From Pseudomonas mucidolens (lineage in GTDB: Bacteria; Pseudomonadota; Gammaproteobacteria; Pseudomonadales; Pseudomonadaceae), in NCBI RefSeq assembly GCF_900106045.1, contig NZ_LT629802.1, forward strand, positions 1,550,001 through 1,614,000: a stretch of DNA of 64,000 bases. The letters are read 5' to 3'. The position numbers and the translations under genes are program-made. How positions within the stretch are numbered: position 1 is the first letter of the stretch; every line of letters begins with the position of its first letter. Under the pieces are notes generated by a model. That model saw nothing but the letters and a program-made list of their open reading frames with translations. It searched no databases and had not been told where the DNA came from. Positions 1-64,000 of this stretch are shown here, in pieces.

Positions 1-520
1 CGTAGAAGGTGTAGACCGCCGACAGGCCATTGGGTAGCAGGTCAGTGACGGCAACCGCCAGCAGTCGTCCTTCAAGGCGAAACTCGTAGAAGCGCGAAAA
101 CGGCAGTTCACGCACCAGAAAGGTGGAAAACTGATCGCGACTGGGGGGGAACATGTCGCCATCGGCGTGGCGTTGTTCGATATAGCGTTGGTAAAGGTCA
201 AAATATTCTTCGCTGAACCCTGGCTTGGCGGGTGTCACAGTCAGGTCGGCGTTGCGCTTGAGGATGCGTTTCTGGTTTCGATTCGCCTGGAACTGATCCA
301 CGGGGATGCGCGCCGGAACGCAGGCGTTACAGTGTTGGCAGTGAGGCCGGTAAAGATGATCGCCACTGCGCCGAAACCCCATCTCTGACAAGTCGGCGTA
401 GACATGCACGTCCATCGGCTGGCTAGGATCGAGGAACAGCGTGGTGGCCTGCTCATCGGGCAGATAGCTGCAAACGTGAGGTTGAGTGGCATAAAACTTC
501 AAGCGCGCCAGCTCGGTCAT
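1..520 (-). CDS. bpt: Aspartate/glutamate leucyltransferase Bpt (3' part cut off by window edge)
   Basis: The minus-strand frame begins with ATG at 518-520 ([10 protein letters not shown]) and stays open to base 1, giving about 173 residues of a protein usually near 235. It belongs to the Ate/Bpt family, which moves leucine (or arginine) from aminoacyl-tRNA to the N-terminus of proteins and so marks them for ClpAP degradation by the N-end rule. The paired cysteines around residues 62-68 ([10 protein letters not shown]) and the [12 protein letters not shown] stretch are typical of the family. The next gene upstream is aat, the other bacterial N-end-rule transferase, transcribed in the same direction. 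The C-terminal third lies outside the window. Identification is by family sequence recognition only. Confidence 0.9.
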
Positions 521-575
521 GATCAGCCCTCGGATAAGCTTTGAAACAAGTGTAAGCCACGCGTGAGCAAGTCGC

Positions 576-1256
576 CTAAGAAACCCATGCTGCGTCGCTG
601 GCCTGGTCCAGGTGGTCGCGCAAAAAACCGGCAAACACGTTGCGGGGTATGGCGCGGGCACCCAGGCTATGCAGATGGTCGGTGGGCATCTGGCAATCGA
701 TCAATACGAAGCCCCAGGCCTGTAATTGCCTGACCAGCGTTACGAAGCCGACTTTCGATGCGTTGTCGGCACGGCTGAACATGGATTCACCAAAAAACAA
801 TTGACCCATCGCCAGGCCGTACAAGCCGCCGACCAGTTCGTCCTGGTCCCAGACTTCAACAGAATGGGCGTAGCCGCGTTGATGCAGTTGCAGGTAGGCA
901 TTCTGCATCGCTTCGGTGATCCAGGTGCCGTCCGCATAGTTGCGGGGCGCGGCGCAGGCCTGGATCACGGTGGCGAAGTCCTGGTCGAACGTCACCTTGT
1001 AGCGCTGCTGGCGCAGTAACTTGCCCAGGCTGCGGGAGACATGCAGCTCGTTGGGGAACAATACCGTGCGCGGGTCGGGTGACCACCAGAGTATCGGCTG
1101 CCCCTCCGAAAACCAGGGAAAGCAGCCATGACGGTATGCCTGGATCAGTCGGTCGGCAGACAAGTCCCCGCCGGCCGCGAGCAGGCCGTTGGGTTCACGC
1201 ATGGCTTTTTCCAGCGGTGGAAACGTGAGGGTATTGCGTTGTAACCAGGTGAGCAT
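576..1256 (-). CDS. aat: Leucyl/phenylalanyl-tRNA--protein transferase Aat
   Basis: The protein has 226 residues from an ATG at 1254-1256 ([10 protein letters not shown]). A longer frame runs to 1304, but its 16 extra residues ([10 protein letters not shown]...) do not look like the family, so the internal ATG is chosen. Aat attaches Leu or Phe to proteins with N-terminal Arg or Lys, creating N-degrons read by ClpS/ClpAP in the cytoplasm. Family blocks are visible: [21 protein letters not shown] near the N-terminus, YRHGCFPWF at about 41-49, WWSPDPR, and [19 protein letters not shown] in the second half. It lies directly upstream of bpt with a 55-bp gap, so the two probably share a transcript. 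Confidence 0.95.
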
Positions 1257-1788
1257 GGTATTCAGGCTTACGGAAGGGGAGGGCGGTGACAGGCCTGGGC
1301 CCATCGCGATATGCAGTGATTATTGTCGACCAGGCGCGGCGCGGCCAGCGTCATCGCACAATCAGCGCGCCGATGCGTGAGCGGGTGTGTCTGCAACTCT
1401 GTGGCGGGGGCGTGGTCGTAATCGCGTCATATCATCGTCCATTGGGCGGATGACGAGAGGTGATCCTCGGCAAAGCTTGTCCAGTCTGATAAAAACAGGG
1501 CATAAGCCTTTGTCAGCAAAGACAATGCATGCTCAAATTGAAATACCTGAAAAATGCGCTTGGCTATCTTGTGCAGAGCAAGGCCGCGGCGTGGCAACGG
1601 GTACACAAACCCGTACAATGGCTGCGCTGGATCCTTGTATGCAGGCGTTACCGCCATTCATGATTCAGTTACAGAGTGTTAAAAGGAGTGTTGATGACGC
1701 TCGTTCATTTTTCAACTGTCCGGATTGGGCAGTATTTTCGCAGTCATTCAACAGTTGGACGCGCTAAAGGCGCAGGAAAAGACCAGTT
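1257..1788. other. Divergent intergenic region between aat and ftsK
   Basis: These 532 bases separate the leftward aat-bpt genes from the rightward ftsK gene and must hold both promoters. Open frames of up to 126 codons cross it (1387-1767), but they have low-complexity composition, no recognisable ribosome-binding site and no family resemblance. I see no convincing gene. There is no LexA-type CTG-N10-CAG palindrome of good quality. Confidence 0.5.
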
Positions 1789-4197
1789 TTGAAGAAATCC
1801 GCCGCAGCACCTAAAACAGCAGTAGTTCCGGCATGGCGCCAGCATCTGCACTATCGGCTCAAGGAAGGCGCGCTGATTGCCATCGGTGCGTTATGCCTGT
1901 TCCTGATGATGGCCTTGCTCACCTATGGCAAGGATGATCCGGGCTGGAGCCATAACAGCAAGATCGATGATGTGCAGAACTTCGGCGGGCCCGTGGGCTC
2001 CTACAGCGCCGATATCCTGTTCATGATCCTCGGCTATTTCGCCTATATCTTCCCGCTGTTGCTGGCTATCAAGACCTGGCAGATCTTCCGTCAGCGTCAT
2101 GAGCCGTGGCAGTGGAGCGGCTGGCTGTTCTCCTGGCGCTTGATCGGCCTGGTTTTCCTGATCCTGTCTGGCGCCGCGTTGGCGCATATCCATTTTCATG
2201 CACCCACCGGATTGCCGGCGGGTGCGGGCGGGGCCTTGGGTGAAAGCCTGGGTGACCTGGCCCGCAGGGCAATGAACATTCAGGGCAGCACCTTGATGTT
2301 CATCGCATTGTTCCTGTTTGGCTTGACGGTCTTTACTGATTTGTCCTGGTTTAAGGTCATGGACGTGACCGGCAAGATCACCCTCGACCTGTTCGAGCTG
2401 TTCCAGACCGCCGCCAACCGCTGGTGGTCGGCGCGGGTGGAGCGCAAGCGCATGGTTGCGCAGTTGCGTGAAGTCGATAGCCGTGTGAACGAAGTCGTGG
2501 CGCCGAGTACGCCGGATCGTCGCGAACAGGCCAAGGTCAAGGAGCGGCTGATCGAGCGTGAGCAGGCCCTGACCAAGCACATGACGGATCGCGAGAAACA
2601 AGTGCCACCGGTGATCGCCCCGGCGCCGGCCAAGGCACCCGAACCAAGCCATCGTGTACAGAAGGAAAAGCAGGCGCCATTGTTCATCGATAGCGCGGTT
2701 GAAGGCACCTTGCCACCGATTTCGATCCTCGACCCTGCGGAAAAGAAACAGCTCAACTATTCTCCGGAATCGTTGGCAGCGGTTGGCCATCTGCTGGAAA
2801 TCAAGCTCAAGGAATTTGGCGTCGAAGTCTCGGTGGACTCGATTCACCCCGGTCCCGTGATTACCCGTTACGAAATCCAGCCGGCCGCCGGCGTCAAGGT
2901 CAGCCGCATCTCCAACCTGGCCAAAGACCTGGCGCGGTCGCTGGCCGTGACCAGCGTGCGCGTGGTGGAAGTGATCCCTGGCAAGACCACGGTCGGCATC
3001 GAGATTCCAAATGAAGATCGACAGATCGTGCGCTTCTCCGAAGTGCTTTCGACGCCTGAGTACGACAACTTCAAGTCTCCGGTCACCTTGGCATTGGGCC
3101 ATGACATCGGCGGCAAGCCCGTCATCACCGACCTGGCGAAAATGCCGCACTTGCTGGTGGCCGGTACGACCGGTTCCGGTAAGTCGGTGGGTGTGAACGC
3201 GATGATCCTGTCGATCCTGTTCAAGTCTGGCCCGGAAGACGCCAAGCTGATCATGATTGACCCGAAAATGCTCGAACTGTCCATCTACGAAGGCATTCCG
3301 CACCTGCTGTGCCCGGTGGTGACGGACATGAAGGACGCCGCCAACGCCCTGCGCTGGAGCGTCGCCGAGATGGAGCGCCGCTACAAGCTGATGGCGAAGA
3401 TGGGAGTGCGTAACCTGTCCGGCTTCAATGCCAAGGTCAAGGAAGCGCAGGACGCCGGCACGCCGTTGACCGATCCGCTGTACAAGCGCGAAAACATTCA
3501 CGATGAAGCGCCGCTGCTGAGCAAGCTGCCGACCATTGTCGTGGTGGTCGATGAATTTGCCGACATGATGATGATCGTCGGCAAGAAGGTCGAGGAACTG
3601 ATCGCGCGCATCGCGCAAAAAGCCCGTGCGGCCGGTATTCACTTGATTCTGGCGACCCAGCGGCCGTCGGTGGATGTGATCACCGGTCTGATCAAGGCCA
3701 ACATTCCGACCCGCATGGCGTTCCAGGTATCGAGCAAGATCGACTCCCGGACCATCATCGACCAAGGCGGTGCCGAACAACTGCTGGGCCACGGCGACAT
3801 GTTGTACATGCCACCGGGCACCAGCCTGCCGATTCGTGTTCACGGTGCCTTTGTATCCGACGATGAAGTGCATCGGGTGGTGGAAGCCTGGAAGATGCGC
3901 GGAGCTCCGGAGTACAACGACGACATCCTCAACGGTGTCGAAGAGGCTGGCAGCGGCTTTGAAGGCGGCAGTGGCGGTGGCGATGACGATGCTGAAACCG
4001 ACGCGCTGTACGACGAGGCTGTGGCGTTCGTGCTGGAAAGCCGCCGTGCCTCGATTTCTGCGGTGCAGCGTAAACTGAAAATCGGCTACAACCGCGCCGC
4101 CCGCATGATCGAAGCCATGGAAATGGCCGGCGTCGTGACCGCCATGAATACCAACGGCTCGCGCGAAGTCATCGCTCCAGGGCAGATGCGCGACTGA
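1789..4197 (+). CDS. ftsK: DNA translocase FtsK
   Basis: The protein has 802 residues and starts with TTG at 1789 ([10 protein letters not shown] after initiation), with AGGAA about ten bases upstream. FtsK is the septum-anchored dsDNA motor that clears the chromosome from the division site and activates XerCD at dif. Several N-terminal membrane helices (about residues 25-190) are followed by a linker rich in charge, proline and alanine (about 230-310). The RecA-like motor has Walker A GTTGSGKS near residue 459 and Walker [10 protein letters not shown] near 585. A C-terminal winged-helix gamma domain (about 735-802) includes [18 protein letters not shown]. The length is normal for Pseudomonas FtsK. 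lolA follows after a hairpin. Confidence 0.97.
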
Positions 4198-4201
4198 CTC
4201 A

Positions 4202-4227
4202 CGTGCCGCGTGGCAACACGCGGCACG
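4202..4227 (+). terminator. Hairpin between ftsK and lolA
   Basis: A 10-bp perfect inverted repeat (CGTGCCGCGT / ACGCGGCACG) with a 6-base loop GGCAAC starts four bases after the ftsK stop codon. No T-run follows it. It is therefore more likely an attenuator or an mRNA-stabilising hairpin than a full intrinsic terminator. Confidence 0.5.
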
Positions 4228-4256
4228 CCCTTCACACGAATTTTATGAGGACTCTC

Positions 4257-4880
4257 ATGCGCCTTATCCGCATGCTGTTGTTGCCCGCACTGGCCCTGAC
4301 CACGGTTACCGCGCACGCCGATCCGGCGTCTGTCGCGAGCCTGACCAATCTGTTGGACAAATCCAAGACGCTGACGGCGAATTTTTCCCAGATGACCCTG
4401 GACGGTAGCGGCACCCAATTGCAGGAAACCGCTGGCGAAATGGCGGTACAGCGTCCGGGCCTTTTCTTCTGGAAAACCGCCGAGCCGAATGAGCAGACCA
4501 TCGTCTCTGACGGCAAGAAAGTCACTTTGTGGGACCCGGACCTGGAACAAGCGACCATCAAGACCCTTGACCCGCGCCTGAGCCAGACGCCGGCATTGCT
4601 GTTGTCGGGTGATGTGTCGCAGATCAGCGAAAGTTTCGACATCACGTCCAAGCAACAAAGCGGTGTGATCGACTTCACCCTCAAGCCCAAGTCCAAGGAC
4701 ACGCTGTTCGACACCCTGCGTCTGTCATTTCGTAACGGCGTGATCAACGACATGCAATTGATCGACAGCATCGGCCAGCGCACCAATATCCTATTCACTG
4801 GCGTCAAGGCTAACCAGCCGGTCCCCGCTTCCACGTTCAAGTTCGACGTCCCCAAGGGTGCCGACGTGATCCAGGAATAA
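4257..4880 (+). CDS. lolA: Outer-membrane lipoprotein carrier protein LolA
   Basis: LolA is the periplasmic chaperone that takes lipoproteins from LolCDE and hands them to LolB at the outer membrane. The ATG at 4257 gives 207 residues, with GAGG 7-10 bases upstream. A longer frame from 4203 would run through the hairpin and put 18 residues before the signal peptide, so it is rejected. The signal peptide is clear: [17 protein letters not shown], then cleavage after AHA near residue 21. The mature part shows family features such as [11 protein letters not shown] and [20 protein letters not shown]. It follows ftsK by 59 bp and precedes rarA by 27 bp, so all three are probably co-transcribed. Confidence 0.95.
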
Positions 4881-4907
4881 ACTGCTTAGAGGTTTCAAAC
4901 GCTGCCC

Positions 4908-6233
4908 ATGGACCTGTTTCGAAGTGACCCGATTGCCCAGCCTTTGGCAGCGCGCCTGCGCTCGACGAATCTGGAAGAATATGTCGGGCAAGAGCACTTG
5001 CTCGCTCGCGGTAAGCCCCTGCGCGAAGCCCTGGAGCAGGGTGCCCTGCATTCGATGATTTTCTGGGGGCCGCCAGGCGTGGGCAAGACCACCCTGGCCC
5101 GGCTGCTGGCGAAAGTCTCTGACGCGCACTTTGAAACGGTCTCGGCGGTGCTGGCTGGCGTGAAGGAGATCCGCCAGGCGGTTGAAGTTGCCAAGCAGCA
5201 GGCGGGTCAGTACGGCAAGCGCACGATTCTGTTCGTCGACGAAGTGCACCGCTTCAACAAGTCGCAGCAGGATGCGTTCCTGCCTTATGTGGAAGACGGC
5301 ACGCTGATATTTATTGGCGCGACCACCGAAAACCCGTCCTTTGAGTTGAACAACGCCTTGCTGTCCCGGGCGCGAGTCTATGTGCTCAAGAGCCTTGACG
5401 AAGCAGCGATGCAAAAGTTGCTGCAGCGTGCGCTTACCGAAGACAAAGGATTGGGCAAGCGCCAGTTGAGCCTGAGTGAGGAAGGTTTCAAGATTCTGCT
5501 CACGGCCGCCGATGGCGATGGTCGGCGTTTTCTCAATCTGCTGGAGAATGCCTCCGACCTGGCCGAGGATGGCGGGGAAATCGGTGTCGACCTGCTGCAA
5601 AGTTTGCTGGGCGATACCCGTCGGCGTTTTGATAAGGGCGGTGAAGCGTTCTACGATCAGATCTCCGCGTTGCACAAGTCAGTGCGCGGTTCCAACCCGG
5701 ACGGTGCGTTGTACTGGTTTGCACGCATGATCGACGGTGGCTGCGACCCGTTGTACCTGGCACGACGTGTGGTGCGCATGGCCAGCGAAGATATCGGCAA
5801 CGCCGATCCCCGAGCCTTGAGCCTGTGCCTGGCGGCCTGGGAGGTGCAGGAACGACTGGGCAGTCCGGAAGGCGAGTTGGCGGTGGCCCAGGCCATCACG
5901 TATCTGGCCTGCGCGCCGAAAAGCAACGCGGTGTACATGGGCTTCAAGTCGGCATTGCGTGCCGCCGCCGAGCACGGTTCGCTGGAAGTGCCGCTGCATC
6001 TGCGCAATGCGCCGACCAAGCTGATGAAACAGTTGGGTTATGGTGACGAATACCGTTATGCCCATGACGAGCCGGATGCCTATGCCGCCGGTGAGGACTA
6101 TTTTCCAGAGGCGCTCGAGCCCCAGCCGTTCTATCAGCCGGTGCCGCGCGGCCTGGAGTTGAAGATCGGTGAAAAGCTCAATCATCTGGCCGCACTCGAC
6201 CGTTTGAGCCCCCGGCAGCGGAGAAAATCATGA
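4908..6233 (+). CDS. rarA: Replication-associated recombination ATPase RarA (MgsA)
   Basis: RarA is a clamp-loader-like AAA+ ATPase that acts at stalled replication forks together with SSB. The protein has 441 residues. Walker A is GPPGVGKTT near residues 49-57, Walker B is [16 protein letters not shown] near 105-120, and sensor 1 is [12 protein letters not shown]. The C-terminal half carries the tetramerisation region ([35 protein letters not shown]). The first residues [19 protein letters not shown] match the usual start. The stop codon overlaps the start of crcB by four bases (ATGA), which suggests translational coupling. Confidence 0.96.
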
Positions 6234-6604
6234 TTCCCTTGGTCGTTGCTGTCTCGGTGGGCGGTGTTGCGGGTACGCTATTGCGTTTTGCGACGGGCAA
6301 TTGGGTTAACGCCAATTGGCCGAAACACTTCTATACCGCGACGCTGGCCGTTAATATCGTGGGCTGCCTGCTGATCGGCATGTTATACGGCCTGTTTTTG
6401 TTACGCCCGGAGGTGCCTGTGGAGGTGCGTGCCGGGTTGTTGGTGGGCTTCCTTGGCGGCTTGACCACTTTTTCATCCTTTTCACTGGATACCGTGCGCC
6501 TGCTGGAAAGCGGGCAAGTGCCGCTGGCTATAGGCTACGCGGCCATCAGTGTATTCGGCGGGCTGCTCGCCACCTGGGCCGGCCTGTCCCTGACCAAACT
6601 TTGA
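6230..6604 (+). CDS. crcB: Fluoride efflux channel Fluc/CrcB
   Basis: The 124-residue protein with four hydrophobic helices is a typical CrcB/Fluc subunit. These work as antiparallel dimers in the inner membrane and export fluoride. Family hallmarks are the early [10 protein letters not shown], the NIVGCLLIG segment with its conserved Asn, and [16 protein letters not shown] with the phenylalanine-box residues. The gene starts inside the rarA stop codon and serS follows 15 bp downstream. No fluoride riboswitch can precede it because the upstream DNA is rarA coding sequence, so its expression should follow the operon. Confidence 0.95.
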
Positions 6605-6607
6605 TAA

Positions 6608-7900
<1,293 letters not shown>

Positions 7901-9295
7901 ATGGAATTTCTGCCGCTGTTTCATAACCTGCGCGGCAGCCGTGTATTAGTCGTCGGTGGCGGGGAAATTGCGTTGCGCAAATCCCGGCTACTGGCCGATG
8001 CCGGCGCGTTGTTGCGGGTGGTTGCTCCGCAGATCGAGGATCAGTTGCGTGAACTGGTAGCGAACAGTGGCGGTGAGCTGATTGTGCGCGGCTATCAGGC
8101 GTCAGACCTGGATGGCTGCGTGCTGATTATTGCCGCGACCGACGATGAACCGCTGAACGCTCAGGTGTCCAACGATGCACGACGTCGTTGCGTGCCGGTC
8201 AACGTGGTGGATGCGCCCGCACTGTGTAGCGTGATCTTTCCGGCGATTGTCGACCGTTCTCCGTTGGTGATTGCGGTCTCCAGTGGTGGCGACGCGCCGG
8301 TGTTGGCGCGGTTGATTCGCGCCAAGCTGGAAACCTGGATTCCGTCGACGTACGGCCAGTTGGCTGGATTGGCGGCGCGCTTTCGCCATCAGGTCAAAGG
8401 CTTGTTTCCGGACGTACAGCAACGTCGGGCGTTCTGGGAAGAGGTTTTCCAGGGCCCGATTGCCGATCGACAACTGGCCGGGCAGGGCGATGAAGCCGAG
8501 CGTTTGCTGGTGGAGAAGATCAATGGCGCGCCGCCCCATGCGCCGGGCGAGGTGTATCTGGTCGGTGCAGGCCCTGGTGATCCGGACTTGCTGACCTTTC
8601 GTGCCCTGCGTTTGATGCAGCAGGCCGATGTGGTGTTGTACGACCGTCTGGTGGCGCCCGCGATTCTTGAGCTGTGCCGTCGTGATGCCGAGCGCGTGTA
8701 CGTCGGCAAGCGTCGGGCCGAGCATGCGGTGCCGCAGGATCAGATCAACCAGCAACTGGTGGATTTGGCCAAGCAGGGCAAGCGTGTGCTGCGTCTCAAA
8801 GGCGGCGATCCGTTCATTTTCGGGCGTGGTGGCGAAGAGATCGAAGAGCTGGCGGCACATGGCATTCCGTTCCAAGTGGTGCCGGGCATTACCGCGGCCA
8901 GTGGCTGTGCGGCCTATGCCGGTATTCCCCTGACTCACCGCGACCATGCGCAATCGGTGCGTTTCATCACCGGGCACTTGAAGAACGGCACGTCGGATTT
9001 ACCCTGGAGTGATCTGGTAGCGCCGTCACAAACCCTGGTGTTCTACATGGGATTGATTGGACTGCCGATCATCTGCGAGCAACTGATCAAGCATGGTCGT
9101 TCCGCGGATACCCCGGCCGCATTGATCCAGCAAGGCACCACGTCCAACCAGCGGGTGTTTACCGGCACCCTGGCTGACCTGCCGCGATTGGTGGCGGAGC
9201 ATGAGGTTCATGCGCCGACATTGGTCATCGTGGGAGAAGTGGTGCAGCTGCGTGAGCAACTGAAGTGGTTTGAAGGGGCTCAATCCCAGGTCTGA
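7901..9295 (+). CDS. cysG: Siroheme synthase CysG (trifunctional)
   Basis: The 464-residue fusion enzyme carries out the steps from uroporphyrinogen III to siroheme, the cofactor of sulfite and nitrite reductases. The N-terminal Rossmann part (residues 1-150; [17 protein letters not shown]) is the NAD-dependent dehydrogenase and ferrochelatase. The C-terminal part from about residue 215 is the SAM-dependent methyltransferase ([53 protein letters not shown]). The ATG directly follows the serS stop codon. A REP pair comes after the gene. Confidence 0.97.
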
Positions 9296-9300
9296 TCCGC

Positions 9301-9396
9301 AGGAGCCAGCTTGCTCGCGAAAAACCTCAACGATAATGCAGCGGTCTGGTGCTTAACGCGGCGTTCTCGAGTTTCTCGCAAACAAGCTTGCTCCAC
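9301..9396. repeat. REPIN (inverted pair of REP sequences)
   Basis: Two copies of a GGAGCnAGCTTGCTCGCGA-like element face each other. The left copy is at 9302-9321 and the right, reverse-complement copy is at about 9373-9394, with about 50 bases between. This is the form of the short palindromic REPINs that are dispersed in intergenic DNA of P. fluorescens and mobilised in trans by RAYT transposases. It sits between the ends of the converging cysG and glutathionyl-hydroquinone reductase genes, a usual place for such elements, and may also act in transcript 3'-end formation. Confidence 0.75.
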
Positions 9397-9413
9397 CAGG
9401 ATCAAGGGCCTGT

Positions 9414-10409
9414 TCAGTTCCATACACCTTCGCTGACCAGCTTCTGCCGATCATGCTGGGTATCAAAGTTTGGTAGCGGCCCTTTCGGCACAATCCCTGT
9501 CGGATTGATTGTCTGGTGGCTGGCGTAGTAATGCCCTTTGATGTGAGCAAAATCCACGGTCTCGGCCACGCCTGGCCATTGATACAGTTCGCGCAACCAG
9601 TTGGATAAGTTCGGATAATCCGCAATCCGTCGCAAATTGCACTTGAAGTGACTGTAATACACCGCGTCAAAGCGAATCAGTGTAGTGAAAAGGCGTACAT
9701 CGGCCTCGGTCAGGTACGCGCCAGCCAAATAGCGATTATCACTCAAGTGGCGTTCCAACCAGTCCAGTTCGGCAAACACTTCATCGAACGCCGTTTCGTA
9801 AGCCTGTTGCGAAGTGGCAAAGCCTGCACGGTAGACACCATTGTTTACCGCCGGGTAAATCCGTTCGTTCAACGCATCGATCTTGGGGCGTAGCGTCTCA
9901 GGATAGAAGTCGAGCGTATTCCCCGTCAGCTCGTTAAACGCGCTGTTGAACATCCGGATGATCTCCGCCGATTCATTGCTGACAATTCGCTTCAACTGTT
10001 TGTCCCACAGCACGGGCACGGTGACCCGACCGGTGTAATCGACAGTGTCGGCGGTGTAGCGCTGGTGCATGTAGGTGAAATCGTCGAGCGCATCACCACT
10101 GGAACCGTGGGCCTTGTCGAACGTCCAGCCGTTTTCCCGCATCAACCAACTGACCACCGACACGTCGATCAGATCTTCCAGGCCTTTGAGTGTGCGCAGT
10201 ATCAGTGTGCGATGAGCCCAGGGACAGGCAAGGGAAACATAGAGGTGATAGCGTCCGGCTTCGGCAGCGAAACCGCCATCTCCGGTCGGGCCGGGTCGAC
10301 CATCGACAGTGACCCAGTTACGGCGTTGCGCCTGCTCCCGCTGGAAGGCGCCATCTGCGCTATTTTCGTACCACTGGTCATGCCAGCGTCCTTCGATCAG
10401 CAAACCCAT
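9414..10409 (-). CDS. yqjG: Glutathionyl-hydroquinone reductase (YqjG/ECM4-type Xi-class GST)
   Basis: The 331-residue cytoplasmic enzyme reduces glutathionyl-hydroquinones to free hydroquinones. The N-terminal thioredoxin-fold domain carries the catalytic cysteine in SLACPWAHRTLILR near residue 62. The all-helical C-terminal domain includes FDEVFAELDWLERHL and LTEADVRLFTTLIRFD. SVVSWLMRENGWTF is a family block. The ATG is at 10407-10409 with AAGGAGT upstream on the minus strand. It appears monocistronic between a REPIN and ybiB. Confidence 0.92.
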   Translation of the reverse strand: MGLLIEGRWHDQWYENSADGAFQREQAQRRNWVTVDGRPGPTGDGGFAAEAGRYHLYVSLACPWAHRTLILRTLKGLEDLIDVSVVSWLMRENGWTFDKAHGSSGDALDDFTYMHQRYTADTVDYTGRVTVPVLWDKQLKRIVSNESAEIIRMFNSAFNELTGNTLDFYPETLRPKIDALNERIYPAVNNGVYRAGFATSQQAYETAFDEVFAELDWLERHLSDNRYLAGAYLTEADVRLFTTLIRFDAVYYSHFKCNLRRIADYPNLSNWLRELYQWPGVAETVDFAHIKGHYYASHQTINPTGIVPKGPLPNFDTQHDRQKLVSEGVWN

Positions 10410-10496
10410 GACTAACTCCTTGGCTTATAAGCGTTGGAGTCAGTCTAATCATCTGAGTTCGAAGAAATAGCGCAAAGGCTGGGGGTGAATTATCGA

Positions 10497-11498
10497 TTAA
10501 ATCGATTTGTTCCGCGCATCCCAGTACTGTCTGGCCTGTTCAAAGGCCTGTTCCCTCGGCTGGCCAAGACCGCGCAGCGCCAAGGCCATGGTGGCAATCA
10601 ACGCCAATTGCGGATAGCTGTCCTGCACTTCGCCACGCCAAACGGCCTTCAAGTGCTCAGGGTCGAGTACTGCTGGCTTGACGTGGCGCTGGGTGGAGAG
10701 GGCAGGCCACTCTTCGTCCCAACTGGCGCCGCCGCGGGTGCCATACAAGTGGCTGAGGGTGTCGGGATTGATCTCAATCTCGCCACCGTCGCCCTTGATC
10801 ACGATGGCAGTGTCACCGAGCAGGCCGCTGGCATCGCGGTGTACGCCCTGGTAGCCGGGGTGAAAGATACTTTGCAGGCCGCAACGCGCGTTCAGCGGGT
10901 TGAGGATGCGTGCCAGGGAATGGATCGGTGAGCGCAGGCCCAAGGTGTTGCGCAGATCAATCATGCGCTGCAGTTGCGGTGCCCAGTCACCCAGTGGCAT
11001 GAACGCAAGGTTACCCTGTTCAAGCGCCGTCTCGACATGCTGCCAGTTCCGGCACAACGGAATCTGTAGTCCTTCCAGCAACTGCTCGGTGTAGAGCCGA
11101 CCAGCGGTATGCGCGCCGCCACCGTGCATGAAAATACGCACGCCGTTCTGTGCCAGGCACTTGGCGGCCAGCAAGTACCACGGCAGGTGGCGTTTCTTAC
11201 CGGCGTAGGTAGGCCAATCCAGATCAATGTTCAGCACCGGAGCGTCGAGGCGCGCGCGCACGGCCTCGGTGAAGCCCGCGAGCTCTTCCGGGCTTTCCTC
11301 CTTGTGGCGCAGCAGCATCAGGAACGCGCCGAGTTGGGTGTCTTCGACCTGTTCATCGAGCAGCATGCCCATGGCCTCCCGCGCTTCTTCGCGGGTCAGG
11401 CTGCGGGCGCCGCGCTTGCCTTTACCGAGAATGCGCACGAACGGCGCGAACGGGTGTTCGGAAGGTGTTTCGGTCATCAACGGGGCAAAGTCGGTCAT
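10497..11498 (-). CDS. ybiB: YbiB/TrpD2-family nucleic-acid-binding protein
   Basis: The protein has 333 residues from the ATG at 11496-11498, which overlaps the tusE stop codon as ATGA. An upstream TTG at 11502 would add two residues and is less likely. The fold is that of anthranilate phosphoribosyltransferase (a helical N-terminal part with LTREEAREAMGMLLDE, then an alpha/beta domain). The family has lost the TrpD phosphate-binding signature and E. coli YbiB binds nucleic acids. HGGGAHTAGRLYTEQLLEGL and SIFHPGYQGVHRDASGLLG are conserved blocks. Its coupling to the tus genes suggests co-transcription; a link to tRNA modification is inference. Confidence 0.85.
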   Translation of the reverse strand: MTDFAPLMTETPSEHPFAPFVRILGKGKRGARSLTREEAREAMGMLLDEQVEDTQLGAFLMLLRHKEESPEELAGFTEAVRARLDAPVLNIDLDWPTYAGKKRHLPWYLLAAKCLAQNGVRIFMHGGGAHTAGRLYTEQLLEGLQIPLCRNWQHVETALEQGNLAFMPLGDWAPQLQRMIDLRNTLGLRSPIHSLARILNPLNARCGLQSIFHPGYQGVHRDASGLLGDTAIVIKGDGGEIEINPDTLSHLYGTRGGASWDEEWPALSTQRHVKPAVLDPEHLKAVWRGEVQDSYPQLALIATMALALRGLGQPREQAFEQARQYWDARNKSI

Positions 11499-11830
11499 AA
11501 GCAATTCGTCGGCCTGGGCAGGCCCGCCAGCTTGGCGGCGAGTTTGGCGGGAGTGCCGTTGAACAGTCGGTTGAGGTGCAGGCTGTTACCCTTTTCCGGG
11601 CCCAGCTTCAAGGCGGTGTACTTGATCAGCGGGCGGGTGGCGGGTGACAACTGGAATTCCTGATAGAAGCCCCGGAGCAGCTCGAGGATTTCCCAGTGCT
11701 CGGGCGTCAGTTCCAGGGCTTCAACTGCAGCCAGGGCATGTGCCACATCCGTCGACCACTGATTCAGATCAACCAGATAGCCGTCCTTGTCCAGCGCCAG
11801 GGTTTGTTCACCTACGGTCAAGGTGTTCAT
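11495..11830 (-). CDS. tusE: Sulfurtransferase TusE (DsrC family)
   Basis: The 111-residue DsrC-fold protein is the last carrier in the Tus sulfur relay. It takes persulfide sulfur from TusBCD and presents it to MnmA for 2-thiolation of U34 in tRNAs for Lys, Glu and Gln. The catalytic cysteine is the penultimate residue (RPTNCL), as in the family. DKDGYLVDLNQWSTDVAHAL and LTPEHWEILELLRGFY are DsrC hallmarks. Its start codon overlaps the tusB stop codon and its stop codon overlaps the ybiB start, both as ATGA, so tusD-C-B-E-ybiB are tightly coupled. Confidence 0.95.
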   Translation of the reverse strand: MNTLTVGEQTLALDKDGYLVDLNQWSTDVAHALAAVEALELTPEHWEILELLRGFYQEFQLSPATRPLIKYTALKLGPEKGNSLHLNRLFNGTPAKLAAKLAGLPRPTNCL

Positions 11831-12120
11831 AGCCAGGTGTTGACCTTGTCATGCTCGATCGACAACTGGACAAACGCCGGATAGTCGACAGCGCATGCCC
11901 AGTCGGGCACCTGCAGGCCACGAGCCTGGCTATCTTCGGTAAGTACAAAGACGTTCAGGGGCTTGGCTTGCAAGGCCCTGAACGCTGAGCAGCCGGCTTG
12001 CAGGGCGTATGTCGCGTCTCCGCACAGCAAGACCGCATCTTGCGCGCCACACAGGCGCAGGCAGCTGTCCAGCCGGCTGTCGGTAAAAGGAGAATGGGAT
12101 AATACGTGCAAGGTCGACAT
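11827..12120 (-). CDS. tusB: Sulfurtransferase complex subunit TusB (DsrH family)
   Basis: The small 97-residue subunit belongs to the TusBCD heterohexamer that passes sulfur from TusA to TusE. MSTLHVLSHSPF at the N-terminus and QDAVLLCGDATYAL match the DsrH/TusB family. Its ATG overlaps the tusC stop codon (ATGA). The protein has cysteines at several positions; in this family TusB is structural and the sulfur acceptor is on TusD. Confidence 0.9.
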   Translation of the reverse strand: MSTLHVLSHSPFTDSRLDSCLRLCGAQDAVLLCGDATYALQAGCSAFRALQAKPLNVFVLTEDSQARGLQVPDWACAVDYPAFVQLSIEHDKVNTWL

Positions 12121-12470
12121 CAGAAGGTCATCACCTGGTCGTAACGCTCAAACATTTGGGAAATCTGTTCACTGCTCAGCGGCTGCACGCTGCCAGGCGA
12201 AGCCAGCCCGCGTTCGGCAAGGCTCTTGCTGCAAGCGAAAACCTCATCAATACCGAACAGAGACAGCGCTTGAAGATTGGCGCTCAGGTCTTTCTGCTGG
12301 ATGGCTTTGGCGTCCTGGCCCGTGGCCAGTTGAAACACCCCGTCATCCAGAAACAACAGGCCAATCGGCAAATCAAATGCGCCGCCGGCCAGCACGACAT
12401 CCAGTGCTTCGCGTGCGCCCGGTCCGGACCACGGAGCCTGGCGGCTGATTATCAGCAGGGATTTAGACAC
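12120..12470 (-). CDS. tusC: Sulfurtransferase complex subunit TusC (DsrF family)
   Basis: I place the start at GTG 12468-12470 (MSKSLLIISRQAPW), giving 116 residues. GGAGG lies 8-14 bases upstream and the tusD stop codon ends one base before. A longer frame from 12485 would add only MEGPD and overlap tusD more. TusC is a DsrE-fold subunit of the TusBCD sulfur-transfer complex. GAREALDVVLAGGAFDLPIGLLFLDDGVFQL is the characteristic core and is present at residues 16-46. Confidence 0.92.
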   Translation of the reverse strand: MSKSLLIISRQAPWSGPGAREALDVVLAGGAFDLPIGLLFLDDGVFQLATGQDAKAIQQKDLSANLQALSLFGIDEVFACSKSLAERGLASPGSVQPLSSEQISQMFERYDQVMTF

Positions 12471-12471
12471 G

Positions 12472-12864
12472 TCAGGGCCCTCCAAAGCAGATCAGGCGGT
12501 CGGCGTCCTGGATTGCATCGTGCAATTGTCCAAGACCAGACAGCGTCCAAGGGGCGTCCAGATTGACCGCGCTGCGTTGGTAGCGCGAAGCCTCTTCGTT
12601 GTCCAGCACCCCACGGCGCAATGCGGCAGCGATGCACACCACGCCGTCCAGCTGATGCGTGCTGACAAAGGCTCGCCATTGTTGAGCTATATCCTGCTCG
12701 TCCTGTGGTGTCACCACCGAGTTGGACGCGCTGTAGACGCCATCCTGATAGAAAAACAACCGCACGATCTCATGCCCACCAGCCAGCGCTGCCTGAGCGA
12801 AGAGCAGGGCGCGGCGCGAGGAGGGCGCATGGGCGGCGGAAAAAAGCGCAATCGCGAACTTCAT
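12472..12864 (-). CDS. tusD: Sulfurtransferase complex subunit TusD (DsrE family)
   Basis: The protein has 130 residues from the ATG at 12862-12864 (MKFAIALFSA). An extension to 12942 would run through the yccA terminator and is rejected. TusD carries the sulfur-accepting cysteine of the TusBCD complex, here in GVVCIAAALRRGV near residue 78, the expected place. It is the first gene of the tusDCBE-ybiB operon and lies downstream of the yccA terminator, so its promoter must be in or beyond 12865-12910. Confidence 0.93.
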   Translation of the reverse strand: MKFAIALFSAAHAPSSRRALLFAQAALAGGHEIVRLFFYQDGVYSASNSVVTPQDEQDIAQQWRAFVSTHQLDGVVCIAAALRRGVLDNEEASRYQRSAVNLDAPWTLSGLGQLHDAIQDADRLICFGGP

Positions 12865-12911
12865 GGAACACTCTGTAGGCAAACCTGGGCCAATGATAAA
12901 GCCGCAGACAA

Positions 12912-12940
12912 CAAAAAGCCCGCCGAAGCGGGCTTTTTGC
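12912..12940 (-). terminator. Intrinsic terminator of yccA
   Basis: GCCCGC and GCGGGC arms around a GAA loop are flanked by A5 on one side and T5 on the other. It is a symmetrical hairpin that can stop transcription leaving yccA on the minus strand, 13 bases after its stop codon. Confidence 0.9.
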
Positions 12941-12952
12941 ATGAGGTTGCGA

Positions 12953-13624
12953 TTAGTCGTCGCGGCTCATGATGCCGAAGATCTGCAACAAGCTGATAAA
13001 CAGGTTGTAGATCGATACATACAGGCTGATGGTAGCCATGATGTAGTTACGCTCGCCGCCATGAATGATGGCGCTGGTCTGGAACAAAATGCAGGCCGAG
13101 GAGAACAGCACAAAACCCGCACTGATCGCCAGTTGCAGGCCGCTGATCTGGAAGAACAGGCTTGCCAGTACGGCCGCCAGCAACACGAAGAAGCCAGCAG
13201 TGATGAAGCCGCCGAGGAAGCTCATGTCCTTACGGCTGATCAGCACATAAGCCGACAGACCACCAAACACCAACGCAGTCATCGCAAATGCCGAGCTGAC
13301 CACTTCCGCGCCGCCCTGCATGCCCAGGTACCGGTTAAGGATAGGGCCCAGCAAGAATCCCATGAAACCCGTCAGGGCAAACGCCGACACCAGGCCCCAG
13401 GCCGAATCGCGCAGTTTGTTGGTAAGGAAAAACAGACCGTAGAAACCGATCAGCACCACGAAGATATTCGGGTAGCCGACGCGCAGCTGTTGTGCCACAT
13501 ACGCCATCACGCCGCTAAACGCGAGGGTGAGAGCGAGCAAGCCGTATGTATTGCGCAGGACGCGGCTAACCTCTAGCTGCTCAGCCTGCACGTTGCTATT
13601 AACTGCGTAATCCTGTTCGCGCAT
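12953..13624 (-). CDS. yccA: YccA/Bax inhibitor-1 family membrane protein
   Basis: The 223-residue protein has seven hydrophobic helices and starts with MREQDYAVNS. In E. coli YccA is an inner-membrane modulator of the FtsH protease, and yccA lies next to tusE there as well. VSRVLRNTYGLLALTLAFSG near residue 20 and the GGERNYIMATISLYVSIYNLF stretch with C-terminal acidic FGIMSRDD are typical of the TMBIM/BI-1 family. It has its own terminator. The gene marks the end of the conserved block before tRNA-Ser and the variable region. Confidence 0.9.
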   Translation of the reverse strand: MREQDYAVNSNVQAEQLEVSRVLRNTYGLLALTLAFSGVMAYVAQQLRVGYPNIFVVLIGFYGLFFLTNKLRDSAWGLVSAFALTGFMGFLLGPILNRYLGMQGGAEVVSSAFAMTALVFGGLSAYVLISRKDMSFLGGFITAGFFVLLAAVLASLFFQISGLQLAISAGFVLFSSACILFQTSAIIHGGERNYIMATISLYVSIYNLFISLLQIFGIMSRDD

Positions 13625-13701
13625 GGCGACACTCCTTCAGTTTTGAAACGTTCAGTCGCAAAGATCATAACAGACGCTCTGTAACAAGCCATGCACAGAG
13701 T

Positions 13702-13729
13702 TTGACAGTGTGTTTCATTCGGGTATTAT
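13702..13729 (+). promoter_or_regulatory. sigma70-type promoter for tRNA-Ser
   Basis: TTGACA at 13702-13707 and TATTAT at 13724-13729 are separated by 16 bases, which would start transcription near 13736. A perfect TATAAT at 13757-13762 could act as a second -10, starting just before the tRNA, but its -35 is poor. Confidence 0.6.
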
Positions 13730-13776
13730 GGCGCCCGCTGAGACAGGATGGGCTACTATAATCCTGTGTTGCACAA

Positions 13777-13867
13777 GGGAAATTGGCAGAGTGGTTGAAT
13801 GCACCGGTCTTGAAAACCGGCGAACGTTAATAGCGTTCCCAGGGTTCGAATCCCTGGTTTCCCGCCA
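13777..13867 (+). tRNA. tRNA-Ser (anticodon TGA)
   Basis: The 91-base gene folds as a class II tRNA. The acceptor stem GGGAAAT pairs with GTTTCCC, the discriminator is G, and the CCA end is encoded. The anticodon stem is CCGGT/ACCGG around CTTGAAA, which gives TGA. A long variable arm (CGAACGTTAATAGCGTTC) and the T-loop GGTTCGAATCC are visible. The DNA just 3' contains integrase and other phage fragments, so the tRNA has probably served as an attachment site. I did not find a clear second copy of its 3' end in the window. Confidence 0.97.
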
Positions 13868-13878
13868 AGATTCAAACG

Positions 13879-13910
13879 AAAGCCCCGCGATTGCGGGGCT
13901 TTTGTGTTTT
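13879..13910 (+). terminator. Intrinsic terminator after tRNA-Ser
   Basis: AGCCCCGC and GCGGGGCT arms with a GATT loop are followed by TTTGTGTTTTT. It lies 12 bases 3' of the tRNA. Confidence 0.9.
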
Positions 13911-13995
13911 TGGGGTTCAACAATTATTATCGTTAAGCGGTAGATGGTTTCCGCATCTTTTCATGCGGTTTCCGCAACTTATTGCAAGTTGGGTG

Positions 13996-14213
13996 TCAGC
14001 GCGTCGGTTTCACGATCTCTCCAACGCGCCTGTAAACCGTCTCGGTGATGCGCTTGTCGGTATGCCCCAGCAGGCGGCTTGCATCGCCCAGGTCTAGGAT
14101 CTCACTGGCAGCTTTAAGCAGTGGGCAATACATCCCGATATGCCACCACTTCCGATCCGTGATCCACATGCAGCCCTGCACTTGCACTCGGGCATCACCG
14201 TCCCGATGGACCC
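13996..14213 (-). pseudogene. Fused fragments: YqaJ-like phage exonuclease and tyrosine integrase tail
   Basis: One minus-strand frame joins two unrelated pieces. The first (about 14110-14213; DGDARVQVQGCMWITDRKWW then YCP) resembles the core of YqaJ/lambda-type exonucleases of phage recombination modules. The second (13996 to about 14100; SRLLGHTDKRITETVYRR then GEIVKP) is the C-terminal end of a phage tyrosine recombinase, including the LGH motif and the tyrosine. A deletion between an exonuclease gene and an integrase gene explains this. It lies next to the tRNA, where integrases usually sit. It cannot be a working enzyme. Confidence 0.7.
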
Positions 14214-14372
14214 ATCAGCAAACTCAACCACCGCAACGGTGTAGTTGCCGGGGCCGGATTCAAACTCTTCGTACTCACAACCCCACTGATGAAAGCGGGC
14301 TTCGCGAAGGTCTTTATTACCGACCTTTTTGTTGGCTTCCCATTTCGGGGCCATCGTCATTACTGGGCGCAT
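14094..14372 (-). pseudogene. Truncated small prophage protein (5' part intact)
   Basis: The frame starts MRPVMTMAPKWEANKK and reads 92 codons. About the first 60 residues (through GSIGTVMPE) look like a normal small, soluble phage-encoded protein of unknown function. After that the frame runs out of phase over the exonuclease fragment described at 13996-14213, with unnatural composition (CKCRAACGSRIGSGG). I read it as the 5' end of a small prophage gene cut by the same deletion. No function is assigned. Confidence 0.5.
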
Positions 14373-14585
14373 TGCTGATTCCTCACTGTTGGCTCACCTG
14401 CATTCGTCACCACTCATGCCTCCCGCGGGTTGCCGATGGGCGCAGGGGTGAGTGCTGGCGTAATAGAGGCGGGGAAGGGGGCGCTTGCTGTCTTGGGCTT
14501 TTCGAGTTGCCCTGTTTCACAACTGAATTATTGAGCTGATTTGCAGTCCAAAAACCCAGCCCTTACTTGTTATCAGGACGTTGAA
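14373..14585. other. Prophage-remnant DNA without a recognisable gene
   Basis: This stretch upstream of the lipoprotein gene has no ORF with a plausible start and no repeat that I can see. It should contain the promoter of the lipoprotein gene at 14586. Confidence 0.4.
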
Positions 14586-14846
14586 ATGAAGCGCGCAGTA
14601 ATTATGCTTTTGACCCTCTCTGGGTCTCTCCTGCTGGGTGGATGCGTGCCTAATTGGGACGACAGAGGAGGGTACGGTCGTGATCGTGACAGGGACCATG
14701 ATCACGGTCGCAGATACGATCGTAGATATGACGATGACCATGGTCGCTACCGTAGAGATGATGATCGTGATGACCGACGATATGCTCGCAAATATGGTCG
14801 TGACCGTGACCGTCACGACGATGACCGCGATGATAGGGATGACTGA
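14586..14846 (+). CDS. Small lipoprotein with an Asp/Arg/His-rich body
   Basis: The protein has 86 residues from ATG 14586, with AGGA 6-10 bases upstream. A longer frame from 14541 adds residues before the signal peptide and is rejected. The signal peptide MKRAVIMLLTLSGSLLLGGC ends in a clear lipobox (LGGC, Cys 20). The mature part is almost only Asp, Arg, Tyr, His and Gly in DRD/DDR repeats, so it is probably disordered and may bind metal ions or nucleic acid at the envelope. Function is unknown. It lies within the prophage remnant and could be a cargo gene. Confidence 0.7.
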   Translation: MKRAVIMLLTLSGSLLLGGCVPNWDDRGGYGRDRDRDHDHGRRYDRRYDDDHGRYRRDDDRDDRRYARKYGRDRDRHDDDRDDRDD

Positions 14847-14879
14847 AGATCTATAGATTCGAAGCGGGGTATCGCCCGC

Positions 14880-14997
14880 ATCGGATATCGCTCGAATCCC
14901 TCCGAGTGTTGCCCGTCTACGCCGCGACAAAATCCGCTCAGGCTCGGGACAAGGTGGCCACCCTGCTATCACGATGGAGGGCCGAGCGATATCCGAT
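14880..14997. repeat. Long inverted repeat (118 bp, interrupted 21-bp arms)
   Basis: A perfect 15-bp arm at 14880-14894 (ATCGGATATCGCTCG) has its reverse complement at 14983-14997. Just inside, CCCTCC (14898-14903) pairs with GGAGGG (14976-14981), extending the stem after a short bulge. The loop is about 70 bases. It could form a large stem-loop in ssDNA or RNA, or be a small non-autonomous element. No gene lies in it. Confidence 0.6.
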
Positions 14998-15084
14998 ACA
15001 GCCTGCGCTTCGGCACGCAGGTGACAGTGCTAACCCTTGTCTGGCTGGAGTAACATATTCAATCTCATGTTCCAGTGAGCCGTT

Positions 15085-15444
15085 ATGAAAAACAGACCAC
15101 CTCTCCCGATTGTTGCTGTTGCAATTGCTTACTTCTTCTACCTCGTCTGGCAGATGGTTACTGAATTCATGCCAGTCACTGCAGGCCGCTTTGCGGTTTC
15201 AGTGGCCTTGTTCTTCTTCGTTTTCAGAGGAAGTAGAGCCGCCGGTAATACCCTCGCCTTCTTGTGTGCTGTAAGTGCAGTTATGCTTTTGGTTTCTACC
15301 GTTGCGAGCATCAAGGAAAACGTCAAAGAAGCAATCGCGCTAACTGTTTTCGCTGTCTCCCTGTTAGCGTTCGCTGCCTATGTATTTTTTAGTCCTAAGG
15401 TTCGTGCGTTTCAGCGTAATGCTGTCGTTCTCCAAAAATCCTAG
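15085..15444 (+). CDS. Small integral membrane protein of unknown function
   Basis: The 119-residue protein starts MKNRPPLPIV and has four hydrophobic segments, at about residues 9-28, 33-50, 58-76 and 83-103. The C-terminal tail is short and basic (FSPKVRAFQRNAVV). The residue pattern (membrane helices with positive flanks) makes a real gene likely. There is no strong ribosome-binding site (CAGTGAGCCGTT before the ATG). I do not recognise the family. It sits in the prophage remnant. Confidence 0.55.
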   Translation: MKNRPPLPIVAVAIAYFFYLVWQMVTEFMPVTAGRFAVSVALFFFVFRGSRAAGNTLAFLCAVSAVMLLVSTVASIKENVKEAIALTVFAVSLLAFAAYVFFSPKVRAFQRNAVVLQKS

Positions 15445-15597
15445 AGCTTGAGGGAAGGGCCGTCCGCTTCACCAAAGCTGGACTGCTCATTGTCTTGCCT
15501 GCTGCTGCTTTCCCAATGCACCCGTGCAACCAGGTGCATCAGTGAAATTCCCGCCGTGACCCGCAAACACCTGGCGTCGGTTCCCGGCTTGAATTAA

Positions 15598-15762
15598 ATG
15601 CACCCGGTCTCGCTACTGGCGTCAGACCGGGTTTATTACGTCAGCGGTGTGGCCCGTTGCCCGCTGGATATTGGCGAGCGCTGCATCGATCGTTTGCGGG
15701 AGGGCGGAGTGATCGTCATTCCGTTCGAGTGGGAATCGCAGCGCGGCAAGGAGGGCTTCTGA
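15598..15762 (+). CDS. Small phage-like ORF (54 aa)
   Basis: The frame starts MHPVSLLASD and ends QRGKEGF; the middle (SGVARCPLDIGERCIDRLRE, then VIVIPFEW) has natural protein composition. Its stop codon overlaps the next ATG as TGATG, the spacing typical of packed phage genes. The first 12 codons coincide with a 9-bp hairpin (ACCCGGTCT/AGACCGGGT, 15602-15632) followed by TTTATT, so the annotated start could be wrong and the upstream part may have been lost. Function unknown. Confidence 0.4.
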   Translation: MHPVSLLASDRVYYVSGVARCPLDIGERCIDRLREGGVIVIPFEWESQRGKEGF

Positions 15763-15803
15763 TGAAGCGAGCAAACCCAGCACAGCTACGCCAATCCCTT
15801 TAG
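15762..15803 (+). pseudogene. Truncated DUF1382-like phage ORF
   Basis: Thirteen residues (MKRANPAQLRQSL) resemble the N-terminus of short DUF1382 phage proteins, which continue with a longer helical body; here a TAG stops it. The DNA after it (15804-15930) holds another unrelated frame that ends just before the spanin gene (TWASKATQTLRLGHHVFF then KDVP and stop), so at least one more gene tail is present. These are remnants. Confidence 0.3.
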
Positions 15804-15930
15804 GTACCAGATCCAACCGGCGGCGCGACACACTATTACGCAACCACGATGCCGAGCCCCCGACCTGGGCGTCGAAGGCCACGCAAACCCTGCGTCTCGG
15901 GCATCACGTTTTCTTCAAGGATGTGCCGTG

Positions 15931-16410
15931 ATGACGCCGGTGCAGAAGTTGGCCGTGCTGCTGGTGGCGATGATCATGGCCTTCGGCGCCGCGTGGCAGG
16001 TTCAGGGCTGGCGCTACGAGAAGCGGTTGGCAGAGCGTGATGCCGCCCAGGCGTTCGACACTGCCGAGGCTGGGCGCCTGGCCCTTGAAGAAGAGCAGCG
16101 CCGTCAGTCGGCAGTGAATAAGGTAGGAAACGATGCGCGAGCAGAGATCAAAGCTGCAACTGATGATGCGAGTACTGCTGACGCTGCTGGTGACAGGTTG
16201 CACGTCGAAACCAGCAAGTTTGCCGCAACCGCGTGCGGCGATCCCGGAGCTGCCCAGCGAGGCGCGTCAGCCACCCGCGCCGCCATGGTGCTCTCCGAAC
16301 TGCTCAAGCGGGCTGACAAAAGAGCGGGAGAGCTGGCGGCGGCTTATGACCGATCCAGAATAGCTGGGCTGGCATGCGAGCAGAGTTATATAGGGGTCAC
16401 ATCTCAATAG
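15931..16410 (+). CDS. Rz-like inner-membrane spanin (DUF2514 family)
   Basis: The 159-residue protein has an N-terminal membrane anchor (KLAVLLVAMIMAFGAAW, residues 5-21) and a periplasmic, helix-forming alanine/glutamate-rich body, as in i-spanins that act with Rz1 to fuse the inner and outer membranes in the last step of phage lysis. RRQSAVNKVGNDARAEI and DRSRIAGLACEQSY are DUF2514-like. ATG 15931 follows an in-frame GTG at 15928; either could start. A complete Rz1 frame is nested inside it. No endolysin or holin gene is intact nearby. Confidence 0.75.
   Translation: MTPVQKLAVLLVAMIMAFGAAWQVQGWRYEKRLAERDAAQAFDTAEAGRLALEEEQRRQSAVNKVGNDARAEIKAATDDASTADAAGDRLHVETSKFAATACGDPGAAQRGASATRAAMVLSELLKRADKRAGELAAAYDRSRIAGLACEQSYIGVTSQ
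16166..16363 (+). CDS. Rz1-like outer-membrane spanin lipoprotein, nested in Rz
   Basis: The 65-residue frame lies wholly inside the Rz gene in another reading frame. It starts MRVLLTLLVTGC, a short lipoprotein signal with lipobox VTGC. The mature part is proline-rich (LPQPRAAIPELP, RQPPAPPW), as is usual for Rz1 o-spanins. Nested Rz/Rz1 pairs are a known arrangement in phages. The C-terminal NCSSGLTKERESWRRL has the helix expected to meet the i-spanin. The cassette looks intact although the rest of the prophage is lost. Confidence 0.7.
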   Translation: MRVLLTLLVTGCTSKPASLPQPRAAIPELPSEARQPPAPPWCSPNCSSGLTKERESWRRLMTDPE

Positions 16411-16546
16411 TAGGAATGGTCACTTCGCCGCAATGTATGAGCTGACCAGCTGTTATTTGTAGTCTATCCGTTGGCTTTGCAGCGTACCCAGCGAAGAAGC
16501 CGGCGGCGACTAGCGCAATATACAAAGCATAGTTTTTCAAGATCAT
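16397..16546 (-). CDS. Possible 49-aa membrane peptide
   Basis: The frame starts MILKNYALYIALVAAGFFAGY and contains one membrane segment, followed by a short polar tail ending TIPTIEM. Composition is protein-like but there is no ribosome-binding site (CACCACC before the ATG) and it sits between two lysis-gene remnants. Function unknown; it may be chance. Confidence 0.25.
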   Translation of the reverse strand: MILKNYALYIALVAAGFFAGYAAKPTDRLQITAGQLIHCGEVTIPTIEM

Positions 16547-16565
16547 GGTGGTGATCGCTAAATGA

Positions 16566-16850
16566 TTGATGTGGAAGCATGTAGCACTGACTATCAACGA
16601 AAAAAAAGGTTCCGAGAGCAATGCCGCGGACGATTCTGTTCGCCGGCTGCGCATCGCGGGAGGTTGTCGTGTCGATACCGACCGCCTGTCCAGCTCCACC
16701 AGCACCACCGGCCTGGGCAATGCAGAAACCGTCGAACTCACTCCAACTGCTGGACGAACTGTTTTCGATATCAGGGCAGGGATCATTGCCGACCAAGCAG
16801 CCTTGAGGGCGACGCAGATGTATATTAGGGATGTCTGCCAGCAACCTTAG
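16566..16850 (+). pseudogene. Second spanin cassette, 5'-truncated Rz with nested Rz1 tail
   Basis: From about 16605 the frame resembles the C-terminal half of a different i-spanin (AADDSVRRLRIAGGCRVDTD, then GLGNAETVEL and FDIRAGIIADQ), ending MYIRDVCQQP. In the next frame (16621-16806) is a mature Rz1 lipoprotein sequence: FAGCASREVVVSIPT with a lipobox-like AGC, then CPAPPAPPAWAM and LLDELFSIS. Both have lost their 5' ends, including the membrane anchor and signal peptide. It is unlike the first cassette, so it probably came from a second prophage. Confidence 0.6.
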
Positions 16851-17116
16851 GAGGCCCGGGTTTCGCTTTGTCTTTTTGCGGACAGCTCTTTTTGACGGTT
16901 CCTCTTATCCAGTTGGTAGCCCAACCAGAGTGTGGCCATACCGAAAACAACCAGTAGTGCTATCTGATATATGGGCACTATTTTCTCTCTGAAAAAATTA
17001 GACGTATAGAAAGATTTGGTTGCATCGTGCAATATTTTGCCGAAGCGCTCAGGTGCGTGACGAGTGAGCGGCGATTTGATGGTGGGCTGATCAGGACTTA
17101 AAGAAAAGAAAGACAT
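16847..17116 (-). CDS. Small single-pass membrane protein, unknown
   Basis: The protein has 89 residues from ATG 17114-17116 (MSFFSLSPDQ). One hydrophobic helix lies at about residues 47-66 (PIYQIALLVVFGMATLWLGY), followed by a strongly basic tail (DKRNRQKELSAKRQSE), so the C-terminus is probably cytoplasmic. I do not recognise a family and see no clear Shine-Dalgarno sequence. A hairpin (GCAGGCCA/TGGCCTGC, 17119-17137) lies directly upstream. The DNA is more AT-rich than the flanking core genome. Confidence 0.4.
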   Translation of the reverse strand: MSFFSLSPDQPTIKSPLTRHAPERFGKILHDATKSFYTSNFFREKIVPIYQIALLVVFGMATLWLGYQLDKRNRQKELSAKRQSETRAS

Positions 17117-17229
17117 GCAAGCAGGCCATGGTGGCCTGCTGCAGTAAAATTCAGGAGTAGCGAGAGCAATAGTGTTTTTTGTTTTTGCGGATTTTCAGGT
17201 TGCTACTCTATTGTGTTGATTTATTGTTT

Positions 17230-17529
17230 TTAAGATGCGCTTCGGCAGCTCTCGCAGCGCCATCCCTTATAACTTTCGGCTTTCTCAAGCGCTGCAACCA
17301 AATCACGACCTCCTATACTATTTTGGCAGTTGTTATGTTTTTTATCTGGTTCTTTTATCCCCTCGCATTGTTTTTTCAGGAAGGGGCTTACCACCGCCTG
17401 CTGCCTTGAAGAAAGCGCTCTAAATCCCTTGTCTACGGCTAGCTGGGCGAAGCTTTGTACGCTCGGTTTTTCACCTTGAAATGCGTTCTGCGCGATAAGG
17501 GCCGAGAAAATCTCTCGCTCAATAGTCAT
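17230..17529 (-). CDS. Conserved-looking small soluble protein with C-terminal cysteines
   Basis: The protein has 99 residues and starts MTIEREIFSALIAQ with AGGA about eight bases upstream of the ATG at 17527-17529. The N-terminal 50 residues are helical (SFAQLAVDKGFRALSSRQQ). The C-terminal part has four or five cysteines and histidines (KKQCEGIKEP, KKHNNCQN, WRCESCRSAS) that could form a zinc site. The good start signal, balanced composition and cysteine spacing support a real gene, probably island cargo. Function unknown. Confidence 0.55.
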   Translation of the reverse strand: MTIEREIFSALIAQNAFQGEKPSVQSFAQLAVDKGFRALSSRQQAVVSPFLKKQCEGIKEPDKKHNNCQNSIGGRDLVAALEKAESYKGWRCESCRSAS

Positions 17530-18063
17530 TCGTTAATCCTTTGTTCAATCAACAAATTTGCTCATGTTTTTTCTTATTCTGAGCAATGCGAAAGCATACG
17601 TTACCATTGGGTGTCGTTTTATTGAACTGGGTTTCCATCCAGCTATAAAAGGCAAGGTTTCTCATTTTTGGTCAGTAAATGTTGGTTTCTTGGTGTTTAG
17701 AATATTTCAATAGGTCTTTGTAGCAATTTGTTTCTTTTTGGAGGGGATGAAGAAGTTTCGCTTTGCACTTTAATGAGGTTCTGCGCCGTGGGAAGCTCCT
17801 GTCTTTCGCGTTAAATTTAAGGATGACGGTACCGCTTATGAGCTTCTATAAAGTTCCGCGATTCCCTACTCCGGGCGGTCGATAAAATTTGCACGACTGG
17901 TACTTTTTGCGAAGCGACTATACTGCCTTGACTAACTAACAAGAGTGCGAAACTCTCTAATCTCCACAGAAGAGGTGATGCGTTTGTGGCTAGAGGCTGA
18001 GCCTCTGGTCGAGTCGGTTCGGGAGTGCCAACAGAAAGTCCTAAGCGACGAGGGCGCTACTCA
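17530..18063. other. AT-rich region without a gene
   Basis: About 530 bases between the Cys-containing protein gene and the SRAP fragment. It has lower G+C than the rest of the window and stop codons in all frames. A perfect palindrome (AGAGGCTGAGCCTCT, around 17991-18007) is the only structure I see. It should include the promoter of the leftward gene at 17529. Confidence 0.4.
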
Positions 18064-18255
18064 TCATTGAATCCGATGGATCAGCTCAGGCCCTTTGTTC
18101 TGCACATTTCCCACAACCATATCGACCTTGAATCACTCGAAAGCCTCGGCCGGTTCGCCCTGGTGCAACACCATCTGCTCCGCACGCTCTTTGGGCGTAG
18201 CTGGATCCAGCCATTCCCGGGCAAGTTCCGGTGTCAGCACGACTGGGCGCCGATC
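18064..18255 (-). pseudogene. C-terminal fragment of an SRAP (HMCES/YedK) peptidase gene
   Basis: The frame reads DRRPVVLTPELAREWLDP, KERAEQMVLHQGEP, then AFE followed by TGA where the family has Trp, then FKVDMVVGNVQNKGPEL and two stop codons. This is the C-terminal end of an SOS response-associated peptidase, which forms covalent crosslinks with abasic sites in ssDNA. The catalytic N-terminal Cys and most of the protein are absent, and the in-frame TGA breaks what is left. It is a dead fragment next to another truncated gene. Confidence 0.65.
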
Positions 18256-18371
18256 TCGGCACCACCATGCTGCTCGACCCATTTGGTCAGCTCCATGATG
18301 GCGGCTTCAAGGGCGGGCTGGTTTTCGTTGATCTTGGACAGCAGGGAAGGGAGTAAATCTGAGTTGGGCAT
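18234..18371 (-). pseudogene. Truncated small prophage protein fused to the SRAP junction
   Basis: From ATG 18369-18371 the frame reads MPNSDLLPSLLSKINENQPA and continues as a helix to KWVEQHGGAEIGAQ, then stops at 18234. The N-terminal 38 residues look like a small coiled-coil protein found in Pseudomonas prophages (recognised from memory, not searched). The expected C-terminal half is missing because the frame runs into the SRAP fragment. A longer frame up to 18755 is possible, but its extra part has unnatural composition. Confidence 0.4.
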
Positions 18372-18596
18372 TGATGTTCTTCCGTGGAGTAAACAGCGTA
18401 GCAGTTGGTTTTCTTGATGGGGTTGTGATCGGTCGGCAGAACGCCGGGGGAGGGGGGTGAAAACAGTTCCAAAACCAAAGGCGCACCCCTTGTAGAATGC
18501 GGTCTCCAGCCCTGTCATTTTCTCTGAGTAATGGAACTCTTTGTGTTTTTGGGGACAATGTGGCCAACGAAGCAGGGAGCGACCCCTCAGCGTTAA

Positions 18597-18926
18597 AAGT
18601 CTCGCTTCCCGACGCTCATTGCTGAGATTCAGAAGTACGTCGCTGGCAACATCGACAATCGACCGGAGTCCGCTCATCAAGTAAGAGTGTCTGCTCATAA
18701 AAAGAACCGCAGCCTCCGAGAACGAATGGAAGCGGTTATGCAGAAGCGCGATCATCTTGCCAGCCTTCTGACCGAAGCTAACGCCACCATTCCTGAGTTG
18801 TTTGATCGTGTTGCCGAATTGGAACTGATGCTTCCCAGCTCTAACGTTGTGCCACTGGGGGGGGCGGAAGAAAGATCAGACGTGAGTATTTGCTTTCTGC
18901 GCCTGATAAAGCTATCAGCGCGATAA
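18597..18926 (+). pseudogene. 5'-truncated coiled-coil protein fragment, unknown
   Basis: The open frame follows an in-frame TAA and reads KSRFPTLIAEIQKYVAGNID, then basic RVSAHKKNRSLRERMEAVM, then a heptad-like helix (LTEANATIPELFDRVAELEL) ending near SNVVPL. Protein-like composition begins before any good start codon (GTG at 18687 is the first). This suggests a gene whose 5' end was deleted, or one with an unseen start. The basic region plus coiled coil suggests DNA binding, possibly with a recombinase, but this is speculation. After residue 85 or so the sequence looks random. Confidence 0.35.
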
Positions 18927-18973
18927 AATCAACAGCATTTTCTCAGTCAGTTTCCGGTCGGCGAAAACACACA

Positions 18974-19978
18974 TCAGGTGCGCCGACGAATCAATCGTTG
19001 CAGCCAGGACGAAGTGGCGGCGAAAACGTCACGCAATTGTTTGGCAGTGATCGCTCGATCCGCTACGTCGAAAGCCAGTGCCGTTCGCAGGGCTGGCCAG
19101 CAGTGTTTTGGTAAGTTCTTAGGTGCTCGCAGTTTGCGCTCCAGATGCTCATTACGGGCCTGCGTCGAGGGCAAGCGACGGAACGGGGGCTTGCCTCCCG
19201 CTAGCTCGTAGATCACACAAGCCACACCGTACACATCGGCACTGGCCGATAGCGCTTTGCCCTCGAGCAGTTCTGGTGCCGCGTAGCCCGGCGTCCAGCC
19301 GTTGAAGCGCTCGCGGCTCAGGTGCGGCAGACCGGGCAGGATGCCTTTCTCCGCTTGGCCGAGACCGAAGTCAAACAGACGAACGCCTTCTTCGCTGAGC
19401 ATCACGTTGCTCGGCTTCATATCACCATGCAGCACGCCGCGAGCATGGGAGTAGGACAGTGCGTCGAGCAGTGGTAGCGCGATATCACGTAACTCCTCCC
19501 ACGGCAGGCCCATGGGACGCTCGCAGAGTAAGTTATCCAGGGTCAGGCCACGCATGAGTTCCATGGTGACGAATGCTCGCCGGCAGTCAGTGTCCACCTC
19601 AAAGGTGTGCAAACGCAGCACGTTGTCGTGGCGCAGGCGCCGGGCCAGGGCGAACTCGTTGTAGAGCAACGCACTGGCGTCCGGCGACTCGGCAAATTCT
19701 TCGCTAAGAACCTTCAGCGCGACGTAAGGGTCGGGATCGCCGAACTGTTCGCTCAGCAAGTCCCGTGCACGGTAAACCGCACCCATGCCACCGGCACCGA
19801 GCAGGCGCTCGATGCGATAACGGCCTGCCAGCACATCGGGTATTTCACCGATGCTGGCCTTAGTTGGTGCCAGAGCGGCTTTAACCTTGTACGACTTTGC
19901 GAACGCAAAATAGGTCAGGTTGCTGTCCTGCTCTTTACTCTCCAGCAGGTCGCCGATCGATTGCATGTGTTCAGTCAT
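18974..19978 (-). CDS. stk1: T6SS-linked serine/threonine protein kinase (Stk1 type)
   Basis: The protein has 334 residues from ATG 19976-19978, which overlaps the stp1 stop codon (ATGA). It is a Hanks-type kinase domain with a glycine loop GAGGMGAVYRA near residue 64, catalytic Lys in YVALKVL, HGDMKPSNVM catalytic loop and DFGLG. The usual HRD is HGD, so this is a non-RD kinase, which generally does not need activation-loop phosphorylation. The C-terminus is basic (SSWLQRLIRRRT) with no membrane helix or extracellular sensor domain. Gene order tssM-stp1-stk1 matches the end of the P. aeruginosa HSI-II cluster, where the pair is thought to tune secretion by phosphorylating Fha; that role here is inferred. 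Confidence 0.88.
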   Translation of the reverse strand: MTEHMQSIGDLLESKEQDSNLTYFAFAKSYKVKAALAPTKASIGEIPDVLAGRYRIERLLGAGGMGAVYRARDLLSEQFGDPDPYVALKVLSEEFAESPDASALLYNEFALARRLRHDNVLRLHTFEVDTDCRRAFVTMELMRGLTLDNLLCERPMGLPWEELRDIALPLLDALSYSHARGVLHGDMKPSNVMLSEEGVRLFDFGLGQAEKGILPGLPHLSRERFNGWTPGYAAPELLEGKALSASADVYGVACVIYELAGGKPPFRRLPSTQARNEHLERKLRAPKNLPKHCWPALRTALAFDVADRAITAKQLRDVFAATSSWLQRLIRRRT

Positions 19979-20703
19979 TGGCGGATCACTACAGCTGTCA
20001 GGTTGTCCCGAGCCGAGCCACACAGTGCGCCGTCAAACAAACGCTCCAGTGCAACCTGCGGCACGGCCAGGCTCAAGGCATTGCCGAGGGCATCGCTGCC
20101 AAGTCCCTGGTACAGACCATCACTGCAGAGCAAAAACGCATCGCCGGGATACACCTCAAGCTCCAATACATCCAGGGCCAATTGCTCGGCCGCCCCGACC
20201 GCGCGGGTCAGGGCATGCGCTGCGGGATGATGCTTGGCCTGTTCGACGCTCATTTGTTGTTCGTCAATTAGTTGTTGTTGCAGAGAATGGTCCTTGGACA
20301 GTTGATACAAACGCTGGCCACGCCACATGTAGCAGCGACTATCGCCGGCCCAGATGCAGGCCGCGCGACTGCCTTCTATCAGCAGGACCACCACGGTACT
20401 GCCCATGATGCTGTCGTGACGTCCAGCAGTGACCGTCAACTCCTGACCCAAGCGGCGGTTGAGCCAGTGCAGGCACTGGCGAATGCCTGTGAGTCGTTCG
20501 TTGAAATCACCCTGTACCGGCAAGTCCGCCAGGCTGGCGACGATCAACTGGCTGGCGATATCGCCCCCCTGATGACCGCCCATTCCGTCCGCAACCACCC
20601 ATAAACCCTGCTGTGGAGCGTCCAGGAAAGCATCTTCGTTGCGCGCCCGAACCTTGCCGGCATCGGTGCGGGCGGCACTGCGCCAGGGGCTGGTCAACAG
20701 CAT
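19975..20703 (-). CDS. stp1: PP2C-family protein phosphatase (Stp1)
   Basis: The 242-residue PPM/PP2C phosphatase is metal-dependent and opposes the adjacent kinase Stk1. Metal-binding motifs are present: RARNEDAFLDA near residue 21, VVADGMGGHQGG near 38-49, ACIWAGDSRCYMWR, LLCSDGLYQGL and DNLTAVVIRQ at the C-terminus. Both ends overlap neighbours by four bases (tssM stop and stk1 start). In T6SS clusters such phosphatases usually reset Fha phosphorylation. Confidence 0.93.
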   Translation of the reverse strand: MLLTSPWRSAARTDAGKVRARNEDAFLDAPQQGLWVVADGMGGHQGGDIASQLIVASLADLPVQGDFNERLTGIRQCLHWLNRRLGQELTVTAGRHDSIMGSTVVVLLIEGSRAACIWAGDSRCYMWRGQRLYQLSKDHSLQQQLIDEQQMSVEQAKHHPAAHALTRAVGAAEQLALDVLELEVYPGDAFLLCSDGLYQGLGSDALGNALSLAVPQVALERLFDGALCGSARDNLTAVVIRQ

Positions 20704-23700
20704 CAGAGCTGTACTGGCATGCGGAAGGTACGCAATACGCCCATGTCGAACGGGTTTGGCGTGCGCTGGCTGGTTAGTAAGTAGTTGGCGCGTAGACCCC
20801 CTACGTCAGCCTTGAGCACCAGCACGTCACGGCCGGTCAGGTATTCGGTTTGCATCAAATCAAACAGACGGAATAGCGACCACGGGCCAGTGTTCTTCTC
20901 GATACCCAGCGGGCGGCCGACCATTTTGTCGAGCACCAGGCTGGTACGCCCGTCTTCAGCGTCGGTTGGCCATTTGAATGACATCGGCACTATGGGGCCA
21001 TGACGGTATTCGATGGTCTTGTCGCCAAACTTGAACGCGGAACGGCTGACAACCGGGTCGAGGGTGTAAGGTTCCAGTTTGAACTGCACCTGAGGCTCGG
21101 CCGGGTTGTCGGCAAAGAAGCTCTGGCGGATCACGAACGCGGCGGCCATCTGATCCAGGTAGACCTTGGAAATCGGCAGACTGTGACCATCGACGCTGCG
21201 CATGCGGTAGTTACCCGGATCACCGCTGACAAACGGACGCATGTACGTCTCGAAGAAGCGATCGTTGATGCCCTGGGCCTTGAAGAACTCGCGGAAGTCG
21301 CTGATCGCAACGTCGCTGGTGCTGTGGGCGCTGAACGGGTAACGCTTGTTGATCGCTTTGCCGTAGAAGCTGTACAGCTCACTCTGATAGCGCTGATTCA
21401 GATATCGATAAGAATCGCTGAGTACCAGACGCCAGGTATCTTCAGCCAATACGTTGAACCACACACTCACCGGACGCGGTAGACGGTCCGACGCATTGCG
21501 CAGGTTGCTCAGAGCATCACGCTGGCCACCCATGCGGGTCTTGGCCATTTCGAACGCGGCTTGCTCTGGCGAACTGGCACGGGCCAGGCTGGCCATCTGC
21601 ATTTGCAGGTCGTTGAGGGCGGTCAGGGCTGGGGTCAGGTCAGCGGTTGGGCCGTTGTTGTCATCCAGCAAGCGGTGCAGCGACTCAAAGCGACTTTGTA
21701 GGGACTTCTTCGCGGTATCCGGCAGCTTTTTCACCAAGGCGTCAGACGCCTTACCCGCTGCAGCGACCGCCAGTTTTCCGAGCTTACCGCCCTTGTCTGC
21801 CAGTTTCGCTGCCGTATCGGCGGCGTCATCTGCCGTGTCAGCGACCATTGGGAACCGCGTGTTTTCACGCACTTCCACTAGTAGTTGCAGGATCGGCGAA
21901 TTAGCAGATGTCAGGCCCGCCAATTGCTCGGCGCCGTCACTAAAGTCGTTGATGGCCGGCAGCGCGATCCGGCCCACCGCTTCACCCCAGTAGTTGGCGT
22001 AGTCGCGAAAATACAGCTGCTCGAGTTCGACCATCAGGCGACGTAAGTCCATACCACTGATACCTGAGCTTTCACCCAGTACCCAGTTGTCACTCAGGAT
22101 ATCGGTGACCAGCATCGAGCCCTTAACCGAAAAATACTGTTGATAGCCCTGTTGGGTGTAGAACCCCGGGATCACGTAATCGGTGCCAACAAACAGCGAC
22201 CCCTGTGGACCAAGATGTTGGCTAAAACGGTATTCCGGCAGGTTACGAGCCTGCTCGCGCAGCATCCGATATACCACGTTAGCCAGGGACTCACTGCGTA
22301 AAACCTGACGCGCCTGAGCCACCAACTGATCATTAAGCGGATAGATAAACGGCTGTTTTAGCAAGCGCTCGAAGTGGCTGTTCAAGCCGTTTTGCACAGT
22401 GGTGTTGCCGGTGTAACGCTGGGACCATTCGGTGGCAACCCAGTCCTTGAGCCATGGCCCGTCGCGGCGATCCTTCATATTCAGCATCAGGTACGCACGC
22501 AGGCTGTTGAGCAGGCGCTCGCGGTCTTTCATGTTGGCGCGAATCTGCCCTTCGAGCAGTGTCGCGATCCGTGGCAATAGCAGCCCTTCAAGCTCGCGTT
22601 CATAGGTGTTCTTTACCACTGGATCAACGTCTTCACCCTGATACAGGCCGCCGCGCTCGTGGTAACCTACATCACCTTTTTTCGGGAACACCTGAGTCGC
22701 CGAAAAGCTAGTGTCTAGGGGTTTGAGTACTGCCATGGAATCATCACTGGTGGTGAGGGCCGAGCGCTGCTGGGTCCAGGTTTGTGCCAGGTTGCGCAGG
22801 TTTTCCAGGCGCTCGTAATTCGCGGAGAAACCGCCCGCCCAGAGCATGCCAAAAAGTGCCAGTGCGGCCAATGCGCCCACGTACAGCGCCCGCTGGCCCC
22901 AGTGGATGCGATTGCGTTCACGTTTGTCCGCGCCTGCAAGATCGGCTTCGGGGAAAATTACCCGGCTGAGCAAATGGTGGATGAAACGCGAACGCCCGCT
23001 ACGTAGCGTGGGCAACACGCCGGCCTTCATGCCCAGGTTGGCGCCGATGCTGGCGGTGGTTGCGTCCATCTCCGTAGTCAGATGCGGTGCGCTGGTCAGG
23101 TAAAAACCGCGCAGTTGGCTGACACGCTGGTAGCGGTTGCCGGTGAATGCCATATCGACGAACAGGCACAGACGCTCGCCGATTTGCCCCAGTTGATGCG
23201 GGAAGTCGAGGATGCGGCCACGGCGTTGGGTATCACGCTCTTGGTGCATGCGCATGATCACCTGGCTGTTGAGGCGATGCAGCAATGCTTCGAACTCAGT
23301 GCGTAGCACGGTCACATCAGTGCCGCTCTGATCCTTGCGGAAAGTGGTACCGAGCACCTGATCGCTTTCTTCGCGAGTCAATTGGTCGAAGAACTCATCA
23401 AAACCGAGCAGGCGATCAGCCTTGCTCAATACAAGGTAAACCGGCACATCGACGTGCAACTTTTGATGCACGTCTTGCAAGCGCGTACGCACCTGGCGGG
23501 CCAGGGCTTCAAGCGCCTGTTCACTGTCACCCAACAGGGTTTCCACCGGGATGGTCACCAGTACACCGTTCAGCGGACGATTGCGGCGACGCTTGCGCAG
23601 CAGGCCGAGCAACGTGCTCCAGGCACTGCCATCGACGTCGGCATCCGGCTGGGTCAAGTAACGGCCAGCGGTGTCGATCAGCACGCCGTGGTCGGCGAAG

Positions 23701-24230
23701 TACCAGTCACAATGACGGGTACCAAGGGTGTCGCGGGTCAGCTTGCGATCAATCTTGTTGATCGGAAACTCAAGCCCTGAGAAGTCCAGTAAGCTGGTTT
23801 TGCCGCTGCCCTGCGGACCAATCAGCAGGTACCACGGCAAATCACTGCGCCAGCGTTCGCTACGACCGCGATACAGGCTCGACGTCTTCAGGGTTTTCAG
23901 CGCGTCTTTGAAGCGTGCCTTCAGTTCCTTCTGCTCTTCGTCGATCTGTTCATCCCGGCGTATTCGATCCTGGCCGTCCTCGCTCTCTTCCACCGCTTTT
24001 TTGCGCACCCCCGCGCGCCAACTGACAAAGACCATGGTCAAGCCCCAAATCAGGAACAGCGCGCTAATGGTCAGCAAACGGGAGGTCGAGCCTTCCCAGA
24101 ACTTGTAGTCGTCAACGGCTAGCAGGGGCCCGACGAACCACACCAGCAGCGCGACAAACAGCACCAATAGCAGCGTCCAGACCCAGGTTTTGCGCAAGAA
24201 TGTGCCGACTTTCTTGAAAAACTTTTTCAT
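20703..24230 (-). CDS. tssM: T6SS inner-membrane core component TssM (IcmF)
   Basis: The protein has 1175 residues from ATG 24228-24230 (MKKFFKKVGT, AGGAACG upstream); a 17-residue basic extension to 24281 is rejected. TssM spans the inner membrane and periplasm and, with TssL and the lipoprotein TssJ, makes the channel that docks the baseplate. Two N-terminal helices (about 15-35 and 53-73) are followed by a cytoplasmic NTPase-like domain with Walker A GPQGSGKTSLL near residue 137. A third helix (YVGALAALALFGMLWAG) lies near 450, then comes a long periplasmic domain. An intact Walker A is seen in only part of the family and suggests ATP binding. Confidence 0.96.
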   Translation of the reverse strand: MKKFFKKVGTFLRKTWVWTLLLVLFVALLVWFVGPLLAVDDYKFWEGSTSRLLTISALFLIWGLTMVFVSWRAGVRKKAVEESEDGQDRIRRDEQIDEEQKELKARFKDALKTLKTSSLYRGRSERWRSDLPWYLLIGPQGSGKTSLLDFSGLEFPINKIDRKLTRDTLGTRHCDWYFADHGVLIDTAGRYLTQPDADVDGSAWSTLLGLLRKRRRNRPLNGVLVTIPVETLLGDSEQALEALARQVRTRLQDVHQKLHVDVPVYLVLSKADRLLGFDEFFDQLTREESDQVLGTTFRKDQSGTDVTVLRTEFEALLHRLNSQVIMRMHQERDTQRRGRILDFPHQLGQIGERLCLFVDMAFTGNRYQRVSQLRGFYLTSAPHLTTEMDATTASIGANLGMKAGVLPTLRSGRSRFIHHLLSRVIFPEADLAGADKRERNRIHWGQRALYVGALAALALFGMLWAGGFSANYERLENLRNLAQTWTQQRSALTTSDDSMAVLKPLDTSFSATQVFPKKGDVGYHERGGLYQGEDVDPVVKNTYERELEGLLLPRIATLLEGQIRANMKDRERLLNSLRAYLMLNMKDRRDGPWLKDWVATEWSQRYTGNTTVQNGLNSHFERLLKQPFIYPLNDQLVAQARQVLRSESLANVVYRMLREQARNLPEYRFSQHLGPQGSLFVGTDYVIPGFYTQQGYQQYFSVKGSMLVTDILSDNWVLGESSGISGMDLRRLMVELEQLYFRDYANYWGEAVGRIALPAINDFSDGAEQLAGLTSANSPILQLLVEVRENTRFPMVADTADDAADTAAKLADKGGKLGKLAVAAAGKASDALVKKLPDTAKKSLQSRFESLHRLLDDNNGPTADLTPALTALNDLQMQMASLARASSPEQAAFEMAKTRMGGQRDALSNLRNASDRLPRPVSVWFNVLAEDTWRLVLSDSYRYLNQRYQSELYSFYGKAINKRYPFSAHSTSDVAISDFREFFKAQGINDRFFETYMRPFVSGDPGNYRMRSVDGHSLPISKVYLDQMAAAFVIRQSFFADNPAEPQVQFKLEPYTLDPVVSRSAFKFGDKTIEYRHGPIVPMSFKWPTDAEDGRTSLVLDKMVGRPLGIEKNTGPWSLFRLFDLMQTEYLTGRDVLVLKADVGGLRANYLLTSQRTPNPFDMGVLRTFRMPVQL

Positions 24231-24243
24231 TACACGTTCCTGT

Positions 24244-25119
24244 TTACGGCTGCGACTGCGGCTGGGCCGCCGCCGGATCAAACGACTGATAAGGCTGCAG
24301 AACGGTATCGCGTTGCTCGCCCAGTACCCAGGCGAAGCCCGAATACATCACCACCAGACAAACGAAGGTGAAGAGCACCACCATCCACGCCGGTACGATG
24401 CGCACCAGGTTGCGGCGCTGATCGTTCAGGCCTTCCCAGTGGGGTGATAACTCACGTGGCACGTCACCGCGCAATTGACGGATTTGGCGATACAAGGCAT
24501 CGCGGATACCTTCGAGCTCGAGCGTGCCGCGGGCCTGCACTCGGTACTTTCCTTCGAAGCCCAAGGACAGGCACAGGTACATCAGTTCCAGCATCGGCAG
24601 GTGCTTGACCGGGTTTTTCGACAGGCGATCGAGCAACTGGAAGAATTTCTCGCCGCCGAAGGTTTCGTTATGGAAGCTGCTGAGCAGGCTCATTTGCGAC
24701 CACTCACTTTCGTTACCCCACGACGTGGTGACGACGGCTTCGTCAGCCACGGTGCAGAGCACGTAACGGGCGGCCATCACCTGGCTGCTTTCTGCGCCAT
24801 TGTGCAGCGCGCTGACTTCAAACAATTTCAGCCCGGTGGTCAGTCGCTCGTTGAGCACAAGCATGTCTTCGAGAATGTCGCTGTGCTTTAGGCGCACCAC
24901 TTCCGACAGCAGGTCGGAGGCCGCGGCCACCAGCGAGTTGAGGCTGATGTTGAACGCCTCGGCTGGGCGCAAGCGCGCGGCGTAGATCATGCGTTGTTCC
25001 AATTGCTCGAAACGTGGCGGTGCCGCGAAGTCCGTCAACGGGCTCGACGCCGGGCCGTGTCCATGATGGTCGAGCAGGACGGTCTTATCGTCCTGGCTGT
25101 ATTCCGTATCCTTGATCAT
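24244..25119 (-). CDS. tssL: T6SS membrane-complex protein TssL (DotU/IcmH)
   Basis: The 291-residue protein has a cytoplasmic N-terminal helical domain (about 40-225) and one C-terminal membrane helix (WMVVLFTFVCLVVMYSGFAW, about 240-260), the usual TssL layout. Family motifs are ALCTVADEAV-like YVLCTVADEAVVTT, then GGEKFFQLLDRLSKNP and LELMYLCLSLGFEGKYRV. There is no C-terminal OmpA/peptidoglycan-binding extension, so cell-wall anchoring must come from another protein. It lies 5 bp after tssK and 13 bp before tssM. Confidence 0.95.
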   Translation of the reverse strand: MIKDTEYSQDDKTVLLDHHGHGPASSPLTDFAAPPRFEQLEQRMIYAARLRPAEAFNISLNSLVAAASDLLSEVVRLKHSDILEDMLVLNERLTTGLKLFEVSALHNGAESSQVMAARYVLCTVADEAVVTTSWGNESEWSQMSLLSSFHNETFGGEKFFQLLDRLSKNPVKHLPMLELMYLCLSLGFEGKYRVQARGTLELEGIRDALYRQIRQLRGDVPRELSPHWEGLNDQRRNLVRIVPAWMVVLFTFVCLVVMYSGFAWVLGEQRDTVLQPYQSFDPAAAQPQSQP

Positions 25120-25124
25120 GCCGG

Positions 25125-26456
25125 TCAGTTCCTGATGGCCCAGAATTTCAGTTCAAGCTCAGCGAATTCGCCAGACACGTGGAACGCGAAACCGCCGGAG
25201 CGTTCGAATTGCGCCAGGTCTTCGGAGCTGAGTTCGAGAATGAAATAGGTTTTGTTGGAGTGGAACGCAATCTGCCTCGGGGCCACGGGCAAGGGTTTGA
25301 CCTTGATGCCTGGTAGATGCAGGTTGACCAGTTGGCGGATACGCTCCACCGGGCCGACCTTGAGGTGTGCCGGCAAGCGATGGCGCAGTTCCTCAGAGTC
25401 GCAGTTGGCACTCGCCGCCAGCACGAACGAGGCAGAACCCAGCAGGTTGTGGTCGTGCAACGGTGAGACGATGATCCCGTATTGACGCGTTTGCAGCTCC
25501 AGCTCAATGGCGTGCTGTTCCAGCACCATCGATAACACCTGACGGATCGCGTCCATCAATTTACGGAAGCTTGCTCCCTGATCGCTGTGCTGATAACGGC
25601 TGTCCAAACGCGGGCGCTTACTGTCGCTGGAGAAGGTTGCCAGATCGCCGAGCATGGTCAGCAGCGTGCGGTACAACTCTTCGGGGTGAACCTGTTCCAG
25701 ACTAAGATAGTGCCGCAGCAATAATTCGGTGCGATTGATCAGTTGTAGCATCATAAAGTCACCGACTTCCGCGCCACCCACCTTGCCATTGGAACGGATC
25801 CGCTCAGCGATGGCGTCGCCCCGATTGCCGAGCATGCTAATCACTTCCTTGAGGCACGACAGCAGGTAACTGGAGGCGTGCGCCTGGATGTAGGTGGGTA
25901 CGAATTCCGAATCGAGGCTGATTACGCCGTCCGGCGTGGTGTCGAGTACTTCGCAGATCTTCAGTTTCACGTACGCCTGATCGCTCTGCTGCTCGCCGAG
26001 CAATAGCTTGAAGTCCGGGCGGGCGCAGCTGACCTGGCTGGCGGAGTCGTCGCCAGCGTTGGAGTCGGCTACTTCTGCTTCGTACGCGGTATAACGCGCT
26101 AGAACGTCGGACTGCTCCGGCCGACGGGCTTCGATGTGGTTTCCGGTGACCAACGGCAGCGCCAGATAGATTGGCGTGTTGCCGGTGTTCGGCGGCACAT
26201 CGAGGGCCAACGGCTCAGTATTGCCACCCAGTTCGAACAGGCTACCGTCCGGCAGAATCCCCGATGCCTGGCTGATCACCAGTTTGCCCATGTTAAGGAA
26301 CTGTAAGTCGATGTCCAGATTGAGAAAGCCCCAGATGTAGCTGCCCAGCAACTGGGTGCGGGTCTTCATCTGGTGGTCGTAGTAGCGATCGTTGTGCTGG
26401 AAGTGCTGCGGACGCAGCAGCATGCCTTCCTGCCAAATGACTTTATGGGAACTCAT
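25125..26456 (-). CDS. tssK: T6SS baseplate protein TssK
   Basis: The 443-residue protein forms trimers that link the TssEFG wedge to the membrane complex. The N-terminus is typical: VIWQEGMLLRPQHFQHNDRY. The shoulder domain and the C-terminal receptor-binding domain are evolutionarily related to siphophage receptor-binding proteins. LPGIKVKPLPVAPRQIAFHS and YFILELSSEDLAQFERSGGF are family blocks near the end. The spacing to tssJ (2 bp) and tssL (5 bp) shows tight packing of the operon. Confidence 0.96.
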   Translation of the reverse strand: MSSHKVIWQEGMLLRPQHFQHNDRYYDHQMKTRTQLLGSYIWGFLNLDIDLQFLNMGKLVISQASGILPDGSLFELGGNTEPLALDVPPNTGNTPIYLALPLVTGNHIEARRPEQSDVLARYTAYEAEVADSNAGDDSASQVSCARPDFKLLLGEQQSDQAYVKLKICEVLDTTPDGVISLDSEFVPTYIQAHASSYLLSCLKEVISMLGNRGDAIAERIRSNGKVGGAEVGDFMMLQLINRTELLLRHYLSLEQVHPEELYRTLLTMLGDLATFSSDSKRPRLDSRYQHSDQGASFRKLMDAIRQVLSMVLEQHAIELELQTRQYGIIVSPLHDHNLLGSASFVLAASANCDSEELRHRLPAHLKVGPVERIRQLVNLHLPGIKVKPLPVAPRQIAFHSNKTYFILELSSEDLAQFERSGGFAFHVSGEFAELELKFWAIRN

Positions 26457-26458
26457 GG

Positions 26459-26968
26459 TCAGTCAGCCGCCTTGACTTGCGATTCATAGGTGTTGTGAAT
26501 GCCGCTCTGGTCGAGGGTCAGGTCGGCGTCGGTGACTTCCAACGGGGTGACTTGCAGGGTGTAGCGCCATTTGGTATCCGGCAGGTCACGGTAGGCGGCG
26601 AGTACACCGACATAGCGGCTATCCTGCTCGACACTGAGCTTGAGTTCGACGGTTTCTCCGGGACGCAACTCAAGCTCCTCAGTCGCAACCATATCCGGAG
26701 CCAGGGATTCCTTGGCGCGCTCGTACAGGCTGAAGAAATCCGCGTTCTCGAACGCCACCGGCTGCTTGAGTTCGAACAGGCGTACGACAATCGGCGACGG
26801 GCGACCGTTGAGGTCCGGGTTCAACTGATCGCTGGCCGTCAGCTTCAGGTTGAGTTTGGTGACGTGGGAGTAGGGCGATAGCGTTGAGCAACCGGCCAAC
26901 AGTACCAAGGTGGTCAGCGCAGTCAGCGCCTTAAAAAAGACAGTCGAGCGGCGATACATGCGGATCAT
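26459..26968 (-). CDS. tssJ: T6SS outer-membrane lipoprotein TssJ
   Basis: The 169-residue lipoprotein has signal sequence MIRMYRRSTVFFKALTALTT and lipobox LAGC (Cys at about residue 27). TssJ sits on the inner face of the outer membrane and binds the periplasmic end of TssM. The mature beta-sandwich includes NPDLNGRPSPIVVRLFELKQ and FFSLYERAKE, the family signature. Its ATG overlaps the fha stop codon as ATGA. This gene corresponds to lip2 of the HSI-II cluster. Confidence 0.94.
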   Translation of the reverse strand: MIRMYRRSTVFFKALTALTTLVLLAGCSTLSPYSHVTKLNLKLTASDQLNPDLNGRPSPIVVRLFELKQPVAFENADFFSLYERAKESLAPDMVATEELELRPGETVELKLSVEQDSRYVGVLAAYRDLPDTKWRYTLQVTPLEVTDADLTLDQSGIHNTYESQVKAAD

Positions 26969-28161
26969 CCTTGGTGGTCGGTGTGAAGGGTGGAAATCAG
27001 TCGGATCTGCTCTTCGTAGGCCTGGGCGAAGTCGCGGGCCAGCAAGCGCTCGCTCCAGTCATCATCCTGACGCAGGGTCTGGTGATAACGACCATAAGCC
27101 CGCCAGCGGCTGCCGGAGGTGGCGAGCACCGGTTTGTTGTCACGCTCGAAACGCAAGGTGAGCTGTTGAGGCGAGAAGTGTTCCAAGGTGCTGCGAACAG
27201 CGGCGCGGCTGGCCGTGAGCAAAGCCACCTGATGCGCCTGCAAATCGCGAAACGCACGGGAGATCGCCTGTTCAGGCGGTAACTGCCCTGGCTTGCTGGG
27301 CTGCAACAGAATGCCCAGCGCCTCACCGGCATCAACGACGAACTTCAACGGGTTTTTGTTGGTGCCCTGAACGATGGTCTGGGCCAGGCGCAGTTCGTTT
27401 TTCAGCTCGCTGCGGGTGCGCAGGCTCTGCTGTAAACCGCCAACACTTTGCTTGAGCAGGCGCGCAGCGTTCAGCGCCAGAGCTTCGCGTGCATCGTGGT
27501 CGAGGCCTTTGAGGTCTACACCTAGGGCGCCAGCAAACTTTTCCCAGAAACCGTCGCTCTGACGCTCGACCGCTTTCGGCGCCGGGACGGGCGAAAGTGC
27601 GGCCGGGGCATCGATCAGCTCCGGCACCATCAGGCGTTCCATGTCAATGCGCGCATAGTCGGCGCGCTGACGGGTGTCTTCCGGCGCCGTTCGCGGGGAG
27701 ATCAGTTCGTCGATTTCCGAATACACACGTTCCTGCTGGTCGAGTGCATTCAGCGGGTCGAGGTCGAGGAATGCATCATCAGGAATGACGCTACCGGCCG
27801 CTTGCGGACGACCGACCTCCACATCGGGAGTCGTCGGGGCGTGAACTAACCGTGCACGGATCTCGAAGTCACCCAGCACGTATACGCTGCCGTGCTCGAT
27901 ACGTACCGTATCGCCCTTGTGCAAGCGTGCGCCGCTGGCACTGTTCTGGATCCCGTTGCTACTGGTATCGGTCAGGAAAAACGTGCCTTCGCGATAGCTG
28001 ATCAACGCGTGATGGTTGGACAAGTGGCGCTTGCGGTCCGGAATGATCCAGTCACAGTCCTCGCCACGACCAATCACGCCGCCGGCCTGCTTAAAGGTCT
28101 TCTGGCACAGCTGCGTAGGTACGAACTGCTTGGTGTTCAGCATTTCGAAAACCAGTTCCAT
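26965..28161 (-). CDS. tagH: T6SS FHA-domain protein TagH (Fha)
   Basis: The protein has 398 residues from ATG 28159-28161 (MELVFEMLNT), with AGGAG upstream. An FHA domain at about residues 25-95 has the core phosphothreonine-binding motifs GRGEDCDW, SNHHALI and TDTSSNG. The C-terminal domain from about 200 (FWEKFAGALG then FVVDAGEALGILLQ) is the TagH-specific region. Fha proteins scaffold T6SS assembly and are usual targets of the cluster's threonine kinase, so Stk1 and Stp1 are likely partners. It corresponds to fha2 in HSI-II. Confidence 0.93.
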   Translation of the reverse strand: MELVFEMLNTKQFVPTQLCQKTFKQAGGVIGRGEDCDWIIPDRKRHLSNHHALISYREGTFFLTDTSSNGIQNSASGARLHKGDTVRIEHGSVYVLGDFEIRARLVHAPTTPDVEVGRPQAAGSVIPDDAFLDLDPLNALDQQERVYSEIDELISPRTAPEDTRQRADYARIDMERLMVPELIDAPAALSPVPAPKAVERQSDGFWEKFAGALGVDLKGLDHDAREALALNAARLLKQSVGGLQQSLRTRSELKNELRLAQTIVQGTNKNPLKFVVDAGEALGILLQPSKPGQLPPEQAISRAFRDLQAHQVALLTASRAAVRSTLEHFSPQQLTLRFERDNKPVLATSGSRWRAYGRYHQTLRQDDDWSERLLARDFAQAYEEQIRLISTLHTDHQG

Positions 28162-28178
28162 GGTGATGCTCCTTGCGG

Positions 28179-28319
28179 TCACTTACCGCGATTGACCGAC
28201 TGCGGATCACCCAATGGGCGATAGGTGTTGTCGTTGTATTTGTAATTGCCGCTGCAGCCGGCGAGGCCACATAGAACGACAACTGTCAGAAAGACGGCTT
28301 GCCAGTGACGAATAGACAT
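28179..28319 (-). CDS. 46-aa lipoprotein of the T6SS operon
   Basis: This gene was found by reading the gap between fha and sfa. ATG 28317-28319 gives 46 residues: signal MSIRHWQAVFLTVVVLCGLA with lipobox LAGC, then a 25-residue polar mature part (SGNYKYNDNTYRPLGDPQSV then NRGK). It ends 17 bases before the fha start, in the same direction. The clean lipobox and the position inside the operon support a real gene. It is too short to replace TssJ, which is encoded separately. It may be an accessory envelope factor. Function unknown. Confidence 0.65.
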   Translation of the reverse strand: MSIRHWQAVFLTVVVLCGLAGCSGNYKYNDNTYRPLGDPQSVNRGK

Positions 28320-28406
28320 CAGAGGGTCTCCAGGGGCAGCACAAAGCGCCGGCCCTTACGGTTAAGGCTGTTAAAAAATGGGGGATTAAAGTCGAGCGTA
28401 TTTGGC

Positions 28407-29927
28407 CTATCCATCGACATTTTCCACGTTGATGTTCAGGCGTTCGAGGCGGTAGAGGAATGTGCGCCGTGGTAGGCCGAGCTCGCGAGCGGAACGGGTC
28501 TGATTACCGTCGTTTTTGCGCAGGCAATCGATCAGCAGGCTTCGCTCAATCTGCTCCAACCGTTCGCGCAAGTTCAGGCCGCTGCTGTCTTCCGGTATGG
28601 CTTCCATACGCAGAGGGAAGTGCTCCACCAGCAACTCATTGCCTTCGCAGAGCAGCACCGCACGCTCGACCAAACCCTTGAGTTCACGCACGTTGCCGGG
28701 AAACGCGTAGCTGGCCAAAAGGTCCAATACTCCGTTGGACCAAGTCACTTCATCACGCTGCAAGAACGTGCAGGCCTTATCGGCGAAGTGTCGTGCTAAG
28801 TCGAGGATGTCGTCTTCGCGTTGACGCAGAGCCGGTAGCTCAATAGGGAACTGCGCGAGGCGGTAGTACAAGTCCTCGCGAAACTTCCCTTGGCTGACCA
28901 GCACCGATAAGTCCTGATGTGTCGCGGCAATGATGCGCACGTCAATCTTGTGGGTGTCGCTGGAGCCCAGCGGACGGACCTCACCCTCTTGCAGAACCCG
29001 CAACAGCTTGGCTTGCAACGACAGCGGCATGTCACCGATCTCATCAAGCAACAAGGTCCCGCCGTTGGCTGCGTCGAACAGCCCGGCTCGGTCACGGTCG
29101 GCGCCCGTGAAGGCGCCTTTGAGGTAACCGAACAGCTCGCTTTCCAGCAGGTTTTCCGGGACCGCCGCGCAGTTCTGCACGATAAACGCCTGGGAACGAC
29201 GCGGTCCGCATTCGTGAATCGCCCGGGCTACCACTTCCTTGCCAGTACCCGTTTCGCCACCCAGCAGCACGGTGTAGGAGCTGTGTAAGACTTTGCTGAT
29301 CAGCGAATAAACCTGGCGCATGGCCGCGCTTTTACCCGTCAGGCCATAGCCGCTGGCGCTCGGAGTGGAGACCGGTGCCGGCGATGCGCCACCGCTTGGC
29401 CGTCGTAAACGCTGCAGCAAATGCATATGGCCCAACGCGAACGAGCCAAGTCGGCCAAACGAATCGGCGAAGCCTTGCAGTTCGATGTGCTGATGACTGG
29501 CACACAGCAATAACCCTTCCACAGATTTGTGCTGATTGACCAGCGGCACGCACAGCAGTGATTGCCATGGCCTCGCCTGGCTCGGCAGAAAACTGGTTTC
29601 GTGCAGACTGCCGCTCAACTCACCAATGCACACTACGCGGTTCTGGCACAGCGCAAATTGCAGCAGTTGCTCTCCGTTGTAATCGGCAGGAAAACTAGCC
29701 GTTTCCCGAGGTTGCAGATTGCCATTGAGGCACTCCGCATTCATCCCGAGGCAGGTATGGGTAGCGTCCAGCAGGTACAGTTGCGCCAACTCACAACCGC
29801 TGAGCTCGACCAGTCCGCGCACGAAGTCACCCAGCAGCGCAGTTCCATCCGTCGCTCGCGACAGGCTGGCGAACTGCGCAAGTAAGGCTTCGGCATAGAT
29901 CAGTGGCTGCGGCACTTGACTGAACAT
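28407..29927 (-). CDS. sfa: sigma54-dependent activator of the T6SS (Sfa type)
   Basis: The protein has 506 residues from ATG 29925-29927, with GAGG about nine bases upstream; an in-frame GTG three codons earlier is possible. The layout is an N-terminal GAF-like sensor (about 1-180), central AAA+ domain with Walker A GETGTGKE near 227, the GAFTGA loop that contacts sigma54 near 268, Walker B LLLDEIGD, and a C-terminal Fis-type helix-turn-helix ([20 protein letters not shown]). It corresponds to sfa2 of HSI-II. It probably drives the sigma54-like promoter upstream of hcp through the dyads at 39838-39960; this link is inferred. Confidence 0.92.
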
Positions 29928-29937
29928 CGCACCCACC

Positions 29938-32550
29938 TCAGGCGAACTCGCAGATCACACTGGCGTTGCCGTCGAGCGTTGCGTGAACGCGCTTGAGGCT
30001 TTCGCCGGTGGCCATCGCGTCCAGCAAACGATCAGCCACTAACGGCAGTACGTGCAGGTCCAGCAAATGGTCGATCAGACGCGCGCCGCTATCACTTTGG
30101 GTGCAGCGTTCGGCCAGGTGATCGACAAGGCCCTGTGAGTAAGTGAAGTCGAGCTGACGACGGTTCAGGCGCTCGCCCAGACGACCGAGTTTGATTTCGA
30201 TCAGTTCGCGTAGCACCGGCCCACCGACCGGGTAGTAAGGCACCACACGCATCCGCGCTAACAGCGCCGGTTTGAAGTGCTTGCTCAGCACCGGGCGAAT
30301 GGTTTCTTCGAGGACTTCAGCCGATGGCCGTGCGCCGTTTTCGCAGAGTTCGCTGATGTGGTCGCTGCCCAGGTTAGAGGTCATCAGAATCAACGTATTG
30401 CGAAAATCGATCTCGCGCCCTTCGCCGTCGTTGGCTACGCCCTTGTCAAAGATTTGGTAAAATAAGTTGAGCACGTCAGGGTCGGCTTTCTCGACTTCAT
30501 CGAGCAGCACGACGGAATACGGTTTCTGCCGTACGGCTTCCGTGAGCATGCCGCCCTCGCCATAGCCGACGTAACCTGGTGGTGCACCGATCAGGCGCGA
30601 AACGGTATGCTTCTCCTGGAATTCGGACATGTTGATGGTGGTGATGAAACGATCACCGCCGTACAACAAATCAGCGAGGGCCAGTGCGGTTTCGGTCTTG
30701 CCGACGCCACTTGGACCAACCAGCAGGAATACACCCACGGGTGCATCGGGCTTGTTCAGGCCGGCGGCGGTAGCGCGCATCGCGCGATCAAGGGCGTGAA
30801 CGGCTTGTTCCTGACCACGAATGCGGGCACCGATGTCAGTAGCGAAGCTGGCAACCTTGACATTGTGCTCACGGGCCAACTGCGCCAGGGGTACGCCGGT
30901 CCAGGCGCTGATCACTTCAGCCACAAGCCGCGGGCAGACCTCAAAGCTCACCAGGCGCTCTTTGACTTGCAACTCGGTCAGCGCTTTGTGAGTTTCGTTG
31001 AGCACGACTTCCAGCGTTTCGACACTTTGCGCTTCGTCTACCGGCAGGGCTTCGATTACGGTACCTAAGGCGGCTTCACGGGCCTTGGCCAGTTGCTGGC
31101 GCAGTTCCAGCAGATGCTCAGCCAATGTTTTCTGTTCGGTCCATAGGGTTTCCAACGCGACCAATTCGGATTCGGCTTCTTCCAGGCGCGCCTCCAAGGT
31201 ATCCAGCGCTTCGCGGTCGATCAACAGGCTTGCCTCGGCATCGCGGCGCAGGGCCTGACGTTGACGGCCACCCTCTGCCAGCTCGCCGCGCAGCCGCTCC
31301 AGGCTTTCCGGAGCTGCTGCGAGGCTGATGCGCACACGGGCGCAGGCGGTGTCGAGTACGTCGACAGCTTTATCCGGCAGTTGACGGCCCGCCAGGTAAC
31401 GAGCGGACAACTCGGCAGCGGCGACCACCGCGTCATCACGCAAATAGATGCCATGGCTTTTCTCGTAAACCTGAGCCAGGCCACGGAGGATGGTCACCGC
31501 CTCGCTGACAGTTGGTTCGTGCAATTGCACTGGCTGGAATCGACGAGCCAGCGCAGGGTCTTTCTCGAAGTACTTTTTGTACTCCGCCCAGGTAGTCGCA
31601 GCGATGGTGCGTAACTCTCCTCGGGCCAGCGCTGGCTTAAGCAGGTTGGCGGCGTCGGAGCCACCGGCATTACCGCCCGCACCGATCAAGGTATGGGCTT
31701 CGTCGATGAACAGAATGATCGGCCTTGGCGACGCTTTGACTTCGTCAATCACACCTTTGAGGCGACGTTCGAATTCACCTTTGACGCTGGCACCGGCTTG
31801 CAACAGGCCCATGTCCAGAGACAGCAACTCGACGCCTTTCAACGCTTGCGGCACTTCACCAGCAGCAATACGCGAGGCCAGGCCTTCAACGATGGCCGTT
31901 TTACCGACGCCAGCTTCACCGACAACAATCGGGTTGTTCTTGCGGCGCCGAGCAAGGATGTCAACCATCTGCCGGATAGCACCGTCGCGACACAGTACAG
32001 GGTCGAGTTTTCCGTCACGGGCCTGCTGGGTCAGGTTGTGGGTAAAACGTTGCAACAGGAACTCACCTGACGCGGCCGGTTTACCGGTCTCCGACTGCTC
32101 TTTCTGGGACAACGCGAACTCTTTCAGGCGGTCGATATTCAATTTGGCCAGCAAAGGCTGGTAGCGACTACCGGCGTAGCGCATTGGGTTACGCAGCAAC
32201 GCGAGAATCAGTGAAGCCTGTTTAACCTCGGTCTGGCCCAGTTCAAGGTTGGCCACCAGCAGGGCATCTTGCAGCCACTGCACCAGTTCCGGGGCGAACA
32301 CCGGATTACGTGAAGCACTGTGCTCTACCCTTGATTGCAGTGCTGCACTGAGTTCCCCAGCGTCTATTTCAGCATCGAGCAGTGCACGGGTAAGCAAGCC
32401 TTGCGGACGTTCCAGCAAACCCAGCAGCAGGTCTTCGACGAGGATCTTGCTGCCACCACGAGCCACACAGCGTTCGGCGGAACTCTCCAGGTCACTACGG
32501 GTTTCGGCATCCAGTGCCTGGATGAGTTGTTGCAGGTCTACGTTAATCAT
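29938..32550 (-). CDS. clpV: T6SS sheath-disassembly ATPase TssH (ClpV)
   Basis: The 870-residue Clp/Hsp100 ATPase recycles contracted TssBC sheaths. Two AAA+ modules are present: Walker A GEAGVGKTA near residue 213 and GPSGVGKTE near 613, each with a Walker B (ILFIDEAHTLIGAGG; VVLLDEVEKADPD). Between them is the coiled-coil M domain (about 405-520). The N-terminal domain (1-150) binds the TssC N-terminal helix. The length and the DLxxLIQ-like start (MINVDLQQLIQALD) fit ClpV rather than ClpB. Confidence 0.97.
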   Translation of the reverse strand: MINVDLQQLIQALDAETRSDLESSAERCVARGGSKILVEDLLLGLLERPQGLLTRALLDAEIDAGELSAALQSRVEHSASRNPVFAPELVQWLQDALLVANLELGQTEVKQASLILALLRNPMRYAGSRYQPLLAKLNIDRLKEFALSQKEQSETGKPAASGEFLLQRFTHNLTQQARDGKLDPVLCRDGAIRQMVDILARRRKNNPIVVGEAGVGKTAIVEGLASRIAAGEVPQALKGVELLSLDMGLLQAGASVKGEFERRLKGVIDEVKASPRPIILFIDEAHTLIGAGGNAGGSDAANLLKPALARGELRTIAATTWAEYKKYFEKDPALARRFQPVQLHEPTVSEAVTILRGLAQVYEKSHGIYLRDDAVVAAAELSARYLAGRQLPDKAVDVLDTACARVRISLAAAPESLERLRGELAEGGRQRQALRRDAEASLLIDREALDTLEARLEEAESELVALETLWTEQKTLAEHLLELRQQLAKAREAALGTVIEALPVDEAQSVETLEVVLNETHKALTELQVKERLVSFEVCPRLVAEVISAWTGVPLAQLAREHNVKVASFATDIGARIRGQEQAVHALDRAMRATAAGLNKPDAPVGVFLLVGPSGVGKTETALALADLLYGGDRFITTINMSEFQEKHTVSRLIGAPPGYVGYGEGGMLTEAVRQKPYSVVLLDEVEKADPDVLNLFYQIFDKGVANDGEGREIDFRNTLILMTSNLGSDHISELCENGARPSAEVLEETIRPVLSKHFKPALLARMRVVPYYPVGGPVLRELIEIKLGRLGERLNRRQLDFTYSQGLVDHLAERCTQSDSGARLIDHLLDLHVLPLVADRLLDAMATGESLKRVHATLDGNASVICEFA

Positions 32551-32563
32551 TTGTCATCTGTCC

Positions 32564-33571
32564 TTAATGAATTTTGCTGCCTAGAGTCACCACGCCGTCC
32601 GCTTTTTCGCAGCCGAGCCAACTGGTCCATCCCAGGCGACAAGCGTTTTGCTCGCCAATACGCAGTTCGCGAATTTCTTCATGGCGCAGCATCAGGCGAA
32701 TGTCGTAAGCGATCGGGTCACGGAGGGTGAACCGCACCAGTGCACACAGCGGCTGGTAGCCGAAACCGATTGGTAGGAACTCGTGAAAGCGCTGCCAGTC
32801 GAGTTCGCGGACGTGGATTCGGAACTTGCCGCTGCGATCGCGCACGGTCGCCCCCAGCACCACGTCTTCACCAAGCACGGAGTTGGCCCGCCCCAGGCTA
32901 TTACGTTCTTCGTCGAGGATTTCCACATGGCGTTCAATGCACTGTTCAATGGTCAGTTCGGCGTGTTTGAAGTAGTAACGTAGAACCGCTTCGATCAGCG
33001 CAGCCGAGTGTGCGCGTAAACTGAGCAAGCCCAGATACGGCAGCAGGCGTTTCCAATTCAGCTCCTGAGCGCATCGGATCTTTTCACCGCCGAGGCCGAT
33101 CAGGGCAAACAGCTGAGAGGAAAAAGGGTCGAGGGCACCACTCTCGAAACTGGCTCGATAGCGGTATTTTTTCCAAATCGGCAGCATCAGCCGCTGTAGG
33201 CGATGGTGAAACAGGTCGAGGAAGTTGCGGGTCGGGTTGCCGTCCTCGCTGTCGCCTAGGGCCTGTTCTCCGTAAAACGCCGGCAGTGGTGACCCGGAAC
33301 CAACCAGCCCGATCAAATTAAAACGCAGTCGTGCACGCATCAGCCCGTGCTCATGAAAGAATTCAACACGATCAACGTCACTGCCGGGGAACCCCAGACT
33401 GGGGTTGGCCTGAAACTCTAACTGTTCGTACAAGTCGTCTTGGCTTAGATGAGGGTGTGCTTCGCGCAGTCGATCAACGACTAACAGTACGGCCTGAAAC
33501 AGCGAGTATTCGCGTATGCCTCGGGTCAGTCTGCTTAAAGAAGCGGTTGCAGGCCCATACGTGGTGTCCAT
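32564..33571 (-). CDS. tssG: T6SS baseplate protein TssG
   Basis: The 335-residue protein belongs to the VasB/ImpH family and forms the baseplate wedge with TssE, TssF and TssK. Family blocks are YSLFQAVLLVVDRLREAHP, ANPSLGFPGSDV, FNLIGLVGSGSPLPAFYGEQ and SALFALIGLGG-like SQLFALIGLGGEK. The start (MDTTYGPATASL) overlaps the end of tssF by 37 bases, so the two are translationally linked, as usual for these genes. Confidence 0.95.
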   Translation of the reverse strand: MDTTYGPATASLSRLTRGIREYSLFQAVLLVVDRLREAHPHLSQDDLYEQLEFQANPSLGFPGSDVDRVEFFHEHGLMRARLRFNLIGLVGSGSPLPAFYGEQALGDSEDGNPTRNFLDLFHHRLQRLMLPIWKKYRYRASFESGALDPFSSQLFALIGLGGEKIRCAQELNWKRLLPYLGLLSLRAHSAALIEAVLRYYFKHAELTIEQCIERHVEILDEERNSLGRANSVLGEDVVLGATVRDRSGKFRIHVRELDWQRFHEFLPIGFGYQPLCALVRFTLRDPIAYDIRLMLRHEEIRELRIGEQNACRLGWTSWLGCEKADGVVTLGSKIH

Positions 33572-35322
33572 TGGTACACCTCTCCCTGTGTGCTTTTTAC
33601 CCGCAGTTCGTGGTACGAATTGAGACTGGCGTAAAGCGCGAAAAACTCGTTAAGAACCGAAGCGAAAACGAACAGGTCGCCTTCACCGATATACCCTTGC
33701 GGGTCGATGGTCAGCTCGGTGCGCAGCCCACGAACCGGCAACCCTCGGTGCAATCGATCAACGTGTTGATGTTTGATCGACTTGAGCCCGCCGAGCAGGC
33801 GTTTGCTGACTTTTTCAGCGTGTTGGTCGTAGTAGCGCGGCAGGTCGTAGGTTTCGAGAATTACCTTCAATGCGTTGACGTCAGCCAACGACAAATAGTT
33901 GAGCGACATGTTGCTGATCAGCTTCCAGAGGAAGTCACGGTTCAGCGGCGGCGCGAAACTCGACGTCGCGGGGGTAATGTTACGAAAGCTCAAAAACTCC
34001 GGCGTTTCTTCGCAGGCGATGCAGATGTCGCCAAGCCTGAGCTTACGCGGCAGGTTTTGGTTGGTGCACGTCAGCTCTACCGATAGGGTTTCCTGGGCTT
34101 CGGTCTGGCGAATACCGAAGCTCAGGTAAGTGTCGAGGCCGTCGTGCAGTGAGGAAGAACGCTGGCGAATGCTGTAATGAGGACGGCTGTTGGGTACATC
34201 GAAACTAGGGTCGTGCTCGAAAGATTCGAACGGAACATACGCCTGATAACCGAGGCCGCCAGGTTTCCAGCCAATGACACTTTCCACGGAAAACACACCG
34301 CAGTTTTCCAGGTCGTACTCGGCAGGTAGCAACAGGTACTCGTCCTGCTTGCCGTCAAGACGGATCGGTAATGCATCGTGCGTGAACAGATTAACGATGG
34401 GCGTACAGTGAAGCTTCACGTTGTCCAGGGTCGGACGCATGCGCAGGACTCCACTCTTGCGAATGTCGAAACGCAACTCTAGACCGCGTACCTGCTTGAG
34501 GATATCTGCCGGCAACGCCTTGAGTAGGGCCAGGCCGTTGATATCGACGAACAGGAATTTGTCCTGAAAGGCAAAATATTCTTGTAGGTAGCGATAACCG
34601 CGAAAGGTGTTCAGCGGATATGGGATCAACGCTTCTTCTTCAGCAAAGCCAACCGGCTGCACACGGTCACCCGGCATCTTGAACGCCATTGGCGTGCCAT
34701 TGACACCATTAATGGGGTTACCGGCGCCGTCTAGAGGGATCAGCTCGATGCCTTCCAGGTTACGCAGCAGACACAGGTACAGCATCTGGCTGATGTAACG
34801 CTCGCCAGCAAAGTGCAGACGCAAGCGGCTCAATTCCAGCTCACCGAGGTGACCGTCGACGCTCATCTCCAGACGTAGGCTCAACAGCGAGCCATCGCCC
34901 TTCACCGAGTAATTCAGCGCAGCAAGGTCCAACGGCAAGACTTCAGTCGGATAGCAGGTGCGAAAGTGGCAACGCACGTCATCAATCGGAACGCTTTCCA
35001 CCGGTGTGTTGCGCTCGACCATTAATGCTGGGCCGGAACGTTTCAACGGATCGAACTGCAAAATACTGAACGACGGCAGCGGTCGCATGTAATTGGGCCA
35101 CAGCAGTTGCATCAGAGAATGGCTGAGCTCCGGTAACTCGTCATCGAGTTTCTGGCGCAGACGCCCGGTCAGGAATGCAAATCCCTCCAGCAATCGCTCC
35201 ACATCCGGATCCCGTCCGGCTTGGCCGAGGAAAGGCGCCAACGCCGGGCTACGCTCGGCAAAGCGACGACCTAACTGACGAAGTGCCGTGAGCTCACTTT
35301 GGTAGTAGTGGTTAAAGGACAC
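33535..35322 (-). CDS. tssF: T6SS baseplate protein TssF
   Basis: The 595-residue protein (VasA/ImpG family) makes up most of the baseplate wedge. It starts with GTG 35320-35322 (MSFNHYYQSELTAL), the usual N-terminus. FAERSPALAPFLGQAGRDPDVERLLEGFAFLTGR is a hallmark spanning residues 20-53. A 26-codon ORF ends inside its first codons (35312-35392) and may help initiate translation at the weak GTG. It is the longest baseplate subunit and overlaps tssG. Confidence 0.95.
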   Translation of the reverse strand: MSFNHYYQSELTALRQLGRRFAERSPALAPFLGQAGRDPDVERLLEGFAFLTGRLRQKLDDELPELSHSLMQLLWPNYMRPLPSFSILQFDPLKRSGPALMVERNTPVESVPIDDVRCHFRTCYPTEVLPLDLAALNYSVKGDGSLLSLRLEMSVDGHLGELELSRLRLHFAGERYISQMLYLCLLRNLEGIELIPLDGAGNPINGVNGTPMAFKMPGDRVQPVGFAEEEALIPYPLNTFRGYRYLQEYFAFQDKFLFVDINGLALLKALPADILKQVRGLELRFDIRKSGVLRMRPTLDNVKLHCTPIVNLFTHDALPIRLDGKQDEYLLLPAEYDLENCGVFSVESVIGWKPGGLGYQAYVPFESFEHDPSFDVPNSRPHYSIRQRSSSLHDGLDTYLSFGIRQTEAQETLSVELTCTNQNLPRKLRLGDICIACEETPEFLSFRNITPATSSFAPPLNRDFLWKLISNMSLNYLSLADVNALKVILETYDLPRYYDQHAEKVSKRLLGGLKSIKHQHVDRLHRGLPVRGLRTELTIDPQGYIGEGDLFVFASVLNEFFALYASLNSYHELRVKSTQGEVYQWTPRMGLQPLL

Positions 35323-35392
35323 GAGGTACCTGCCTGGTATTCGAGCTCATGAACAAACCGTTCAGGTAGCCCTGCGCTTCAAGCGTGTTCAT
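35312..35392 (-). CDS. 26-aa ORF upstream of and overlapping tssF
   Basis: ATG 35390-35392 has a good Shine-Dalgarno sequence (AGGA, about 12-15 bases upstream) and encodes MNTLEAQGYLNGLFMSSNTR followed by QVPRVL and TAA. The stop codon lies three codons into tssF in another frame. Because tssF begins with GTG and a weak upstream AGG, ribosomes ending this ORF could restart on tssF. It could instead be an unimportant chance frame. Confidence 0.35.
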   Translation of the reverse strand: MNTLEAQGYLNGLFMSSNTRQVPRVL

Positions 35393-35440
35393 GACTATTC
35401 GCTTCCTGTCTTTTTGGATGTCAGGGCATACGAGTTTCAT

Positions 35441-35848
35441 TTAGCTGACCCTGACTTGACCGCTGCCATCTAGGCGCGCGGAGAAACTGACCTGGCGCTT
35501 GAAACCATCAACTTCCAGCAGGCCTTCAATGTTGAAGGACAGGCGAAGCTGATCGTGATCACGCGGCAGGGAAATGACACGCACATTGCTCAGGCGTGGC
35601 TCGTAGGCTTCGATGAAATTTTCGATGGCCAAACGGGCCTGACTCAGGGAGCCGTGCAGGCTCAGGCGCATGTCATTGAGATCGGGTAACCCGTAATCGG
35701 ACAGCGTCTGCACGCTGCCCGCACGGGTGCTGAGCATCTTGGTCAGATGGGCAGCCACGGACGCCATAGCGCAAACCTCGCGGCTCCAGCCGACGCGTTT
35801 GTCCGCGTCTCCACACAGGCGTTCGAAAAGGCTGCCGTATCCAGTCAT
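35441..35848 (-). CDS. tssE: T6SS baseplate protein TssE (gp25-like)
   Basis: The 135-residue protein is homologous to phage T4 gp25, which joins the baseplate to the first sheath ring. The gp25 EPR-like motif is present as YEPRLSNVRV near residue 83. SLFERLCGD at the N-terminus and LPDLNDMRLSLHGSLSQARL in the middle fit the family. It lies 12 bp downstream of tssC and 118 bp upstream of tssF. Confidence 0.94.
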   Translation of the reverse strand: MTGYGSLFERLCGDADKRVGWSREVCAMASVAAHLTKMLSTRAGSVQTLSDYGLPDLNDMRLSLHGSLSQARLAIENFIEAYEPRLSNVRVISLPRDHDQLRLSFNIEGLLEVDGFKRQVSFSARLDGSGQVRVS

Positions 35849-35860
35849 GAGTTGCTCCGC

Positions 35861-37336
35861 TTATTCTTTGTCCAGCTTGCCAACCAGCGACAGGGTGAAA
35901 TCGGCCCCCATGTACTTGAAGTGCGGACGCACGTTCAGGCTGACGCGGTACCAGCCAGGCTCGCCTTCAACATCGCTGACGATGATCTGGGCTGCGCGCA
36001 GTGGACGACGGCCACGCACTTCGGCGCTGGGATTTTCCTGGTCGGCGACGTACTGGCGGATCCACTTGTTGAGTTCCAGCTCGAGGTCGGTACGCTCTTT
36101 CCACGAACCGAGTTGCTCGCGCTGCAGCACTTTCAAGTAGTGAGCCAGGCGGTTGACGATCATCATGTACGGCAGTTGGGTACCGAGCTTATAGTTCAGC
36201 TCTGCTGCCTTGCCTTCAGCGCTGATGCCGAAGAACTTCGGCTTCTGCACCGAGCTCGCGGAGAAGAACGCCGCGTTGTCGCTGCCTTTGCGCATGGTCA
36301 GGGAGATGAAGCCTTCCTCTGCCAGTTCGTATTCACGACGGTCGCTGACCAAAACTTCGGTAGGAATCTTGGTTTCGATTTCGCCCATGCTTTCGAAGTG
36401 GTGCAACGGTAGGTCTTCAACTGCACCACCGCTTTGTGGGCCAATGATGTTCGGACACCAGCGGAATTTGGCGAAGCTGTCGGTCAGTTTTGTACCGAAT
36501 GCGTAGGTGGTGTTGCCCCACAGGTAATGCTCGTGGCTGTTGGTGACGGTTTCTTTGTAAACGAACGATTTGACTGGGTTTTCTTCCGGGTCGTACGGGT
36601 TACGCAGGAGGAACCGCGGCACGGTCAGGCCGATGTAACGCGAATCTTCGGATTGACGGAAGCTCTGCCATTTGGCGAATTGCGGGCCTTCGAAGTGATC
36701 TTTCAGATCCTTTAGGTCCGGCAGACCGGTGAAGCTTTCCAGGCCGAAGAACTTCGGACCGGCCGCAGCAATGAACGGCGCGTGAGACATACAGGCAACG
36801 CTGGACACGTACTGCATCAGCTTCACGTCCGGCGAGCTCGGAGACATAAAGTAGTTGGCGATGATCGCGCCCACAGGCTGCCCGCCGAACTGACCGTATT
36901 CAGCGGTGTAAATGTGCTTGTAAAGGCCTGATTGCATTACTTCCGGCGAATCGTCGAAATCGTCCAGCAGGTCTTCTTTGGAGACGTTGAGGATTTCGAT
37001 TTTGATGTTTTCGCGAAAGTTCGTGCGATCGACCAATAACTGTAGGCCGCGCCACGACGATTCCAGAGACTGGAAGTCCGGGTGGTGCAGGATTTCGTCC
37101 ATCTGACGGCTGAGCTTGGCATCGATCTCGGCGATCATGCGATCAACCATGGCTTTCTTGACCGGCTCACCGTTGTTCTGCGGCTTGAGCAGCTCTTCAA
37201 TGAAGGCTGACACACCGCGTTTGGCGATGTCGTAGGCTTCGTCGTCCGGCGTCAGGCGGGTTTCGGCGATGATACTGTCGAGAATGCTGTATTCGCCGTT
37301 CTCGGTAGTTTTCTGCTGCGCTGCACTCTTGCTCAT
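35861..37336 (-). CDS. tssC: T6SS contractile sheath large subunit TssC (VipB)
   Basis: The 491-residue large sheath subunit forms, with TssB, the tube that contracts to fire Hcp/VgrG. Conserved blocks include LESSWRGLQLLVDRTNF, EYGQFGGQPVGAIIANYFM, YIGLTVPRFLLRNPYDP, FKYMGADFTLSLVGKLDKE (C-terminal). The N-terminal 30 residues should contain the helix that ClpV grasps after contraction. It is 28 bp downstream of tssB. Confidence 0.97.
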   Translation of the reverse strand: MSKSAAQQKTTENGEYSILDSIIAETRLTPDDEAYDIAKRGVSAFIEELLKPQNNGEPVKKAMVDRMIAEIDAKLSRQMDEILHHPDFQSLESSWRGLQLLVDRTNFRENIKIEILNVSKEDLLDDFDDSPEVMQSGLYKHIYTAEYGQFGGQPVGAIIANYFMSPSSPDVKLMQYVSSVACMSHAPFIAAAGPKFFGLESFTGLPDLKDLKDHFEGPQFAKWQSFRQSEDSRYIGLTVPRFLLRNPYDPEENPVKSFVYKETVTNSHEHYLWGNTTYAFGTKLTDSFAKFRWCPNIIGPQSGGAVEDLPLHHFESMGEIETKIPTEVLVSDRREYELAEEGFISLTMRKGSDNAAFFSASSVQKPKFFGISAEGKAAELNYKLGTQLPYMMIVNRLAHYLKVLQREQLGSWKERTDLELELNKWIRQYVADQENPSAEVRGRRPLRAAQIIVSDVEGEPGWYRVSLNVRPHFKYMGADFTLSLVGKLDKE

Positions 37337-37364
37337 TGTGTTGGCTTCCTTGGCTGATGGGGGA

Positions 37365-37868
37365 TCAGGCGTTCTGGGCGGCGGCGTTCAAGCCCAGTTC
37401 ACCCAAGACTCGACCACGGGATTCGTCGTCGGCGAGAACGCCTTCGATAGCTTTGCGGAACGCCGGTGCGTTACCCAATGGGCCTTTGAGGGCCACCAGG
37501 GCGTCACGCAATTCCATCAGTTTTTTCAGCTCAGGCACTTGCTCGACCAGCGAGGCCGGATTGAAGTCCTTCATCGAACTGACGCGTACTTTCACCGCCA
37601 GCTCTTCAGTGTCGCCTTCTTCCTGAAGGCGGTTCGGCACGCTCAGTGTCAGCTCCAACTCTTGCTTGGCCAACACTTCGTCGAAGGTCATTTTGTCGAT
37701 GCTGATCGGCTTACGATCTTCGACTTTTCGTTCGTCCTTGCGATGGGTGTAGTCACCGATTGCCAGCAGCTTCAACGGCAGTTCAATCTCTTCCTGAGCA
37801 CCTCCAGTGGAGGGTTTGAAGGTGACGTTGATGCGTTCTTTAGGGGCTACAGAGCCTTCTTTGGTCAT
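37365..37868 (-). CDS. tssB: T6SS contractile sheath small subunit TssB (VipA)
   Basis: The protein has 167 residues from ATG 37866-37868 (MTKEGSVAPKERIN), with AAGGAG upstream. A 22-residue extension to 37934 is basic and unlike the family. TssB pairs with TssC in the sheath. Typical features are RINVTFKP near the start, IELPLKLLAIGDYT, the ISIDKMTFDEVL block and the C-terminal helix. It lies between tssA (32 bp upstream) and tssC. Confidence 0.96.
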   Translation of the reverse strand: MTKEGSVAPKERINVTFKPSTGGAQEEIELPLKLLAIGDYTHRKDERKVEDRKPISIDKMTFDEVLAKQELELTLSVPNRLQEEGDTEELAVKVRVSSMKDFNPASLVEQVPELKKLMELRDALVALKGPLGNAPAFRKAIEGVLADDESRGRVLGELGLNAAAQNA

Positions 37869-37900
37869 AGCTTTTCTCCTTGCGGTTGTGGCCCGGGGGC

Positions 37901-39457
37901 CTATTCGAGTACCACTTCGAGATCGAGGTGGCATAACCTGCGATAAATCTCTTCTTTACGTTCACGCACAGCATGGTTCTGCGGTAATAACTCGCAGCAG
38001 CTATGCAACAAGTGCAGCACTTCGAGCACAAGATCGGGCTCCCAGGCCTGCAAGCCTGAGTCGTATAGTGTTTGGTCGAGGGCTTCGAGTTGGGTTTTGG
38101 CCAACTCGTATTTCTTGGCTGCGAAGCACAGCCGGGCCATGGCAAATTGCCAGAAAAACCGCACGCGTCCGCCGTGAGCGCTTTGCAGGCCCTGCTTGAG
38201 TATCTGCACGGCAGCCCTGAGGCCGTCTTTGTGCAAGATCGGCAGGACTTCCTCCAGGGCCCGTTCCCAGGCCAAGTAGGTGTCGGTTGCTTCAACCTTG
38301 CGTGGTGCACTGGAAGTTTGCAGGTGCGGCGTGACGCTGGCACTGATCCAGGCGCGAGTGGCCGGATCTGCGAACGGGGCACCGTCGTGGAAACGCAATT
38401 CGATGATGCCGGGCAGGCGTTGAATAAATAGCGCGAAGTGAATTTCCACTTCGCGCATGGCCATCTCGGCGTTCAGGCTTTGGAGGCATTCCCAAACCAT
38501 TCGCTGGCCATCGAACCAGAATGGAGCCTTCGCCAAGCTGGCCTCCAGCTCCACCAGCAGGTCTGCGTATTTAGCTTGATCATAGCTATCCTGATAGGTC
38601 TTCAGTTTGTCTGCCGGCAGACCGCGCAGCGCGGTGATCTGCTCGTTGTTGCGCTCAGGAATCGTGTCGATGGGCAGCCACAACAGCGTGCGATTGAGGC
38701 GCAGCGCACGCAAATCGGTGGCTTTTTGCTTGAGCCACCAGGCGCACAATGGGCGGGCGTTTTCCTGCTGGGCACGCAAAGCCTTGTGGGCCTCTTTCTC
38801 GTTGTCGATCGGCGCACCGGGGGTGAACAGTTGCGTTGCGACCTGCTTGACCTGGGCCACAGCAGCGCCTACCACGCCGGGTTCCGGCTGGTTGTCAGCA
38901 GCACGCTGGACCATGTTTTTCAGGCGACGGGAGATCGGCAGCAACAACGGCGCGTCATCGCCCAGGTGTTTTGTGCACGCAACGTCAAGGCCTTCAAGGT
39001 GTTCCACCATCCGACGAAACAGCGGCAGTTGCTCTTTGATCGCGATATTTTCGTTCAGCACTCGCTCAAGACGCGGCACCAACCAACTGATGGCAGCGGA
39101 CCGAGTGCGGGCTTTGTTCGGGTGGATTTCGGCCCAGTGATTCTCACAGAGGTGGTGCAACAAACCGAGGCCGGCCAGCAGCCCCTGGAAAGATTCGCGC
39201 TGGTACAGGCTCCAAGTCAGCCAAGCCCCGACTCGTAAATCCTTGGATAGGGTGCGCAGCAGGGTTTCGCTGTTTTCGCAGATTTTCAACCAGTCGATCT
39301 GGCCGCTTTCATGCATGGATTGGGCTTTACCCAGCTCGCTTTCTAACGCTTCATACTCGCTCGAAAACCGAACGTCTTCGCCCGCAAAACTCTCCTTGGA
39401 AATAGAGGTTTTCGCGAGTTCGAGATAATGAGCAGAAAGCTTACTGGAATAGGACAT
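37901..39457 (-). CDS. tssA: T6SS assembly protein TssA (ImpA family)
   Basis: The 518-residue protein is the first gene of the leftward operon. The N-terminal ImpA region (about 15-160; EDVRFSSEYEALESELGKAQ then DLRVGAWLTWSLYQ) is conserved among TssA proteins. The C-terminal half (about 380-518) is helical, like the ring-forming domains of the larger TssA types. TssA primes baseplate and sheath assembly. Its promoter must lie in the divergent region shared with hcp. Confidence 0.93.
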   Translation of the reverse strand: MSYSSKLSAHYLELAKTSISKESFAGEDVRFSSEYEALESELGKAQSMHESGQIDWLKICENSETLLRTLSKDLRVGAWLTWSLYQRESFQGLLAGLGLLHHLCENHWAEIHPNKARTRSAAISWLVPRLERVLNENIAIKEQLPLFRRMVEHLEGLDVACTKHLGDDAPLLLPISRRLKNMVQRAADNQPEPGVVGAAVAQVKQVATQLFTPGAPIDNEKEAHKALRAQQENARPLCAWWLKQKATDLRALRLNRTLLWLPIDTIPERNNEQITALRGLPADKLKTYQDSYDQAKYADLLVELEASLAKAPFWFDGQRMVWECLQSLNAEMAMREVEIHFALFIQRLPGIIELRFHDGAPFADPATRAWISASVTPHLQTSSAPRKVEATDTYLAWERALEEVLPILHKDGLRAAVQILKQGLQSAHGGRVRFFWQFAMARLCFAAKKYELAKTQLEALDQTLYDSGLQAWEPDLVLEVLHLLHSCCELLPQNHAVRERKEEIYRRLCHLDLEVVLE

Positions 39458-39837
39458 CCATGACCTTTAATTAAGATTGGCGCGACACGCCCATTAGAGT
39501 TGCAATGACGCGAGACAAAACCGATGAGGTTTAATTATTTGTACGTACGCGACGCAATCATCAGAAACTCACAGTCCAAAAAATTTTAAAATCTGCGCCG
39601 CCGCATTAATGCTTTAGCGTTTGCTTGTCGAACCTAATCGACTGAAATATCGCTAGATTACCGAGCGTCTCCCTTTTTTTGGCGACTTGAGAAGGATCCA
39701 GAAATAAATATTTCAGGTGCACAGTGCACTCTTCGCAATAGATAAAGATGTAAGACTATTCTGAAAACGAATCGGGAGAATTCCTGAGTGGCTGATATTT
39801 ATGAATGCTGAAATCGAGTGGGGCTAAATTGCCATCA

Positions 39838-39855
39838 TGCGCCAAAAGTTGCACA
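39838..39855. promoter_or_regulatory. Predicted activator site 1 (18-bp dyad)
   Basis: TGCGCCA-AAAG-TTGCACA. It has the same length and half-sites as sites 2 and 3, with one more mismatch. Its centre is 83 bp (close to eight helical turns) from that of site 2. Confidence 0.55.
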
Positions 39856-39920
39856 CTAAAATGTGGATAACCCTGTGAATAAATCTCTACAGGGCACGCA
39901 CTTAAATACTCACAGACAAG

Positions 39921-39938
39921 TGCGCAAGAAGTTGCACA
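39921..39938. promoter_or_regulatory. Predicted activator site 2 (18-bp dyad)
   Basis: TGCGCAA-GAAG-TTGCACA, differing from a perfect dyad at one position. Its centre is 22 bp from that of site 3, about two helical turns, so a regulator could bind both on one DNA face. Sites 2 and 3 together also form a larger inverted repeat (39918-39938 with 39943-39963). Confidence 0.6.
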
Positions 39939-39942
39939 GTAT

Positions 39943-39960
39943 TGCGCAACTTCTTGCGCA
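39943..39960. promoter_or_regulatory. Predicted activator site 3 (perfect 18-bp dyad)
   Basis: TGCGCAA-CTTC-TTGCGCA, with perfect 7-bp half-sites. It lies about 90 bp upstream of the sigma54-like element at 40047, the normal place for an enhancer-binding protein such as Sfa. Confidence 0.65.
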
Positions 39961-40046
39961 CTTTTATTGATAAATCCTATGTTAGGCGCTAGCTAAATCT
40001 ACGGATTTAAATCTATGCCGTTGATAAATAAGGAATTTAATTTTAT

Positions 40047-40062
40047 TGGCATAAACCTTGAT
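40047..40062 (+). promoter_or_regulatory. Candidate sigma54 promoter of hcp
   Basis: TGGCATAAACCTTGAT matches the consensus TGGCACG-N4-TTGC at the invariant GG and at TTG, but has A in place of the -12 C. An alternative with correct GG-N10-GC spacing is CGGCACCTGCAGCGCA at 40071-40086. Either would give a short leader to the hcp ATG at 40128. Confidence 0.45.
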
Positions 40063-40127
40063 GGAGTTTACGGCACCTGCAGCGCAAACATGCCTGCGGG
40101 TTCCTCTATTTTCAGCAAGGAACATCC

Positions 40128-40646
40128 ATGGCTACGCCAGCGTATATGTCCATCACAGGTACCAAACAGGGCCTGATCACTGCCGGTGCGTTCACCGCTG
40201 ACTCGGTCGGCAACACTTATCAGGAAGGTCATGAAGACCAGGTCATGGTTCAGGGCTTTAGCCACGAAGTGATCATTCCTCGCGATCCGCAATCGGGTCA
40301 ACCGACCGGTCAACGCGTTCATAAGCCTGTCAAAATCACCAAGGTGTTCGACAAGTCCTCGCCGCTGCTGCTGGCTGCACTGACGTCCGGCGAGCGCCTG
40401 ACTGAGATTACCATCCAGTGGTATCGCACCTCGGCAGCGGGTACTCAAGAGCACTACTTCACCACCAAACTCGAAGACGCGATCATCGTCGACATCAAGG
40501 ATTACATGCATAACTGCCAGGATCCGTCGAATTCGCACTTCACGCATCTGGAAGACGTTGAATTCACCTACCGCAAAATCACCTGGACCCACGAAGTGTC
40601 TGGCACCTCCGGTTCTGATGACTGGCGCACCCCAGTCGCAGGCTGA
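40128..40646 (+). CDS. hcp: T6SS tube protein Hcp (TssD)
   Basis: The 172-residue protein forms the hexameric rings of the inner tube and can carry small effectors. It starts MATPAYMSITGTKQGLITAG, the usual Hcp2-type N-terminus, and includes HKPVKITKVFDKSSPLLLAA and FTYRKITWTHE. AAGGAAC is the ribosome-binding site. It is the first gene of the rightward unit and is followed by a strong hairpin before vgrG, which fits its need to be made in large excess. Confidence 0.97.
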   Translation: MATPAYMSITGTKQGLITAGAFTADSVGNTYQEGHEDQVMVQGFSHEVIIPRDPQSGQPTGQRVHKPVKITKVFDKSSPLLLAALTSGERLTEITIQWYRTSAAGTQEHYFTTKLEDAIIVDIKDYMHNCQDPSNSHFTHLEDVEFTYRKITWTHEVSGTSGSDDWRTPVAG

Positions 40647-40663
40647 CACGGGCTGGCGGTTTC

Positions 40664-40702
40664 ACGGCATCGACCTGTTTGACGGTTGATGCCGTTTTGT
40701 GT
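40664..40702 (+). terminator. Intrinsic terminator/attenuator between hcp and vgrG
   Basis: A 12-bp stem (ACGGCATCGACC with GGTTGATGCCGT, one G-U pair) with an 8-base loop is followed by TTTTGTGTGTT. It starts 17 bases after the hcp stop codon and would let only part of the transcripts continue into vgrG. Confidence 0.75.
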
Positions 40703-40733
40703 GTTGTCTTCTCTCTCAGCCAAGGATAAGCGT

Positions 40734-42827
40734 ATGTTCGCGTCGGCCAATGCTGCGCATTTTGCGTTATTGATCCCTTCTGTTCGCAACGACTTCAAGG
40801 TCCTCGCTTTCGAGGGTACGGAAGCGATCAGCAGCTTGTATGCGATCCAGATTGAGCTCGTCAGCGAGTCGCCGGATTTCGACCTTGAGCGCCTGCTCGG
40901 GCAGCCGGCTTTTCTGCAGTTTGGCCTGACTGGGGAAGGCATGCATGGGCATATCGAGGACGTGCTGGTGGGCGAGGCGGGCAAGCGCCTGACCCGCTAT
41001 CAGTTGACCTTGGTGCCGGCCTTGCACTATCTGCAATTCAGCCACAACCAACGGATTTTCCAACACCTGACGGTGCCGCAGATCGTGGCCAAAGTGCTCC
41101 AGGGTCACGGGATTCAGGCCGATGCGTTTACCTTTAATGTCAGCACCAGCCCAGAGCGCGAATACTGCACGCAATATGGAGAAAACGACTTCGAGTTCAT
41201 CCAGCGGTTGTGCAGTGAGGACGGGATTTCGTGGCACCACCAGCACAGCCAGGATGGCCATCAGTTGGTATTCACTGATGATCAGACTTACTTCCCTAAA
41301 CTGGGTGCAACACCTTATCAGCAAGGCTCTGGCCTGGCCGCGGATCACCCGGTCGTCAGCCAGTTCTCCATGCGTTTCAATACCCGAACCAGCACCACCA
41401 CGCGGCGGGGCTATGACTTAAAACGCCCAAGCCAGTTGCTGGAAAGCCAATTCACTGCCGAGTTCAGTCCTGCACTTGAAGATTACCGCTACCCGGTGCT
41501 GCATGAAAATGAAAAGCTCGGCAAACAGATTGCCCGGCAGGCGCTGGAGCGGCACCGTGCCGATTATCAGTTGGCCGAGGGTAAAAGCGACCAGCCAACC
41601 CTGCGCAGTGGCCACTTCTTTGACCTGACCGAACATCCGCGTCAGCAGTGCAACGATTTGTGGTTGTTACTCAGCGTGACGCACTCCGGTAAGCAGCCCC
41701 AGGCTCTTGAGGAATCAGTTACTAGCGAGGTTAAATCTGAAGACGGTTTTACCCAAGGTTACCGTAATACCTTCAGCGCGATTCCCTGGGACGTGTTCTA
41801 CCGTCCGGCGCTGGTCACGCGTAAATCGGTATTGGTCAGTCAGACCGCTCGAGTCACCGGTCCAGCAGGGGAGGAAATCTTTTGCGATGAGTACGGGCGG
41901 GTTAAGGTCGAATTCCATTGGGACCGCGCCGAACTGGGCAGTGACAAGAGCAGTTGCTGGCTGCGGGTGTCATCCAGCTGGGCGGGGGAAAGTTTTGGTG
42001 CGGTAACCATTCCGCGCATCGGCATGGAAGTGGTGGTGACCTACCTGGAAGGTAATCCCGACAATCCGTTGATTACGGGCTGTGTGCCGAACAAGGTCAT
42101 GCCTGTACCGTACCCCTTGCCGGCGAACAAAACCAAAACCGTCCTGCGTAGCCAAAGCTCGCCCGCCAGTGGTGGCTACAACGAGCTATCGATTGAAGAT
42201 CGTAGCGGCCAGGAACTGATCTACCTGCGCGCTCAGCGTGACATTGAACAGGTAATCCTCAACGACAGTGACACCAAGATCGGTAACGATCGCCGCGAGC
42301 AAATTACTCACGACAGTCACACCCTGATCAATAACGACCGCTTTGAGCAGGTGGACAACAACAGTTCCAGCTTGATCAAGGGTGACGAACTGCACACCAC
42401 CCAAGGTCTGCGTAACACGGTGATCGGTGGTAACGAACTGATCAGCATCACCGGTAACAGCAGCACTACGGCAGACGGTACGCTGGTGATTCAGGCAGGT
42501 ACACAAGCCCATGTCACCGCTGCCAACGTGGTGATCAATGCCGGAATGAGCTTGACGTTCCAGGCAGGTGGCCAACACATTCTCATCAGCGCAGGCGGAA
42601 TTTTCAGCAGCGTGCCCATCGTTCAGGGAGGTGTACCTGCATCGGGCGCAGCGGCTACGTCAGCGCTGTCGGTGATTCCTGTGGCCGCGTTGACAATGAT
42701 CGTCAACACCCTCCCCATGGAAGCGCTGCTCAAACAAAACACTATTTTCCGTGAGGCCACCTCCGGAATTTGTCCGGTGTGTGATGCTGCCCAAGAACGG
42801 TTGGAAGCCGAGGGGGCTCAAGCATGA
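40734..42827 (+). CDS. vgrG: T6SS spike protein VgrG (TssI)
   Basis: The protein has 697 residues from ATG 40734 (MFASANAAHFALLI), with AAGGA about eight bases upstream; a frame extension to 40686 is rejected. The trimeric spike combines gp27- and gp5-like parts: the N-terminal hub (1-370; EFIQRLCSEDGISWHHQHS is a hallmark), an OB-fold (DEYGRVKVEFHWDR, CWLRVSSSWAG, IGMEVVVTYLEGNPDNP), and a beta-helix of repeats to about 640. The last 60 residues (ALSVIPVAALTMIV, then GICPVCDAAQERLEAEG) are a non-repetitive tail likely to recruit the DUF4123 chaperone or the effector. Confidence 0.96.
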   Translation: MFASANAAHFALLIPSVRNDFKVLAFEGTEAISSLYAIQIELVSESPDFDLERLLGQPAFLQFGLTGEGMHGHIEDVLVGEAGKRLTRYQLTLVPALHYLQFSHNQRIFQHLTVPQIVAKVLQGHGIQADAFTFNVSTSPEREYCTQYGENDFEFIQRLCSEDGISWHHQHSQDGHQLVFTDDQTYFPKLGATPYQQGSGLAADHPVVSQFSMRFNTRTSTTTRRGYDLKRPSQLLESQFTAEFSPALEDYRYPVLHENEKLGKQIARQALERHRADYQLAEGKSDQPTLRSGHFFDLTEHPRQQCNDLWLLLSVTHSGKQPQALEESVTSEVKSEDGFTQGYRNTFSAIPWDVFYRPALVTRKSVLVSQTARVTGPAGEEIFCDEYGRVKVEFHWDRAELGSDKSSCWLRVSSSWAGESFGAVTIPRIGMEVVVTYLEGNPDNPLITGCVPNKVMPVPYPLPANKTKTVLRSQSSPASGGYNELSIEDRSGQELIYLRAQRDIEQVILNDSDTKIGNDRREQITHDSHTLINNDRFEQVDNNSSSLIKGDELHTTQGLRNTVIGGNELISITGNSSTTADGTLVIQAGTQAHVTAANVVINAGMSLTFQAGGQHILISAGGIFSSVPIVQGGVPASGAAATSALSVIPVAALTMIVNTLPMEALLKQNTIFREATSGICPVCDAAQERLEAEGAQA

Positions 42828-43390
42828 CGTCCATACCCCCAAAAAATGGACTGCTCCTGCTTGACGGCGCTCAGTATGACGACGCTTTTGATTGGTTGAG
42901 CGAACACTACGGTCCCGACAATCCCCTGGCACTCCTCAAGGGAACACCGTATGAGCCCATTGCCGGGGCCGGGCCATTCTTACTCAATGCCTCATTCGGC
43001 AGTGCCGCCTATAACGAGTGGTGGGGCGGCGGCGACTTGCAGCGAGGTGTATGGCTGGGCTCTCTTAAAAGCGCCAATCAATTGCTTCCCATCCTGCAAC
43101 GACGCTTACGCATTTTCGATGAGCAGCGCCGCGAATTTTGGTTGCGCCTGGCTGACGGTCCCGTGCTGAATCGCGCACGGTTGGCCGGTGCCCAATGGCC
43201 TGCTGGTTTTTGGTGTGGCGTGGATAGCGTCTGGTTGCGACATGGCGGCGCCTCCGTGTGTGCGTGGACGAACGAAACGCCTGAGCTTGACTCTGCTATG
43301 GCGGATAACGGTTTAGCGGCACAAATCATCTTGCCCAATGCGCTCTTGCACGCGCTCAGCTTACCCGCCAACACGGAACAACATTCATGA
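42824..43390 (+). CDS. DUF4123 effector chaperone (Tap/TEC type)
   Basis: The 188-residue protein belongs to the DUF4123 family, adaptors that load a specific effector on VgrG. LLLDGAQYDDAFDWLSEHYG near the start and LADGPVLNRARLAG are typical. It overlaps the vgrG stop codon by four bases (ATGA), and its own stop codon overlaps the effector start the same way, so vgrG, chaperone and effector are made as a coupled set. DUF4123 proteins are generally not secreted. Confidence 0.9.
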   Translation: MTSIPPKNGLLLLDGAQYDDAFDWLSEHYGPDNPLALLKGTPYEPIAGAGPFLLNASFGSAAYNEWWGGGDLQRGVWLGSLKSANQLLPILQRRLRIFDEQRREFWLRLADGPVLNRARLAGAQWPAGFWCGVDSVWLRHGGASVCAWTNETPELDSAMADNGLAAQIILPNALLHALSLPANTEQHS

Positions 43391-46083
43391 GCCCACACAA
43401 CAATCAGGCACCTTACGGGACATGCCCGCTTTTAGCCGCTGTGTTGCCTCTGCGCTATGCTTTGGGTCCCACAGCAGCTGTCGATATCGGTGCCTATGGT
43501 CTGCCCCCTCTGAACGGGCAGTTTCCAGATCTTGGGCCGCGCCATCCTGACGTGACCGAGCAAGACCTTAATTACACCTCGCGCTTGCTGCGTGATGGTT
43601 GGCTCTACGTCTGGGAAAGCGCTCCACCCAAGTTGGTGGAATATCAGGTCGAATCAGCTCTACTCACCCAAACCTCACGGGCAGGACGGGTTATTGATAC
43701 TCGAACCCAACCACACCTGCTGCTCAGAGCTGGCGATTCCGCCGGTTTGGTGTGGTCGCCAGTGCGATGGAGTGAGCCGCAGTATCAGGCCGCAAAAAAA
43801 GACCCCGCCGTGCGTCAGCGCATCATGCGCAGTTTTGTGCCGGGTGCTGCACCGTTCAGTGGTCAAGTGGACGCTATCAACAAGCAGATTGGCGAATACA
43901 GCGATGCAACGCGCTACGGCTGGAGCAGTGAGCCGGAAACGGAGCACGCGCCCAACTGGCTGAAAGTGCTCAAGCAGATGGCGCGTTGCGAACAGCACAC
44001 TTATGCGGTCATTGATGATGCCTGGGGCGTGCTGCTCGATCTCGCCGCGCTGATGCGCGCCCGGAGCGCGGGGTTTGACAGTTATCAGGAACATCACGCC
44101 GAAGAGTGGGCCATTGCGGGTGTTTTAAAGTCCTTGAGCGAAAATGACGCGCAACTAAAAACGCAGTTACCCTCAATCACTCGCTATGACGAGTTGAGCC
44201 GCGCCTGGAAAGACCAGAATACGCAGGAAGACCGCTATAGCACCGACATGCGCCGGCTGGCGCAGCTCTGGGTCGATTGGTTCAACACCTTGCAAGTGAC
44301 TGGCCCGTCCAGCATGGACACCGCGTGTGGCCACTTCGACATCTCTCAGCCAGCCAGTCGTGAGGCCTTGGAATTGCATTTCGCTGCCGCCTGCCTAGGC
44401 CCGGCGAACACCAGTGCAGGAGCCAAGGCCATAACGTTAAACCTTGGAGGTGATGCGCAAGGCAAACCCTGGTTGCTCTGGGCATTACTTGGGTTACCCA
44501 AAAGGCTTGGCATTGGAGAAATAAAATACCTGATCGACCTGAGCGATGCGGCCCACGACAATGGAGCATCGCTAAAAGAGGGTGTCACTCAATTGGCTAA
44601 AGCCTTTGGCTATGCAGAGGCGATGAACAAGGCGGCTGAAAAACTGAGTCAACTGGCTCCAGCATCCAGTATGGAAGCTTTATTTCTGTCCGTCGCGCCT
44701 GCTGCTGGGCTGCACTTGCACCAAGCGGAAAATGCTGCCAGCACTGCAGGGCGCATCTACATGGCCGCCGCGTTAGCCCGCAGTGGGCAGCGTATTCAAA
44801 CCTTGGGTATCACACCGCGCCAACTGGGCGAGTGGTACAGCGACTTGATAGGTACCCGCAACACACTGCCTGCCAGACTCAACGTTACACCTCTTGCCGG
44901 TGCTGTGAGCGAAAGCATCCCGTTTATGCATCTGGTACCCGCGAGCACCAAGCTGCCGCCCTTGCCGGTCAACCTCCTAGCGAGCGCTGATCTGAGCAGC
45001 GTGTTTGACTTGAAGAACGCGCTGAGTAAGGCGCCGATCAAGTCGGTTGTGACACTGATGGCGGGGGTGAATTTTGTTTGGTCTGGGAAGGTATTCGTTG
45101 ATGATGAAACGGCCAAAAGTGCCTTTGGGGCAGTAGGGGCATTATTTGGAGTAGGCGCAGCAGGCGCAGCGGTTGTTCAGCGAGTGGGCGAGGTTAACTG
45201 GGCTTCGGCTGTCCGCCAAAGCGGAAGCACGTCGATTTCATCACGGCTACTTTTGGCCAGGGCTTTGTGGCACACCGCCATTACTGCTTTGGCGCAAAGC
45301 GCCTTTCTGGCATTCGACGTCGTGCTTTATGGGGTAGACGCCTTTGAGGCCTACAAAGCGGGCGACTTTGACACCATGACCGCGAACTTGGCAGTGGTCA
45401 GTGCTTCGCTCGCCAGTATCAAGATCCAGGTCCAGGCGTTCCGAGCGCTACGAGTCGCTCGGGCTGCTGTGATAGCCGGGGATGCGGCGACTATTGCCAG
45501 GGGGCTCAACGTAGTGCCGCACCTGGGAGCCAAGCTACTGGGTCTCGCGGTGGTGATTGTGGGCGGGGTCATTGCCCGTCTTTATACAGCAGACTCGCCG
45601 CTGGAAAAATGGGTGAAAAACAGCCACTTTGGCATCCGTCCGGACGACACCTGGTCAAACAGTTACATCCTTTCCATGGATAATCTGTATCCACTTCTTT
45701 TCCCCATCAGCGTTGAGGCCTATCGGTTAGCAGAGCTCAACCCTTACCAAGGACAAGTTGTCTCCACTTACCTGTTGCTAAAGCTGCCCGGCGAAAACGT
45801 GGAGCTGACCGACGGTATGATTCATTTCACCGGCCAGGAAGTTTGGGGCGACACACTCGGATATCACTCCGATAAAATCCAAAAGGTCGAGTGGACAGGT
45901 AAAGACTTTGCTCGGCATAGCGGTACCCGCGTTCCTGTGCCAGCCGGCATCACCCCTTATCGTCGTGTGTACCATGAGGACGGTGTTAGAGACTTGCGGC
46001 GCATCGAGGGCGATTTGATCTATTCCCCTCGTGAAGGACTGACGCTGCCTTCAGTGAAGATCATGGAGCGAGCTTGGATATGA
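43387..46083 (+). CDS. VasX-like T6SS membrane-targeting effector
   Basis: The protein has 898 residues. The N-terminus (CPLLAAVLPLRYALGP at 13-28, then RLLRDGWLYVWE) resembles the VasX/BTH_I2691-type effector N-terminal region, which follows DUF4123 chaperones. The central part to about residue 540 is soluble and helical. Hydrophobic segments at about 550-565, 579-598, 630-650, 663-682 and 715-733 suggest insertion into target inner membranes, as in colicin-like pore formers. The last 165 residues are polar and end MERAWI. No catalytic motif is seen, so pore formation is inferred. The stop overlaps the first immunity gene as ATGA. Confidence 0.8.
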   Translation: MSPHNNQAPYGTCPLLAAVLPLRYALGPTAAVDIGAYGLPPLNGQFPDLGPRHPDVTEQDLNYTSRLLRDGWLYVWESAPPKLVEYQVESALLTQTSRAGRVIDTRTQPHLLLRAGDSAGLVWSPVRWSEPQYQAAKKDPAVRQRIMRSFVPGAAPFSGQVDAINKQIGEYSDATRYGWSSEPETEHAPNWLKVLKQMARCEQHTYAVIDDAWGVLLDLAALMRARSAGFDSYQEHHAEEWAIAGVLKSLSENDAQLKTQLPSITRYDELSRAWKDQNTQEDRYSTDMRRLAQLWVDWFNTLQVTGPSSMDTACGHFDISQPASREALELHFAAACLGPANTSAGAKAITLNLGGDAQGKPWLLWALLGLPKRLGIGEIKYLIDLSDAAHDNGASLKEGVTQLAKAFGYAEAMNKAAEKLSQLAPASSMEALFLSVAPAAGLHLHQAENAASTAGRIYMAAALARSGQRIQTLGITPRQLGEWYSDLIGTRNTLPARLNVTPLAGAVSESIPFMHLVPASTKLPPLPVNLLASADLSSVFDLKNALSKAPIKSVVTLMAGVNFVWSGKVFVDDETAKSAFGAVGALFGVGAAGAAVVQRVGEVNWASAVRQSGSTSISSRLLLARALWHTAITALAQSAFLAFDVVLYGVDAFEAYKAGDFDTMTANLAVVSASLASIKIQVQAFRALRVARAAVIAGDAATIARGLNVVPHLGAKLLGLAVVIVGGVIARLYTADSPLEKWVKNSHFGIRPDDTWSNSYILSMDNLYPLLFPISVEAYRLAELNPYQGQVVSTYLLLKLPGENVELTDGMIHFTGQEVWGDTLGYHSDKIQKVEWTGKDFARHSGTRVPVPAGITPYRRVYHEDGVRDLRRIEGDLIYSPREGLTLPSVKIMERAWI

Positions 46084-47057
46084 ATACGCCAGAGCAACCC
46101 CGTAGTAACGCGGCATCCGCAATAAAACTCGAAGCGGACAAGCCCACTGGCGAACAGCCAATGGAGCTGTTTATTACTGACGAACATACCGAGTATTACC
46201 TCGCGCTAAAAGCTGGGGGAGATTCGGATCGAGGGCTGCTCACCGGTGTATTGGCAGGAATAGGGGGGATAGGAGGTATAGGGCTGGGAATTTTCAGTTT
46301 TTTGCAGAGTGGTGACCTTAAAGGGTTAAATATAATGCTCGCCATATGTATTCCTTTGTGCGTTCTTCCTTTTCTATGGGAAACCCTACGCCCATTACCT
46401 CTGCCCATCCTATTTAACCGCCGCACCCGCGAGGTGTACTACGATCACGACGGGGTACTGTTCCACGCGCCGTGGGATGGTATTCAAGCGGCGGCCCATG
46501 AATTTCAATTGGTAGGTACGAACATCGGCAGTATTCAATGTGCCTCGCTGGAGATCCGAGTTTGGCAATTCGAAAAACCGGAAGCGGCTTTGATGATCAG
46601 CCTCGGTGCGCCCTTTGGAAAATCACTGGCGATGCAAAAAGGTTTTTGGGAATACATCCGTGCCTACATGAACAACGGCCCTTACTTCGACGAACACGGT
46701 AATCACAGCGAATCCGACGCCTTTGTAAAAAGCCAGCTGGCCGTGCAATTCAAAATGAGCGACAACTTCAAGCAAACCCTGGCGCAATTAAAGCAGGCGA
46801 AAAAGGAAGCGGGCGGCAAGAATTACTTAGGCGCCGAGGATACTGCAAAGCTGATACTCGAGCCAATGTTTTACCCTCTGGCTCGAATCCAGGAATTCAC
46901 CTACAGCATTGCTAAACGCCGCTCCCGCAACCGCTGGCCGAGTGTTGTTACTGAGCGCTTGAAAGCCAATGGCCCTACCGCGCGTCTTGTTGATTTGGAA
47001 TGTGAGAAAGGGGCGGCTGCAGGAGTTGAGTGCAACGCAGTTACTGAATTGAAGTAG
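46080..47057 (+). CDS. Putative immunity protein 1 (DUF6708-like, two membrane helices)
   Basis: The protein has 325 residues from ATG 46080, which overlaps the effector stop codon (ATGA); the TTG six bases earlier is less likely. A polar N-terminus (1-50) is followed by two helices (about 52-76 and 82-101) and a large cytoplasmic domain with LFNRRTREVYYDHDGVLFH, WQFEKPEAALMISLG and YIRAYMNNGPYFDEHG. Inner-membrane immunity proteins with this layout protect against pore-forming effectors, so I infer it neutralises the adjacent effector. Its C-terminal region (QFKMSDNFKQTLAQL) differs from copies 2 and 3. Confidence 0.75.
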   Translation: MNTPEQPRSNAASAIKLEADKPTGEQPMELFITDEHTEYYLALKAGGDSDRGLLTGVLAGIGGIGGIGLGIFSFLQSGDLKGLNIMLAICIPLCVLPFLWETLRPLPLPILFNRRTREVYYDHDGVLFHAPWDGIQAAAHEFQLVGTNIGSIQCASLEIRVWQFEKPEAALMISLGAPFGKSLAMQKGFWEYIRAYMNNGPYFDEHGNHSESDAFVKSQLAVQFKMSDNFKQTLAQLKQAKKEAGGKNYLGAEDTAKLILEPMFYPLARIQEFTYSIAKRRSRNRWPSVVTERLKANGPTARLVDLECEKGAAAGVECNAVTELK

Positions 47058-47077
47058 GGGTTGTATGCTGCATTCCC

Positions 47078-47197
47078 ATGACCTCAATAATCATTTCAAT
47101 CGTTTATGGCGCATGTATCGAGGGTGAGTTGATCTATTCCCCACGTGAGGGGCTGACATTGCCTTCAGTGAAAATCATGGAACGAGCTTGGATATGA
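47078..47197 (+). pseudogene. Effector 3'-end remnant ahead of immunity copy 2 (39 codons)
   Basis: The frame MTSIIISIVYGACIEGEL then IYSPREGLTLPSVKIMERAW ends at a TGA that overlaps the next immunity ATG. Its last 26 codons match the end of the effector protein with one Asp-to-Glu change, yet carry several silent DNA differences. This suggests it derives from another effector allele, not from a recent copy. Confidence 0.7.
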
Positions 47198-48168
47198 ATA
47201 CGCCAGAGCAATCCCGTAGTAACGCGGCATCCGCAATAAAACTCGAAGCGGACAAGCCCACTGGCGAACAGCCAATGGAGCTGTTTATTACTGACGAACA
47301 TACCGAGTATTACCTCGCGCTAAAAGCTGGGGGAGATTCGGATCGAGGGTTGCTCACCGGTGTATTAGGTGGAATAGGTGGCTGCGTATTGGTGGGGCTT
47401 GGCCTTATAGGAGCAATGCAAGGTAAGTTCGATATCACCTATATGACATTTTCTATAGGCATACCTTTATTTCTGGTACCGTTCCTATGGGAAACACTAC
47501 GCCCATTACCTCTGCCCATCCTATTTAACCGCCGCACCCGCGAGGTGTACTACGATCACGACGGGGTACTGTTCCACGCTCCGTGGGATGGTATTCAAGC
47601 GGCGGCCCATGAATTTCAATTGGTAGGCACGAACATCGGCAGTATTCAATGTGCCTCGCTGGAGATCCGAGTTTGGCAATTCGAAAAACCGGAAACGGCT
47701 TTGATGATCAGCCTCGGTGCGCCCTTTGGAAAATCACTGGCGATGCAAAAAGGTTTTTGGGAATACATCCGTGCCTACATGAACAACGGCCCTTACTTCG
47801 ACGAACACGGTAATCACAGCGAATTCGATGCCTTTGTAAAAGGCCAACTGGCTGTGCGCCCAAAAATGAGCGATAGCTTTAAAAGAACACGAGAGCAAAT
47901 AAAGCAGGCGAAGCGAGAGGCGGGCGGCAAGAACTACTTGAGTGGCTCTGACGTTATAAAACTAATACTTGAGCCTATGTTTTATCCCCAGGCTCGAATC
48001 CAGGAATTCACCTACAGCATTGCAAAGCGCCGCTCCCGCAACCGTTGGCCGAGCGTTGTTGTTGAACGCTTGAAAGCCAATGGCCCTACCACGCGTCTTG
48101 TTGATTTGGAATGTGAGAAAGGGGCGGCTACAGGAGTTGAGTGCAACGCAGTTACTGAATTGAAGTAG
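47194..48168 (+). CDS. Putative immunity protein 2 (DUF6708-like)
   Basis: The 324-residue paralogue of copy 1 is nearly identical in residues 1-55 and in the central domain (YYDHDGVLFHAPWDGIQAAA). Its membrane segment is quite different (VLGGIGGCVLVGLGLIGAMQ then YMTFSIGIPLFLVPFLW), while its C-terminal part (RPKMSDSFKRTREQIKQAKR) matches copy 3. Because membrane helices often decide immunity specificity, this copy may protect against a different effector variant. It is preceded by an effector-tail remnant and has no cognate effector in the window. Confidence 0.7.
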   Translation: MNTPEQSRSNAASAIKLEADKPTGEQPMELFITDEHTEYYLALKAGGDSDRGLLTGVLGGIGGCVLVGLGLIGAMQGKFDITYMTFSIGIPLFLVPFLWETLRPLPLPILFNRRTREVYYDHDGVLFHAPWDGIQAAAHEFQLVGTNIGSIQCASLEIRVWQFEKPETALMISLGAPFGKSLAMQKGFWEYIRAYMNNGPYFDEHGNHSEFDAFVKGQLAVRPKMSDSFKRTREQIKQAKREAGGKNYLSGSDVIKLILEPMFYPQARIQEFTYSIAKRRSRNRWPSVVVERLKANGPTTRLVDLECEKGAATGVECNAVTELK

Positions 48169-48188
48169 GGGTTGTATGCTGCATTCCC

Positions 48189-48308
48189 ATGACCTCAATA
48201 ATCACTTCAATCGTTTATAGCGCATGTATCGAGGGCGATTTGATCTATTCCCCACGTGAGGGGCTGACATTGCCTTCAATGAAAATCATGGAACGAGCTT
48301 GGATATGA
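48189..48308 (+). pseudogene. Effector 3'-end remnant ahead of immunity copy 3 (39 codons)
   Basis: It has the same structure as the remnant at 47078: MTSIITSIVYSACIEGDL then IYSPREGLTLPSMKIMERAW, with Val changed to Met. It overlaps the immunity ATG by four bases. The frame is kept open in all three remnants, although they differ by point changes. Confidence 0.7.
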
Positions 48309-49282
48309 ATACGCCAGAGCAACCCCGTAGTAACGCGGCCTCCGCAATAAAACTCGAAGCGGACAAACCCACCGGCGAGCAGCCGATGGAGTTGTTTATT
48401 ACCGATGGACATACCGAGTATTACCTCGCGCTAAAAGCTGGGGGGGATTCGGATCGAGGGTTGCTCACCGGTGTATTGGCAGGAATAGGGGGGATAGGAG
48501 GTATAGGGCTGGGACTTTTCAGTTTTTTGCAGAGTGGCGACCTTAAAGGGTTAAATATAATGCTCGCCATATGTATTCCTTTGTGCATCCTTCCTTTTCT
48601 ATGGGAAACCCTACGCCCATTACCTCTGCCCATCCTATTTAACCGCCGTACCCGCGAGGTGTACTTCGATCACGCCGGTAAACTATTCCACACCCCATGG
48701 GATGGTATTCAAGCGGTGACCAACGAATTTCAATTGGTGGGTCCGAGCATCGGCAGTATCCAAAGTGCCTCGCTGGAGATTCGAGTTTGGCAATTCGAAA
48801 AACCGGAAACCGTTCTGATGGTCAGTCTCGGGTCACCCTTTGGCAAATCACTGATGTTGCAAAAAAGCTTGTGGGAATACATTCGCGCCTACATGAATAA
48901 CGGACCGTATTTCGATGAGCACGGAAATCACAGTGAGTCCGATGCCTTTGTAAAAAGCCAACTAGCTGTGCGCCCAAAAATGAGCGATAGCTTTAAAAGA
49001 ACACGAGAGCAGATAAAACAGGCGAAGCGAGAGGCGGGCGGTAAGAACTACTTGAGTGGCTCTGACGTTATAAAGCTAATACTTGGGCCTATGTTTTATC
49101 CCCAGGATCGAATCCAGGAATTCACCTACAGCATTGCAAAACGCCGCTCCCGCAACCGTTGGCCGAGCGTTGTTGCTGAACGCTTGAAAGCCAATGGCCC
49201 TACCACGCGTCTTGTTGATTTGGAATATGAGAAAGGCGCGATTTCAGGAGTTGAGTGTAACGCAGTTATTGAATTGAAGTAG
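48305..49282 (+). CDS. Putative immunity protein 3 (DUF6708-like)
   Basis: The 325-residue paralogue has membrane segments almost identical to copy 1 (VLAGIGGIGGIGLGLFSFLQ), a divergent central domain (YFDHAGKLFHTPWDGIQAVT then GPSIGSIQSASLEIR, TVLMVSLGSPFGKSLMLQ), and a C-terminus like that of copy 2. The combination shows exchange of segments between units. It has no cognate effector of its own in the window. Function as an orphan immunity protein is inferred from similarity to copy 1. Confidence 0.7.
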   Translation: MNTPEQPRSNAASAIKLEADKPTGEQPMELFITDGHTEYYLALKAGGDSDRGLLTGVLAGIGGIGGIGLGLFSFLQSGDLKGLNIMLAICIPLCILPFLWETLRPLPLPILFNRRTREVYFDHAGKLFHTPWDGIQAVTNEFQLVGPSIGSIQSASLEIRVWQFEKPETVLMVSLGSPFGKSLMLQKSLWEYIRAYMNNGPYFDEHGNHSESDAFVKSQLAVRPKMSDSFKRTREQIKQAKREAGGKNYLSGSDVIKLILGPMFYPQDRIQEFTYSIAKRRSRNRWPSVVAERLKANGPTTRLVDLEYEKGAISGVECNAVIELK

Positions 49283-49303
49283 GGGGTTGTATGCTGCATT
49301 CCC

Positions 49304-49423
49304 ATGACCTCAATAATCACTTCAATCGTTTATGGCGCATGTATCGAGGGCGAGTTGATCTATTCCCCACGTGAGGGGCCGACATTGCCTTCAGTGAAAA
49401 TCATGGAACGAGCTTGGATATGA
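49304..49423 (+). pseudogene. Effector 3'-end remnant ahead of truncated copy 4 (39 codons)
   Basis: It reads MTSIITSIVYGACIEGEL then IYSPREGPTLPSVKIMERAW, with Leu changed to Pro relative to the effector. It overlaps the ATG at 49420. Confidence 0.65.
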
Positions 49424-49614
49424 ATACGCCAGAGCAACTCCGTAGTAACGCGGCATCCGCAATAAAACTCGAAGCGGACAAGCCCACTGGCGAACAGCCA
49501 ATGGAGCTGTTTATTACTGACGAACATACCGAGTACTACCTCGCGCTAAAAGCTGGGGGGATTCGGATCGAGGAATGGGTTGAGCCAGAAAAGCAAGGTA
49601 TGGGTACCCGCTAA
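49420..49614 (+). pseudogene. Truncated immunity copy 4
   Basis: The first 47 residues match the other copies (MNTPEQLRSNAASAIKLEAD onward to LALKAGG). A G-run then has six Gs where copy 3 has seven, which shifts the frame, and homology ends about 15 bases later at a junction near 49575. The remaining residues (IRIEEWVEPEKQGMGTR) are unrelated to the family. The two membrane helices and the whole cytoplasmic domain are lost, so it cannot work as an immunity protein. Confidence 0.75.
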
Positions 49615-49856
49615 ATCATCCCGAACCAGTCAACGCCCGCGCATTCGACTGAGGCAGAACGGCAGCGGCTGAAGGATTTCAATAACGATGGCGTGCCGCC
49701 TGGCGCCTGCTGATCACTTGCCGCCGAGAGCCAGGCCGTGGGTATTTGCAATGCATTGACGCGAGAGCCGACCCAAACTCCATCTTGTACAGTTCAGGCG
49801 GTTACCGCCCCCGCAGGGCAAATGTTGACGGCCCCGTCTGGTTCTCGTCGGGGTGA
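49615..49856. other. Unassigned remnant at the end of the T6SS island
   Basis: Past the TAA, one frame carries on from copy 4 as IIPNQSTPAHSTEAERQRLK then DFNNDGVPPGAC and a stop (49710). It has protein-like composition and could be the tail of another polymorphic toxin or of an unrelated gene broken by the rearrangement. No gene can be supported between it and ada. Confidence 0.35.
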
Positions 49857-50999
49857 CTATCGTGCTCCGTCTGATTTGTTCGCCAAAGGGGCTTGTGTAT
49901 CTGCCAACCCCTCCAATGCAAATGTCTGCTGTTGGGTTATCTGCAAAGCAGCCTTCTCCAGGCGCAATAAAAACGCTTTGCGTGGTTGCCCGCCGCCATA
50001 GCCGGTAAGGGCGCCATTGGCGGCGATTACGCGATGACAGGGAACGACAATCGATAACCGGTTATGGCCATTTGCGTTGCCTACCGCCTGGCCAGCCCCC
50101 GGCTTGCCGATATGCTCGGCGATGGCGCCGTAGGTTGAGGTTTCCCCGTAGCCGATTCTGAGTAATTCGCTCCAGACCAACTGGTCAAAAGGGCTGCCTG
50201 GCAGATGCAGCGGGACCGAGAATTTTTTCAGCGTTCCTTCAAAGTAGAGTTTCAGCTGGGCTTCGATCTGCTGAAGGTAAGTGTGCTCGCCTGGAGCAAT
50301 CGAATACCCATAGCGCTGGCGTAACTCATGCAGTTCTGCGGTGAGTGCCGGGCGGTCAAGAAACTCGAGCAGCACCAGACCGCGCGCTTCTGCCATAGCA
50401 ATCATCGGGCCCAAGGGCGTGGTCAGATGACGGTACAGCAGCAGAGACGTCTCAGTGGCTTTGCCGGGGGTAATTTGAAAAGTTTTTTTGAACGCGTCTC
50501 TGAATCCACTGAGCGACTCGTACCCGGAATCGAATGCTGTGTTATCCAACGTTTCACCCACAACGATACGACCTAACGCTATCCCCAGCCGGCGAGAGCG
50601 CAGCCAGGCATGAAACGTCATGCCAAAATGCTGTTTGAACCACCTGCGTAAGCGCAGGGGCTCAACACCCCGGGTCAGCAACTCGGCGTCAGTCCAGCGG
50701 GCATCGGGCGCTGCAGTCACCGCGGCAAACAGCTCCCTGACCCACTCCGGCGCCGACGCGGCCAAATCCAGCGGCTTGCAGCGCAGGCAGGGGCGATAAC
50801 CTGCCGCCATTGCTTCGGTTGCCAAGGAAAAAAATTCAACATTCTCGGGCTTAGGTTTACGTGCGCCACAGGTCGGGCGGCAAAAGATGCCGGTGGTTTT
50901 GACAGCGGTAAAAAACACGCCTTCGTAGGCGCTGTCGCTACCCAGCATCGCTCTGACCATTTCGGGCCTGGGCGGAAGAGGGTTGTTGTAAGGATTCAT
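49857..50999 (-). CDS. ada: Bifunctional DNA repair methyltransferase/activator Ada
   Basis: The protein has 380 residues from ATG 50997-50999 (MNPYNNPLPP). The N-terminal zinc domain has the cysteine set GIFCRPTCGARKP and YRPCLRCKP, which accepts methyl groups from phosphotriesters and turns Ada into an activator. An AraC-type helix-turn-helix region follows (about 85-190; HAWLRSRRLGIALGRI, FDSGYESLSGFRDAFKK). The C-terminal part is the O6-methylguanine methyltransferase with active site IVVPCHRVIAANG near residue 330. The last 30 residues are a non-conserved tail. It flanks the T6SS island on the right. Confidence 0.94.
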   Translation of the reverse strand: MNPYNNPLPPRPEMVRAMLGSDSAYEGVFFTAVKTTGIFCRPTCGARKPKPENVEFFSLATEAMAAGYRPCLRCKPLDLAASAPEWVRELFAAVTAAPDARWTDAELLTRGVEPLRLRRWFKQHFGMTFHAWLRSRRLGIALGRIVVGETLDNTAFDSGYESLSGFRDAFKKTFQITPGKATETSLLLYRHLTTPLGPMIAMAEARGLVLLEFLDRPALTAELHELRQRYGYSIAPGEHTYLQQIEAQLKLYFEGTLKKFSVPLHLPGSPFDQLVWSELLRIGYGETSTYGAIAEHIGKPGAGQAVGNANGHNRLSIVVPCHRVIAANGALTGYGGGQPRKAFLLRLEKAALQITQQQTFALEGLADTQAPLANKSDGAR

Positions 51000-51314
51000 A
51001 GACAATCAGCCTTGAATTGCACGGACATCAGCGATTCAGCGCGACAGGCGCAGACGTTGAACGTCCGGGTCCGCGGATTAATACTTCAGTGGCTCATCAC
51101 ACCCGGGAAGACTATTGAGGTCGCTCGTGCATTGAAAGGGTGTGATCAAGAGTCTTCAGGTCGGATGATCTTAAGCCGACTGTGCCTGTGCCTCCACCGA
51201 GAAATCGACACTGATTTGCCAGGCATGTGCGCAAGCTCAACGAACGGCCCGGCACGCAGCGGTGTGCCTGCCGAAGCCGTACTTAGTGTCTGCGACGTCT
51301 GGCGCGATTTTTAT
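51000..51314. other. Intergenic region between ada and the isochorismatase-type gene
   Basis: It has no recognised gene or RNA. A plus-strand frame crosses it and continues through the minus-strand hydrolase gene, which marks it as a shadow. It should hold the ada promoter. Confidence 0.4.
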
Positions 51315-51833
51315 TTAGAAGCGCCACTGCGCAGCGCGAACCAGGCGGCAGAAGGGGCCATCCAGCGTTGCATTGTGATGAGCGACGATGTCCTCGGCTT
51401 TCATCACAGCGGTGTCGGAACAGGTATGGCCGTCGGCGACCAGTACCGCATCGAAGCCAAGGTCACGAGCCGCGCGGCAGGTGCTGTCTACGCAGTATTG
51501 AGTTTTCATCCCTGCGACCACCACGCCGGTAGCACCGCGAGCGCGCAAATTGTCCGCCAGGTCGGTCATCTCGAAGGCGTTGGGACGGCGCTTTTCAAAC
51601 ACCACCTCTCCACCCAGCAGCGTCAGCTCTGGCGCAAGCATCGTCAGTGGGCTGCCAGGTTCTATGGGGGATCCCACGGGGCCGATGTGGCGTGCCAGAA
51701 AAATCGCAGCACCTGCGCTGCGCGCCTGGTCCATCAGGGCGTTCACTGTTTTCAACAGCGCTTCGCCGCGCCATGGCTTTTCCGGGCCGTGGACCAGCCC
51801 AACTTGGATATCGAGTATCAACAGGGCGTACAT
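51315..51833 (-). CDS. Isochorismatase-family cysteine hydrolase
   Basis: The protein has 172 residues from ATG 51831-51833 (MYALLILDIQ), with AAGGAGATG upstream; an extension to 51866 is rejected. The family triad is visible: Asp in LILDIQVGLV (residue 8), Lys in VVFEKRRPNAF (about 81), and Cys in GMKTQYCVDSTCRAA (about 118). Members hydrolyse isochorismate, nicotinamide or related amides; the substrate here cannot be told from sequence. It seems to be monocistronic. Confidence 0.85.
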   Translation of the reverse strand: MYALLILDIQVGLVHGPEKPWRGEALLKTVNALMDQARSAGAAIFLARHIGPVGSPIEPGSPLTMLAPELTLLGGEVVFEKRRPNAFEMTDLADNLRARGATGVVVAGMKTQYCVDSTCRAARDLGFDAVLVADGHTCSDTAVMKAEDIVAHHNATLDGPFCRLVRAAQWRF

Positions 51834-51874
51834 GGGTGCATCTCCTTGCGTTTGAACCAGCGACACAAGGGCAT

Positions 51875-51907
51875 AAAAAAGGCCCTGTCCATCGCTGGCG
51901 GGCCTTT
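51875..51907 (-). terminator. Intrinsic terminator on the minus strand
   Basis: The arms AAAGGCCC and GGGCCTTT (14-base loop), read on the minus strand, are followed by T6. It lies between the NAD(P)H oxidoreductase gene and the isochorismatase-type gene and would end the upstream transcript. Confidence 0.65.
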
Positions 51908-52155
51908 GAAGTTCGTTTGCTATTGGCTCACGACACCTCGCACGCTCCGCTTTCTGCGGTCGTGGTGGTGGTTGTCGAGGTGAGGCAATAATGAGTCATG
52001 AGGCGACACTAGCAATACCGTGGTGAGCTGACAAGCCTGTCGCCGTGCTCGCGGGAGGATAAATCGCAAACAAAGGAAAGTCCGAGGTAGTCAACCGTCC
52101 GGCGATCACACCTTTCCAACTCCAGAAAAAATGCTCACCATCCGCCAGCGCACTG
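51908..52155. other. Intergenic region, nothing recognised
   Basis: About 250 bases downstream of the oxidoreductase gene. It has no ORF with protein-like composition and no repeat that I can see. Confidence 0.4.
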
Positions 52156-52953
52156 CTAGCCTTCAGGCGTCATTCCCTCACAGATATGGATGCCCAAATC
52201 GTGACGGCCGGGTGCAAGATGCGGCTTAAGTGTCAACGCCGGAATTTCATAGTCCCCGGCATTCTGGCGACGAAACGGCAAGGGCTGATCACTGAACAGG
52301 TTATCCAGCCGAGCCGCATAGGCCGTGCATAGCTGTTCGAACCGAGCGGCGTCCATTTTGCTGGTTTTATAGATTGGGAAGGGCGGCATGACCGTGAACC
52401 CAGGATAGAAAAGCACCCCATGCTGGATAGGGAATAGCAGGTCATCCAGCGCACCGTTTACCCCTCGGCCACTGTAATGGGGCTCCCACCCGCCCAGAGT
52501 GACCACCAACATTGCACGCTTTCCTGCCATGCTACCTTCGCCGTAGCGATCGCCCCAATGGCTTTCGCTATGTTCGCCGACACCATAGGCAAACCCATAG
52601 GCGTAGACGCGTTCGACCCAGCCCTTGAGGATCGCTGGCATCGAGAACCACCACAGTGGGAATTGAAAGATCACGGCGTCTGCCCATCGCAATTTGGCCT
52701 GCTCCTCCTCAATGTCTGTCGGTTGGGTGCCGGCGGCAAATACACGCTGCGACTCTATTGCGGGGTTGAAAGGGTTTTCGTCGTCATAGCCTGGGGCGTC
52801 GTCCGGATTAATGAGCGCCTTCCAACGCATATCGTATAGATCCGAGACCTTGACCTCGTGGCCTGCGGCTTGCAGGTGAGCGATCGCGAAATCCCTGAGC
52901 GAGCCATTGAGCGAACGGGGTTCAGGGTGAGCGTAGATCAACAGTAGCTTCAT
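52156..52953 (-). CDS. Flavodoxin-fold NAD(P)H dehydrogenase (quinone) family protein
   Basis: The protein has 265 residues from ATG 52951-52953 (MKLLLIYAHPEPRSLNGSL), with GGAG upstream. A 70-residue extension crosses the promoter and the LysR gene start and is rejected. The family (KefF/MdaB/YwrO-like) reduces quinones or nitro compounds with FMN or FAD. FQFPLWWFSMPAILKGWVER and GKRAMLVVTLGG are the conserved blocks around residues 105 and 150. It is divergent from the LysR gene at 53038, so it is the likely target of that regulator. Confidence 0.88.
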   Translation of the reverse strand: MKLLLIYAHPEPRSLNGSLRDFAIAHLQAAGHEVKVSDLYDMRWKALINPDDAPGYDDENPFNPAIESQRVFAAGTQPTDIEEEQAKLRWADAVIFQFPLWWFSMPAILKGWVERVYAYGFAYGVGEHSESHWGDRYGEGSMAGKRAMLVVTLGGWEPHYSGRGVNGALDDLLFPIQHGVLFYPGFTVMPPFPIYKTSKMDAARFEQLCTAYAARLDNLFSDQPLPFRRQNAGDYEIPALTLKPHLAPGRHDLGIHICEGMTPEG

Positions 52954-53005
52954 GAGGGGCTCCGAGTGGATGTATTCCTCACCGTAGCCACGAATCCGAT
53001 ATGAT

Positions 53006-53019
53006 GGAAATGAATTTCC
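53006..53019. promoter_or_regulatory. Likely LysR-type operator
   Basis: GGAAAT-GA-ATTTCC is a perfect 6-bp inverted repeat in the 84-bp space between the divergent oxidoreductase and LysR genes. It is where a LysR regulator would bind to control both. Confidence 0.5.
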
Positions 53020-53037
53020 GAAACACGTGGTATTTAT

Positions 53038-53958
53038 ATGCACAATACCTTGCGCCGTCTGGATCTTAATTTGTTGGTCACGTTGGATGCGCTGTTGTCC
53101 GAGCAAAACGTTACACGGGCGGCGCGGTTGCTCAATCTCGCTCAACCGACCGTCAGCCTGCAATTGGGTCGGCTGAGAGACATTCTGGACGATCCATTGT
53201 TGCTGCCCGGCCCCCGAGGGATGTCGCCTACCGAGCGTGCCCGTGAATTGCGCGGGCCACTGCGTGAAGCGCTGGTAGCTCTGGAAGGCGCACTGAGTCC
53301 TGGTGTCACTTTTGAGCCTGCACTGTCCAGTCAGACGTGGAAGGTTGCTGCCAGTGATTACGCAACTACTGCTTTAATCTGGCCGTCGCTAGCACTGCTC
53401 AGGCGTCTAGCCCCGAATACCCGGTTGGCGCTGGTGAACAAAAACCCCGTTAACCTTGCCAATGATCTGGAAAACGGCCAGCTCGATCTGGCGCTGCACA
53501 CTCGCGATGACGCGCCGCCAAAACTGCGTCAGCGGTCTTTAGTTCACGAACGCTATGTGCTGGCCGGGCGACGCGATCATCCCGCTTTGGCAACCCAGCT
53601 ATCGCTCAAAGCGTTCTGTGGCCTTGAACATGCCGTTATGTCACCGAATGGCGCTGGGTTCGTGGGGAGCACTGACCAGGCACTGGCAGCTAAAGGTCTG
53701 GATCGACGAGTCGTATTGTCAGTGTCTAATTTCAACTCGCTCGTCTCAGCATTGGCGCACAGCGACTTGGTTGCCGTGGTGCCCGAAAGGCTGGTACGAG
53801 ATGAGCCAGCACTTCACGTCCAAACGCCTCCGCTCGCCATTCCGGGTTTTGAAATGCTTATGTTATGGCCCGAACGACTGCACCGAGATCCCGCTCATAT
53901 GTGGCTACGCGATCTCATCGCCTCGACGTTGGAAACAGCCTCCAACTCAGAGCGTTGA
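53038..53958 (+). CDS. LysR-family transcriptional regulator
   Basis: The 306-residue protein has the N-terminal winged helix-turn-helix typical of the family (LDLNLLVTLDALLSEQNVTR then AARLLNLAQPTVSLQLGRLR, residues 8-46) and a periplasmic-binding-like effector domain (about 95-295). It belongs to the NodD/SyrM-like branch, judged by the LNLLVTLDALL start and the WPSLALLRRLAPNTRL block. It lies divergently next to a quinone oxidoreductase gene, so it probably responds to a redox-active or electrophilic compound. Confidence 0.9.
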   Translation: MHNTLRRLDLNLLVTLDALLSEQNVTRAARLLNLAQPTVSLQLGRLRDILDDPLLLPGPRGMSPTERARELRGPLREALVALEGALSPGVTFEPALSSQTWKVAASDYATTALIWPSLALLRRLAPNTRLALVNKNPVNLANDLENGQLDLALHTRDDAPPKLRQRSLVHERYVLAGRRDHPALATQLSLKAFCGLEHAVMSPNGAGFVGSTDQALAAKGLDRRVVLSVSNFNSLVSALAHSDLVAVVPERLVRDEPALHVQTPPLAIPGFEMLMLWPERLHRDPAHMWLRDLIASTLETASNSER

Positions 53959-54059
53959 TTAATTCAAATGAGGGTAAGCGAATGGGGAACCAACCTTGCG
54001 TAGGTCAGGCAGGCGTCCACTGATGCGGCAGCAACTATGCTCCAGGGGGCCTGGACGCT

Positions 54060-54470
54060 TCAGTCAAAGAACTCCATACCTGCATACGGCTCACGTCGGC
54101 ATTGCTCAAGCCGTGAAGCAAGACTGCCTACATGCACTTCCAGGCGATGTCCGTCGGGATCTAGAAAATAAAACGAATGACCTTCGCTCGAATTGGATTT
54201 CCACTCGATAACGTTACGAAGCCGCAAATAAGCAGTGACTTCTTCAAAGTTAGCCTGCCCCACCGAAAATGCACAATGGGTGTAGTCAGGCTGCTTTTGC
54301 GTCACTCGGTTCTCATCGAGAGAAAGGCACAGCCAGAGATCACCGAGAGAAAGATAAGCCCCCGTGTCCCAGCGAGCAGCCAGCCTAAAACCGGGCAGCG
54401 CCAGGTAAAATTCGATGCTGCGAGAGAGGTTCACAACCGCCAAGGTAAGGTGATTCAAGCCAGTCAACAT
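54060..54470 (-). CDS. fosA: Fosfomycin resistance glutathione transferase FosA
   Basis: The 136-residue vicinal-oxygen-chelate enzyme opens the epoxide of fosfomycin with glutathione, using Mn(II) and K(I). Metal ligands fit: His 7 in [10 protein letters not shown], His at about 65 in YTHCAF, and Glu at about 111 in HRLEVHVG. The loop [18 protein letters not shown] contains the potassium and phosphonate-binding residues. Chromosomal fosA is common in Pseudomonas. It converges with the LysR gene. Confidence 0.93.
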
Positions 54471-54587
54471 GAGCGTCTATCCGAGCCAGGCCACGGGAAA
54501 AGTTGAGGATATCAACATAAACCGCAGGTTGTAGCCCGCATCGAGGATCGCCACGCTAGCAGAGCAGGGCACCCGCCAGAAACAACA

Positions 54588-54608
54588 AGCCCGGCACTCG
54601 GCCGGGCT
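54588..54608 (-). terminator. Intrinsic terminator of the glycine-zipper gene
   Basis: The arms AGCCCGGC and GCCGGGCT with a short loop, read on the minus strand, are followed by TGTTGTTT. It lies 22 bases beyond the stop codon at 54631. Confidence 0.8.
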
Positions 54609-54630
54609 CTGCTTGACGCGCGTCAGGGCA

Positions 54631-55056
54631 TCAGCGGTGTTTGTTCTTGTGTTTGTGTTTGTGCTTGTATTTCTTGCCACCGGAGCGGTGTTTGTCGTCG
54701 TCGTCGGCAAGGTTATTACCTATTGCGCCACCCGCCGCGCCGCCCAGGCCGGCGCCAATAGTGGAGCCGGTGGAGCCGCCGAGGCGATTGCCGATCACTG
54801 AGCCGCCCGCAGACCCCAGGCCACCACCAATGGCTGCTTCGGTTCTGTTGCCGCGTGGCGCGCCGATGGCGCTACCCGCCGCGCCGCCGACGCCAGCGCC
54901 GACTGCAGCCCCTGTGGATCCGCCGATCTGTTGACCGACAACGTTACCCAGAGCGCCACCCAGACCGCCTCCGATAGCGGCGGTGCCGTCTCCAGCAGCC
55001 ATGGCGCCCTGTGTAACCAGTATGCCCAGGGCGAGGGCAGGCAGTGTCATTCGCAT
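54631..55056 (-). CDS. Secreted glycine-zipper protein with a Lys/His-rich tail
   Basis: The 141-residue protein has a signal peptide (MRMTLPALALGILVTQGAMA, cleavage after AMA). The body is two runs of glycine-zipper repeats (GGGLGGALGNVVGQQIGG; GAGVGGAAGSAIG; then GGGLGSAGGSVIGNRLGG and GAGLGGAAGGAIG) that can pack as transmembrane or membrane-associated helices. The tail is acidic (ADDDDK), then basic with alternating Lys and His (YKHKHKHKNKHR), a possible metal- or nucleic acid-binding segment. Similar proteins are frequent in pseudomonads; function is unknown. Confidence 0.8.
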   Translation of the reverse strand: MRMTLPALALGILVTQGAMAAGDGTAAIGGGLGGALGNVVGQQIGGSTGAAVGAGVGGAAGSAIGAPRGNRTEAAIGGGLGSAGGSVIGNRLGGSTGSTIGAGLGGAAGGAIGNNLADDDDKHRSGGKKYKHKHKHKNKHR

Positions 55057-55204
55057 TATGTGAACCTCAGCAGGTAATGATCAGACGCTCACGGATTAAG
55101 ACACGTCTTGTGTTTAAGAACCGGTCCACAGCTCAAAGTTCTTGGGCGGCAAGGCCGGTAGTTGTAACAAACTATTTTCTGCCTGAGGATCCAGCCTGTA
55201 CCAC

Positions 55205-56491
55205 TCAGAATCGGGCGAGTCGATAAGGCGTCAATGCCGGCAAACCCTGCGACGCAGGCGCGCCCCTCGGTGAGGTCATGTGTGCGATGAGCTCCGCGGT
55301 GACGGCCGCTTGAGTCAGGCCCAAATGTTGATGGCCGAAAGCCAGCAGCACCTTGCCGTCGCAGACTTGATCGATGACGGGCAGGGAGTCCGGCAAGGAC
55401 GGGCGAAATCCCATCCATGGCGTGGCGCCCTCGGCGTTCAAGTCACGCCGAAACAAACCCTGGCTCAGGCGGTGCAACTGCCACGCACGCGCCATGTTCG
55501 GCGGCCGATCCAGGCCGGCGAACTCGACAGTTCCCGCCAGCCTCAGGCCGTCGACCATCGGCGTCATGATGAATTTGCGTTCCAGCGAGGTGACAGCGAA
55601 CGGTAGCCGCTGCTGTTCCTGCGGCAGCATCAGGTGATAGCCACGCTCGGTGTCCAACGGCACTTTTCTACCGGTCAGCGCGAGGGTCAGACTGGCAGAG
55701 TGAGCGCCGCAGGCGATTAGTACCTGACGCGCTGACAATTGGCCCTTATCCGTGAGCAATGACACACCCTGCGCCGCAATATGCCCATCCTCGACCCGCT
55801 GTTTGAGGAACTGCACACCGTGGTCCTTGGCGGCCTCGACCAGTGCGCAAACGAGCTGATATGGGTCGAGAAAGTGCCCGGTTTTTGCAAAGAACAAACC
55901 GCCCAGAATCCGCTCACTCAGTTGTGGCGCCGCCGCCTGTACGGCAGCGGCGGACCAGAGCTCGACCGGCACCTGTTGCTGGCACATGCGTGCCTGCAGC
56001 GCTTCAATGGCTGCGCGTGAGTCCGCATCCTCGAACACCAGCAGCGAGCCGTCTTGCTTCAACAGATCGGTCCGGTCTATCGACCCAAGCAAGCGCTGCC
56101 AGGCACCCAGGCTGCTTTCATTGAGCGCGCGAATGCCGGCTATCGTGCGCTGGTAGGGCGCCGAGCGCAGGTTCAGCAGCAGGCGCATGAACCAGGGCAG
56201 GGCGCGAGGCAGGTATTTCCAGTCCAGCCGTAACGGGCCCATCGGGTCCATGAGCATGCCGGGTAAACGTGTGAGGATCGACATATCGGCGATCGGAAAC
56301 ACTTGCTCGGTCGCCAGATGCCCGGCATTGCCGAACGAAGCGCCCATGCCGGGTTCCTGCGGGTCGATGACGACCACGCGGCGGCCCTGGCGAGCCAGTT
56401 GCAAGGCACAGGCGACGCCGATGATGCCGGCGCCGACCACCGCTACGTCGGCCTGATCCATCAGGTTGTTTGCCGAAGGGGAACTGGACAT
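55205..56491 (-). CDS. FAD-dependent D-hydroxyproline/D-amino-acid dehydrogenase
   Basis: The 428-residue DadA-like oxidoreductase has an N-terminal FAD-binding GAGIIG motif (VAVVGAGIIGVACALQLARQ, about 14-33) and VVVIDPQEPG. The C-terminal FAD contact is LLAFGHQHLGLTQAA near residue 390. In the hydroxyproline pathway this enzyme oxidises cis-4-hydroxy-D-proline to pyrroline-4-hydroxy-2-carboxylate (HypO/LhpB role). That substrate is inferred from its neighbours: the epimerase, deaminase and aldehyde dehydrogenase of the same pathway. It is the last gene of the operon, 3 bp after the aldehyde dehydrogenase. Confidence 0.85.
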   Translation of the reverse strand: MSSSPSANNLMDQADVAVVGAGIIGVACALQLARQGRRVVVIDPQEPGMGASFGNAGHLATEQVFPIADMSILTRLPGMLMDPMGPLRLDWKYLPRALPWFMRLLLNLRSAPYQRTIAGIRALNESSLGAWQRLLGSIDRTDLLKQDGSLLVFEDADSRAAIEALQARMCQQQVPVELWSAAAVQAAAPQLSERILGGLFFAKTGHFLDPYQLVCALVEAAKDHGVQFLKQRVEDGHIAAQGVSLLTDKGQLSARQVLIACGAHSASLTLALTGRKVPLDTERGYHLMLPQEQQRLPFAVTSLERKFIMTPMVDGLRLAGTVEFAGLDRPPNMARAWQLHRLSQGLFRRDLNAEGATPWMGFRPSLPDSLPVIDQVCDGKVLLAFGHQHLGLTQAAVTAELIAHMTSPRGAPASQGLPALTPYRLARF

Positions 56492-56494
56492 GGC

Positions 56495-58066
56495 CTAGGC
56501 TTCTCTCTGACCGTCGAGCAAACGCCGCAACGACAGCGGATTGGCCTGTTGGAGCGCGGTCGGCAACAAGCTGTCCGGAAAGTCCTGGTAGCACACCGGG
56601 CGCAGGAACCGCAGGATGGCGGCGGTGCCCACCGAGGTCGAACGCGAGTCCGAGGTGGCCGGAAATGGGCCGCCATGGACCATGGCGTCGCACACTTCAA
56701 CGCCGGTCGGCCAGCCATTCACCAGCAGGCGTCCGGCCTTGCGCTCCAGGGTTGGCAGCAGTGCGCGTGCGTGCTCAAGGTCGTGGTCGTCGAGGTGCAG
56801 GGTGGCGGTCAACTGGCCTTCGAGGTGCTCTGTCACCTTGTGCATTTCCTCCGCGCTGGTGCATTGCACGATCAGCGATGCGGCGCCGAAGACTTCGCTT
56901 TGCAGGCGGTGGTTGGCCAGGAAATCCTGCGCGCCAGTGACGAACAGGTGCGCCTGGCATTGGTTCGGGCCTTCGGCTGCCAATCCGCTGGCCACGACCT
57001 GGGCATGTTCGGCCAAGGTGCCGACACCCGTTTCATAGGCGTTGGAGATGCCGGGGGTGAGCATGGTCTGGGCCGGACTGTGTCGCAGCAGGTCGCTGGC
57101 GGTGTTGATAAAGCGCGCCAGGTCCGGCCCCTGAACGGCAATCACCAGGCCGGGGTTGGTGCAGAACTGGCCGGCCCCTTGGGTCAGGGAGGTGACAAAA
57201 CCTTGCGCCAGCGTTTCGCTGCGAGACTGGAGCGCGGCGGGAAACAGGTAGACCGGGTTGATTGAACTCATCTCCGCGTACACCGGGATTGGCTCGGGAC
57301 GCGCCTGCGCCGCCTTGCACAGCGCGATACCGCCACTTCGCGAACCGGTGAAGCCCACCGCCTTGATACGCGAGTCGTTGACCAAAGCGATCCCCACTTC
57401 GCGTCCGGAGCCGAACAGCAGCGAAAATACCCCGTCGGGCAACCCGCAGTGTTTGACGGCCCGAGCCACCGCACGGCCTACCAGCTCGCTGGTGCCGGGG
57501 TGGGCGCTGTGGGCCTTGACGATCACCGGGCAACCGGCGGCGAGCGCCGACGCGGTGTCGCCGCCGGCCACCGAGAAGGCCAGCGGAAAGTTGCTGGCGC
57601 CGAACACGGCCACTGGCCCCAGGGGGACCTGGCGCTGGCGCAGATCCGCACGGGGCAGCGGTTGGCGTTGCGGCTGTGGGGTGTCGACCCGCACGTCCAG
57701 CCATTCACCGCTGCGCACGGTGCGTGCAAAGGTGCGCAGTTGCTGGCAGGTGCGACCCCGCTCACCCTGAATGCGAGGATGTGGCAGGCCGGTTTCGGCG
57801 ACCGCACGCTCGATCAATTCATCGCCAAGGGCTTCGACTTCGTTAGCGATCGCTTCAAGGAATTCGGCACGCGCCACCAACGGCGTTTCGCGATAGCTAT
57901 CGAAAGCTGACCACGCCAACGCGCAGGCGTGCTCGACCTGCTCGCGGGTGCCGCCGTGGTAGGCCGGCTCCAGCGCGGCATTGGTCGCGGGGTTGATGCC
58001 GCGGATCGCCTCGCGGCTGCCTGGAATGGCGTGCTGACCGATCAGCATATTGCCTGTCAGTGTCAT
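56495..58066 (-). CDS. alpha-Ketoglutarate semialdehyde dehydrogenase (aldehyde dehydrogenase family)
   Basis: The protein has 523 residues from ATG 58064-58066 ([14 protein letters not shown]); the extension to 58141 is not family-like. The catalytic Cys is in [12 protein letters not shown] near residue 305 and the general base Glu in [17 protein letters not shown] near 270. NAD(P) binding is in [20 protein letters not shown] near 155. This branch of the superfamily (KGSADH type) makes 2-oxoglutarate from its semialdehyde, the last step of hydroxyproline degradation. The assignment rests on branch similarity plus operon context. Confidence 0.88.
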
Positions 58067-58147
58067 GGTTTGATCCTGATAATGAGTGTCCTTGAAAGGC
58101 CTCTGGCCGCTGTGAGGGCGAGTTGCCTCACAGCGGCGCACCGGGTG

Positions 58148-59095
58148 TCAGTCGACGTTCTGCTCGGCCGACCAGTTGGCATACCACTGACGGAACAGGC
58201 TGTACTGGTTCTCGGCATAACGTCGTTGGGCATCGCTGAGCGCATCGCTCGCGTTGAAGTGCAGGCTGTAGGCCTGGTCGCCATTGAGCACCATCAGGTG
58301 CTTGTAATACAGCACCAGGTCGCAGCCTTCATCGAAGGACGACAACACCGCCAGCGCGGCTTCCAGCTCGCGGGCCAGCCGGCGGGCCTTGGCGTCACCC
58401 TTGGCGGCCTTCTTGCTCAATGCGACCAGTTGCAGGACTTCCCGTGGCAAGGCGTTGCCGATGCCGGTGATGGCGCCGGTGGCGTTGCAGTTGACGAAGC
58501 CATGCACCACTTGGGTATCGACACCCACCATTAGGGTCACGGCATCGTCCTGGGACGTGATGTGTTCCGCCGCGTAGCGCAAGTCGGCGCCGCCGCCGAA
58601 CTCCTTGAAACCGATCAGGTTGGGGTATTCGCGACGCAGCTCGAAGAACAAATCGGCGCGGGTCGCAAAGCCGTAATAAGGACTGTTGTAAATCACCGCC
58701 GGCAGGTTCGGCGCGGCGCCAAGAATGGCGGCGAAATGGGCCTTTTGCGCAGTCGCCGAAGCGCCGCGCGACAGCACGCGCGGAATCACCATCAAGCCCT
58801 GGGCGCCGACCTTCGCCGCGTGGGCGGCATGGGCTACCGCTTCACGGCTGTTGACTGCACCGGTGCCGACGATGGTCGGCACGCCGGCCGCCACCAGGCG
58901 CGCCACGCCTTCCTGGCGCTCGGCTTCGGTCAGCAACGGCCAGTCGCCCATGGAGCCGCAGTAGACCACGGCGCTCATGCCGATATCGATCAGTTCCCGG
59001 CCCTTGGCGACCAGCGCGTCAAAGTCCGGTTTGCGTGCGGCGGTGCACGGCGTCATCAGGGCAGGAATGCAGCCGGTGAAGATGTTATCGCTCAT
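58148..59095 (-). CDS. lhpC: 1-Pyrroline-4-hydroxy-2-carboxylate deaminase (DapA family)
   Basis: The protein has 315 residues from ATG 59093-59095 (MSDNIFTGCIPALMTP), with GGAG upstream; the frame extension to 59248 is rejected. It has the DapA/NAL TIM-barrel fold with Schiff-base Lys in LIGFKEFGGGADLRY near residue 165 and Tyr in VIYNSPYYGF near 137. YCGSMGDWPLLTEAER replaces the DapA GTTGE motif, as in the hydroxyproline branch. The enzyme removes water and ammonia from the pyrroline to give 2-oxoglutarate semialdehyde. Its place between the epimerase and the semialdehyde dehydrogenase supports the call. Confidence 0.88.
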   Translation of the reverse strand: MSDNIFTGCIPALMTPCTAARKPDFDALVAKGRELIDIGMSAVVYCGSMGDWPLLTEAERQEGVARLVAAGVPTIVGTGAVNSREAVAHAAHAAKVGAQGLMVIPRVLSRGASATAQKAHFAAILGAAPNLPAVIYNSPYYGFATRADLFFELRREYPNLIGFKEFGGGADLRYAAEHITSQDDAVTLMVGVDTQVVHGFVNCNATGAITGIGNALPREVLQLVALSKKAAKGDAKARRLARELEAALAVLSSFDEGCDLVLYYKHLMVLNGDQAYSLHFNASDALSDAQRRYAENQYSLFRQWYANWSAEQNVD

Positions 59096-59142
59096 TGTTC
59101 TATCTCCGTGGGAAAGGTCTGTTGAAGCCAAGCCGAGGCATT

Positions 59143-60069
59143 TCAAATGCCCCAGGCGAAGGGATCCTGCGCGTCGATCAGCAGCGTGCTGTCGGCAGTC
59201 ATGTAGGCGCGGCCGGTGATGTAGGGACGGATGCGTTCGCCTTCCCATTCAAAACGGCCCTCGAATTGGCTGGCGGTAATGCTCGCTTGCACCCAGAGCT
59301 CACCGGGCGCCAGCTTTCCCTCGGCGGCCAGGCACGCCAGTTTGGCGCTGGTGCCGGTGCCGCAGGGCGAGCGGTCGTAGGCTTTGCCGGGGCACATGAC
59401 GAAGTTGCGGCTGTCGGCCCGGTCGTCGTCGGCAAACAGTTCGATATGGTCGATCAGGGTGCCGTCTTCGCCGTGGATGCCTTGGTCTTCGAGGGCCTTG
59501 AGCATCGCCCAGGTGAAGTCGGTGAGGCTGTCGACGTGGTCCATGTGCAACGTCTGGCCATGCTCGGAGACCAGGAAGAACCAGTTGCCGCCCCACGCGA
59601 TATCGCCGTGGATCCGTCCGTGTCCGGGTACTTCCACCGCTACTTGCTGGCGATAGCGATAGGCGGGCACGTTGCGCAGGGTAACGGCGCCGTCCTCATG
59701 CAAGGTGGCGCTGACGGTGCCCACCGGGGTGTCGATCTGGTGCACGCCTGGAGCGATGTGCCCCAGGTAGTGCAAGGACGCGACGAGGCCGATGGTGCCG
59801 TGGCCACACATGCCGAGGTAACCGGCATTGTTGAAGAAAATCACCCCACAGGTGGCACCCTCGGAAACCGGCGCGCAGTACAGCGCACCCACCAGCACAT
59901 CGTTGCCACGAGGCTCCAGCAGGCAGGCGCGACGCCAACGGTCATGCTCGGTGCGCAAGTTGTCGAGCTGTTCAGGCAAGGTGCTGCCGGCAAGCTCGGG
60001 AAAACCATGCATGACCAGCCGCGTGGGTTCGCCGCCGGTATGCGAGTCAATCACGTGTAGTTGTTTCAT
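59143..60069 (-). CDS. lhpA: 4-Hydroxyproline 2-epimerase
   Basis: The 308-residue member of the proline racemase family is cofactor-independent. It uses two cysteines that act as acid and base: GMCGHGTIG near residue 88 and [14 protein letters not shown] near 236, both present. [17 protein letters not shown] at the start is the family block. The intact Cys pair separates it from trans-3-hydroxyproline dehydratases, in which one is Thr. It converts trans-4-hydroxy-L-proline to cis-4-hydroxy-D-proline, the first catabolic step. It lies between the permease and the deaminase gene. Confidence 0.94.
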
Positions 60070-60099
60070 AAACCTGTCCCTTGAGTGATTGGCGGGTCT

Positions 60100-61728
60100 T
60101 CAAGACGAAAGTTGAGTGCCGGCGATAGGCGTCGCTGCGGTGGGCAGCACGGCTTCGCTTTCATCGTCTTCGTGGTCGAGCTCAATCAGGTGCGCTGGTA
60201 CGCCGGTGGCCGCGCCCCAGTAGTAGATCCCCAGCGCGCAGGCCGCGACGACCAAGGTGTCGAACGGATGGCTGAGCACGCCCAGGCCGCCAAAACTGCC
60301 GAGTTTCGAGAGCACGATGGTCACCGCGTAGAAGCCGATCAGCCAGGCGCTGGAGCGCACTTGTCGGGCCAGGCTCAGGTGCTGCGTCGGCACCAGGCGG
60401 CCACACAACAGGTACACCACAAACATCACGATCTGCAGCCCCAGCAGCCAGGACACAGTGTTCCAGCCGGACCAGTAGACGATCAGCGCGGCGATGATGA
60501 ACGACAGCGGGCCCAGTACACTCATCCCCTTGACCCGGAACGGGCGCGGCATGTCCGGGGCGTTGCGACGCAGCGCGGCGACACATACCGGGGCGACGGC
60601 GTAGCTCAGCACCAGCGCGGCGGACACCACGTTGATCAGCGCTTCCCAGGATGGGAATGGCAGGGTCCAGAACACCGACAAGCCAAAGGTCAGCCACAGC
60701 GCCGCGCGCGGGATGCCGGACTTTTTATCGATCCGCGTGAAGAGCTTGAAGAAGGTCCCGGTCTGCGCCCAGCCATAGATCACCCGTGGCGTCGCGTTCA
60801 TGTAGATGTTGCCGCAGCCGCTGGGGGAGATGACTGCGTCGGCGACCACCAGATAGGCCAGCCAACCCACGCCCAAGGCCAGGGCAATATCGCGGTATGG
60901 CAACGCCAGTTCCTTGCTGATACCGGCCCAGCCGTTGGCGAGCATTTCCGTAGGCACGCCGCCGAGGAAAGCCACTTGCAGCAATACATAGATGGCGGTG
61001 GACAGCAGTACCGAGAGGATCATGGCAATGGGAATGGTGCGTTGCGGGTTCTTCACCTCGCTGGCCACCGAGATGATCGGCGTCAGCCCCAGGTAAGCGA
61101 AAATCACCCCGCCAGCGGAGACTGCCATTTCAATGCCCGAGAGGCCAAACGGCGCGAAACCCTGGGCATAAAAATTCTCTGGCTTGAAGAAGGTAAACAA
61201 CACCCCGATCACCAGCAGCGGCACGATGAATTTGAACACGCTCACCAGATTGTTGGCGATGGCGAAGGTCTTCACGCTGCGGTAATTGAGGACGAAGAAC
61301 AGGCAGAGCAGACCGAACTGCAGCAACCATCCGAGAGGAGTAGGGTCGCTGGAACTGGCCTTGGTCAGCTCGGGAAACCACGCGGCGGCATATTGTCGGG
61401 CGGCGACCACTTCAATCGCCACCAGGCTTGAGAAGGCGATCAGTGTGATAAAGCCCATCAGATAACCTAGCAGCGGACCGTGGGAATACACCGGGTAGCG
61501 CACCACACCGCCGGCACGGGGCAAAGCAGCCCCCAATTCGCAATACACAATACCCAGCAACAGCACGGCAAAACCGCCGAGTATCCAGGAAAAAATCCCC
61601 GCCGGACCGGCGATGGCCGACACGTGACTGGCGGCGAACAACCAGCCAGAACCAAAGATGGCTCCCAGTCCGATAAAGGTGAGGTCGATCAGAGACAGCT
61701 GTTTCTTGAACTTGCCTTGGGCTGACAT
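60100..61728 (-). CDS. APC-superfamily amino acid permease (probable hydroxyproline uptake)
   Basis: The 542-residue inner-membrane transporter has about 12-14 helices. The first unwound helix has the APC substrate motif FIGLGAIFGSGWLFAASHVS near residue 17-36. ITLIAFSSLVAIEVVAARQY and AVSAGGVIFAYLGLTPIISVASE match helices 3 and 6. The cytoplasmic C-terminus is acidic (ELDHEDDESEAVLP). It is the first gene of the catabolic operon and 30 bp upstream of the epimerase, so hydroxyproline or a peptide-derived proline analogue is the likely cargo (inferred). Confidence 0.87.
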   Translation of the reverse strand: MSAQGKFKKQLSLIDLTFIGLGAIFGSGWLFAASHVSAIAGPAGIFSWILGGFAVLLLGIVYCELGAALPRAGGVVRYPVYSHGPLLGYLMGFITLIAFSSLVAIEVVAARQYAAAWFPELTKASSSDPTPLGWLLQFGLLCLFFVLNYRSVKTFAIANNLVSVFKFIVPLLVIGVLFTFFKPENFYAQGFAPFGLSGIEMAVSAGGVIFAYLGLTPIISVASEVKNPQRTIPIAMILSVLLSTAIYVLLQVAFLGGVPTEMLANGWAGISKELALPYRDIALALGVGWLAYLVVADAVISPSGCGNIYMNATPRVIYGWAQTGTFFKLFTRIDKKSGIPRAALWLTFGLSVFWTLPFPSWEALINVVSAALVLSYAVAPVCVAALRRNAPDMPRPFRVKGMSVLGPLSFIIAALIVYWSGWNTVSWLLGLQIVMFVVYLLCGRLVPTQHLSLARQVRSSAWLIGFYAVTIVLSKLGSFGGLGVLSHPFDTLVVAACALGIYYWGAATGVPAHLIELDHEDDESEAVLPTAATPIAGTQLSS

Positions 61729-61949
61729 GGCGGCGCCTTCTTGTGGTTTTTTGGATAGGCATGCAGTGGCGTTACAGTGAACCCATCGACGGCGTCGCGA
61801 TTGATGTTTTGCGCGGTAAAAATGACGAAATCAGCACAATCGACCGCTTGGGAGGAGTCCTCGACACGCTCGCGATGATCCGGCAATCTGCTGGCCAGGC
61901 GTTGCTCGGCGGGCGCCTGGCCTACCCGAAAAGTGAGGACGTCAGTGTC
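61729..61949. promoter_or_regulatory. Divergent promoter region of the hydroxyproline operon and its regulator
   Basis: About 220 bases separate the permease start from the regulator start that I prefer. A frame open from 61743 would nearly fill it, but then no room would be left for the permease promoter. No clear operator repeat is visible. Confidence 0.4.
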
Positions 61950-62747
61950 ATGATGCAGAATGCGTTCGCGAACCTTTGCCAAGGCAGCGACTTGAACCGC
62001 CCGCAGACCCTCGAGCAGTTACTGGCGGGCGTGACAGTGTTGCTGCCGATGCTGGACGTGATTCCAAATGCGGCGATGTTTATCAAGGATGTCCAGGCGC
62101 GTTACGTCATGGCCAACCGCACCCTGGTGCAACGCTGTGGCTTGAAACACCTGCAGCCGCTACTCGGAAAAACCAGCGCCGAGGTGTTCCCCGCGCAGCT
62201 TGGTCCCGGTTATACCGAGCAGGATCGGCGGGTGCTGGAGCAAGGGTTGGTGCTGGAGGATCAACTGGAATTGCACCTGTACGGCAGTCGTGAGCCCGGT
62301 TGGTGCCTGACCCACAAATGGCCACTGTATAACCGTGACGGCGCAATCATCGGGTTGGCGGGCATTTCCGTCGACCTGCAGTCGGCCAGCGAAACGCATC
62401 CTGCCTATCAACGGCTGGCGGCGGTGGATGAGCACATTCGAGCGCATTTCAACCGGCGTGTGAGCTTGGGCGAACTGACGCGGATCGCCGGTATTTCAGT
62501 GGCGCAGCTGGAGCGCTACTGCAAGCGCGTGTTCCACCTGACACCCCGCCAGATGATCCAGAAAGTGCGTCTGGAACATGCCCACCGTCTGTTGCATACC
62601 GATATGCCGATCACCGACGTCGCACTCCAGTGTGGCTACACCGATCACAGTGCGTTTACCCGACAGTTCAAGGCGCTGACCGGATTCACCCCGCGCCAGT
62701 ACCGGCAGGCCACCGAAAACGTGGGGCACGAGGCTAAAGCCTTTTAG
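61950..62747 (+). CDS. PAS-AraC family transcriptional regulator of the hydroxyproline genes
   Basis: The first ATG at 61950 (MMQNAFANLCQG; GAGGAC about 12 bases upstream) gives 265 residues; the longer frame from 61743 has an atypical N-terminus and covers the promoter region. A PAS-like sensor (about 40-150; MFIKDVQARYVMANRTLVQR, LTHKWPLYNRDGAIIGLAGI) is followed by two AraC helix-turn-helix motifs (about 165-260; LTRIAGISVAQLERYCKRVF, ALQCGYTDHSAFTRQFKALT). Divergent from the catabolic operon, it is the likely inducer-dependent activator (LhpR role). Confidence 0.87.
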   Translation: MMQNAFANLCQGSDLNRPQTLEQLLAGVTVLLPMLDVIPNAAMFIKDVQARYVMANRTLVQRCGLKHLQPLLGKTSAEVFPAQLGPGYTEQDRRVLEQGLVLEDQLELHLYGSREPGWCLTHKWPLYNRDGAIIGLAGISVDLQSASETHPAYQRLAAVDEHIRAHFNRRVSLGELTRIAGISVAQLERYCKRVFHLTPRQMIQKVRLEHAHRLLHTDMPITDVALQCGYTDHSAFTRQFKALTGFTPRQYRQATENVGHEAKAF

Positions 62748-62762
62748 CGCTACGCCTGCCTT

Positions 62763-64000
62763 TCAGGCTTGCGGCATCAATTGCTGTCGACATTCCAGCA
62801 TCAGTCGCGCGCCACCGCGCTCGCTGGTGCCCACCTCCAGTTTGAAGCCATGCAAGTTGACGATCGCCGCGACAATCGACAGGCCCAGACCAAACCCGCC
62901 TTGCTGATCACTTTCATCGACCCGATAAAAGCGCTGGAACACCGCCGCCTGTTCGGCCGCGGGAATGCCGGGGCCGGAGTCGAGGACTTCGATCTGTGTG
63001 CTGCCGCCATCGTTGAGTGCCCTCAGAATCACTTCACCGCCTGGCGGCGTGAACTTGATCGAGTTGCTCAACAGGTTGGCCAACGCCTCGAACAGCAGCG
63101 CACGGTCGCCGGTGATCCATGGCAGCGATTCGGGCACTTGCAACAGCAATTCCATCTGGCCTTCCTCCGCCAGAGGCAGGTAGAAATCGTGGAGTTCGCG
63201 AAGCAAAGGCAGCGGATCCAGGCTCAGGAAACCAGAGCGGCGCTGATGGTCCTCCAGCTCGGAAATGCGCAGCAACCCGCGAAACCGTGCCATCAGAGTG
63301 TCGGTCTCGCTGATTACCTCATCCAGTTGCAAGGCATGGGGCGAGCCTGCGTCGGCCTGCTGTTTGATCCGGTACAACTGCGCCCGTAACCGGGTCAGCG
63401 GGGTGCGCAGGTCATGGGCGATGTTGTCGCACACGCCCTTGACCTCGTGCATCAGTTTTTCGATGCGATCGAGCATGGCGTTGACGATGGCCGCCAGCAT
63501 GTCCAGTTCGTCACGCCGGTTGGACAGCGGCAGGCGACGGGTCAGGTCGCCGGCGACAATCGCTTCGGCGCTGGCCTGGATTCCGCGAATCCGTTGCAGC
63601 GGACGCCTGCGCAGCAGATGCCAGCCAGCGACGCCGGGGATAATGGTCAGCGACAATGCCCACAGCAGCGCATGCAGAATGATCCGGGTGACGCCGAACA
63701 GCGAACCGTTTTCGCGTACCAGAATCAGCCAGCGACCGTCCGCGGTGCGGGTGGCCACGGCGTCGCAACTGTCCTGGGGCAGCGTCGGGTCGCGGGATTC
63801 GATGCAGTGCTCCAGGGCGTGGATGCGCCCGTCCAGGGGCAGCAGCGGTGGCACGTGCAGGATCGGCCCGCTCAGTGGGCGAAACTGCGCGTCGAACAGG
63901 CCGTAGGCGTCGACGCCCTTCATGTCGAAGGTCATGCTGGTGGTCAGGGCTTCCACCAGTTGCTCGCCTTCGAAGCGCTGGAACAGGTGTTGACGCTGCA
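62763..64000 (-). CDS. Sensor histidine kinase (5' end beyond window)
   Basis: The minus-strand frame stays open to base 64000, giving at least 412 residues. The visible part has a periplasmic sensor region, a membrane helix (IILHALLWALSLTIIPGVAG), a HAMP domain (RRRPLQRIRGIQASAEAIVA onwards), the phosphoacceptor helix with His in CDNIAHDLRTPLTRLRAQ, and the ATPase boxes N (FEALANLLSNSIKFTP), G1 (VLDSGPGIP) and G2 (GGFGLGLSIVAAI). An internal ATG at 63954-63956 is not the start. The response regulator is probably just upstream, outside the window. The signal is unknown. Confidence 0.93.
   Translation of the reverse strand, partial: QRQHLFQRFEGEQLVEALTTSMTFDMKGVDAYGLFDAQFRPLSGPILHVPPLLPLDGRIHALEHCIESRDPTLPQDSCDAVATRTADGRWLILVRENGSLFGVTRIILHALLWALSLTIIPGVAGWHLLRRRPLQRIRGIQASAEAIVAGDLTRRLPLSNRRDELDMLAAIVNAMLDRIEKLMHEVKGVCDNIAHDLRTPLTRLRAQLYRIKQQADAGSPHALQLDEVISETDTLMARFRGLLRISELEDHQRRSGFLSLDPLPLLRELHDFYLPLAEEGQMELLLQVPESLPWITGDRALLFEALANLLSNSIKFTPPGGEVILRALNDGGSTQIEVLDSGPGIPAAEQAAVFQRFYRVDESDQQGGFGLGLSIVAAIVNLHGFKLEVGTSERGGARLMLECRQQLMPQA

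What the first reader, a model, noticed from the sequence alone, without database searches (positions are those of the whole stretch)
46004..49614. Mosaic tandem array of T6SS immunity genes, each with a fossil of the effector 3' end
Seen directly: one full effector gene is followed by three full and one broken paralogous membrane-protein genes with a period of about 1.11 kb. Each repeat begins with about 80 bp matching the 3' end of the effector. The paralogues share blocks in different pairs: copies 1 and 3 share the membrane segment, copies 1 and 2 the central domain, copies 2 and 3 the C-terminal region. The fossils carry silent differences from the resident effector gene. Inference: the locus has captured new effector-immunity cassettes by recombination in the shared 3' tail, keeping old immunity genes as protection against relatives, with gene conversion between copies.
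Basis: partly seen in the sequence, partly recalled or inferred. Interest (0 to 1): 0.85.

Follow-up and report, generated by a model that had tools for sequence, protein, structure and literature searches.

The report
Shuffled array of toxin-immunity genes
Behind a gene for a probable pore-forming weapon, this Pseudomonas carries several antidote genes built from two interchangeable recognition parts, one of which matches the antidote of a related species, so the strain may resist relatives' weapons as well as its own.

Summary
The array is real: three intact and one broken immunity gene, period 1111-1115 bp, each unit starting with 81 bp of effector 3' end, and truly mosaic. The effector is VasX_N/BTH_I2691-like; the immunity genes are DUF6708-like, just under Pfam's cut-off. 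The mosaic blocks that differ most are two modules: a membrane hairpin (aa 58-98) and a C-terminal stretch (220-262). In 15 effector-immunity pairs each module covaries with its own effector segment, with weak or no cross terms. Copy 2's hairpin is 97% identical in DNA to that of Pseudomonas sp. ANT_H4, whose effector differs in the matching segment. A second, ATGA-chained array of six in the same genome is mosaic in the same two places. The effector tail was exchanged between species: 309 identical bp with ANT_H4. Immunity arrays, retained orphans and DUF6708 poly-immunity are already published. Specificities are inferred, not tested.

The parts
40128..40646 (+). Hcp (PF05638)
   Evidence: Pfam
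40734..42827 (+). VgrG spike (start codon chosen by me)
   Evidence: TIGR03361 617.7 bits, Pfam
42824..43390 (+). Tap adaptor (DUF4123)
   Evidence: PF13503 1.2e-11
43387..46083 (+). Effector, 898 aa, VasX_N; BTH_I2691 match below NCBI's cut-off; pore-former by family only
   Evidence: hydrophobic segments 553-571, 579-597, 632-650, 717-735
45064..45174 (+). Effector segment P1 (aa 560-596), covaries with the immunity membrane hairpin
45214..45396 (+). Effector segment P2 (aa 610-670), covaries with immunity aa 220-262
45793..46101 (+). 309-bp tract identical to Pseudomonas sp. ANT_H4 (effector 3' end plus immunity start)
46080..47057 (+). Immunity copy 1, adjacent to the effector, probable cognate; hairpin type I
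46251..46373 (+). Module 1 of copy 1 (aa 58-98, membrane hairpin)
46737..46865 (+). Module 2 of copy 1 (aa 220-262)
47012..47102 (+). IS30-family terminus, 91 bp from the tip; encodes the last 14 residues and stop codon of copy 1
47117..47197 (+). Effector-tail fossil 1
47078..47197 (+). Possible 39-aa leader ORF (IS end fused in frame to effector tail), overlapping copy 2 by ATGA; coding not shown
   Evidence: open in all three fossils
47194..48168 (+). Immunity copy 2, hairpin type II as in ANT_H4
48123..48213 (+). IS30-family terminus, second
48228..48308 (+). Effector-tail fossil 2
48305..49282 (+). Immunity copy 3, hairpin type I with the C-terminal module of copy 2
49238..49328 (+). IS30-family terminus, third (tip diverged)
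49343..49423 (+). Effector-tail fossil 3
49420..49573 (+). Immunity copy 4, broken

Best explanation
A T6SS locus with a probable pore-forming effector carries a small library of immunity genes whose specificity lies in two exchangeable modules. History, in likely order: (1) an IS30-family element inserted at the 3' end of an immunity gene; (2) an illegitimate joint fused 91 bp of its end to an effector 3' tail, making a unit of tail + immunity gene + IS end; (3) unequal crossing-over amplified the unit to four; (4) recombination between copies and with alleles of other species swapped module 1 (membrane hairpin) and module 2 (C-terminal helices); (5) the effector 3' end was exchanged with an ANT_H4-like lineage. 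How it works: each immunity protein sits in the inner membrane and recognises two segments of the pore-forming region, hairpin with P1 and C-terminal module with P2. Copy 1 is the probable cognate of the resident effector; copy 2 fits ANT_H4-type effectors in module 1; copy 3 shares the hairpin type of copy 1 and the C-terminal module of copy 2. The fossils keep the translation start (ATGA) of each copy. Shown from sequence: units, mosaic, IS end, shared tract, covariation in close relatives. Inferred: order of events, membrane topology, binding, protection by extra copies.
For: Mosaic runs. Module 1 differs at 472 sites/kb between copies 1 and 2, beside flanks at 12-18/kb. Copy 2 aa 58-98 and 99-117 are 96.7% and 100% identical in DNA to ANT_H4, but aa 118-190 only 79% (98.6% to copy 1). 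Double dissociation in 15 pairs: P1-hairpin partial r 0.70 and P2-C-module 0.81 (0 of 20,000 permutations each), cross terms 0.02 (8427 of 20,000) and 0.13 (1600 of 20,000); the main terms hold with 12, 23 and 19 pairs. Scan of 1064 window pairs, 40 aa, max-statistic p: 0.0013 (P2) and 0.009 (P1) with 15 pairs, 0.0027 and 0.0003 with 23. In 5 of 5 loci with a complete effector C-terminal half and two or more close immunity genes (window, L009, L015, L016, L056), an extra copy differs from copy 1 in hairpin type, typed by eye. IS30 end: left boundary within a few bp of the same tip, beside unrelated flanks, in 8 loci printed; a clear inverted tip 1.08-1.11 kb away in 4 of 6 loci checked; transposase annotated in L101. 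309-bp tract. Second array: six genes, six different module combinations; ANT_H4's second copy there matches this strain's first copy in both modules (97% and 100%). [quoted passage not shown]
Against: No functional test. P1, P2 and module borders were chosen after viewing the same alignments. With 20-aa windows only the P2 cell passed the max-statistic (0.015), and with 12 pairs none did. With 30-aa windows and 23 pairs a third, unexplained cell also passed (effector 790-819 with immunity 11-40, p 0.013). With 23 pairs the P2-hairpin cross term was 0.245 (24 of 20,000). Seven distant pairs alone gave no covariation, and the second family did not reproduce it: module cells at best p 0.13, top cells elsewhere. 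The resident P1 is 70% identical to type I L066r but also 65% to type IV L016 and 62% to type III L020 and L064r, so its typing rests on a motif seen by eye; module 2 of copies 2 and 3 is not far behind copy 1 in likeness to other cognates (0.74-0.79 against 0.84). No complete effector with the C-terminal module of copies 2 and 3 was found among the loci examined; its other bearers L013 and L019 have lost most of theirs. The fossil tail has no close living parent: best match 89%, the ANT_H4 tail. Effector model too poor to use (pLDDT 46.5).
Confidence: 0.57

Rival explanations
1. Sequential displacement: each extra copy is the leftover of a separate, complete effector-immunity module pushed back by a new one (Kirchberger model).
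For: Heterotypic extra copies in 5 of 5 arrays, typed by eye; effector-tail fossils between immunity genes in other genomes with other joints: L013, L016, L056, L061 and L155; genes of both immunity families behind one effector in L024 and L061.
Against: In the window the three joints are the same apart from point changes and one 1-bp indel, with 91 bp of IS30 end and the same effector codon; separate events would be expected to give separate joints. Copies 1 and 2 are nearly identical outside the modules up to aa 190.
Confidence: 0.2
2. Plain tandem duplication for dosage, with differences that mean nothing for specificity.
For: The same joint in all three units; roughly 1-8% divergence in shared blocks, spacers and fossils.
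Against: Identity is not uniform: 472/kb in module 1 beside 12-18/kb; copy 2's module 1 is another species' allele; modules covary with effector segments in close relatives.
Confidence: 0.13
3. Extra copies are drifting remnants kept by chance; only copy 1 is functional.
For: Copy 4 is broken; fossil-to-fossil differences are mostly replacements; decayed effector tails sit behind single immunity genes elsewhere.
Against: Copies 2 and 3 are intact; copies 1 and 3 differ by 13 silent and 0 replacement changes in aa 191-219 and by 10 and 1 in aa 1-57, though this may predate the array; arrays of up to eight intact genes exist in the genus for the second family.
Confidence: 0.1

Closest known systems
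Vibrio cholerae T6SS immunity gene arrays (Kirchberger et al. 2017, PMC5361080; outline and sections 10 and 13 read)
   Same: One effector followed by several immunity genes, extra ones of other types; a partial effector left in an array; homology-facilitated illegitimate recombination proposed.
   Different: There duplication was argued against and whole modules were displaced. Here the joints look like one IS30-linked joint that was amplified, and two small modules inside the genes are swapped.
Stenotrophomonas rhizophila tse3-tsi3 poly-immunity cluster (PMC13340143; passages read)
   Same: BTH_I2691-type effector with vgrG and tap, DUF6708 immunity protein, followed by 12 homologous genes in 14 kb.
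   Different: No module mosaic, effector fossils or IS joint mentioned in the passages seen; its genes were not compared here.
Pseudomonas putida Tke5-Tki5 (PMC12909789; outline, passages and section 13 read)
   Same: Effector family, vgrG-tap-effector-immunity order, immunity acts on the pore-forming helical region.
   Different: One cognate immunity gene; I saw no mapping of specificity residues in what I read. Kinship of Tki5 to the genes here was not tested.
CDI ionophore toxins with two-helix CdiI immunity (PMC11630599; passages read)
   Same: Membrane immunity hairpin with polymorphic predicted contact residues and allele-specific protection.
   Different: Small CdiI proteins of 72-100 residues and another delivery system; no second C-terminal module in the passages seen.

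Membership tests
T6SS VgrG-Tap-effector-immunity module | VgrG, DUF4123 adaptor and effector in one operon beside T6SS core genes | tested here: met
BTH_I2691 / VasX-like effector | VasX_N domain and NF041559 above cut-off | tested here: inconclusive
   VasX_N 56.4 bits (cut-off 27) met; NF041559 131.9 bits against a cut-off of 150, not reached
BTH_I2691 / VasX-like effector | Pore-forming activity | not testable with these tools
   Four hydrophobic regions in the C-terminal half; no assay
DUF6708 | PF20455 above gathering score | tested here: not met
   24.6 and 24.8 bits against 27 for copies 1 and 3; all 34 aligned proteins match at E 0.01 or better. Called DUF6708-like, not filed as a member
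Immunity gene array by sequential displacement | Extra immunity genes of another specificity type than the resident one | tested here: met
   by sequence type only
Immunity gene array by sequential displacement | Independent joints for each displaced module | tested here: not met
   the same IS30-effector joint three times
IS30-family element (the remnant at the joints) | Terminal inverted repeat with the same tip in unrelated flanks, IS30 transposase | tested here: met
   for the source element: inverted tips 1.08-1.11 kb apart in L101, L103, L104, L109; a 15-bp part in L106, none clear in L105; transposase checked in L101 only. The window holds 91-bp ends at 72-80% identity and no transposase

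The most novel reading that the evidence does not exclude
Combinatorial immunity: a two-lock recognition code (membrane hairpin against P1, C-terminal helices against P2), with arrays acting as a recombining library from which new immunity specificities are assembled by module swapping between copies and species. The same design appears at two T6SS loci of one genome whose immunity proteins share only 22-24% identity.
Probability: 0.42. Interest if true: 0.78.

Novelty: new variant of a known kind. Interest (0 to 1): 0.62.

Why it matters
It turns a descriptive array into a testable recognition code: natural alleles of two short modules should predict which relatives' weapons a strain survives. 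It suggests a concrete route (IS end, tail fossil, amplification, module exchange) for building poly-immunity, and it offers natural cognate/extra-copy reciprocals between this strain and ANT_H4 to test it with.

Tried and rejected
Solved-structure sequence search: none for the effector at E 0.001, one hit at E 0.032 for the immunity protein, taken as chance. Fold search of the immunity model: none of 200 listed matches at E 0.001 or better. Effector model discarded. Spacer against the downstream flanks of seven relatives: no better than shuffles; its source was found later as an IS30 end. IS30 end in the rest of the own genome: only the three array copies; transposase relatives at 45-50% identity only. 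Downstream of copy 4: a stretch of about 80 bp at 76-83% identity in 7 of 143 other genomes, not interpreted. Covariation in distant pairs and in the second family: not found. A draw of the genus around another centre brought no matching genome beyond those.

Rows used and dropped. Family 1, 15 close pairs: window, L009, L010, L011, L012, L014, L015, L016, L017, L020, L021, L023, L056, L064, L066; L017 and L021 have an effector frame break further upstream and entered by their intact C-terminal part, and L011 holds unknown residues. Dropped: L013, L018, L019 (effector reduced to its tail), L022 (cut by the contig end), L024 and L025 (no family 1 effector). Of 11 further candidates 8 gave pairs; L050, L054 and L077 did not; L057 and L061 (36-38% identity) were not entered. 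The distant-only test left out L082 as a near-duplicate of L081. Family 2: 3 of 17 pairs (L159, L167, L168) dropped as incomplete.

Papers: PMC5361080 outline and sections 10 and 13; PMC12909789 outline, passages and section 13; PMC13340143, PMC8189183, PMC11630599 passages; PMC11751169 one reference-list passage; others only in listings. That module mosaics, IS30 joints or two-module covariation are unreported rests on nine searches of an open-access library; a preprint cited there on orphan immunity genes in gut bacteria was not held.
Full report
What is there. The window is G000:C1:1550001-1614000 of a single-contig 5.85-Mb genome of the genus Pseudomonas (its matches are all Pseudomonas). 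T6SS core genes and hcp lie beside vgrG, a DUF4123 adaptor, an 898-aa effector with a VasX_N domain and a sub-threshold BTH_I2691 match, and then the array. Units start at 46003, 47117, 48228 and 49343. Three immunity genes are intact; the fourth departs after codon 47. Copies 2 and 3 are 86% and 87% identical to copy 1 in protein. They are DUF6708-like, 24.6-24.8 bits against a cut-off of 27.

Mosaic. Of 195 informative sites, runs by odd-one-out copy number 42, against 104 or more in 20,000 shuffles. Between copies 1 and 2, aa 58-98 differ at 472 sites/kb and aa 220-262 at 302/kb, while aa 1-57, 99-117 and 118-190 differ at 12-18/kb. The predicted immunity fold (pLDDT 79) has helices 53-77 and 80-103 over module 1, strands at 110-174, and helices 228-243 and 252-283 around module 2; module 1 covers two hydrophobic segments.

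Fossils and joint. The 81-bp tails differ from the resident tail mostly silently (8 of 9, 7 of 8, 7 of 9 changes), but not from one another (1 of 3, 1 of 2, 0 of 3). So the fossils probably descend from another effector allele that was under selection while it diverged, and have since drifted; the counts among fossils are small. From the IS tip to the fossil there are 105 or 106 bp. The first 91 match the end of IS30-family elements at 72-80% identity: P. syringae-group plasmid hits lie over an annotated IS30 transposase gene and its end. In 8 loci printed, the match begins at the same tip beside unrelated flanks; of 6 loci checked, L101, L103, L104 and L109 show an inverted tip 1.08-1.11 kb away, L106 a 15-bp part, L105 none. 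The last 14 residues and the stop codon of each immunity gene are thus IS-encoded. The three joints are the same apart from point changes and one 1-bp indel, which points to one founding event and later amplification.

Exchange with ANT_H4. The nearest relative found is Pseudomonas sp. ANT_H4 (L023), with a 91% identical effector and one immunity gene. Window and ANT_H4 are identical over 45793-46101, 309 bp, while 42824-45750 has 10% mismatches; at that rate such a run has a probability of about 7e-15 at a given place. Copy 2 is 96.7-100% identical to ANT_H4 over aa 58-117 and 79% in the next block.

Two-module code. In 15 pairs of effector and first immunity gene, distance in effector aa 560-596 follows distance in immunity aa 58-98 (partial r 0.70), and effector aa 610-670 follows immunity aa 220-262 (0.81), each 0 of 20,000 permutations; the cross terms are 0.02 (8427 of 20,000) and 0.13 (1600 of 20,000). 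Dropping near-duplicates or adding eight distant pairs keeps the two main terms; with 23 pairs the P2-hairpin cross term is 0.245 (24 of 20,000). A scan of 1064 window pairs of 40 aa finds the same two spots, max-statistic p 0.0013 and 0.009 with 15 pairs and 0.0027 and 0.0003 with 23; with 30 aa and 23 pairs a third cell (effector 790-819, immunity 11-40) also passes, p 0.013, unexplained. With 20-aa windows only the P2 cell passes (0.015), and with 12 pairs none. Seven distant pairs alone give nothing, and the second family does not repeat it. L016 and L017 look by eye like natural recombinants with matching halves in both proteins. The assignment of copy 1 to the resident effector rests on its place, on motifs seen by eye and on module 2; the resident P1 is 70% identical to type I L066 but also 65% to type IV L016 and 62% to type III L020.

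Elsewhere in the genus. 33 of 398 genomes hold a relative at E 1e-30. In 5 of 5 loci with two or more close immunity genes behind a resident effector (window, L009, L015, L016, L056) an extra copy differs in hairpin type, typed by eye. Effector-tail fossils between immunity genes occur in L013, L016, L056, L061 and L155 with other joints; in L016 and L056 the upstream immunity gene ends inside the fossil in another frame. In L009, L015 and L018 little or none of the tail remains. A reading I favour but did not test: tails shorten with age until only the stop/start overlap is left.

Second array. At 4112585-4118222 of the same genome a 1090-aa VasX_N effector is followed by six DUF6708-like genes chained by ATGA overlaps, 22-24% identical to copy 1 of the window. 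Outside two modules they are 79-99% identical in DNA; at 90% identity module 1 falls into three types and module 2 into four, and all six combinations differ. Of 259 genomes 24 hold this family at E 1e-60, with rows of up to eight genes overlapping by 4 bp.

Known and new. Arrays with retained orphans are published for V. cholerae (PMC5361080), competitive benefit of orphans was measured there with exceptions (PMC8189183, passages), and a DUF6708 poly-immunity cluster is published for S. rhizophila (PMC13340143, passages). The IS30-founded joint, the mosaic in two fixed modules at two loci and the covariation were not found in my searches. I rate it a new variant of a known kind.

Noticed in passing
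L026 5586-11223 (G000:C1:4112585-4118222): Second T6SS locus of the same genome: six ATGA-chained DUF6708-like genes, mosaic in the same two modules, six different combinations.
   Followed up: yes
   Followed up: partly
L013, L018, L019 (named Pseudomonas genomes): Effector reduced to about its last 105-130 codons in front of intact immunity genes; in L013 a VgrG cut at about residue 328 runs up to it.
   Followed up: partly
L016 7915-8001, L056 11310-11396: Immunity gene ends inside an out-of-frame effector tail, so its stop codon is fossil-derived; a joint unlike the window's.
   Followed up: partly
window 47078-47197, 48189-48308, 49304-49423: 39-aa open frame made of IS end plus effector tail, open in all three fossils, ATGA-overlapping the next immunity gene.
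   Followed up: partly
L011, L012, L014, L020, L022 downstream of the immunity gene: By eye, a shared stretch of about 100 bp follows a decayed effector tail in several species; its nature is unknown.
   Followed up: no
window 49633-49714: About 80 bp after the broken copy recur at 76-83% identity in 7 of 143 other genomes searched.
   Followed up: no
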